From: an uncultured Flavobacteriales bacterium
GTDB taxonomy: Bacteria > Bacteroidota > Bacteroidia > Flavobacteriales_D > Crocinitomicaceae
NCBI GenBank assembly: GCA_913020765.1
Contig: CAJWAO010000017.1
Location: 1-33,643 of the forward strand
DNA: 33,643 nt
Direction: 5' to 3'
The stretch's first letter is position 1, and each line of letters begins with the position of its first letter. Below, piece by piece: positions 1 to 33,643 of the stretch. The notes below the pieces were generated by a model. It was not told the DNA's origin. It was given only the letters and a program-made list of their open reading frames with translations, and did no database searches. Both the position numbers and the translations under genes were made by a program.

Positions 1-161
1 CTATTTTATTGGGGGGAAATGATGTGGCAAATGCATACAATGTATCAGGATATCCAACGATATACCTCATCGATAAAAAGGGTAAAATTATAGCTACAAC
101 CCCAGGTTACAGGGAAAACATGGAGGACCGACTTGAGGAAATTATACTTGAATATTTGTAG
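1..161 (+). CDS. Thioredoxin-like protein, C-terminal fragment (5' end outside window)
   Basis: The reading frame is open from position 3 to the TAG at 159-161 and gives about 52 residues. It contains the typical end of a thioredoxin fold: a Tyr-Pro-Thr with the likely cis-proline, then a beta strand (IYLIDKKGKII) and a closing helix (ENMEDRLEEIILEYL). This pattern is usual for TlpA/ResA or AhpC-TSA-like thiol-disulfide proteins of Bacteroidota. The CxxC active site would lie upstream and cannot be seen, so redox activity is inferred from the family only. About 96 bases separate it from the sirtuin gene. Confidence 0.7.
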   Translation, partial: ILLGGNDVANAYNVSGYPTIYLIDKKGKIIATTPGYRENMEDRLEEIILEYL

Positions 162-257
162 CACTAATTAGACAAAAGCCACAAAACGCAATAAAAAATT
201 ATGATCCGCCATTTCGATTTACCACTAGTTTTTTGAGTATATTAATAATGAAAGATT

Positions 258-926
258 ATGAAACACATCGTAATTCTTAGTGGTGCAGGGATGAGCGCGG
301 AAAGTGGGCTCAAAACTTTCAGAGATAGCAACGGATTATGGGAAGGACATGATGTGATGGAGGTTGCCTCTCCCCAAGGTTTTGAAAAAAATCCTGCCTT
401 AGTTTTAGAATTTTACAACCAACGCCGAAGACAGCTACTAGAGGTTGAACCAAATCGTGCCCACCTCGCTTTGGTTGAAATGGAAAAGAAGCACAAGGTA
501 TCCATTGTGACACAAAATGTGGATGATCTGCACGAAAGGGCAGGAAGTAGCTCGGTATTGCACTTACACGGAGAGCTATTTAAAGTAAGGAGTACATATG
601 ATTCAAGCGATGTTCAAGAATGGAAAAAGGACCTCAATTTAGGAGACCTTTGCCAAAAGGGGCACCAGCTAAGACCACATATTGTGTGGTTTGGAGAAGA
701 AGTTCCGGCCATTCCCAAAGCAATTTCAATTTGTCAATCGGCAGATGTTTTGATTATTATTGGAACTTCGATGCAAGTATATCCGGCAGCGAGTTTGATG
801 AATTATGTCGACGCGAGAACAAAGGTTTACTATATCGACCCAAATCCTGCAGCCATTCAGAATGAACAAGTTATTGTTATCCCGGAGGCAGCAAGTACAG
901 GTATTTATAAAGTGAAAATAGATTAA
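258..926 (+). CDS. cobB: NAD-dependent protein deacylase (sirtuin, CobB/SIRT5-like, zinc-site lost)
   Basis: A 222-residue sirtuin, expected to remove acyl groups from lysines using NAD+, in the cytoplasm. Visible motifs are the NAD-binding GAGMSAESGL (9-18), TFRDSNGLW (20-28), TQNVDDLHERAG (85-96) and the catalytic His104 in HLHGE. Tyr53 and Arg56 form the Y-x-x-R pair that recognises succinyl or malonyl lysine in CobB and SIRT5. The stretch between about residues 108 and 140 carries a single Cys (in LGDLCQKG) instead of the usual four zinc ligands. From memory, other Bacteroidota sirtuins share this reduced zinc module. The gene converges on a tRNA-Val gene starting 8 bases past its stop. 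No Shine-Dalgarno is seen. Identity is certain; acyl preference is inferred. Confidence 0.93.
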   Translation: MKHIVILSGAGMSAESGLKTFRDSNGLWEGHDVMEVASPQGFEKNPALVLEFYNQRRRQLLEVEPNRAHLALVEMEKKHKVSIVTQNVDDLHERAGSSSVLHLHGELFKVRSTYDSSDVQEWKKDLNLGDLCQKGHQLRPHIVWFGEEVPAIPKAISICQSADVLIIIGTSMQVYPAASLMNYVDARTKVYYIDPNPAAIQNEQVIVIPEAASTGIYKVKID

Positions 927-933
927 AAAAAAG

Positions 934-1008
934 TGGGCTATACTGGATTCGAACCAGTGACTTCCACCCTGTCAAGGTGACACTCTAAACCAACTGAGTT
1001 AATAGCCC
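934..1008 (-). tRNA. tRNA-Val (anticodon GAC)
   Basis: On the minus strand the cloverleaf folds fully: acceptor stem GGGCTAT paired with ATAGCCC, D-stem ACTC/GAGT, anticodon stem TCACC/GGTGG with loop TTGACAG (anticodon GAC), T-stem ACTGG/CCAGT with loop TTCGAAT, and discriminator A. No CCA is encoded. Eight A residues at 925-932 give a U-run immediately after the tRNA on the minus strand, which may serve as the transcription end. It lies 4 bases after the stop of the SPFH gene on the same strand, so it may be transcribed with it. Confidence 0.95.
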
Positions 1009-1012
1009 TATT

Positions 1013-1954
1013 TTATGCTTCATTGTTCTCCGAATCTGACTCAGATTCGTTTTCATTTAGTTTATTTCCGACAAATGTTCCTGAAATAATTTGATCTTGA
1101 AAAGCCTTCATACCACCTGGAGAGTGCGGCATGAGTATTGAAGAATTTTTAGAATTCGCACCAATATCTTTGATGGTATCAAAATATTGCGTCATCAATA
1201 CAAACTGCATAATCTCCTCATGAGTAACAGAATCAAGAGATTTCTTGAAATCTTCTACAGATTCCTTGAACCCACGCACAATCTCGAGTCTTTGCTGCGC
1301 AATACCTTCACCCGAAAGTCTCTTCGACTCCGCTTCGGCCTCAGCTTGCTTTACAATCATAATTTTCTTTGCTTCACCATCCTCATAGGCAGCCTCGCGG
1401 TCTCTTTTCGCAGCATTAATCCGGTTCATTGCATCCTTTACCTTATGATCTGGATCAATATCAGTAATCAATGCCTTAATAATTGCATAACCATATTCGG
1501 CCATACTCTGCGATATATTGTTTTGAACTGCAATCGCAATGTCTTCTTTTTTTGCAAATACATCATCCAACTCAAGTTTTGGAACCTCAGCCCGAACATC
1601 ATCGAATACATAGGAGGCAATCTGGTTCTTGGCATTATCCAAAGAGTAGTAAGCCTCTTTTACAAACTCTCGCCTCACACGATACTGAACAGAAACCTGA
1701 AGGTTGACAAATACGTTGTCTAGTGTTTTTGTTTCAATCGTCACGTCCAGCTGCTGGACTCGCAAATTTACAGTTGCTGTCCTATTATCTATAAATGGAA
1801 TGATAAGAGATAACCCAGATTTACGAATGGATTGAAACTTACCAAATCTCTCTATAACCGCGGCGGATGCTTCCTTTACAACAATAAACGTCTTTAGTAA
1901 AGCGAAGATGATTAAGCTAAACAGTATAAGCTCCGTATAGTATGGGAAAGACAT
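1013..1954 (-). CDS. SPFH/band-7 (stomatin/prohibitin-like) membrane protein
   Basis: A 313-residue protein with one N-terminal membrane anchor (about 8-27), then the band-7 domain (ASAAVIERFGKF, SGLSLIIPFID, TKTLDNVFVNLQVSVQYRV) and a long charged Ala/Glu-rich helix (about 185-235) that normally drives oligomerisation. The last 15 residues are acidic (NENESESDSENNEA). It belongs to the QmcA/stomatin type, which forms ring-like scaffolds in membranes and often modulates membrane proteases. No NfeD partner is next to it. It starts 11 bases after dnaA on the same strand and is probably co-transcribed; the tRNA-Val gene follows. The family is clear; the partner protein is unknown. Confidence 0.9.
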   Translation of the reverse strand: MSFPYYTELILFSLIIFALLKTFIVVKEASAAVIERFGKFQSIRKSGLSLIIPFIDNRTATVNLRVQQLDVTIETKTLDNVFVNLQVSVQYRVRREFVKEAYYSLDNAKNQIASYVFDDVRAEVPKLELDDVFAKKEDIAIAVQNNISQSMAEYGYAIIKALITDIDPDHKVKDAMNRINAAKRDREAAYEDGEAKKIMIVKQAEAEAESKRLSGEGIAQQRLEIVRGFKESVEDFKKSLDSVTHEEIMQFVLMTQYFDTIKDIGANSKNSSILMPHSPGGMKAFQDQIISGTFVGNKLNENESESDSENNEA

Positions 1955-1965
1955 GTTAAATGAAT

Positions 1966-3396
1966 TTATTGAATGGTTAACTTTTTCTCAAGCTCCTCAA
2001 GATAATGTCTGAACTGCTTGTCTGTTTCGGATAGGTTGACAACCGTTCTACAAGCATGAAGTACCGTGGCATGGTCTTTTCCTCCGCAGTGCGCACCTAT
2101 ATTGGCCAATGAGGATTTTGTCATCTTTTTGGAGAAGTACATCGAAATCTGTCGTGCCTGAACGACTTCACGTTTTCTTGTTTTTGATTTCAGCATTTCA
2201 ATTGGAAGATCGAAGTAGTCGCAAACGACTTTTTGGATGTATTCAATAGAAACCTCACGAGCCGTACTTCTCACAAACTTGTCCACCATTTGCTTGGCGA
2301 GCTCGAGAGTGATGGCTTTCTTCGTCAGTGAGGCTTGCGCCAAAAGTGTATTTAATGCACCTTCAATTTCTCTGACATTTGTATTGATTGAGTATGCCAA
2401 ATATTCAACAACCTCTTTCGGAAGCTCAATACCACTTCCGTACATTTTCTTTTGAAGAATCGCTATTCTTGTTTCAAGATCCGGTGTGCCTAAATCCGCA
2501 GAAAGGCCCCACTTAAACCGCGACAACAAGCGTTGCTCCATTCCTTGCATCTCAACCGGTGCTTTGTCGGAGGTCAATACAATCTGTTTTCCATTTTGGT
2601 GGAGGTGATTGAATATTGAAAAGAAAACATCTTGTGTTCTTTCTTTTCCTGCAAAGAACTGAACATCATCAATGATTAAGACATCAATCATTTGGTAGAA
2701 GTGAACGAAGTCATTTGTTGATTGGTTCTTAATCGCGTCTATAAACTGATGCGCAAACTTTTCAGATTGAACATAAAGAACTGTTTTGTTCGGGAAGTTT
2801 TCTTTGACCGAAATACCAATTGAATGTGCTAGGTGGGTTTTACCAAGGCCTACCCCACCATAAATTAATAGTGGATTAAAGGCCGTTCCTCCTGGTTTGT
2901 TTGAAACCGCAAAACCAGAGGCCCTTGCCAATCGGTTGCATTCTCCTTCCACAAAACTGTCAAAGGTAAAAGCTGGAATAAGATTCGACTCAATGTTTAA
3001 CTTTTTCAAACCTGGAATCACAAAGGGATTTCGAATCTGCTTTTCACTACCGCTGATGGGAACATTTACGGGTGAGTTCTTTAATGAATTCGAGCTGTGT
3101 GCAGGGATTTTAACAGTGTAAGGATTTGAGGATTTATTATTATTCTCCATAACAATGCTGTATTCTAAACTACCGTCTGCTCCTAATTGTTTTTTCACAA
3201 CCTTGCGAAGAAGTGTGATGTAGTTTTCTTCTAACCATTCGTAAAAAAAATATGAAGGAACTTGAATCGTTAAAACAGCTTTTTCAAGTTTGACCGGAAC
3301 AATCGGTTCAAACCAAGTTTTAAACGCTTGCAATGAAATGTTGTCTTTAATTACTTTCAGACATGACTCCCATGCACCCTCGTGGTTTTTACTCAT
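1966..3396 (-). CDS. dnaA: Chromosomal replication initiator DnaA
   Basis: A 476-residue DnaA, of usual length. Domain I is at about 1-85. A low-complexity linker follows (about 86-135). The AAA+ domain carries Walker A GGVGLGKT (180-187) and Walker B with IIDD (241-244). The C-terminal DNA-binding domain has the DnaA signature CGGKDHATVLHACR (437-450). It unwinds oriC and regulates transcription by binding DnaA boxes. I see no cluster of DnaA boxes in the adjacent intergenic regions, so the origin is probably elsewhere. A TAATTTTT element lies exactly 4 bases upstream of the ATG, a one-mismatch match to the -7 consensus. It is followed by the SPFH gene with an 11-base gap. Confidence 0.97.
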   Translation of the reverse strand: MSKNHEGAWESCLKVIKDNISLQAFKTWFEPIVPVKLEKAVLTIQVPSYFFYEWLEENYITLLRKVVKKQLGADGSLEYSIVMENNNKSSNPYTVKIPAHSSNSLKNSPVNVPISGSEKQIRNPFVIPGLKKLNIESNLIPAFTFDSFVEGECNRLARASGFAVSNKPGGTAFNPLLIYGGVGLGKTHLAHSIGISVKENFPNKTVLYVQSEKFAHQFIDAIKNQSTNDFVHFYQMIDVLIIDDVQFFAGKERTQDVFFSIFNHLHQNGKQIVLTSDKAPVEMQGMEQRLLSRFKWGLSADLGTPDLETRIAILQKKMYGSGIELPKEVVEYLAYSINTNVREIEGALNTLLAQASLTKKAITLELAKQMVDKFVRSTAREVSIEYIQKVVCDYFDLPIEMLKSKTRKREVVQARQISMYFSKKMTKSSLANIGAHCGGKDHATVLHACRTVVNLSETDKQFRHYLEELEKKLTIQ

Positions 3397-3400
3397 AGTT

Positions 3401-3408
3401 AAAAATTA
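3401..3408 (-). promoter_or_regulatory. Probable -7 promoter element of dnaA (one mismatch)
   Basis: The minus strand reads TAATTTTT, 7 of 8 matches to TAnnTTTG, and is followed by AACT and then the dnaA ATG. The 4-base gap is the same as at four other genes here with perfect elements. A clear -33 TTG was not found. Confidence 0.45.
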
Positions 3409-3613
3409 ATAGTTTGGTCATTTCAGCTTTGGTAAAAATGCTTGTTTCTTTACCTCGCTTTTGCATAGTACAAATGTTCTCATAAAAAAGTTAAAAAAAA
3501 ACCACTAGGGGTATTGACTTTTTAAAATGTTTTATTAAGAGAAATTTTCTTTCTAGAAAAGTGATGGTTTCTTCTGAGTAATGTAATAAATTTTTAGTTT
3601 TATTGAAAGGAAA

Positions 3614-4015
3614 ATGGAAGGAAATTTAAAACACACCACTGAAGTGCGGGTCCGTTACGGCGAAACCGACCAAATGGGCTTTTGCTACTACGGAAACTAT
3701 GCACAATTTTTAGAAGTCGCTCGAGTAGAGCTACTTCGAAGCAAGGGAGTTTCGTACAAAACCCTAGAGTCTGAAGGAATTTTACTCCCCGTGCGGTCAT
3801 TTTCAATTAAATATATTGCACCTTCTCGGTATGATGATTTGCTGAAAATAGAGACTGAAATCACAAAAATAAAATCCGCAAGAATTGAATTTAGTTATGT
3901 AATTAGAGACCAAAATTCAACCTTAATTGCAACAGCAAATACAGAACTTGTTTTTGTTGATGCGCAGTCTATGAAACCGATAAAAGTCCCGTCAAAAATC
4001 AGTAACCTTTATTGA
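3614..4015 (+). CDS. Acyl-CoA thioesterase, hotdog fold (YbgC/4-hydroxybenzoyl-CoA thioesterase family)
   Basis: A 133-residue single hotdog domain. The family signature is in VRYGETDQMGFCYYGNY (about 13-29), with the catalytic Asp of ETDQMG, followed by the long central helix (AQFLEVARVELLRSKG). Length and motif match the YbgC/FcbC group, which hydrolyses acyl-CoA thioesters in the cytoplasm. Its substrate cannot be told from sequence. It is the first gene of a tight plus-strand run: the next ORF starts 17 bases after its stop (or overlaps it if a TTG start is used). A TAGTTTTA variant of the -7 box lies at 3595-3602, 11 bases before the ATG. Confidence 0.88.
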   Translation: MEGNLKHTTEVRVRYGETDQMGFCYYGNYAQFLEVARVELLRSKGVSYKTLESEGILLPVRSFSIKYIAPSRYDDLLKIETEITKIKSARIEFSYVIRDQNSTLIATANTELVFVDAQSMKPIKVPSKISNLY

Positions 4016-4032
4016 AGAGAAAAAAGCGAAAA

Positions 4033-4848
4033 ATGACCCATTCGATTCAACCCTATGAACTCATTTATCCTAAGACCAAAAAAGTTCCTTTTGTGCTGAG
4101 CATTCCACACTGTGGAACAAAATTTCCTCCTGAACTCAAAAATTACTTTGAACCGCACCTTACAGAAGCACCTGATGATACAGATTGGTTTTTAGACATC
4201 CTTTATGATTTTACTGAGGAAATGGGTATTACGATCATAAAAGCGGTCTATTCGAGATGGGTGATCGATTTAAATAGAACACCTGAAAATCAATCATTAT
4301 ATGATGATGGTAGAATCATCACCTCCCTATGCCCCACCACGACATTTTTTGGTGAAGCGCTCTATGTAAATGAAGCTGATAGACCCAATAAGCACGAAGT
4401 TGATAGAAGACTTGAAAAATATTATTGGCCTTACCACAATAAAATAGATGAGCTTCTTCAATCTTGTAAAGAAGAATTTGGACAGGTCTTATTTTGGGAT
4501 GCACATTCCATTCGGCGAAATGTAAAAACCATTCAAAAAGAAGATTTTCCCGACCTAATTTTGGGTAACGATGATTTAAAAACCGCAGGAAGTTCGTTTA
4601 TCAAAAGCACACTTGAATGTCTTGGTTCAGCAGCATTTGAGGTCAAGCACAATACCCCGTTTAAAGGCGGATACATAACACGCTCGAAAGGCAATCCAAA
4701 TGAAAACATCCATGCACTTCAGCTTGAGATGTGTAAAGATCTTTACATGTCAAATAAAGAAACAAGCTATGACCCGTTAAAAGCGAAGCACATAAAGAAA
4801 TTATTAAAAAATACTTTTGAAAAATTAATCTCCCAATTGAATGGCTAA
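4033..4848 (+). CDS. hutG: N-formylglutamate amidohydrolase (HutG-type deformylase)
   Basis: About 271 residues from the ATG at 4033; a TTG at 4012 in the same frame would add seven basic residues and overlap the previous stop, and is less likely. Family motifs are SIPHCGTKFP with a candidate metal His26, YSRWVIDLNR, VNEADRPNKHEVDRRLEKYYWPYH, FWDAHSIRR and NTPFKGGYITR. The enzyme hydrolyses N-formyl-L-glutamate to glutamate and formate. The neighbouring hutF makes N-formylglutamate from N-formimidoylglutamate, so together the two genes complete histidine degradation by the two-step route. It overlaps hutF by 8 bases, suggesting translational coupling. Other hut genes are not in the window. 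Confidence 0.9.
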   Translation: MTHSIQPYELIYPKTKKVPFVLSIPHCGTKFPPELKNYFEPHLTEAPDDTDWFLDILYDFTEEMGITIIKAVYSRWVIDLNRTPENQSLYDDGRIITSLCPTTTFFGEALYVNEADRPNKHEVDRRLEKYYWPYHNKIDELLQSCKEEFGQVLFWDAHSIRRNVKTIQKEDFPDLILGNDDLKTAGSSFIKSTLECLGSAAFEVKHNTPFKGGYITRSKGNPNENIHALQLEMCKDLYMSNKETSYDPLKAKHIKKLLKNTFEKLISQLNG

Positions 4849-6208
4849 ATTTTCTTTTAAGGGTTTGTTGCAGGCCGATGGGTGGCATGACAACGTAATA
4901 CTGACAACAGACAGTCAAGGTATACTAACAGATATCTCCTCAAATTGTGAAAATCCAGACTGCAAAGATTATGCGCTACCCGGATTTCAAAATGCCCATT
5001 CGCATGCCTTTCAATATGCTATGGCTGGTTTGGCAGAGCTTCATGCACCCAATCAAAAAAAGAATGACTTCTGGAGCTGGAGAAGGTCCATGTATGATTT
5101 GGCCTTATCCATGAGCCCAGAACAAATGGAATCCATCGCCGCCATGCTTTATCAAGAGATGTTGAGACACGGCTACACGCATGTTGCCGAATTTCATTAT
5201 GTCCACCATGATCAAAATGGGAAGCCCTACCAAAATAAAGCGGAGCTCAGTGAACGGATTGCGAGAGCCGCTGAAAAAGCTGGAATCAACCTGACAATTA
5301 TTCCAATTTATTACGAACAAGGTGGTTTTGGAATACCCGCCCAAGCTGACCAAAAAAGATTCCTTTCAAAATCATTAGACGACTACTTAGATCTTTACCA
5401 CCAGGTAGAAAAAATGGCGACTGACTACGCTGATTGCTCTGTAGGACTTGGTGTACATTCCATGCGAGCTGTCGCCTTGGACAACATATTAGGATTGGCA
5501 GAATTTAGACAGCATAAAGTTCCCTTTCACATTCATGTTGCAGAGCAGCTTAAGGAAATCGAGTCATGTTTAGCTCATACTGGTTTGAGGCCTGTAGAAT
5601 GGCTCCTGAAAAATATGGAGATAAATGAGGACTTTCACTTGGTTCATGCCACACATCTCAAAAATAGTGAGGTAGCAGGATTGGCAAAATCAAAAGCAAA
5701 TGTAGTACTCTGCCCATCAACCGAAGGGAATCTGGGAGATGGTTTGTTTTCGCTTGATTCATATTTGACTCAAAAGGGAAATTGGTCGATTGGAACTGAT
5801 AGCCATATTGGACTCAATCCCTTCGAAGAATTACGCATTCTAGATTATGGCCAACGCTTGATTTCACATAGCCGAAATACTTTTGGAAATAAAACCTCTG
5901 GGGATAATGGGGCACTGGCGATTGACACTGCATTGCGAAATGGCAGACGAGCTATGGGTTCAGAAATGATGGATTATTTTGAATTAGGAAAACCACTGAA
6001 TGCATTTGTTATGTCTGCTGAACATCCATTAATTCAAATGACAGGCAAACAAAATTTAACAAATACCCTCGTATATGCCTCTGACCCAACAATGAATAAG
6101 GGAACAATCGTAAATGGTAGCTGGAAAATAATAGACAATAAGGTAGCGCATAATGCAATTCGAGAAGAATTTTTAGAAACAATGAAGGCTTTATCAAATC
6201 GCTTTTAA
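4841..6208 (+). CDS. hutF: Formimidoylglutamate deiminase HutF
   Basis: A 455-residue amidohydrolase-superfamily enzyme. The metal site is visible as His53 and His55 (NAHSHAF), His232 (HIHVAEQ), His269 (LVHATH) and Asp320 (GTDSHIGL). Together with family-typical stretches (FWSWRRSMYDLA, AEFHYVHHDQNG), this points to HutF, not to a generic guanine or chlorohydrolase deaminase. It converts N-formimidoyl-L-glutamate to N-formyl-L-glutamate plus ammonia, feeding the deformylase encoded just upstream. Histidine ammonia-lyase, urocanase and imidazolonepropionase, needed for the upper pathway, must be elsewhere. No terminator is evident before the next gene, 53 bases downstream. Confidence 0.92.
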   Translation: MAKFSFKGLLQADGWHDNVILTTDSQGILTDISSNCENPDCKDYALPGFQNAHSHAFQYAMAGLAELHAPNQKKNDFWSWRRSMYDLALSMSPEQMESIAAMLYQEMLRHGYTHVAEFHYVHHDQNGKPYQNKAELSERIARAAEKAGINLTIIPIYYEQGGFGIPAQADQKRFLSKSLDDYLDLYHQVEKMATDYADCSVGLGVHSMRAVALDNILGLAEFRQHKVPFHIHVAEQLKEIESCLAHTGLRPVEWLLKNMEINEDFHLVHATHLKNSEVAGLAKSKANVVLCPSTEGNLGDGLFSLDSYLTQKGNWSIGTDSHIGLNPFEELRILDYGQRLISHSRNTFGNKTSGDNGALAIDTALRNGRRAMGSEMMDYFELGKPLNAFVMSAEHPLIQMTGKQNLTNTLVYASDPTMNKGTIVNGSWKIIDNKVAHNAIREEFLETMKALSNRF

Positions 6209-6261
6209 ATTTTTAAGGTAAGACATTTTTAAATTTGAGTTTTCTTTAGTATCTTATATTA

Positions 6262-8499
6262 ATGCTTAAAAACCTCAAACTTGTACGAGATTTCTTTCCA
6301 TTTGTGTTGCTTAAATTTCACATTAAGTATAATTTTTTTGGTCTTCTATATTGGGTAATTCTTTTCAGCATACTTTTTGGATTACTTGGCTCGAATTTCG
6401 GTGTCCCTTATCTCTTTTATTCACCAGACTACCTCGGTGAGGTTGGTTTATGGTCCTTCGGATTGTTAGGATTCTCGGTTGGAGGTTTTTGTATGGCTTT
6501 TAATGTATACAGCTATATTAAGCTCGGTCCAAGATTTCCCTTTTTAGTCGTTGTTTCCACACCATTTTTTCGTTTTTGTATTAACAATTTCTTACTCCCG
6601 TTAAGCTATATCATTGTTTATTTAGTTAAAATGTCTCAATTCCAGTTAAATGAGGAACTTGCGAGTTCGCGTGACGTACTCATTTACAATGTATCTTTTT
6701 TCATTGGCTTTTCTCTTTTTATACTTTTAAGCATACTGTATTTTTTTCCACTCAGAACCAATAAGGATGCAGACGACTCTATTAAAGAATCAAATCCTGT
6801 ATCAACAATTACAAATAAGGGAATCGGGAAAAAATGGTACAATTACTTTCGTGAAAAAAGAACACGCCCAATATATTACTTAGGTCGAAGTTTTAAGCTA
6901 TACAAAAGTAGAAGCGTGGCTCACCTGGATAAAAGTGTTGTGGAAGGTGTATTTTCTAAAACGAGAATCAATGCATTTATTTTTGAGTTATTAACCATCA
7001 CTGCATTCATCAGCCTAAGCTTTTTTCGGAACTACTCGCTTTTTGAGGTGCCAGCAGCAATGAGTATTTTGATGCTCCTAACCATATTATCGATGGTCAT
7101 CGGTGCATTAAATTCGTGGTTTCACAGATGGACCTATCCACTGATTTTTTTCATTGTGATTGTAATGTCATTTCTATCGTCTAGGGTGGATCTTTTTCGT
7201 TACACAAGTTTTGCTTTAGGTCTTGATTACAGTAAGCAAAGTATCATCAATTACAGTCCAGAAAACATCAGAAAAAACCATAAACTATCGCCGACAGATA
7301 GTACCTCTGAAAAAAATATCATTGAAATTCTCGAACACTGGAAAAGATCAACGGGTGAAGAAAAGCCCAAACTCATTATTGTAAACACCTCGGGTGGAGG
7401 TTTAAGGAGTGCATTGTGGACCTTTACTGTTCTTTCAAATGCAGATGAAATACTCAATTCAAAGCTGAGCGAACACCTTCAGATGATTACGGGAGCTTCC
7501 GGCGGGATGATTGGTGCAGCCTATTTTCGTGAAATCAATCTTCGCAAAAAACTAAAAACACTTCGTGGAGACAACTTATTTTTTAAATCTTGTCTGAGCA
7601 AGGACCTTTTGAATAGATTGTCTTTCTCAGCTTCAACCAGCGACCTATTTATGCGTTTTAAGGAGCTCAAGTACAATGGAAAGAAATATACCCAAGAACG
7701 AGGGAGCGAATTTGAAGCAGAGCTGCACCAAAACCTTCAAAACTACCTCGAGCATCCACTCGGATATTATGAAAAATATGAGCAATCGAGTAGTATTCCA
7801 CTAATGATTTTTAGTCCTACCATCGTAAATGACGGTAGAAGAATGTTAATTTCTGCACAAAACTTAAGCTTCATGATTGGAAATAATCGGAATACCAGCT
7901 ATGAAAACATAGATTTCCAGTCCTTTTTCAAAAAGAACAACCCCAATGAAATCAGATTTTCATCTGTTTTAAGAGCAAGTGCAACCTTTCCTATGATCAT
8001 GCCAATGATGGCAATGCCTACGACACCAGAAATACAGCTCATGGATGCAGGAATCAGAGACAATTACGGAGGAAAGGTTTCTATAGATTACCTTTTCGCA
8101 CTAAACGATTGGATACTTAAAAACACCTCAGGTGTCATTATCCTTGAAATTAGAGATACCAAAAGAATCATGAGTAATGAAAAATATAAAGAGGTTTCAT
8201 TGATGGATAAACTTTTTCTCCCTTTTGGCAATCTGCTCACCAATTTTACGAGAACACAGGACTTGGATCAAGAACAGCTCATCAAACTTTGTAAAAATAG
8301 TTTTGACTTTCCTGTCGATAAAATCACATTTAATTTAAGAGAAGACTACAATGAAAGAATTTCTTTATCATGGCATTTGACAAAGAGAGAAAAACAAAAA
8401 ATTGAGGCCGCATTTTCGAGTCTTGAGAACCAAATCGCCCTAAAAAAGCTCGATAAACTAACGAGAAATAAATCAGAAAGGGGACCGAAGTCCCCTTGA
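6262..8499 (+). CDS. Patatin-like phospholipase with N-terminal multi-spanning membrane domain
   Basis: A 745-residue protein. The first half is hydrophobic, with about seven predicted membrane segments (near 25-43, 66-86, 93-121, 141-163, 236-256, 263-283 and 292-306). The C-terminal half is a patatin domain: oxyanion-hole motif SGGGLRSA, nucleophile elbow GASGG with Ser413, and the DAG motif with Asp595 (LMDAGIRDNYGG). This is the complete Ser-Asp dyad of patatin lipases, so it is predicted to act on membrane lipids from the cytoplasmic face. Topology and substrate are inferred. A TATCTTAT element lies 4 bases before the ATG. The last codons are part of a terminator stem. The function in the cell is unknown. 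Confidence 0.85.
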   Translation: MLKNLKLVRDFFPFVLLKFHIKYNFFGLLYWVILFSILFGLLGSNFGVPYLFYSPDYLGEVGLWSFGLLGFSVGGFCMAFNVYSYIKLGPRFPFLVVVSTPFFRFCINNFLLPLSYIIVYLVKMSQFQLNEELASSRDVLIYNVSFFIGFSLFILLSILYFFPLRTNKDADDSIKESNPVSTITNKGIGKKWYNYFREKRTRPIYYLGRSFKLYKSRSVAHLDKSVVEGVFSKTRINAFIFELLTITAFISLSFFRNYSLFEVPAAMSILMLLTILSMVIGALNSWFHRWTYPLIFFIVIVMSFLSSRVDLFRYTSFALGLDYSKQSIINYSPENIRKNHKLSPTDSTSEKNIIEILEHWKRSTGEEKPKLIIVNTSGGGLRSALWTFTVLSNADEILNSKLSEHLQMITGASGGMIGAAYFREINLRKKLKTLRGDNLFFKSCLSKDLLNRLSFSASTSDLFMRFKELKYNGKKYTQERGSEFEAELHQNLQNYLEHPLGYYEKYEQSSSIPLMIFSPTIVNDGRRMLISAQNLSFMIGNNRNTSYENIDFQSFFKKNNPNEIRFSSVLRASATFPMIMPMMAMPTTPEIQLMDAGIRDNYGGKVSIDYLFALNDWILKNTSGVIILEIRDTKRIMSNEKYKEVSLMDKLFLPFGNLLTNFTRTQDLDQEQLIKLCKNSFDFPVDKITFNLREDYNERISLSWHLTKREKQKIEAAFSSLENQIALKKLDKLTRNKSERGPKSP

Positions 8500-8505
8500 T
8501 TTTAT
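8480..8505 (+). terminator. Intrinsic terminator overlapping the end of the patatin gene
   Basis: Six-base-pair GC stem GGGGAC (8480-8485), tetraloop CGAA, and GTCCCC (8490-8495), followed by the T-rich TTGATTTTATT. The stem encodes the final residues (GPKSP) of the patatin protein, so coding and termination signals share the same bases. Confidence 0.75.
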
Positions 8506-8636
8506 TAACCTGTAGCAAAGTTAATCTAAATACAACGTCATTTAACGGAATAAAGTTAAAATGGTTTCATACTGCAATTAACATTTTAGCATTGATAAAC
8601 AATTTGTAGCCATGATGAACAATTGACCTGCTTCGA

Positions 8637-8644
8637 TATATTTG
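8637..8644 (+). promoter_or_regulatory. -7 promoter element (TATATTTG), 4 bases before ATG
   Basis: A perfect TAnnTTTG box of the Bacteroidota type, followed by TTGC and the ATG at 8649. The transcription start would fall at or next to the start codon, predicting a leaderless or nearly leaderless mRNA. No TTG -33 element at the usual spacing is evident. Confidence 0.65.
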
Positions 8645-8648
8645 TTGC

Positions 8649-9533
8649 ATGAGTAAGGAAAAACCTTCCATTTCAGCACTTGTTAAGCTAATTGATGACC
8701 CGGATGAAGATGTGTTCCTTCATGTACGCGATGAAATCATAAAATGTGGTAGCACTGCCATTCCGTACCTCGAGAAATCTTGGGAAGAAGACTACTACGG
8801 TTTAGTCTTTCAAAGTAGAATTGAAAATATCATTCATGATATCCAATTTGAAGAGGTCAAGACGAGTTTAGAGAAATGGAACAATTGTGATGAAAAGGAC
8901 CTACTTGATGGCGCAATCATTGTAGCAAAATACCAGTACCCTGGCTTGGATGAGGAATCAATACGCAGCTATATTCAAACCATCAGGCAGGATATCTGGT
9001 TGGAGCTCAACGATCATTTGACTGCATATGAGCAGGTTAAAATTTTCAATCGAATCTTTTTCAAGGCCCATAAGTTTCATGGTGACAGTAAAAACTACCA
9101 CTCACCTGTTAATTCATATATCAATACTGTACTAGAAAGTAAAAAGGGCAATCCCTTAAGCATATGTTTATTGTATAGCATTATCGCACAATCATTGGAT
9201 CTTCCAATCTATGGGGTAAATCTTCCCAATCACTTTGTATTGGCCTACATCGATACACGAGGAAGCGTGGCAATGATTAATGAAGAAAATGAATTCGGTG
9301 TATTATGCTACATCAATGCTTTTTCTAATGGTGTAATTTTCAATACGAATGAAATCAAACAATTTCTCGACGAACTGAAACTACCGCACCGAAGAGAATA
9401 CTTTGAACCATGTTCAAACTCAGCAATTATCAAAAGGATGCTCAACAATCTGATATCTTCCTTTCAGCGGGTCGGAAACTCGGAAAAAGTAGAGGAATTA
9501 ACACTTCTAAGAAACATCATTCGAGGCAATTAA
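8649..9533 (+). CDS. SirB1-like protein with transglutaminase-fold core
   Basis: A 294-residue protein. The N-terminus (about 8-45) resembles a HEAT-like helical pair; the middle (about 70-220) matches the SirB1/Transglut_core2 family, with EQVKIFNRIFF, the KKGNPLSICLLYSIIA block and LPNHFVLAYID. Cys173, His195 and Asp202 are positioned as a possible transglutaminase-type Cys-His-Asp triad; Escherichia coli SirB1, as I recall it, lacks such a cysteine. No signal peptide is seen, so it should be cytoplasmic. The biochemical role of this family is not established. It has its own promoter-like element and precedes pepT by 32 bases, but pepT has a promoter element too. Confidence 0.78.
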   Translation: MSKEKPSISALVKLIDDPDEDVFLHVRDEIIKCGSTAIPYLEKSWEEDYYGLVFQSRIENIIHDIQFEEVKTSLEKWNNCDEKDLLDGAIIVAKYQYPGLDEESIRSYIQTIRQDIWLELNDHLTAYEQVKIFNRIFFKAHKFHGDSKNYHSPVNSYINTVLESKKGNPLSICLLYSIIAQSLDLPIYGVNLPNHFVLAYIDTRGSVAMINEENEFGVLCYINAFSNGVIFNTNEIKQFLDELKLPHRREYFEPCSNSAIIKRMLNNLISSFQRVGNSEKVEELTLLRNIIRGN

Positions 9534-9553
9534 ATCAGAAGGGATAGGATTCG

Positions 9554-9561
9554 TATATTTG
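9554..9561 (+). promoter_or_regulatory. -7 promoter element of pepT (TATATTTG), 4 bases before ATG
   Basis: A perfect TAnnTTTG box, followed by GAGT and the pepT ATG at 9566. It repeats the geometry seen 900 bases upstream and predicts a leaderless pepT-holA-rsmE mRNA. It lies in the 32-base gap after the SirB1-like gene, so readthrough from upstream is also possible. Confidence 0.65.
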
Positions 9562-9565
9562 GAGT

Positions 9566-10813
9566 ATGAAGTACAACCATACCGTAGAGGAGCGATTCAT
9601 TAGGTACGCAAAAATAGATACCACAGCCGATCCAAATTCAACTACTTTCCCATCATCAGAAATACAAAAAGACCTCGGTCGTCTTTTAGTCAATGAGCTT
9701 AAAGCATTGGGGGCGTCAGACGTTGAAATGGACAAATGGGGGTATGTTTTTGCGACAATTCCTTCGAACTCTGATAAATCAAATGTACCAACCATATGCT
9801 TTTGTGCTCACATGGATACAGCACCGGACTGCAGTGGAACAAATGTAAAACCAATCGTTCACAGAAACTACCAAGGTGAACCAATTGTCCTTCCTGACGA
9901 CACAACACAAATTATAACCAAAGAAAAACAAACCTATCTTCAGGGTAAATATGGAGATGACATCATTACGGCAAGTGGTGAAACCCTTCTTGGTGCCGAT
10001 GACAAGGCGGGTATTGCAATCATCATGGATTTTGCCAAGTATATGCTAGAACATCCGGAACTAAAACATGGAGACATCAGAATCTTATTTACTCCTGATG
10101 AAGAGATTGGGAAAGGAGTAGATCACCTCGATATGGAAAAACTCAACGCGGACTTCGGTTACACATTAGATGGAGGACCTGAGGGCTCAATTGAAGATGA
10201 GTCTTTCTCTGCAGATGGCATGAAGGTGACCATAGAGGGCTTGAGTGCACACCCAGGTTATGCAAAAGGTAAAATGGTCAATGCAATTAAGATGGCAGCA
10301 TTGCTCGTGGATTCATTACCAAAAGACACCCTTACACCAGAAACCACATCGAATAGAGAAGGTTTTATTCACCCATTTGCCATTGAAGGTGCGCTCGAAA
10401 AAGCCTCTGTGGAATTTATCATTCGTGATCATCAGACATCAAAATTAGCAGAATACGAAAAATTGATTTCTGAAACCATGCAATCAATTGCAGATAATCA
10501 TCCAGGAATTGAGTACAATATTGAAATCTTCGAGCAGTACAGAAATATGAAGGAAATCCTCAATAAGTATCCTCAGGTTTGCGACTATGCAGGAGAGGCC
10601 ATGGAGAAAGTTGGTGTAAAGCCAATATTTAAAATTATTCGTGGGGGTACTGATGGATCCAGGATGTCCTTTATGGGTATGCCTTGTCCAAATATTTTCA
10701 CCGGTGAAATGGCGATACATTCGAGACAGGAATATGTAGTTGTTCAGGACATGGAAAAGTCTGTTCGTACCCTAATCGAGCTGATTCAAATTTGGGAGAA
10801 AAAGCATGAATGA
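9566..10813 (+). CDS. pepT: Peptidase T (tripeptide aminopeptidase)
   Basis: A 415-residue M20B metallopeptidase of normal PepT length. The two-zinc site is visible: His82 and Asp84 (CAHMDTAPDCSG), bridging Asp145 (LLGADDKAG), general-base Glu179 and ligand Glu180 (FTPDEEIGKG), an Asp in YTLDGGPEG, and a late His in GEMAIHSRQEY. It removes the N-terminal residue from tripeptides in the cytoplasm. Its end overlaps the holA start by 8 bases, so pepT, holA and rsmE form a translationally coupled run. Confidence 0.95.
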   Translation: MKYNHTVEERFIRYAKIDTTADPNSTTFPSSEIQKDLGRLLVNELKALGASDVEMDKWGYVFATIPSNSDKSNVPTICFCAHMDTAPDCSGTNVKPIVHRNYQGEPIVLPDDTTQIITKEKQTYLQGKYGDDIITASGETLLGADDKAGIAIIMDFAKYMLEHPELKHGDIRILFTPDEEIGKGVDHLDMEKLNADFGYTLDGGPEGSIEDESFSADGMKVTIEGLSAHPGYAKGKMVNAIKMAALLVDSLPKDTLTPETTSNREGFIHPFAIEGALEKASVEFIIRDHQTSKLAEYEKLISETMQSIADNHPGIEYNIEIFEQYRNMKEILNKYPQVCDYAGEAMEKVGVKPIFKIIRGGTDGSRMSFMGMPCPNIFTGEMAIHSRQEYVVVQDMEKSVRTLIELIQIWEKKHE

Positions 10814-11807
10814 AAGGCTGATTCTAAAAGAAATTGAAAGTAAATCTTTTCAATCCATTTATTTGCTCCACGGTGAGGAACCCTACTTTATTGACCTCAT
10901 CTCAAATGCGCTCATTGACAATGTTTTAAAGGATGACGAAAAAGAATTTAACCAAAGTATCCTTTATGGCAAGAGTACCGATCTGAACATCCTTGTGAAT
11001 GAGCTACGGTCATTTCCAATGGGCAGCGACAAACGTCTGGTTGTATTAAAAGAGGCGCAAGACTTTAAAAATTTCGAAGAACTCTGCCCCTATTTTGAAA
11101 ACCCAAATCCTACGACAATATTTGTGATTTGTTACAAGTACAAAAAGTACGATACCCGAAAAAAGTCGCCCAAGCTCATTGCTAAACAAGGTACTGTATT
11201 CCTTTCTGAAAAAATTAAAGAATACCAACTAAACGAATGGATACAACGCTATGTAACCGGACGTGGATTTAGCTTAAATTCAAAAGCAACGATGCTACTC
11301 AACGAATTTTTAGGAAATGACCTAGGACGTATTGTCAATGAAGTGGAGAAGCTAGGTGTCATATATCCAAAAGGAACGGCACTCGATGAAAAACATATAG
11401 AGGAAAACATTGGTATTTCTAAAGACTATAATTTATTTGAGCTAACCAATGCCGTTGCAGCACAAGACATTCACAAAGCCTTTAAAATCATCCACTATTT
11501 TGAGATGAATCCAAAAGCCGCGCACATCACTACAGTTGTTTCTTCACTTTTTACGTTTTTCTCAAACGTCCTTAAAATTCACTTCTTAAAATTTACTGCC
11601 CGTGAGGCCATTGCAAAAGAGCTACGCATCCATCCTTTTGTTGCCGGGGAGCTCAATAAAGCGAAAGCAAAATTTAGCCCAAAAAAAATCGCATACAATA
11701 TGGAAGTTCTTCAAGAATATGATTTAAAGTCAAAGGGATATGGCAATACAAGTTCGAGCCAAGCAGAGCTCATGAAAGAAATGGTTTTTAAACTGTTAAA
11801 CCCATGA
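10806..11807 (+). CDS. holA: DNA polymerase III subunit delta (HolA)
   Basis: A 333-residue clamp-loader delta subunit. The beginning (SIYLLHGEEPYFIDLISNAL) is the characteristic degenerate nucleotide-binding strand of HolA. The family's domain III is seen near LFELTNAVAAQDIHKAFKII and the C-terminal helices. Delta opens the beta sliding clamp for loading. It starts inside the end of pepT and its TGA overlaps the ATG of rsmE by 4 bases (ATGA), consistent with coupled translation. The sequence is diverged, as is normal for this family in Bacteroidota, but length and N-terminal motif make the call secure. Confidence 0.9.
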   Translation: MNERLILKEIESKSFQSIYLLHGEEPYFIDLISNALIDNVLKDDEKEFNQSILYGKSTDLNILVNELRSFPMGSDKRLVVLKEAQDFKNFEELCPYFENPNPTTIFVICYKYKKYDTRKKSPKLIAKQGTVFLSEKIKEYQLNEWIQRYVTGRGFSLNSKATMLLNEFLGNDLGRIVNEVEKLGVIYPKGTALDEKHIEENIGISKDYNLFELTNAVAAQDIHKAFKIIHYFEMNPKAAHITTVVSSLFTFFSNVLKIHFLKFTAREAIAKELRIHPFVAGELNKAKAKFSPKKIAYNMEVLQEYDLKSKGYGNTSSSQAELMKEMVFKLLNP

Positions 11808-12484
11808 TTTTCTATGCCCCAGACTGTTCGATGCAGCACTCGGAGTATACGCTTTCAGAGCTTGAATCCAAACATTGCATTAAAGTATTGAGAAAAGTAA
11901 ATGGAGATAAAATTGAACTCGTAAATGGAAAGGGAGGGCAATTCGTTTGTGAGATCATAGACCAGCACATCAAAAAATGTAGGGTTAAAATCATCAAGCC
12001 AACTCAGCATGAGCCACAAAATAAAGCACTCCATGTTGCAATGGCGATTCCAAAAAGTAGTGACCGTCTAGAGTGGTTTCTAGAGAAGGCAACAGAACTC
12101 GGATTATCAAGGCTTTCTCTGATCAACTGTACGAACAGTGAACGCAAATCAATCAATCAAAAAAGACTGGAAAAAATAGCCATATCTGCATTGAAGCAAT
12201 CAAAGAGATACTATCTGCCTAAGATTGAAGCTCCCATCCCTTTTTTGACATTTATTAAAAATGAACCTGATGGATATATTGGTCATTGCTACGAGGCAAA
12301 AAAGAAGCCAGCCACAACAATATCAAAAGCAGCTCCCATACTCATTGGACCCGAAGGGGATTTCTCTCCAAAAGAGGTTGAGGAAGCCAAAGGTGCTGGA
12401 TATATTGAAATAGAGCTGAGCAAAAATAGATTGCGGACGGAAACTGCAGCGCTTTGCAGCGTTTTTTACTTGTTAAATGTATAA
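11804..12484 (+). CDS. rsmE: 16S rRNA (uracil-1498-N3)-methyltransferase RsmE
   Basis: A 226-residue SPOUT-class methyltransferase. An N-terminal PUA-like part (about 1-70) precedes the knotted SAM-binding domain with LIGPEGDFSPKEVEEAK and the trefoil-knot end LSKNRLRTETAALCSVFYLL. It methylates U1498 of 16S rRNA in the decoding region of the 30S subunit. Translation is probably coupled to holA through an ATGA overlap. Its last 19 bases overlap the end of the convergent folA gene, leaving no room for a conventional terminator between them. Confidence 0.95.
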   Translation: MIFYAPDCSMQHSEYTLSELESKHCIKVLRKVNGDKIELVNGKGGQFVCEIIDQHIKKCRVKIIKPTQHEPQNKALHVAMAIPKSSDRLEWFLEKATELGLSRLSLINCTNSERKSINQKRLEKIAISALKQSKRYYLPKIEAPIPFLTFIKNEPDGYIGHCYEAKKKPATTISKAAPILIGPEGDFSPKEVEEAKGAGYIEIELSKNRLRTETAALCSVFYLLNV

Positions 12485-12975
12485 CGGAAAACTTCGAAAC
12501 TATTTTTGTGACGGTCGTCTTTTTCTTGCTTTAGGACCAATTCTTTCCTCCACTTACTTTCGTCAAATTCTGGAAAGAAAGTATCGGCATCATAATCCCC
12601 ATCGACATAGGTAATATACATTTCATCCACAACTTCTTGCGCTAGAGCAAGGGCGTAAATCTGTCCACCGCCAATGATGAAAATGGTTTTTTCGGAATCG
12701 TATTCATACGCCCCAAGTGCATCATCTAGGGAGTTAAACACGTCACAGTCTTTCGCCTTGAAGTTGGAATTGCGTGTAAGGATAACATTCCTTCGATTGG
12801 GCAGAGGTCTATATTTTTCTGGAATCGAATCATAATTTTTTCTGCCCATGACCACAATATGATTTACTGTGGTCTCCTTAAAAAACCGCATGTCATTCGG
12901 TAGGTGCCACATAAGGTCATTGTTTTTTCCAATTCCCCTGTTTTTATCCATTGCTACGATTAGAGAAACCTTCAT
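12466..12975 (-). CDS. folA: Dihydrofolate reductase
   Basis: A 169-residue [24 protein letters not shown] with the following LMWHLPNDMRFFK block, whose Asp28 corresponds to the catalytic acid. VVMGRKNYDSIP and FIIGGGQIYALAL are the NADPH-binding motifs. It reduces dihydrofolate, which the partner thymidylate synthase generates. Its ATG overlaps the thyA stop by one base (TAATG), so the two are a coupled operon with thyA first. The 3' end overlaps convergent rsmE. Confidence 0.97.
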   Translation of the reverse strand: MKVSLIVAMDKNRGIGKNNDLMWHLPNDMRFFKETTVNHIVVMGRKNYDSIPEKYRPLPNRRNVILTRNSNFKAKDCDVFNSLDDALGAYEYDSEKTIFIIGGGQIYALALAQEVVDEMYITYVDGDYDADTFFPEFDESKWRKELVLKQEKDDRHKNSFEVFRYTFNK

Positions 12976-13769
12976 TATATGGCTACTGCAGCTTTAATAT
13001 GTGGATGAGGGTCATAATTCAACAATTCAAAGTCCTCAAACTTGAATTCAAACAGATCTTTTACATCTGGATTTATTTTCATTGTAGGAAGCGGTCTAAA
13101 ATCTCTCTCTAGCTGAAGTCGAGCTTGATCAAGGTGGTTGGAATAAAGGTGGGCATCGCCAAGTGTGTGAACGAAATCTCCCAATTCCAAATTACAAACT
13201 TGAGCGATCATCATTGTCAAAAGTGCATAGGAGGCAATATTGAAAGGTACTCCTAAAAAGGTATCTGCGCTTCGCTGGTAGAGCTGACAGCTGAGCTTAT
13301 TATTGGCGACATAAAATTGAAAAAAGGCATGACAGGGAGGTAAGGCCATTCCAGGTATTTCTGCCACATTCCATGCGGAAACAATGATTCTTCTAGAATC
13401 GGGGGTCTCTTTAATTTGCTTCAGTATTTGTTTAATTTGATCTATGCTCTCGCCGTTTGCAGTCGGCCAGCTGCGCCATTGAGAACCGTAAACAGGACCC
13501 AAATCACCGTTTTCATCTGCCCATTCATCCCAAATTGAGACCTTGTTGTCTTTTAAATAACCAATATTGGTGTCCCCTTTTAGGAACCACAGCAATTCAT
13601 GAATAATGGAGCGCAAATGGAGCTTTTTAGTAGTTAAACACGGAAACCCCTCATTTAAATCATAACGCATCTGGTAGCCGAAAACGGAAATTGTCCCAGT
13701 CCCAGTTCTATCCTCTTTTCTTGTTCCATTATCTAAAATATGCTGGAGCAAATCATGGTATTGTCTCAT
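12975..13769 (-). CDS. thyA: Thymidylate synthase
   Basis: 264 residues, the same length as Escherichia coli ThyA, with the catalytic Cys146 in [12 protein letters not shown]. Folate- and dUMP-binding motifs are visible ([49 protein letters not shown]). It converts dUMP to dTMP using methylenetetrahydrofolate and produces dihydrofolate, recycled by the coupled folA. A perfect -7 box sits 4 bases upstream of the ATG. The gene diverges from a small secreted-protein gene at 13876. Confidence 0.98.
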
Positions 13770-13773
13770 GTTT

Positions 13774-13781
13774 CAAAAATA
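13774..13781 (-). promoter_or_regulatory. -7 promoter element of thyA (TATTTTTG), with TTG at 13804-13806
   Basis: The minus strand reads TATTTTTG, then AAAC, then the thyA ATG at 13769. A TTG lies 22 bases upstream of the box (CAA at 13804-13806 on the plus strand), within the 17-23 base spacing I recall for Flavobacterium promoters. Transcription would begin at or beside the ATG. Confidence 0.7.
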
Positions 13782-13875
13782 GAATTTTTTAGCACAGATT
13801 TTTCAAGGAAAGACAAGGATTTTTTAACAAGTTAATAACCATTAAAATACGTAGAAATATATTAATTTTAATTCC

Positions 13876-14250
13876 ATGAAAGTGCTTGTACTCTCTTTTC
13901 TACTGATATCCTCATTTGGCTTAATTTCCCAGATTAAGAGAAAGGATCTTGGTCGCTATCAGGGTACCTTAGCAGCTTATAAAATCAATAGTGGAAAGGA
14001 ATTACTGACTGTTCAAGCTTGCCCTATATCAGTGTCTCTGAATAAAGAAAATCTAATATTGAAAATTGGACCAAGAGAATATACGGCCACATATCAAGTA
14101 AAAAAACTCGAAAGAAGAAAGTATGAAATTCTTGTTAAGGTCCCCTACTCGGATTTAAAAGAATCTTTCAGCTTGAATGGAAAGCGCAAAGAGATGCTAC
14201 GAAAGGGTATTTTCCCTCAGCCAGACTGCAAGCTCACAAAAGAGTTATAA
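13876..14250 (+). CDS. Small secreted or periplasmic protein of unknown function
   Basis: A 124-residue protein that I do not recognise. It begins with a clear signal peptide (about 1-18, MKVLVLSFLLISSFGLIS), with Gln19 the likely new N-terminus, so it should be exported. The mature part is basic and beta-rich, with two Cys residues (in VQACPISV and PQPDCKLT) that could form a disulfide. A TAATTTTA element (13863-13870) lies 5 bases before the ATG. The stop overlaps the convergent sensor kinase gene by 6 bases. Coding is supported by the signal peptide and absence of a competing ORF; function is unknown. Confidence 0.6.
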   Translation: MKVLVLSFLLISSFGLISQIKRKDLGRYQGTLAAYKINSGKELLTVQACPISVSLNKENLILKIGPREYTATYQVKKLERRKYEILVKVPYSDLKESFSLNGKRKEMLRKGIFPQPDCKLTKEL

Positions 14251-15579
14251 AGGGAACCTTAATGTAAAGGTGGTCCCCTCTCCTATGTTACTCTTGACAG
14301 AAATTTTTCCATTATGTCCTGCAACAATAAGCTGTACGTAGTATAAACCAAGACCAAAACCTTTGACGTTGTGTACGTTACCTGTCGGGACCCTGAAAAA
14401 CTTATCAAAAATTGCCTTTTGATGATCTTTACTTATACCAATCCCCTTATCTGAAAAATCAATCGTAATATATTGCGGGGACACCTCAGTTTTAATCGAA
14501 ATCTGAATATCTCCTTCGCTATACTTTACAGCGTTGTCCATGAGATTGTAGAACACATTGGTCAGGTGAACGCGATCAGCTAAAAGGATATGAGAGGTGG
14601 TCGATAGATTAAGTTTTAGCTGGCTTGTTTTTTCAGTTTGAAATGCTTCAAAATTTTCCTTTAATTGGGTTAAAAGTTCGCGTAGATCAACTTTTTCTTT
14701 ATTCAATACGAGCTCATTTTTATCAAGCTTGGCAACATTTAAAACCCGTTCAACTTGCTGCTCTAAGCGCTTATTTTCATCGTAGATGATACCAGCATAC
14801 TTTTTAACTTTATCCGCAGAGGTTTGCCCACCTTGCAAGAGCATTTCAGACGATAGACTAATCGTTGAGATGGGTGTTTTTAGCTCATGCGTCATGTTAT
14901 TGATAAAATCGTTCTTCACCTCTGATAGTTTTTTCTGTCGAAAAATAATCACAAGAGAATACATGAAAAAGAAGGCAACCAACAAGACAATGATACCTAT
15001 ATAAATCCAAGGCGAGATAAACTTAACGGGGACGATAGGCTCTGCTCTAATATTTGGAAAAAACACAGTGAAGTAATGTCCGTCATTTTTAATGGTCACA
15101 TTTTCAGCGGTGATGCCCTCTTGATTTTTGGAAGATGGCTCATACAATGAATCCTTTGAGAACTTAATTAAATTTCCATAAACAATAGAGTCCGTGAAAC
15201 AATCATAAATTCCGTAAACAAAATTTTGATTGATATTCTGTGCATAAAACGATTTTTTTAGCAGTGTCTCGAGATAAAACGGTTGAAGTTCCTCATTGAT
15301 ATCAACCATAAACCGATTGGAACGAATCTGCTTGACTGCGCCATAAAGCTCCGAACTATCAGCAAGGTTTGTATTAATTTGCTCCAATACATTTCGCAAT
15401 GCCACGTGGCTCTGTTCCGAAAACTCCTTAATATTGAGGCTATCCTCTTTCTCTTGAATTGCAATATTGATATCCTGCAGCTCCATGGTCTTTCGGACCC
15501 ACACCAATTGCACAACAAGAATGCTTGCGATGGATAGAACACCAAATAAAATTAAAGTATTGAGAGAATAACGTCCCAT
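14245..15579 (-). CDS. Sensor histidine kinase without an adjacent response regulator
   Basis: A 444-residue membrane kinase. It has membrane segments at about 8-28 and 191-213 enclosing a roughly 160-residue periplasmic sensor region with no family I recognise. It then has the HisKA domain with phospho-acceptor His231 (NNMTHELKTPIS). The ATPase domain has the N-box (FYNLMDNAVKYSEG, Asn345 and Asn349), G1 (DKGIGI, 377-382) and G2 (GFGLGL, 407-412). There is no HAMP domain. It resembles RprX-type kinases of Bacteroidota, which usually sit beside an OmpR-family regulator; here none is adjacent, but one lies at 32048-32734. It follows the ferredoxin-NADP reductase gene by 41 bases and overlaps a convergent gene by 6 bases. 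Confidence 0.92.
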   Translation of the reverse strand: MGRYSLNTLILFGVLSIASILVVQLVWVRKTMELQDINIAIQEKEDSLNIKEFSEQSHVALRNVLEQINTNLADSSELYGAVKQIRSNRFMVDINEELQPFYLETLLKKSFYAQNINQNFVYGIYDCFTDSIVYGNLIKFSKDSLYEPSSKNQEGITAENVTIKNDGHYFTVFFPNIRAEPIVPVKFISPWIYIGIIVLLVAFFFMYSLVIIFRQKKLSEVKNDFINNMTHELKTPISTISLSSEMLLQGGQTSADKVKKYAGIIYDENKRLEQQVERVLNVAKLDKNELVLNKEKVDLRELLTQLKENFEAFQTEKTSQLKLNLSTTSHILLADRVHLTNVFYNLMDNAVKYSEGDIQISIKTEVSPQYITIDFSDKGIGISKDHQKAIFDKFFRVPTGNVHNVKGFGLGLYYVQLIVAGHNGKISVKSNIGEGTTFTLRFPL

Positions 15580-15620
15580 AGTTATTTGACTAGTAAACCA
15601 AAGATAGGGAATTCAGAATT

Positions 15621-16631
15621 TTAAAATCCTTGTACTCCGTTTACAGTGGTATACTTCAAAATGTTCTTTTTATCAGGGTGGATCCTTGCAAAAGCAGATT
15701 GGACTGCCAAGGTTCCCTCATGAAAACCACACAATATGAGCTTAAGCTTATTGGTGTAGATATTTACGTCACCTATGGCGTAAATTCCTGGGATATTTGT
15801 GGAATAATCTGTCGTGTCTACCTTGATCGCATTTTTTTCAATTTCTAAGCCCCAGTTAGCAATAGGTCCTAAGGATGGCTTTAAACCAAAAAGAGGTATG
15901 AAGTGATCGGTCGACTCTTCAAAGTCTCCTTCCTTCTGATGCCTTATAGTCAGGCTTTCTAATTTTGATTCGCCGTTCAAACCGACAACTTCGGCCTCTG
16001 TAATCAATCTTATTTGCTTTTGATCCGCCAAATCAATGACACGCTGAACAGAATCAAGATGCCCTCGAAACGAGCTGCTTCTGTGGACCAACACCACCTC
16101 TTTGGCAATTTTCTTTTCTGCTAAAAATATCGACCAGTCTAAGGCAGAATCTCCTCCTCCAGCAATCACACATTTTTTACCGCGGTAAAATTCGGGGTCT
16201 TTTATGATGTACTCAACACCCTTATCCTCAAAATCATTGATATTGGAAATCGGAGGTTTTCTAGGCTGAAAAACCCCGAGACCACCGGCAATCATGACTA
16301 CTGGCGCTGCATGTTCAACCCCACTCTTCGTCGTCACAATAAAGGAATCATCTTCCTGCTTATCGATAGAAACTGCCGCATCACCCAAGGTAAAACCAGG
16401 TTTAAAAGGTTCAGCTTGAATCATGAGGTTATCCACAAGCTCTCCGGCAAGTACGGATGGGAAACCAGGAATATCATAAATAGGTTTCTTCGGATAAATT
16501 TCAGCACACTGACCTCCAGGAATAGGAAGCGAATCAATTAAATGACATTTTAGCTTTAAAAGACCTGCTTCAAAAATTGTAAATAAACCCACAGGACCAG
16601 CACCGATTATGATAATATCTGTTTTAATCAT
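15621..16631 (-). CDS. Ferredoxin--NADP reductase, thioredoxin-reductase-like type
   Basis: A 336-residue flavoprotein with FAD-binding GAGPVG (10-15), an NADP-binding loop with IAGGGDSALDWS, and a late GIYAIGDV. It lacks the CxxC of thioredoxin reductases, has the family stretch SLPIPGGQCAEIYPKKPIYD, and has the C-terminal extension typical of Bacillus YumC and Chlorobium FNR. It transfers electrons between NADPH and ferredoxin or flavodoxin in the cytoplasm. A perfect -7 box lies 20 bases upstream of the ATG with a 7-5-7 inverted repeat directly behind it, suggesting its own regulated promoter. A DUF418 gene is 110 bases upstream on the same strand. Confidence 0.93.
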   Translation of the reverse strand: MIKTDIIIIGAGPVGLFTIFEAGLLKLKCHLIDSLPIPGGQCAEIYPKKPIYDIPGFPSVLAGELVDNLMIQAEPFKPGFTLGDAAVSIDKQEDDSFIVTTKSGVEHAAPVVMIAGGLGVFQPRKPPISNINDFEDKGVEYIIKDPEFYRGKKCVIAGGGDSALDWSIFLAEKKIAKEVVLVHRSSSFRGHLDSVQRVIDLADQKQIRLITEAEVVGLNGESKLESLTIRHQKEGDFEESTDHFIPLFGLKPSLGPIANWGLEIEKNAIKVDTTDYSTNIPGIYAIGDVNIYTNKLKLILCGFHEGTLAVQSAFARIHPDKKNILKYTTVNGVQGF

Positions 16632-16651
16632 TTCTTTATTTAAAAGTTCTA

Positions 16652-16659
16652 CAAAATTA
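16652..16659 (-). promoter_or_regulatory. -7 promoter element of the ferredoxin-NADP reductase gene (TAATTTTG)
   Basis: A perfect TAnnTTTG match on the minus strand, 20 bases before the ATG at 16631. It is directly adjoined upstream by the inverted repeat at 16660-16678. No TTG at the usual -33 spacing was found. Confidence 0.55.
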
Positions 16660-16678
16660 AAGAATTCTATAAATTCTT
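16660..16678 (-). promoter_or_regulatory. Inverted repeat (7-5-7), possible operator of the FNR promoter
   Basis: AAGAATT and AATTCTT are perfect arms around a 5-base spacer, placed exactly upstream of the -7 box at 16652-16659. Arms are AT-rich and are not followed by a clean T-run on the minus strand, so a protein-binding site seems more likely than a terminator. The binding protein is unknown. Confidence 0.4.
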
Positions 16679-16741
16679 GACCGCATAAATAGGGTATTCT
16701 TAAAGAAACAACTTCAACAAGCGGAAGTTCAGTTACATTAA

Positions 16742-17923
16742 CTAAAAATAGGTCAATTTACGCCAGATAAATTCCAGAGGACCTTGTCTGTAGCGACTCA
16801 TTACCCAATTTGATAAGAGGAAAATTAGCGCCCAAACAAAAAGAACAACTCCCCATTGTTGAAGACGATCAAATTTTGCAAAATAACCGAAGCCATGCCC
16901 GTAAAAAATGAAGGTACAAACGATGGAGCTCATGATATAATTCGTAAAGGCCATTCGACCTACTTTTTTCAGTAAATATTGCAATCGAGTAGCGAAACCA
17001 ATTGTTGACCAGTATACCAAAATAGAAATATAGGATAAAGCCATAAAAAAAGAGGCAATGTAAGTGAATTGATGGCCAACAGTCATAGACCAAGCTCCTT
17101 CCCACAGGTATTCATATGAGAGAAATAAACCAGTAGCGGAAATAACCAAACCTGCAAATAAACAAACCAGTCCAAAACGCAAGTAATAAACCCTAGCTTT
17201 AATTGCCTGAAACCATTGCATTCTAAAGAGAAGAATACCTGTAATCATCATCGCAGAATAGCGCCATAAACCATCATAAAGGAATAAGGAGGTCTCAAGG
17301 TAGGATGCGGCTTGAGATCTAGCTTGCATTTGCCCCAGGTATGAACTCCGGTATGCTTGAATTTCTTTTATCATATTGCTTGATTCAGGAGTCCATATTC
17401 CACCATAAATTTCACCTAATTCTTTGGGAGACAGTGTTAAATAAGTCAATAGGTCCATAAAAATTGGAATCATAAAAAGAAGGAAGCCTACAATCACCAA
17501 ACGTTTTGAGCTCCAGTTTCGAATAAGAAAAACCAAACACCCACAAATTGCATAGGGGACCAAAATATCGCCCATCCAAATAAGGTGTGCGTGAAAGAGA
17601 CCAAAGCCCAACAGCAGGAACATTCTTTTGTAGTGGTATCCAATCGGTTTCAATCCTTTCTTCTCGATATTTCGAACAAATAACATCATTCCAGCACCAA
17701 ATAATATGGAGAACATACTCATGAACCGCATATCGGCAAAAAGAAAGGCAAAAGCGTGAAGCCATCCATTGATACCCTCAATACCAGCGCCAAGTGTGGG
17801 ATTAATATACGCGACCCCGATATGAGAAAAAGAGGTGATGTTCATGATCAAAATACCGAGTATGGCAATCCCTCGTATTAAATCGAGCGAATCAATTCTG
17901 TTCTGTGTAGGAGCTGCTTTCAT
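16742..17923 (-). CDS. DUF418-family multi-spanning membrane protein (YeiB-like)
   Basis: A 393-residue integral membrane protein with roughly ten hydrophobic segments. The N-terminal RIDSLDLIRGIAILGILIMN block is the hallmark of the DUF418/YeiB family, and the C-terminal half carries the conserved GRMAFTNYIMSSIVCTFIFY region. Related heparan-alpha-glucosaminide-acetyltransferase-like families transfer acyl groups across the membrane, but no activity is established for DUF418. It starts 11 bases after the EamA transporter gene, so DUF2911, EamA and DUF418 genes form one tight run. Family assignment is firm, function is not. Confidence 0.9.
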   Translation of the reverse strand: MKAAPTQNRIDSLDLIRGIAILGILIMNITSFSHIGVAYINPTLGAGIEGINGWLHAFAFLFADMRFMSMFSILFGAGMMLFVRNIEKKGLKPIGYHYKRMFLLLGFGLFHAHLIWMGDILVPYAICGCLVFLIRNWSSKRLVIVGFLLFMIPIFMDLLTYLTLSPKELGEIYGGIWTPESSNMIKEIQAYRSSYLGQMQARSQAASYLETSLFLYDGLWRYSAMMITGILLFRMQWFQAIKARVYYLRFGLVCLFAGLVISATGLFLSYEYLWEGAWSMTVGHQFTYIASFFMALSYISILVYWSTIGFATRLQYLLKKVGRMAFTNYIMSSIVCTFIFYGHGFGYFAKFDRLQQWGVVLFVWALIFLLSNWVMSRYRQGPLEFIWRKLTYF

Positions 17924-17934
17924 CGCTTGAATTT

Positions 17935-18834
17935 TCAGTGCAAAGTGCGCACTGTCTTTTTCTTTTGTTGATTCTTAATTACACCATTGGCAATGACCAC
18001 AAGAATGATCAAAATTGATCCTATGTAAAAATTGGATCCAAGCTGCTCGTGCTCTTTCAAAATAAAAATGGCCAAAATAATTGTGTATACCGGTTCAAGG
18101 TTGATACTCAAGGAAACCGTAAACGCACCGAGTCTCTTTACAATATCAATGGTTACTAAAAAAGCAAATGAGGTGCAAACAATCGCTAAAAACAAAAGCC
18201 AAAAGAAATCTGACATTGACATTACAAGCATCGTGGTATCCAGCTTACCTGTCAAAGCCATGAAGATAGTCAACCCAACAAAACCCATTGCAAGTTCATA
18301 CATGCTGATATGGGTAGAAGGCATCTCTTCCACAAATTTCGCATTTGATACTGCAAAAAATGCAGCTAAAAAAGCAGAAATACCGCCAGCCAAAACAGCC
18401 CAATATTCATCGGTAGAGAAATCCCCTGAGACAAAGTAAATACCTCCAACAACAACGAGTCCCAAAAGAAATTCTATCCATGAAAATTTTTTCTTCATAA
18501 TGATAGGCTCTAACCAAGCAACATGAAGTGTGGTTGTAGAAAGGCATAGTATCCCAAGGGATGCTGTAGATAGCTGAATTGAGACATAAAAAGTAACCCA
18601 GTGGGCCGCAACTACAAATCCAACAAAAGAAACCTTTAAAAACTGAGATTTTGGGATTCGCAAGACCCTCTTCTTATAAACGAGATAGAGCAATATAACG
18701 AATGAGGCAATCCCCACTCTATACCATACGATATACAGGGCCTCGAGGGAAATGAGTTTGCCTAAAATCCCAGTGAACCCCCATAAAAATATAATAAAGT
18801 GAAGTAAAAGATGGTACTTGTATTTGGTCAGCAC
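17935..18834 (-). CDS. EamA-family (drug/metabolite) transporter
   Basis: A 299-residue membrane protein with about ten hydrophobic segments in two homologous EamA halves. The first half begins LHFIIFLWGFTGILGKLISL. The second has the typical FAFLVTIDIVKRLGAFTVSL and LNLEPVYTIILAIFILKEHE with the conserved glutamate-proline near the end. The C-terminus is basic (KNQQKKKTVRTLH). Members export small metabolites or amino acids at the inner membrane; substrate cannot be told. It starts 3 bases after the DUF2911 gene and is 11 bases before the DUF418 gene, so it is part of an operon. Confidence 0.93.
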   Translation of the reverse strand: MLTKYKYHLLLHFIIFLWGFTGILGKLISLEALYIVWYRVGIASFVILLYLVYKKRVLRIPKSQFLKVSFVGFVVAAHWVTFYVSIQLSTASLGILCLSTTTLHVAWLEPIIMKKKFSWIEFLLGLVVVGGIYFVSGDFSTDEYWAVLAGGISAFLAAFFAVSNAKFVEEMPSTHISMYELAMGFVGLTIFMALTGKLDTTMLVMSMSDFFWLLFLAIVCTSFAFLVTIDIVKRLGAFTVSLSINLEPVYTIILAIFILKEHEQLGSNFYIGSILIILVVIANGVIKNQQKKKTVRTLH

Positions 18835-18837
18835 GTT

Positions 18838-19710
18838 CTATTTCTTTTTTTTCCATTCACTAATGGACTTTTCATTCATTTCGATATATCTCCGACTATC
18901 TGATTTTTTTGCCGACTCCAAAGAGAGCTCCGCAGATTCTATGGCTTCAGAATATTTGCCAATGCTTGCATAAAGCTCAGCTTGAACCCTTGTCATCCAG
19001 TAAGCCGATGTTCCACGGATCTCAATTGCCTTGGCAATCCAAACCAATGCCTTTTGAGCATCTAATCCCTCAGCCAAGTAGTATTTTGCTGATTTATAAT
19101 AATCAGAGGAGCTTGGTCCTGACATCACTGATTCAATACTTTTTAAGACTTGGCGCTCTGTCCCAAGTTCAAAAGGATAGCTTACTTTAATCTGATCCCA
19201 AGAAATATCTAGCGTTGCAGATTTTGTTCCAATATCATTAATGCTAATACTCATAGTCTCAACGGATAATGGTAAGGGTTTGACACTAGAATTTAGTCTG
19301 CACACGACTTTAGATTCCTCCCAAGTATCTGGGGTACCCCAATTACTGGTTTCATCGTAAAATATGAGCTCCCAGCTTTGCTCACCGGGGATGGCGAAAA
19401 GGGCATATTTACCTTGATAAACGGTGTCTTTCCCAAAATATACATCTCCCGAGACATCAATGGTCGAATTTTTATTTGCCCCCAAACGCCAAATTTTATT
19501 GTACGGAACAATATTACCGAAAACAATTCGCCCCCTTTTTGAAGGACGAGAATAGTCAAGGGTTATCTCGGTCAAACCTACAGTTTGGGTAAAGTTACAT
19601 CGAGGACTAAGCTCGGGTGTTTGAACCTGAGCGAAGGAGGTAAAAGCAAGCAAAATAAAAGAATAAAGAGCAACAAGGGATTTCCATTTTAGCAACATAG
19701 CTGAATTCAT
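18838..19710 (-). CDS. Exported DUF2911-domain protein with C-terminal helical repeat
   Basis: A 290-residue protein with a signal peptide (about 1-27, ending TSFAQ). The DUF2911 domain covers about 30-190, with the family features LTEITLDYSRPSKRGRIVFG, VPYNKIWRLGANKNST and YALFAIPGEQSWELIFY. The last 80 residues are helical, like a pair of TPR units (ALVWIAKAIEIRG, AYWMTRVQAELYASIGKYSEAIESAE). The family is common in Bacteroidota, exported, and has no known function. It heads a run with the EamA and DUF418 genes. A nearby alternative Met5 start would shorten the signal peptide only slightly. Confidence 0.9.
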   Translation of the reverse strand: MNSAMLLKWKSLVALYSFILLAFTSFAQVQTPELSPRCNFTQTVGLTEITLDYSRPSKRGRIVFGNIVPYNKIWRLGANKNSTIDVSGDVYFGKDTVYQGKYALFAIPGEQSWELIFYDETSNWGTPDTWEESKVVCRLNSSVKPLPLSVETMSISINDIGTKSATLDISWDQIKVSYPFELGTERQVLKSIESVMSGPSSSDYYKSAKYYLAEGLDAQKALVWIAKAIEIRGTSAYWMTRVQAELYASIGKYSEAIESAELSLESAKKSDSRRYIEMNEKSISEWKKKK

Positions 19711-19847
19711 TTTCTGATTTTTAAAAATTACTTCTGTAAATGTAAGACCTATCGAATAGATATTAACAATCTAGTATGGTAAAAATTATTTTCATTCATT
19801 TAAAAGGCTGTCAAAATATTTAAATTTAAGTACTTAAGGACCATGCC

Positions 19848-20201
19848 ATGGATGAAATTGGAGATAATAGAGAGGAGTTAGATGAAGAATTAGAGCGGTT
19901 TATTACTCTACTGAATCAGCTACTTCCACATTACCATTCTCTTTTAAAAAAAGAAGAGTTAGATAGCGATGAAAAAACCCGTCTAGGCGAGATTGAGCAC
20001 TACTTAATTGGGGTGAATTCTAAAATTATGGAGATAAAAGGGAAGCTTGAACAAGACGTATTTGGACGTTCAATTGACAGATATTATAAGCTCAAAGATT
20101 TAGCATACGGAGGCGACCCGCATTCAAAATTAAAACTGGAAAAAATGCGCGAAGAACTCACAGAATCGCTGAAGGCCGGAGAGCTAATCAACTTTAATTA
20201 A
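19848..20201 (+). CDS. Small acidic helical protein of unknown function
   Basis: A 117-residue protein that I do not recognise. It is almost entirely predicted helix with charged heptad-like stretches (ELDEELERFITLLNQLLPHY, EKTRLGEIEHYLIGVNSKI, HSKLKLEKMREELTES), no signal peptide and no Cys. It is likely cytoplasmic and may form a helical hairpin or dimer. It lies 34 bases upstream of gpsA on the same strand and may be co-transcribed. A TAAATTTA element at 19821-19828 could be its -7 box, 19 bases before the ATG. Coding is supported by its length in an otherwise open region and its placement. Confidence 0.6.
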   Translation: MDEIGDNREELDEELERFITLLNQLLPHYHSLLKKEELDSDEKTRLGEIEHYLIGVNSKIMEIKGKLEQDVFGRSIDRYYKLKDLAYGGDPHSKLKLEKMREELTESLKAGELINFN

Positions 20202-20223
20202 AGACTTCCTTTCAAGATTATAC

Positions 20224-20231
20224 TAATTTTA
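20224..20231 (+). promoter_or_regulatory. Possible -7 element of gpsA (TAATTTTA, one mismatch)
   Basis: Seven of eight positions match TAnnTTTG, and the gap to the gpsA ATG is exactly 4 bases (CAGC), as at thyA, pepT and two other genes. gpsA may also be read from upstream. Confidence 0.4.
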
Positions 20232-20235
20232 CAGC

Positions 20236-21240
20236 ATGGAAACAGGTCGTAATTCACGAATCCTCGTTGTTGGTGGAGGAAGTTGGGCAACTGCGCTTAT
20301 TAAAATTCTAAGCCAAAATGTGAATAGTATATCTTGGTGGATGCGGGATGAATCTGCCATTGAGCATCTTAAATTACATTCCCATAATCCAAAATATCTG
20401 CAGTCTACGGAGTTCGATATGGAAAACATCACTATTTCCTCCGACCTAAATACGCTAATTGATGGTGCTGAAATAATTATAATTGCCGTTCCCTCTGCTT
20501 TTGTTCACGCTACCTTTAAAAAAATTACGGGTGAAGCATTGCACGGTAAATTTATTTTCTCAGCATTGAAAGGAATGATTCCCGAAATGAATGTAATCCC
20601 AGCGCGTTATTTGCATAAAAACTTTGGCATACCCTATTCGAAAATTGGCATCATCTGCGGGCCATGTCATGCCGAAGAGGTTGCAATGGAAAGACTTTCA
20701 TATTTAACAGTTGCATGCTCCGAAATATCCGTAGCAAATGAAATGGCCAAACAATTAGAATGCAGGTATATTAAGGCCTCGGTATCTGATGACTTATTTG
20801 GTACCGAATTCTCCGCAATTTTAAAGAATGTTTATGCGCTTGCCACAGGTATTTCCGCAGGTTTAGGCTACGGAGATAACTTTCAGGCAGTATTAATTTC
20901 TAATTCAATTCGGGAAATAGAAAAATTTATCGATGCGCTTCACCCGATACATAGAGACACTAAAACAAGTGCCTATCTCGGAGATCTTCTGGTTACAGCT
21001 TATTCTAAATTCTCAAGAAATAGAACATTTGGTTTCATGATAGGAAAAGGTTACTCAGTAAAAGCCGCCCAGCTAGAAATGAATATGGTTGCAGAGGGTT
21101 ACTATGCAGTCAAATCTTTACACGCAATAAAAAAAGAATTTGAGGTAGACATGCCCATATTGGACTATGTTTACAATGTCTTGTATGCACGTAAATCGCC
21201 CAAAAAAGGGTTACACTTTTTAACGGAAAAATTAGATTAA
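20236..21240 (+). CDS. gpsA: NAD(P)H-dependent glycerol-3-phosphate dehydrogenase
   Basis: A 334-residue GpsA. The Rossmann motif is GGGSWATAL (13-21), followed by the substrate lysine in ALKG (Lys112), CGPCHAEEVA (141-150) and the catalytic Lys197 in FSAILKNVYALATGISAGLG. The late RNRTFG contributes to phosphate binding. It reduces dihydroxyacetone phosphate to sn-glycerol-3-phosphate, the backbone of phospholipids, in the cytoplasm. Its TAA overlaps the ATG of the aspartate kinase gene by one base, so translation of the two is coupled although the pathways are unrelated. Confidence 0.96.
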   Translation: METGRNSRILVVGGGSWATALIKILSQNVNSISWWMRDESAIEHLKLHSHNPKYLQSTEFDMENITISSDLNTLIDGAEIIIIAVPSAFVHATFKKITGEALHGKFIFSALKGMIPEMNVIPARYLHKNFGIPYSKIGIICGPCHAEEVAMERLSYLTVACSEISVANEMAKQLECRYIKASVSDDLFGTEFSAILKNVYALATGISAGLGYGDNFQAVLISNSIREIEKFIDALHPIHRDTKTSAYLGDLLVTAYSKFSRNRTFGFMIGKGYSVKAAQLEMNMVAEGYYAVKSLHAIKKEFEVDMPILDYVYNVLYARKSPKKGLHFLTEKLD

Positions 21241-22532
21241 TGAAGCCAATAAACGATTCGATTCTCGTTTTCAAATTTGGAGGTGCATCTGTTAAAAGTG
21301 CGGAGGCCATAAACAATGTCATCAATATTTTAAAGCTTTACAAAAATCGAAAAATCGTCGTTGTTGTTTCTGCAATGGGAAAAACAACCAATCAATTGGA
21401 AAGTCTTTTTGAAGCGACGCTAAATGAAGAATACGACTTATTTATTTCACAAAAAGATGCACTGTATGACTTCCATATTGACATGATCAACATACTTTTT
21501 TCGGGCCAAGCATGTGAAACTATCAAACATAAAATAGACCTTATATTTGATGACATTACCGCATTTTACCAAAAGCAGAGTGATCATTCAAAAAGCCAGC
21601 GCTATGATGCCTTCATTTCTTTTGGAGAGCATTTATCTAGTCTCATCCTTCAATTCAAAATAGAGCAGGACCTCGAGGAAAGCCAATGGTCAGATGCTCG
21701 AAAGCTGGTTAAAACAGATGACCAGTTTCAAAAGGCGAACGTGAATTGGCAAAAATCTATTGAATTGATTAAAAATCACTGCCTTGGAGCTTTAGAGGCT
21801 AACAGAATTATCGTTACACAAGGATTCATATCCTCTAACAATTTGGGAGAAACGACAACATTGGGAAGAGAAGGTTCAGATTACAGCGCAGGCATTTTTG
21901 CACATGCATTGGATGCTGAATCTGTCACAATTTGGAAAGATGTACCTGGAATGCTTAATGCAGATCCAAAATTCTTCGAGAACACACAGAAATTAGATCG
22001 AATATCCTTTAGAGAAGCCATTGAATTATCCTATTACGGTGCAAGTGTAATTCATCCCAAGACATTAAAACCACTTCAAAATAAGCAAATACCACTTTAT
22101 GTTAAGTCATTTATGAATCCAACGGCCGAGGGGACGACAATCGATGTTGACACATCAAATGACCATATGATTCCATCTTTTATCTTTAAAAAAAATCAGG
22201 TCCTCTTTTCAATTACACCAAAAGACTTTTCCTTTTTGATTGAGGCAAACTTAAGCGATATCTTCCTAAAACTTTCAGAGGCCGAGGTAGAAATAAATAT
22301 TATGCAAAATTCAGCATTGAGTTTTTCTTTTTTGGTGGACTACGATAAGAACCAAATCAGAGCCATTATAGAGCAACTAAGTCCATCTTATGAGGTCAAA
22401 TACAATACTGAGTTAGAACTAGTAACCGTGAGGCACTACGATAAAAAAACAAACGATTTCGTTTGCAAAGGGAAAAAAATATTGCTCCAACAAAGAACAA
22501 GAAAGACAGCGAGATTTGTTTTAGGAAAGTAA
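21240..22532 (+). CDS. lysC: Aspartate kinase (monofunctional)
   Basis: A 430-residue amino-acid kinase. It has the N-terminal VFKFGGASVKSAEAI (10-24) with the phosphate-binding lysine, SFGEHLSS, GFISSNNLGETTTLGREGSDYS for aspartate and ATP binding, and VIHPKTLKPLQNKQIPLYV. A weakly conserved regulatory part follows (about 310-430), expected to be a pair of ACT domains. It phosphorylates aspartate, the first step toward lysine, methionine and threonine. It is not fused to homoserine dehydrogenase. The regulatory part is quite diverged, so the end product that inhibits it cannot be told. It is coupled to gpsA through a one-base overlap. Confidence 0.93.
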   Translation: MKPINDSILVFKFGGASVKSAEAINNVINILKLYKNRKIVVVVSAMGKTTNQLESLFEATLNEEYDLFISQKDALYDFHIDMINILFSGQACETIKHKIDLIFDDITAFYQKQSDHSKSQRYDAFISFGEHLSSLILQFKIEQDLEESQWSDARKLVKTDDQFQKANVNWQKSIELIKNHCLGALEANRIIVTQGFISSNNLGETTTLGREGSDYSAGIFAHALDAESVTIWKDVPGMLNADPKFFENTQKLDRISFREAIELSYYGASVIHPKTLKPLQNKQIPLYVKSFMNPTAEGTTIDVDTSNDHMIPSFIFKKNQVLFSITPKDFSFLIEANLSDIFLKLSEAEVEINIMQNSALSFSFLVDYDKNQIRAIIEQLSPSYEVKYNTELELVTVRHYDKKTNDFVCKGKKILLQQRTRKTARFVLGK

Positions 22533-22539
22533 AAATACC

Positions 22540-22573
22540 CCCTATTAGGTATACACGATGTATACATATAGGG
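22540..22573 (+). promoter_or_regulatory. Nested inverted repeat, candidate metal-regulator operator
   Basis: The inner arms GTATACA (22549-22555) and TGTATAC (22559-22565) are a perfect 7-3-7 repeat; outer arms CCCTAT (22540-22545) and ATAGGG (22568-22573) extend it with a one-base offset. It ends one base before the -7 box at 22575, where a bound repressor would block RNA polymerase. The context, a metal-ion importer, suggests a DtxR/MntR-, Fur- or Zur-type regulator, but the sequence does not tell which. Confidence 0.6.
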
Positions 22574-22574
22574 T

Positions 22575-22582
22575 TATATTTG
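22575..22582 (+). promoter_or_regulatory. -7 promoter element of the metal importer operon (TATATTTG)
   Basis: A perfect TAnnTTTG box directly downstream of the inverted repeat. Transcription would start near 22586-22588, giving a leader of about 115 bases before the ATG at 22702, much longer than for other genes here. No TTG at -33 is evident, so activation or an alternative start is possible. Confidence 0.6.
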
Positions 22583-22701
22583 CAGACTACATTTAAATTT
22601 TAAGGTGTCTAGAAGCACTTTGTAATTTGGATAAAAACATAAATAGTATCCTGTTCTGTGTGTATTACTACAAACAGAAAAATCAAAGAATTAAAAAGAA
22701 A

Positions 22702-23628
22702 ATGAAACTAAGAAAATATATCCCCGTCGGTTTTTTCATCTTAATCATTGGTCTCTTATTGAGTTGCGGAGACAATAAACCATTAAGCGAAAAGAAAACG
22801 GTTATTTGTACAACAAATGTAATTGCCGATGCAATAAGTAATATTCTCCCCCCAGATTTTGAGGTTAAATCTTTAATGGGACCTGGAGTAGATCCGCACA
22901 CCTACAAAAGCAAAACCTCAGAAATAAAAAACATGAAAAATGCTGATGTAATTGTATACAATGGAATCGACTTTGAGTCGAATTTAATCGATGCCATCGA
23001 AGAAATTGGAAAATCAGGATTTGTAATTAGTTTAGGTGATCTTGTTCCCAAAGATAGGTTAAGAAAAACGACAGATTTTGGCTCTGCTTATGATCCTCAT
23101 TTTTGGCACGATGTGAATCTTTTTTCAACATCAGTGAGTATAGCCGGTAGTCAATTATCCGTGAAATTTCCAGATTCAAAAAATTACATTGACTCCGCCA
23201 CAAACTCTTACACCAAAAAATTACTTGAGACCGAAAGTTATGTCCGTAGTGAAATAGCAAAAATACCAAGCAACGCCAGGGTGTTAATTACTGCACACGA
23301 TGCATTTGGTTACTTTGGAAGATCTTTTGGAATTGAGGTCAAAGGAATACAGGGCATTTCTACTGCCTCGGATATTTCGATAAGAGGAATTACAGAGCTG
23401 ACTGACTTCATAGTTTCGCGCGGTATTCCAGCAATATTTGTTGAAAATTCAGTTTCACAAAAAAACATTAAATCCGTCATTGAAGGATGCCAATCCAAAG
23501 GATTAAACTTGTCCATTGGAGGCACTTTATATAGTGACGGTTTGGGGGATACTGAAAGTGGTGCTGATACGTATATAAAAATGATCAGAAAAAATACAAA
23601 TGCTATTGTCGGCGGATTAGGAAAATGA
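22702..23628 (+). CDS. Metal-ion ABC transporter substrate-binding lipoprotein (TroA/ZnuA family)
   Basis: A 308-residue lipoprotein from the ATG at 22702. A TTG at 22627 in frame would put 25 extra residues before the signal peptide and is unlikely. The signal peptide ends in the lipobox LLSC with Cys22. Metal ligands are His66 (VDPHTYK), His133 (DPHFWH), His199 (TAHDAFGYF) and Asp279 (LYSDGLG), the three-His-one-Asp set that I recall for Treponema TroA, with nearly identical numbering. The His-rich loop of proteobacterial ZnuA is absent. It captures Mn2+, Zn2+ or Fe2+ in the periplasm for the ATPase and permeases downstream. Its TGA overlaps the ATPase start by 4 bases. Confidence 0.92.
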   Translation: MKLRKYIPVGFFILIIGLLLSCGDNKPLSEKKTVICTTNVIADAISNILPPDFEVKSLMGPGVDPHTYKSKTSEIKNMKNADVIVYNGIDFESNLIDAIEEIGKSGFVISLGDLVPKDRLRKTTDFGSAYDPHFWHDVNLFSTSVSIAGSQLSVKFPDSKNYIDSATNSYTKKLLETESYVRSEIAKIPSNARVLITAHDAFGYFGRSFGIEVKGIQGISTASDISIRGITELTDFIVSRGIPAIFVENSVSQKNIKSVIEGCQSKGLNLSIGGTLYSDGLGDTESGADTYIKMIRKNTNAIVGGLGK

Positions 23629-24413
23629 TTAAAAAAGAGCACAGCCCCATACTTGAAGTTCATGACTTGACCGTTACCTATGACAGCAAACCTGCTCTTT
23701 ACAATGCTAGCTTTGGTATACCGAAAGGAAGTATGGTGGGATTGGTTGGGCCGAATGGCGCTGGAAAATCTACCTTACTTAAGGCGCTTATGGAGCTTGT
23801 ACCACATTCAAATGGATACGTGAAATTTTTTAATGAGAATTTGGATTCGGTAAGAAAAAAGATTGCCTACGTTCCACAAAAAGAATCGGTTGATTGGGAT
23901 TTTCCCGCAACTGTTTTTGATATCGTAGAAATGGGACGTTATGGAAATAAAAGTCTTTTTAAAAGGTTAAACAAAGAGGACAAGGAAATTGCGAAAGAAG
24001 CGCTGGCTGAGGTGAAAATGCTAGAGTATGCTGATAGGCACATTTCAGAACTTTCAGGAGGACAGCAGCAAAGAGTTTTTATAGCGAGGGCGTTGGCTCA
24101 GAAAGCGGATATCTACCTGATGGATGAGCCTTTTGCCGGAGTTGATGTAGCCAGTGAGAAAACAATTGTCAATATTCTAGTGCAACTTCAAAATGAAGGT
24201 AAAACGATTTTTGTTGTTCATCATAATTTACAAACCGCCGTGGAATATTTCGATTGGATGATTTTAATCAACAAGAACATTGTCGCAAGCGGTCCAACAA
24301 AAGATGTTTTTACACCCGAATTACTTCAAAAAACATATGATGGAAATCTAACAACACTGGAACAAATTGGGCAAGTAATCCAAAATAAACAATTCTCAAC
24401 AAGAAAATCATAA
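23625..24413 (+). CDS. Metal-ion ABC transporter ATP-binding protein (TroB/MntB-like)
   Basis: A 262-residue ABC ATPase. It has Walker A GPNGAGKST (42-50), Q-loop Gln85 in YVPQ, signature LSGGQQQR (143-150), Walker B IYLMDEP (163-169) and the switch histidine in VVHHN (His199 or His200). It powers import of the divalent metal ion delivered by the upstream lipoprotein. It overlaps the lipoprotein gene by 4 bases, and its stop directly abuts the first permease ATG, so the four genes read as one operon. Confidence 0.95.
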   Translation: MIKKEHSPILEVHDLTVTYDSKPALYNASFGIPKGSMVGLVGPNGAGKSTLLKALMELVPHSNGYVKFFNENLDSVRKKIAYVPQKESVDWDFPATVFDIVEMGRYGNKSLFKRLNKEDKEIAKEALAEVKMLEYADRHISELSGGQQQRVFIARALAQKADIYLMDEPFAGVDVASEKTIVNILVQLQNEGKTIFVVHHNLQTAVEYFDWMILINKNIVASGPTKDVFTPELLQKTYDGNLTTLEQIGQVIQNKQFSTRKS

Positions 24414-25331
24414 ATGGATTTTTGGAGTGACTTTTTATATTTCTTTTCATTTCAAGATACAAACATTAATAATGTTTTAATAGGTACCTCTGTGCTCGGT
24501 TTTACCTGTGGCATCGTAAGTGTTTTGGTCGTTTTAAGTAAAAAAGCACTCATCGTAGATGCCATATCACACGCCGTTTTACCAGGTATTTGCATAGGAT
24601 TTATGTTTACAGGTGTTAAAAACCCCATCTATTTAAGTATTGGAGGAATGGCTGCAGGAGCAGCCGCTGTGTATTTGGTTGATTGGATTTCTCGAATTTC
24701 TCGGATTAAAAAAGATGCATCAATTGCCATTTCATTATCCGTTTTATTCAGCTTTGGAGTGATTCTATTAAATATTATTCAACATTCAGGGAACAGCAAT
24801 CAAAGTGGTTTAACAGATTTTCTTTTTGGAAAAGCCGCCACAATAATTGAATCCGACTTATATCTATTCTTAGCCGTTTTTACTCTTGTGATCTTCATAC
24901 TTACAGTCTTTTATCAACATCTAAAAATAGCTCTTTTTGATGCTGGTTTTGCCAAAACAATTGGTCTTAGCGAAAGGTTATCTCAAGGGTTAATATCCGG
25001 TCTGGTCATCATCAGTACTGCTGTTGGCATTCAAACCGTAGGTATTATTTTAATGAGTGCACTACTCATTTCACCTGCCTCAGCCGCGCTTTTTTGGACC
25101 AATAATTTTAAAAAAGCAATTTTAATATCTGGTTCATTTGCAACTTTAAGCAGTGTTTTGGGTGTTTTTATTTCCTTTTTATCAGCAGACATGCCCACAG
25201 GCCCATGGATTATCGTTGTGCTTTCAGGTTTTGCTTTATTTTCAGCATTTTTCTCGAAAAAAGGAATTATCACAAAAAAATTAAGGGCAAAAATGGATGA
25301 TTCGTATAATTTATCGGAAAAAGAAAATTAA
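24414..25331 (+). CDS. Metal-ion ABC transporter permease 1 (ABC-3 family, TroC-like)
   Basis: A 305-residue inner-membrane permease with about eight hydrophobic segments. The ABC-3 hallmark is VVLSKKALIVDAISHAVLPGICIGFMF (about 40-66), with the conserved DAISHAVLPG, and later GIQTVGIILMSALLISPASAA. The C-terminus is basic and charged, reaching into the cytoplasm (KLRAKMDDSYNLSEKEN). It forms the membrane channel together with the second permease. The ATG follows the ATPase stop with no gap, and its own end overlaps the next ATG by one base. Confidence 0.93.
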   Translation: MDFWSDFLYFFSFQDTNINNVLIGTSVLGFTCGIVSVLVVLSKKALIVDAISHAVLPGICIGFMFTGVKNPIYLSIGGMAAGAAAVYLVDWISRISRIKKDASIAISLSVLFSFGVILLNIIQHSGNSNQSGLTDFLFGKAATIIESDLYLFLAVFTLVIFILTVFYQHLKIALFDAGFAKTIGLSERLSQGLISGLVIISTAVGIQTVGIILMSALLISPASAALFWTNNFKKAILISGSFATLSSVLGVFISFLSADMPTGPWIIVVLSGFALFSAFFSKKGIITKKLRAKMDDSYNLSEKEN

Positions 25332-26173
25332 TGTTTGATTTTTGGATCATATTGACAGCTTGCATCATAGCGATAAACTCAAGTTTGCTAGGCAGTTTTT
25401 TGGTACTCAGAAAAATGAGTTTAATTGGTGACGCCCTATCCCACTCAGTTTTACCAGGAATAGTAATTGCATTTCTGATATCAGGAGAGATTAATTCTTT
25501 TTGGATGCTTATAGGTGCTAGTGTCTTTGGGGTTTTTGCCATTCTTATCATCGATTGGTTAAACCGCTTTGGAGGATTTGGCAAGGATAGTGCCATTGGA
25601 ATTATTTATACATTGCTATTCGCAATTGGAATAATACTCATCACATCAATTGCAAAAAATTCAGATATAGATGTTGACTGTGTGCTCTTCGGTGACATAA
25701 ATACTGTTCCGCTTCTTCCAAAGATTCTAGCCATCCCTGTTCCAACATTTAACTTATTAATAATTGCTGTTGTTGTTATACTAACGTTACTATTGGGTTT
25801 AAAAGGTTTTAAGATCAGCACCTTTGATAAAAATCATGCGCAAACCTTGGGGGTTTCAATCACATTTTGGAACTATCTGCTCCTCGGACTTGCAAGCGTT
25901 TCAACAGTATTTAGTTTCGACAGTGTTGGTGCGATCATGGTTATCGGTTTAATCGTCATACCTCCTTCTTTTGCAAATATTATCACAAGAAAGCTATCTC
26001 GATTTCTGATAATTTCTGCATCATTTGCAGTATCTAGTTGCATTCTTGGCCATTGCATAGCCATTTATTTGGATATACCTACAGTTCCAACCATTGGTTT
26101 TTTGATGGGTTTAATTTTAATTTTAACACTTATTTTTCAAACCTTCAACAAAAACTTGCAACAGCATACATGA
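25331..26173 (+). CDS. Metal-ion ABC transporter permease 2 (ABC-3 family, TroD-like)
   Basis: A 280-residue permease, homologous to its upstream neighbour. It has about eight membrane segments, the motif VLRKMSLIGDALSHSVLPGIV (about 25-45) and DSVGAIMVIGLIVIPPSFANI near 200. Two different permease genes after the ATPase is the TroABCD/MntABCD layout of Mn/Zn/Fe importers. It is the last gene: a 6-bp hairpin follows at 26180-26195 and about 250 bases separate it from the next gene. Confidence 0.93.
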   Translation: MFDFWIILTACIIAINSSLLGSFLVLRKMSLIGDALSHSVLPGIVIAFLISGEINSFWMLIGASVFGVFAILIIDWLNRFGGFGKDSAIGIIYTLLFAIGIILITSIAKNSDIDVDCVLFGDINTVPLLPKILAIPVPTFNLLIIAVVVILTLLLGLKGFKISTFDKNHAQTLGVSITFWNYLLLGLASVSTVFSFDSVGAIMVIGLIVIPPSFANIITRKLSRFLIISASFAVSSCILGHCIAIYLDIPTVPTIGFLMGLILILTLIFQTFNKNLQQHT

Positions 26174-26179
26174 GTAAAA

Positions 26180-26200
26180 ATCCTTAAACAAGGATGATTA
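26180..26200 (+). terminator. Weak terminator candidate after the metal importer operon
   Basis: A six-base-pair stem ATCCTT (26180-26185) and AAGGAT (26190-26195) with an AAAC loop, 6 bases after the permease stop. The downstream tract is only GATTATTAAG, so this is a weak terminator at best. The rest of 26196-26419 has no gene that I can support. Confidence 0.3.
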
Positions 26201-26419
26201 TTAAGTAGAACAAGTAAATCCATTCATGATGCAAATAAAGTTAAAACCCAAGATTGAATTAGGAACATTAAAATCAAATCAAAAGACGCTGAATTAGCTC
26301 AAATGAGGACATCTATAATGCGTAGACTTTTTAAAGCGTCTCATGATGTTGTTAATGTTCTGTTAATTTTTTTTTAAGGAAAAGTCTTCTTCGTATTTTG
26401 GTGTAACAAAAAATTTAAA

Positions 26420-26863
26420 ATGAAAAAATTATTTATCCTATCCATTCTATTCATTGGTGCTCTAGCCATGAATGTTAACGCACAAGCTGAAGTTCAAAGT
26501 GGTGCAAAAATCGAGTTCACCAAAGAGGTGCATGACTACGGTAAAATCAAGTACAACGGAGATCCGTATTGTATATTTGAATTTAAAAACACAGGAGATC
26601 AGCCCTTGATTATCTCAAATTCAAAGGGTTCTTGTGGATGTACCGTTCCAACATGGCCAAAAGAACCGATTGCTCCGGGCGCGACAGGGTCGATTAAAGT
26701 TAAGTATGATACGAAAAGACCAGGACCGATCAATAAGAGCGTGACCATTACTTCTAATGCAGTTAATGCCGCTACAAAAGTTTTAAGAATTAAGGGAGAG
26801 GTCGGTCAAGCACCAAAAAGTGGCGCACCGGTTAATAGTTCAGGGGCTCCGGCAAAAATGTAA
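26420..26863 (+). CDS. Exported DUF1573-domain protein (first of tandem pair)
   Basis: A 147-residue protein with a signal peptide (about 1-21, ending NVNAQA). The DUF1573 domain covers about 28-130, with the family pattern EVHDYGKIKYNGD, FEFKNTGDQPLIISNSKGSCGCTVP and IKVKYDTKRPGPINKSVTI. This is an Ig-like fold common in exported Bacteroidota proteins, with no established function. The Cys-Gly-Cys in SCGCTVP is conserved in the family. The C-terminal tail is Ala/Pro/Ser-rich. A TATTTTG, one base short of a standard -7 box, lies 18 bases upstream of the ATG. A strong terminator begins 31 bases after its stop, inside the next gene. Confidence 0.9.
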   Translation: MKKLFILSILFIGALAMNVNAQAEVQSGAKIEFTKEVHDYGKIKYNGDPYCIFEFKNTGDQPLIISNSKGSCGCTVPTWPKEPIAPGATGSIKVKYDTKRPGPINKSVTITSNAVNAATKVLRIKGEVGQAPKSGAPVNSSGAPAKM

Positions 26864-26864
26864 G

Positions 26865-27260
26865 TTGAGAACCACAATTCTGCTATTCATATTTAAAACC
26901 GCCATTGTCATTGGACAATCGGCGGTTTTTTCTGTAAAATATAAAACGATAAAATTCCCACCAACAAAAGAAGGTGAGGTGCTTAAGTTTAGCTACCAGG
27001 TAAAAAATACAGGTAAGGCTCCTTTAGAAATATACTCAGCAGATACAGAATGCTCATGTACCGATGTTATCCTTCCAGCTGATAAAATTCTCCCGGGGCA
27101 ATTTGGGATAATTCAAGTGGTTTTCGATACCAAAGGCAAATACTATTTCCAAAATAGAATCATATACTTGAATACCAATTCCCGGAGAAGAAGAGAACTC
27201 GTAAGATTTAAAGTTTTTATCGAACCTTCACCCGAACGAGAGTTAGAAAAAAATCCTTAG
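26865..27260 (+). CDS. Exported DUF1573-like protein (second of tandem pair), TTG start
   Basis: About 131 residues from a TTG at 26865, one base after the stop of the first DUF1573 gene. This start gives a proper signal peptide (MRTTILLFIFKTAIVIGQS). A GTG at 26820 in frame would prepend a non-hydrophobic stretch and overlap the first gene. The mature part repeats the DUF1573 pattern: VKYKTIKFPPTKEGEVL, YQVKNTGKAPLEIYSADTEC, SCTDV and VVFDTKGKYYFQNRI. It is therefore a diverged paralogue of its neighbour. Codons 11-23 form a strong intrinsic-terminator hairpin, so expression probably depends on readthrough. Its end overlaps the convergent GxGYxYP gene by 4 bases. Confidence 0.75.
   Translation: MRTTILLFIFKTAIVIGQSAVFSVKYKTIKFPPTKEGEVLKFSYQVKNTGKAPLEIYSADTECSCTDVILPADKILPGQFGIIQVVFDTKGKYYFQNRIIYLNTNSRRRRELVRFKVFIEPSPERELEKNP
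26895..26931 (+). terminator. Strong intrinsic terminator inside the signal-peptide codons of the second DUF1573 gene
   Basis: The left arm AAAACCGCCATTGTC (26895-26909), loop ATTG, and right arm GACAAT plus GGCGGTTTT (26914-26929, one bulged C at 26920) form 15 base pairs. The stem ends in a T-run (26926-26931). It is placed as the terminator of the first DUF1573 gene, yet remains fully open in the frame of the second gene. Confidence 0.8.
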
Positions 27261-29086
27261 TCATATTTAAAAACTTTTAAGGCTTTATTTTCGTCTGGCG
27301 TGATAAAGTGCAGCAGATAAGCACCGTCTCGAAGTCCATGTGTATACAAATTTAAAATCCAACCATCTAGGGTTTCTATTTTTTCTAACTCGATGGGGAC
27401 GGATTTGCCGCTCATATCTTCAAGAGAAACAATAAAGTCGTCAGAAAAATAATCTTGAACTCTCAATTGTATTGCCTCATGAAATGGATTCGGAAAGGCC
27501 TCCAAACTCAATTGATTCTGAAATTGAGGTGCGCAAATTGACTTCCTAATTAAAGCAATAAATTCATCAGGTGCCACAACACGAACCCCTTCATCAAGCA
27601 GGTCATTAACATACAACAAACTATCCACCGAATTCGACCAAGCGTGCACAGCAACTAAAGTATATCCTTCAACAGAATATGGGTCTTTACGCGCATTATT
27701 TAGTTTGTGTGCCAAACTTTCACCAGTCTCAAAACCACCCCAGAGATTATATTTTGCGGATACGATTGGCTTTAAACCATAACAATCCATACTTCCTTTC
27801 ATTCTGCTATAATTAGAATAATCATAATAGAACAACCCATCCACCTGTTCTTGCTTAAGGTATTCTTTTAATTCGGGTTGGTAGATAGAATCATTATATG
27901 CATTACCCAGTATATTTACAATACGCAGGTCAGACTTTTCAAGGTATCCATTCATTAATGCGCAAGAGGCTTCGAGCTCAGGAAATAATTCTGGAAAATG
28001 ATACGTGTACCCTGACGGACCAGCAACAAAATAATCTTTACCTGAATTGGTTGAAGCGGCCATCGAATATATTTTAGCCATAACGGTAGGTGCAACCTCA
28101 GAAAGAGATGGAGGAATTGTCCAGCCAATATCCATTAACCCTCTATTTTCTGAACCAAACCAACGACTGTCCTCTGCAAATAAATTGAGCATCCATTGAA
28201 TATTATCACCATCAGACATTAAAAAACAAACCGTATGCGTATTTTCTTCAATTTCTGCTATCGCGGGGCCAACTTGCTGCTTAGTTTGTGCATTAAAATT
28301 TGTAAGTGTGGAAATATTGAACCCCCAATCAGCAGGATGCACTCCAATTGAATATTCAGAGGCTTTCGCCACTGTTTGATACTCATCATCGCCCCATCCA
28401 AATAGAACAGAATTAGGCTCCATATGAGCAAAGGCATTTTCAGTTGTGGTGCTGTGAATATCGTCATATACATGCAGGGCATTGGAAAGGATGGAATAAT
28501 CTCCAAGAAATAAACATTTATCTTCTCTTTGGTAGGTAATAATTCGTTCATTCATCAAGGCAGCATAATTATCTATCACCCACTGCTCATCTTTATCTCG
28601 GACATCTAATATTTGAGTATATCCTTTGCTCTCAATTAAATCTTGCAACTCCGGGGTTACTGCCAGCGCATTAAAGGGGCCACATAATGAATTGGCTACA
28701 TTGCTGGAGTTATCATTCAAATTACATAGAATATAACCGTATACATCCTGGGGTATCAAGGTGAGCGCAGTATCAATATTGCCGTCCATTTCATATGAAA
28801 CATGTACGCTATATTCTTCCTGCAAATCTTGAATCCAAATGGAGCTCCCACTACCCTTATCTCTGTATATTTTAGGTTTCAATTTAGCACACAATCCCTG
28901 AATACTTTGTAAGAGAAGAAGCTCTGAATGTGAAAACAATTCATCGCTAAAAACAAAAAGTGTATCCGGCTGCACACTTGAAGGATAAGGACTATTCTCA
29001 ATCCTATGAATTATAGATTGACCAAAACAATTGAATCCAATCTGTAAAATCGATACCAATAAAATCAATGACTTGAGTAAATTCAA
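27257..29086 (-). CDS. T9SS-exported GxGYxYP-family protein (possible glycoside hydrolase)
   Basis: A 609-residue protein starting at a TTG codon at 29084-29086. A stop lies just upstream in frame and no ATG precedes the signal peptide (about 1-22), so the TTG is well supported. The central part matches the GxGYxYP family: CFLMSDGDNIQWMLNL (around Asp292-Gly-Asp294), GLMDIGWTIPPSLSEVAP and AGPSGYTYHFP (355-365, where the usual motif appears slightly altered). Members are put forward as carbohydrate-active enzymes, but this is not firmly established. The last 80 residues (from LEAFPNPF, 528) form a type A T9SS sorting domain, so the protein should cross the outer membrane and be anchored or released. 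The rny gene is upstream on the same strand. Confidence 0.82.
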   Translation of the reverse strand: MNLLKSLILLVSILQIGFNCFGQSIIHRIENSPYPSSVQPDTLFVFSDELFSHSELLLLQSIQGLCAKLKPKIYRDKGSGSSIWIQDLQEEYSVHVSYEMDGNIDTALTLIPQDVYGYILCNLNDNSSNVANSLCGPFNALAVTPELQDLIESKGYTQILDVRDKDEQWVIDNYAALMNERIITYQREDKCLFLGDYSILSNALHVYDDIHSTTTENAFAHMEPNSVLFGWGDDEYQTVAKASEYSIGVHPADWGFNISTLTNFNAQTKQQVGPAIAEIEENTHTVCFLMSDGDNIQWMLNLFAEDSRWFGSENRGLMDIGWTIPPSLSEVAPTVMAKIYSMAASTNSGKDYFVAGPSGYTYHFPELFPELEASCALMNGYLEKSDLRIVNILGNAYNDSIYQPELKEYLKQEQVDGLFYYDYSNYSRMKGSMDCYGLKPIVSAKYNLWGGFETGESLAHKLNNARKDPYSVEGYTLVAVHAWSNSVDSLLYVNDLLDEGVRVVAPDEFIALIRKSICAPQFQNQLSLEAFPNPFHEAIQLRVQDYFSDDFIVSLEDMSGKSVPIELEKIETLDGWILNLYTHGLRDGAYLLHFITPDENKALKVFKYD

Positions 29087-29129
29087 ATTTTCAAATTATT
29101 TGGTACAATAATATATGAAGTATTCAATT

Positions 29130-30659
29130 TTATTTGGCATAATGAACAGACCTTTTCTCTCGTATTACAGTGATTCGAACCTGACCTGGGTAAGTCATTT
29201 CAGTTTGAATTTTCTCAGAGATTTTAAAGGATAATTCTTCTGCTTTGTTATCTGAAACGCGGTCCGACTCAACCATTACTCTTAATTCTCGGCCAGCCTG
29301 AATTGCATAAGCACTCGCCACACCGTCAAAGGACATTGCCAAAGATTCTAAGTCTTTAATACGCTTCACATAGGCTTCGACGATTTCTCTCCTTGCTCCT
29401 GGCCTAGCGCCTGATACTGCATCACATACCTGAACAATCGGAGATATCAGCGTTGTCATTTCGATCTCATCGTGATGAGCCCCAATTGCATTCAGCACAT
29501 CTGGTTTCTCTCCATACTTTTCAGCAAGCTTCATTCCTAATATAGCGTGTGGTAATTCAGGCTCATCCTCAGGAACTTTACCTATGTCATGTAATAGACC
29601 TGCTCTCTTTGCTATTTTTGGATTCAACCCGAGTTCAGATGCCATCGTTGCGCATAGATTCGCAACTTCTCGAGAATGTTTAAGAAGATTTTGACCATAA
29701 GATGACCTATATTTCATTCTACCAACCATTTTCATGAGCACTGGATGTAATCCATGAATACCTAGATCTATACATGTCCTTTTTCCCGTCTCCACTATTT
29801 CCTCTTCAAGCTTTTTTCCTGTCTTTGAGACAACTTCTTCGATACGGGCCGGATGAATTCTTCCATCGGTCACAAGCTGATGTAGCGCCAAACGAGCAAT
29901 CTCTCTTCTAACTGGATCAAAGCATGAAAGCATGATGGCCTCAGGAGTGTCATCAACAATAATCTCCACACCAGTCGCTGCCTCTAAGGCACGTATATTA
30001 CGCCCTTCACGACCAATAATGCGTCCTTTGATATCATCTGAGTCAATATTAAAAACAGAAACCGCATTTTCAATCGCTTGTTCTGTCGCAACTCGTTGGA
30101 TGGATTGTATTACAATTTTTCGTGCCTCCTTGTTGGCATTCAGTTTGGCTTCTTCTGTGATTTCTTTGATTTTCACCATTGCCTCAGTTTTTGCCTCATC
30201 AACCAACGCTGACATCAACGATTCTTTGGCATCCTCTGCCGACATTCCACTGATTTTTGACAACTCCTGTACTCTTTTTTCTTGGGTCTTGTCTAGCTCT
30301 TTCATTCGAATTTCAAGACCTTTATACTTGACATCAAAATCAGATTTTATTCTTTCAATATTCTTTTCCTTACGTTGAATATCAGAAAGCTTGTGTTCTA
30401 ATTTCTTTTCTTTCGCTTTTGCACGGTCCTCAGTGGATTGAATACGTCTTTCACGTTCTTTAACCTTCGCTTCATGTTCTTGCTTTAGCTTCAAAAACTT
30501 TTCCTTTGCCTTGAAGGCTTTCTCCTTTCTAATTGCCTCAGCCTTCGATTCGGCGTCACCAATGATCTTATCCGCTTTACTTTTAAGGAGTATTTTTTGT
30601 ACAAATATTCCCAATATTAAACCACCAATGAGTCCCCCAATAATATATACTTCTTCCAT
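29130..30659 (-). CDS. rny: Ribonuclease Y
   Basis: A 509-residue RNase Y of usual length. It has an N-terminal membrane anchor (about 5-23), then a long charged coiled coil (about 25-150). The KH domain carries [20 protein letters not shown]. The HD domain shows [10 protein letters not shown], the metal-binding [14 protein letters not shown] and [10 protein letters not shown]. It is an endoribonuclease that starts mRNA decay at the inner membrane. A TAATTGTG element (30665-30672) lies 5 bases before the ATG, but the gene also follows zapA by 38 bases and may be read with it. The coiled-coil gene, zapA and rny form a conserved-looking Bacteroidota cluster. Confidence 0.96.
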
Positions 30660-30697
30660 TCTTACACAATTAAGTTTAATAATTGTGTTACCCTACA

Positions 30698-31000
30698 CTA
30701 TATTTTGTGATTTGCCGCGTCTAGCTGGTCCGAAATAGACTTGAGCGCCTCGTCTATAGGCCCAAGGTCTTGAACAGCTTTATCAGATGATTTCTGATTC
30801 GAATCTTTCTTTATAATCAATTGAAGAGCGGTCATGGCGATCAAATCCTGGGGATCTTTCACGGCATAACTCTTTTTCAGGTGTTCGATGGCAGAATTAA
30901 TATTTTCTACGGCTGATAATACGCCTTGCTTTTCGCTTTCATTAATCGTCAAGGGATAGCTTCTACCTGCTATATTTACTTTTAAAGATATCTTAGCCAT
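30698..31000 (-). CDS. zapA: Cell division protein ZapA
   Basis: A 100-residue ZapA. The short N-terminal strand motif (KISLKVNIAGRSYPLTINES) is followed by a helix (EKQGVLSAVENINSAIEHLK) and a C-terminal coiled coil. It binds and bundles FtsZ filaments at midcell. The gene starts 2 bases after the stop of a small coiled-coil protein, so the two are likely made together. In Escherichia coli, ZapA works with the coiled-coil ZapB; the neighbour here could play that part, though it is not a recognisable homologue. Confidence 0.88.
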   Translation of the reverse strand: MAKISLKVNIAGRSYPLTINESEKQGVLSAVENINSAIEHLKKSYAVKDPQDLIAMTALQLIIKKDSNQKSSDKAVQDLGPIDEALKSISDQLDAANHKI

Positions 31001-31002
31001 TT

Positions 31003-31296
31003 CTATTTTTTAAGCTCTTCTATACAGATTTCAATTTCTTTCACTAGTGCGTCTATCTCTTTGTTTTTTATCTCTATATTCTTAGAGCTAGACTCGGTAA
31101 CATTTTTTTTAGTTGCCGCAATTGTTGATTCTAAATCTTCACGATGCTTGTTGCTTATATTCACAAGCTCAAGGTCTTTATTTCGTAGTGCTTCAGTAAG
31201 ATTTTGATTCTCAATTTTAAGCGCCGATAGGGCTTTGACAAGCACATTTACTTTTTCTGAAATTTCAGAAATGCGATTTTGAATTTGGTCAACCAT
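31003..31296 (-). CDS. Small coiled-coil protein upstream of zapA (possible ZapA partner)
   Basis: A 97-residue protein from the ATG at 31294-31296. The frame is open further upstream to 31365, but that extension would contain a perfect -7 box (31314-31321) and adds an uncharacteristic stretch, so the shorter form is preferred. Almost all of the protein is coiled coil (VDQIQNRISEISEKVNVLVK, LKIENQNLTEALRNKDLELV, NKEIDALVKEIEICIEELKK), with one Cys near the end. It sits 2 bases before zapA. Many Bacteroidota have a similar unnamed coiled-coil gene in this spot. Role in division is inferred from position only. Confidence 0.7.
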   Translation of the reverse strand: MVDQIQNRISEISEKVNVLVKALSALKIENQNLTEALRNKDLELVNISNKHREDLESTIAATKKNVTESSSKNIEIKNKEIDALVKEIEICIEELKK

Positions 31297-31313
31297 TTCA
31301 GACAACTTTACTA

Positions 31314-31321
31314 CAAAGTTA
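31314..31321 (-). promoter_or_regulatory. -7 promoter element of the coiled-coil/zapA genes (TAACTTTG)
   Basis: A perfect TAnnTTTG match on the minus strand, 17 bases before the ATG at 31296, in the gap between tsaB and the coiled-coil gene. It supports the short start of that gene. No TTG at -33 spacing is evident. Confidence 0.5.
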
Positions 31322-31385
31322 AGATTGTAAGTAAATTTTAGCTGCTTAAACAAATTTATTTTCAAAAAAGTAGTTTAATCAACAT

Positions 31386-32048
31386 TTATGAATTGATGCC
31401 AAATGTTTTTAAATAAAGCGGTTTACAATTAGAGAGATGGTCGAAGTTTCGATTCAAATATCTGGTGAGTGCAAGCTTAACTTGACCCTTTGCACTGATT
31501 TTTACAAAAGGATCAAATTCAGCATTTCTATTTTTCCACAGGTCTTGAATCTTTGGAGCACCATCTCCGAAATAAATGAAAGGCTCATCATCGATAAAGG
31601 TATCTTCTTCGATCACCAAAGATTTAAGCTCACGAAGTGCTGAACCATCTGCTTTACAAGTTTTGGTATACACTTCCATTCTTCTTGCATCGAGCATTCC
31701 GCAGATAATACGATCAGGGTATTTAAGTTTTCCTTGAGCCAAAAGGCTGTCCAATGTTGGAATACAAATGATCGGAATCTGTAAGCCCATGCACAGTCCT
31801 TTTGCTGTTGATAATCCTATTCTTAAACCTGTATATGAACCAGGGCCGATTGAAACGGAAATTGCATCTAATTCGGTTGCCAACAGCTTTGCTTCTTTCA
31901 GTGCATCGATGATAAATAATGTCAATGATTCTCCATGAATATACGTATCCGTTTCTTTCTCAACCGCGGACAATACAGAACCACCTTTAGACACAGCGAC
32001 TGAGCACATCTTTGTCGCAGTCTCAATATGTAAAATATGGGGCTGCAT
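31386..32048 (-). CDS. tsaB: tRNA threonylcarbamoyladenosine biosynthesis protein TsaB
   Basis: A 220-residue TsaB. The ASKHA-type nucleotide-binding fold starts with LHIETATKMCSVAVSKGG, and SIGPGSYTGLRIGLSTAKGL (about 66-85) is the diagnostic motif. It is the non-catalytic partner of TsaD (no metal-binding histidine motif is present) in making t6A37 of ANN-reading tRNAs. Its ATG overlaps the stop of the upstream response regulator by one base (TAATG), so they are co-translated, an unusual pairing for tRNA modification. Confidence 0.93.
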   Translation of the reverse strand: MQPHILHIETATKMCSVAVSKGGSVLSAVEKETDTYIHGESLTLFIIDALKEAKLLATELDAISVSIGPGSYTGLRIGLSTAKGLCMGLQIPIICIPTLDSLLAQGKLKYPDRIICGMLDARRMEVYTKTCKADGSALRELKSLVIEEDTFIDDEPFIYFGDGAPKIQDLWKNRNAEFDPFVKISAKGQVKLALTRYLNRNFDHLSNCKPLYLKTFGINS

Positions 32049-32734
32049 TACTCGGGAATCTCAAACTTAAATCCGACACCATGCAAATTTGATATTACAA
32101 TTCTCGGGTCTTCTGCAAAATATTTTCGAAGTTTTGTGATAAAAACGTCAAGACTTCTTCCAACAAAATAATCGTCTTGCCCCCAAACTCCTTTTAAAAT
32201 AATTTCTCGAGAGATCACTTGATTTTTGTACTTATAGAGGAAACGTAAAATCTGAGCCTCCTTTTTAGTTAAGGTTTTTTCTTTACCCGAAATGCTTAAA
32301 ATTTGATTCTCTTTATCGTAGCTATATAAACCAATTTTATATACTTTTTCATCTTCTGTTTGTGCTACTTGCACTCTTCTCAGCAATGCCTTCACCCTAA
32401 GCTGAAATTCCTGTATGCTAAACGGTTTTGTAAGGTAATCATCACCCCCTGCCTCAAAACCAGTAATTTTGTCCTCTGTCATTGATTTTGCGGTGAGAAA
32501 TAGAATAGGGACTTGAGCATTCACTTTTCTAATATCCTTTGCCAAAGAAAAACCGTCAAGTATCGGTAGCATTACGTCTAAAATACACAAATCAAATTCG
32601 CTCTCATTGAATTTAACCAATCCTTCAGAACCATCCTCAGCACAAGTTACATCATAATCTAAAGACTTTAAATGATCTGAAATCACAAGGCCCAAATTCA
32701 CGTCATCTTCTACAAGTAAAATCCTAGTTTTCAT
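32048..32734 (-). CDS. OmpR-family response regulator (RprY-like)
   Basis: A 228-residue regulator. The receiver domain (about 3-118) has the acidic pair Asp10/Asp11, phospho-acceptor Asp53 (LCILDVMLP), Thr81 and Lys103 (LTKP). The C-terminal winged helix (about 130-227) has ISREIILKGVWGQDDYFVGRSLDVFITKLR. It should bind DNA as a dimer after phosphorylation. No kinase is next to it; the unpaired kinase at 14245-15579 is a candidate partner. A TACCTTCG element lies 5 bases before the ATG and an 8-bp palindrome is 6 bases further up. It overlaps tsaB by one base. Confidence 0.94.
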   Translation of the reverse strand: MKTRILLVEDDVNLGLVISDHLKSLDYDVTCAEDGSEGLVKFNESEFDLCILDVMLPILDGFSLAKDIRKVNAQVPILFLTAKSMTEDKITGFEAGGDDYLTKPFSIQEFQLRVKALLRRVQVAQTEDEKVYKIGLYSYDKENQILSISGKEKTLTKKEAQILRFLYKYKNQVISREIILKGVWGQDDYFVGRSLDVFITKLRKYFAEDPRIVISNLHGVGFKFEIPE

Positions 32735-32753
32735 TAAAACGAAGGTACAAAAA

Positions 32754-32776
32754 AAGAGCTCATTTTCAGAGCTCTT
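32754..32776. promoter_or_regulatory. Perfect 8-7-8 inverted repeat between divergent response regulators
   Basis: AAGAGCTC (32754-32761) and GAGCTCTT (32769-32776) with a 7-base spacer. On the minus strand it is followed by TTTTTTTG and could terminate transcripts entering from upstream. It also lies just behind the probable -7 box (TACCTTCG, 32740-32747) of the minus-strand regulator, where an operator would be expected. The sequence does not decide between these two roles. Confidence 0.55.
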
Positions 32777-32903
32777 CTACTAAATCAACCTAACCTACCG
32801 TGTCCTAAAGATAGAGCTTATTTTCTCTGTATCAGCACATTTCAAATTTGATTTATACACATGTTTTACACAATATATCATCTTTAAATAGGCTCGGAAA
32901 TAC

Positions 32904-32911
32904 TATATTTG
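32904..32911 (+). promoter_or_regulatory. -7 promoter element of PhoB-like regulator (TATATTTG), 4 bases before ATG
   Basis: A perfect TAnnTTTG box, followed by TTCT and the ATG at 32916. The geometry is identical to that of pepT and the SirB1-like gene. It predicts a leaderless mRNA. No -33 TTG at usual spacing. Confidence 0.65.
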
Positions 32912-32915
32912 TTCT

Positions 32916-33584
32916 ATGCAAAAGAAATCTGTTCTTATTGTAGATGACGATGATGACATAAGAAATCTTCTCTGCTATAACCTCGAAAAAAATGGTTTTC
33001 ACGTCGAAACTGCAGTAAACGGAAAAGAGTGTCTTTCAAAACTTAAAAGTAAAAAACCAAATCTAATTTTACTCGATGTAATGATGCCAGAAATGGATGG
33101 TCTTGAGGTATGTGAACAGATCAAGTCAGAAAAAGAAAATGCAGATATTCTAATTTGTTTTCTCACCGCGAGAGGTGAAGATTACAGTCAAATTGCAGCG
33201 CTCGAAGCTGGTGGAGACGATTATGTAACCAAACCAATAAAACCAAAAGTTCTATTGAGCCGAATAAATGCAATTCTTCGCAGAACAGAGGGTAAAGTTG
33301 ATTCCACAGCCAACGGAGTCCGAATTGACCACGATAAATATATTGTCCATAAAAATGGTGAAGAGTTGCTCTTTCCGAAGAAGGAATTTGAGTTACTTTC
33401 CCTTCTCATGTCTAAACCTGACCATGTATTTAGACGCAATGAAATTTTAGACTCCGTATGGGGTTCGGATATCATCGTTGGGGACCGAACCATTGATGTG
33501 CATATTAGAAAACTCAGAAGGAAACTTGGAGAAGAGCAAATATCAACTGTGAAGGGTATTGGATATAAGTACAATTCCAAATAA
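32916..33584 (+). CDS. PhoB-like response regulator (OmpR family)
   Basis: A 222-residue regulator. The receiver domain has a run of Asp residues (10-14), phospho-acceptor Asp54 (LILLDVMMPEMDG), Thr84 and Lys106 (VTKP). The winged-helix domain has FRRNEILDSVWGSDIIVGDR and TIDVHIRKLRRKLGEEQIST, close to the PhoB/PhoP pattern. It is transcribed divergently from the other OmpR-family regulator with 181 bases between. A hairpin terminator follows, so a partner kinase, if any, is not in the same transcript or lies beyond the window. Confidence 0.94.
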   Translation: MQKKSVLIVDDDDDIRNLLCYNLEKNGFHVETAVNGKECLSKLKSKKPNLILLDVMMPEMDGLEVCEQIKSEKENADILICFLTARGEDYSQIAALEAGGDDYVTKPIKPKVLLSRINAILRRTEGKVDSTANGVRIDHDKYIVHKNGEELLFPKKEFELLSLLMSKPDHVFRRNEILDSVWGSDIIVGDRTIDVHIRKLRRKLGEEQISTVKGIGYKYNSK

Positions 33585-33589
33585 TACAA

Positions 33590-33618
33590 AAAACACTACC
33601 CGAAAGCAGTGTTTTAAG
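33590..33618. terminator. Hairpin terminator after the PhoB-like regulator (works in both directions)
   Basis: AAAACACT (33590-33597) pairs with AGTGTTTT (33608-33615) across a 10-base loop. On the plus strand the stem ends in TTTT. On the minus strand it ends in six T's, a stronger signal for any gene entering from the right. The remaining bases to 33643 show no feature. Confidence 0.65.
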
Positions 33619-33643
33619 TGATTTGAGTTATAGTCTTAGTGTA

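Follow-up and report, generated by a model that had tools for sequence, protein, structure and literature searches.

In an uncultured Flavobacteriales bacterium, the putative transcription terminator of a secreted DUF1573 protein gene (gene A) was found to lie in frame within the signal-peptide codons of the adjacent DUF1573 gene (gene B), and the same overlap recurred widely among relatives. With a probability of roughly three in four, we consider that the terminator of A also attenuates B, and that B is expressed by read-through from the promoter of A. The window, i.e., the whole stretch of 33,643 nucleotides analyzed here, contains the following features.

26420..26863, plus strand: gene A, secreted DUF1573 protein of 147 aa, first of the pair (open reading frame; PF07610, 118.3 bits)
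26865..27260, plus strand: gene B, DUF1573 protein of 131 aa with a TTG start (open reading frame; PF07610, 65.4 bits)
26864..26894, plus strand: 31-nt spacer from the stop of A to the hairpin, encoding the beginning of the B signal peptide and the greater part of its hydrophobic core
26895..26929, plus strand: predicted terminator hairpin of A, read in the B frame as codons 11-22 (KTAIVIGQSAVF) (fold, covariation, synonymous-codon test)
26926..26931, plus strand: T-run of the terminator (sequence), the first four T's of which also pair with AAAA at 26895-26898

The stop codon of A (TAA, 26861-26863) is followed one base later by the TTG of B (26865-26867), in agreement with the initial annotation, and the list of open reading frames also offers a longer GTG start for B at 26820. 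The B protein is 95% identical to its nearest database record, and the nearest named relatives of the window are uncultured marine Flavobacteriales/Crocinitomicaceae genomes. A PDB sequence search with the B profile gave no match, and in the accessible parts of the literature searched DUF1573 was a mere table entry where looked up. At 27257-27260, the stop of B overlaps that of a convergent GxGYxYP gene (27257-29086, minus strand), and by eye there is no clear terminator for B itself at this end. Considering the TTG start in the window's genus, the lack of a promoter box, the absence of B from many relatives and the decayed copies seen, B might be regarded as unexpressed or decaying, with the overlap an accident of that decay. 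This reading is quite improbable, however, as B showed a dN of 0.024 against a dS of 0.313 with its nearest relative, low dN at saturated synonymous sites with other relatives, and residues invariant across 20 aligned rows, and as the pair is found across the class.

The hairpin consists of a 5' arm (26895-26909), a loop (26910-26913) and a 3' arm (26914-26929) with a bulged C at 26920. Folding of the RNA from 26885 to 26940 gave -20.1 kcal/mol against a mean of -6.9 kcal/mol for shuffled sequences (z = -5.67; none of 200 shuffles as good). Thus, as expected of an intrinsic terminator, a stable GC-containing stem-loop stands just 3' of gene A, 31 bases past its stop, where the terminator of A had been anticipated, and a run of six T's directly follows the stem. 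As had also been claimed, codons 11-23 of B encode KTAIVIGQSAVFS, codon 11 being 26895-26897. The 15-bp stem and the six T's of the initial annotation are each present, but they are not additive, because four T's (26926-26929) were counted twice; the element has either 11 pairs with six T's or 15 pairs with two T's. A fold-based scan of 433.6 kb of the window's genome (threshold, at most -14 kcal/mol, with four or more T's among the 8 bases that follow) returned 80 hairpins, four of which fell in the first 120 nt of an open reading frame on the same strand, and the window hairpin was the most stable of these four. A simple consensus terminator scan yielded 11 sites compared with 11.2 in shuffles and did not list the window hairpin, probably because of its bulge, and Rfam gave no match at E<=1 within 26000-27600. 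Together with the conservation described below, the window hairpin is a real, conserved structure of the terminator type, at which transcripts would be predicted to end.

A profile built from 20 B proteins (alignment A1) was used to search 299 genomes of the order, and 133 B orthologues were obtained at E<=8.3e-35, the next DUF1573 matches following at about 1e-26. All 133 loci were read and scanned from the stop of A onward, three of them lacking an A near enough to scan, and the hairpin was located within the signal-peptide codons of B in 123. The corresponding motif, N/K-S/T-A..Q-x-A-E/V-F, is strongly conserved in B. In eleven loci (L110, L116, L117, L120, L129, L133, L148, L149, L158, L161 and L163) the Q has been lost and NSA..AEF or SSA..AEF kept, so that the pairing outlasts the usual cleavage-site residue. 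Both the hairpin pairing and the downstream frame, the conservation of which in relatives, with compensatory changes, the initial annotation had pointed to as informative, were thus found to be maintained. In L095, the distance from the A stop to the profile start is 107 nt, and an in-frame ATG near the A stop would add a 34-residue N-terminal extension before the B signal peptide. At L215:9049-9076 (minus strand), the earliest possible start of a 1440-nt open reading frame is followed 33 nt later by a compact hairpin with a T-run, and this start may be mis-set.

The selection acting on the hairpin was assessed by redrawing its codons synonymously 1000 times per locus with the codon usage of each locus (122 loci). 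In 103 of these loci, no more than 4 of 1000 redrawn versions matched the real hairpin in stability. Over the whole test, mean energies were -20.5 kcal/mol for the real hairpins and -8.2 kcal/mol for the redrawn ones; in the other 19 loci at least 5 of 1000 were as stable, the worst case being 98 of 1000 (L160, NSAWALAQAEF). Between the window and its relative G026, the synonymous sites of the mature part of B are near saturation (0.75), and the 36 nucleotides of the hairpin differ at only two positions: a base of the loop, and a base whose change turns the loop-closing C-G pair into U-G. In the covariation test (107 aligned rows, 16 pairs, 500 shuffles and slid controls), 90.9% of the cells were paired versus 76.8% in shuffles, and 222 cells carried double changes versus 64.3 in shuffles, a count reached in none of the 500 shuffles and compared with 31-85 in the slid controls. 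Double changes occurred in 12 of the 16 pairs; for instance, columns 10 and 28, both of them codon third positions, formed CG in 64 rows, UA in 19, AU in 15 and GC in 2, with 7 rows unpaired. Likewise, TCC..GCG has become TCT..GCA in L115 and L155, with both sides changed. Alignment A2 carries the window row with a shift of two bases, and the core of this row duplicates L036.

The effect of the pairing extended to the protein. Among the 123 loci (one duplicate row, L095, having been removed from 124; for the same reason a set of 120 sequences stands for 119 loci), the residue pair facing each other across the stem was S..E/D in 95, T..V in 24, S..V in 4 and T..E/D in none, with Ser TCC accompanying Glu/Asp GAN and Thr ACC accompanying Val GTN. 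Judging from these comparisons, the pairing is under selection beyond the protein, and base-pairing rules appear to fix part of the amino-acid sequence of B. An amino-acid motif conserved for its own sake, with the hairpin as a by-product, would fit the strong conservation of the motif and its partial resemblance to a signal-peptidase region. It is nevertheless extremely improbable, given the synonymous-codon test and the third-position covariation; moreover, the swaps between S/E and T/V follow base pairing, B lacks the motif where A does not adjoin it, and the motif stays while Q is lost (e.g., L110 and L116). A protein-only explanation was accordingly rejected, as contradicted by the codon and covariation tests.

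The position of the hairpin followed gene A. When the stop of A lay at most 40 nt before the start of B, the hairpin was inside B in all 120 loci, including L050, placed in this group, the A of which reads GSRGCT; at distances of 41-130 nt it was inside B in 3 of 8 loci, and where A did not adjoin B, in none of 5. In the five spaced loci without an embedded hairpin, the terminator was located in the gap between A and B. Two of these (L140 and L150) keep the CCGCC..GGCGG hairpin in the gap beside a relic of the former signal peptide (FAIIIIAL), and their B carries a new, different signal peptide; the gaps of the other three (L075, L094 and L100) contain an unrelated stem. Moreover, in 30 genomes sampled from the 166 of the order without a listed B, a hairpin-plus-T terminator followed A in every case (29 by scan and L183 by eye). 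The 20 sampled genomes of the same genus had unrelated intergenic stems after A, and 8 of the 10 from other genera of the family kept the CCGC..GCGG core with the start or frame of B lost, or B gone altogether. Thus, the hairpin was kept in L194, in which the start of B has changed from ATG to ATT, in L190 with the fossil LNSASGFAQ*AEFLF, in L193 with B cut short, and in L186 with B broken or fossil. Past the broken B near L194 there is another sequence resembling A, which is interrupted by in-frame stops (G225:C18:9393-9755).

A broken downstream frame with a persisting hairpin had been named in the initial annotation as an outcome that would refute its proposal. This outcome does occur in the above four loci; what it shows is that the hairpin serves A with or without B, as do the loci in which B is lost or displaced, and attenuation of B is still compatible with it. 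On these grounds the hairpin is a conserved intrinsic terminator of A, with termination itself predicted. The 9 nt past the GC core contained on average 6.0 T's in the 123 embedded loci versus 7.4 in the B-less ones, with a p value of 4e-8 to be taken as a guide only because the loci are related; coding for B thus apparently costs the terminator part of its T-run. Intrinsic terminator hairpins commonly protect 3' ends, and the position at the end of the signal peptide would suit a pause. The hairpin might therefore chiefly serve the RNA 3' end or the mRNA stability of A, or pause ribosomes for the export of B, rather than terminate transcription. We regard this as unlikely, since T-runs stand 3' of the stem and contain more T's where the hairpin does not encode protein, and, as to pausing, since the hairpin stays where B is broken and, in other lineages, precedes the signal peptide or falls in codons of the mature part.

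The A-B pair was also detected in other families of the class, in searches that covered 296 and 396 of its genomes. Seventy class loci were read, and 39 outside the order possessed A, a hairpin and B, with the terminator embedded in 24 and intergenic in 15. The other 31 comprised one member of the order (L267), 14 loci with no A upstream, 15 with an A-like sequence upstream and no hairpin, many of these sequences looking like other DUF1573 genes, and one weak match (L303). The stems of the 24 embedded terminators and the peptides they encode were mostly unrelated to those of the window: KNP..GIF before the signal peptide (13 loci, in all of which the start codon of B overlaps the end of A by 8-11 nt), IPY..CGI in the signal-peptide core (5 loci), KAGExLxF in the mature part of B (2 loci), as well as APVFHCRG, TAIALIICSVAV and KTLLFAGF, with L220 (SA..AD) resembling the hairpin type of the window. 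In the synonymous-codon test, all 24 gave at most 6 of 1000 versions as stable. Nine loci (L245, L248, L260, L266, L274, L275, L282, L283 and L298) have an in-frame ATG, GTG or TTG within 31 nt past the hairpin, so that a start of B downstream of the hairpin is possible by sequence in those nine. A tree of A plus B, made by a quick method with 21 of 72 inner branches under 80, required at least seven changes between the embedded and intergenic states. Repeated embedding would be the simplest reading, the tree alone being no proof of separate origins, and an old hairpin that slid instead may account for the same pattern.

Promoter-like sequences were distributed unequally between the two genes. 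In a scan for one sigma motif only, the flavobacterial sigma-A box TAnnTTTG (described in the portion of PMC9723704 available), the 250 nt preceding A contained the box in 82 of 123 loci, with a peak at -30 to -60, and none of the 123 had it upstream of B; B thus has no evident promoter, as the initial annotation had remarked. An upstream -33 element accompanied the A promoters in only 12 of 123 loci by the pattern used. In the window itself, TATTTTG at 26394-26400 upstream of A is one base short of the box, and no exact match occurs there. With a box upstream of A and none before B, B most likely depends on the promoter of A and read-through. From the A stop to the B start, the median gap is 4 nt; of 122 loci, 93 have a gap of 10 nt or less and 26 one of 11-25 nt. 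The hairpin starts about 33 nt past the start of B. Short stop-start gaps allow re-initiation to couple translation, and gaps of 11-25 nt exceed the tolerance for efficient re-initiation in the species tested, as far as the available text of the source describes (PMC10666635).

These features are consistent with a scheme in which transcripts would start at the promoter of A and mostly end at the T-run, and a minority would read through and carry B. The terminator would thereby act as an attenuator holding B low relative to A, and B would be translated by ribosomes re-initiating after A, as the close spacing suggests. Because B starts right at the stop of A, its frame crosses the terminator, and the last part of the signal peptide is encoded by the hairpin; the need for both a short gap and a terminator may have forced the latter into the codons of B. 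Termination may be weak in the S..E type, whose T-run is partly paired with the upstream A's. The arrangement probably keeps the output of B low relative to that of A; we infer termination, its efficiency, the A:B ratio and the translational coupling from sequence.

Alternatively, a ribosome finishing A and starting B could invade the 5' arm and prevent termination, in which case the synthesis of B would require translation to keep up with RNA polymerase; such relief could also add to read-through. The median gap of 4 nt and a hairpin some 33 nt past the B start, clear of a ribosome paused at the stop of A and reachable by one translating B, are in its favor, as are the start codons that, in one other family, overlap the end of A in all 13 loci, and the growth-rate-dependent anti-termination described, in the text available, for the frd terminator of Escherichia coli, the attenuator of ampC (PMC6045580). 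However, the pair persists in the 15 loci whose terminator is wholly upstream of the B start, where ribosomes on B would be unable to exert such relief, and loci with a dead B retain the same hairpin. The persistence of intergenic versions in other lineages suggests that relief by ribosomes on B is at most an addition, and we consider it less likely than not. Of the two mechanisms put forward in the initial annotation, read-through, perhaps by a fixed fraction of polymerases, is tentatively favored. More tentatively still than attenuation by read-through, a repeatedly evolved device could be envisaged throughout the class Bacteroidia, in which a translationally coupled DUF1573 pair carries a terminator in the leader codons of B, translating ribosomes gate the polymerase, and the terminator dictates the signal peptide, with residue covariation arising from RNA pairing instead of contacts within the protein.

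The A-B junction thus provides a well-conserved case of a transcription terminator and a protein-coding sequence sharing bases. Since the signal peptide would be shaped by RNA pairing, the apparent conservation and coevolution of its residues (S-E and T-V) would mislead analyses of protein contacts or signal peptides. The embedded, intergenic and fossil versions, together with the loci that have lost B, also form a natural series for studying the competition between ribosome and terminator where genes join, in a group in which such cases have seldom been studied. Our literature search found no paper on a terminator conserved inside signal-peptide codons.

Several known systems nevertheless resemble the present one in part. 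The frd-ampC attenuator of E. coli lies in an untranslated leader, whereas the terminator here is inside the codons of B. In the frd-ampC system, as described in the accessible text, the terminator of the upstream gene heads the downstream gene, as it does here, and limits it, as is proposed here (PMC6045580). Unlike B, which has no promoter box before it, ampC possesses its own promoter within the last frd gene. In nlpD1-penA of Burkholderia pseudomallei, the upstream terminator is the attenuator of the downstream gene, the two genes are co-transcribed, and no promoter precedes penA in the wild type, according to the available part of the report (PMC6045580); B similarly lacks a promoter box, and A and B would be co-transcribed under the scheme above. 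The same source places TERM 264 in untranslated sequence, 25-73 nt ahead of the start codon of penA, unlike the arrangement here (PMC6045580). Indeed, the terminator did not lie in an untranslated leader in 123 of the 133 loci of the order, and did so in 15 loci elsewhere.

In clostridial ABC-importer operons, terminators behind SBP genes are described as giving high upstream and low downstream expression, to which the A-B pair may be analogous, and these internal terminators, like the S..E type, have lower U content and partly paired U-tracts; in contrast to the present hairpin, they are intergenic and untranslated (PMC9045158, the part available). Transcript ends within reading frames, as predicted here, occur in E. 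coli as ORF-internal 3' ends, which differ in being regulatory or sRNA-generating and within single genes, and the accessible portion of that report describes no neighbor's terminator conserved in signal-peptide codons (PMC7815308). Compared with the known upstream-terminator attenuators, what is new in the DUF1573 pair is a predicted terminator that resides in conserved codons and apparently shapes the protein that they encode.
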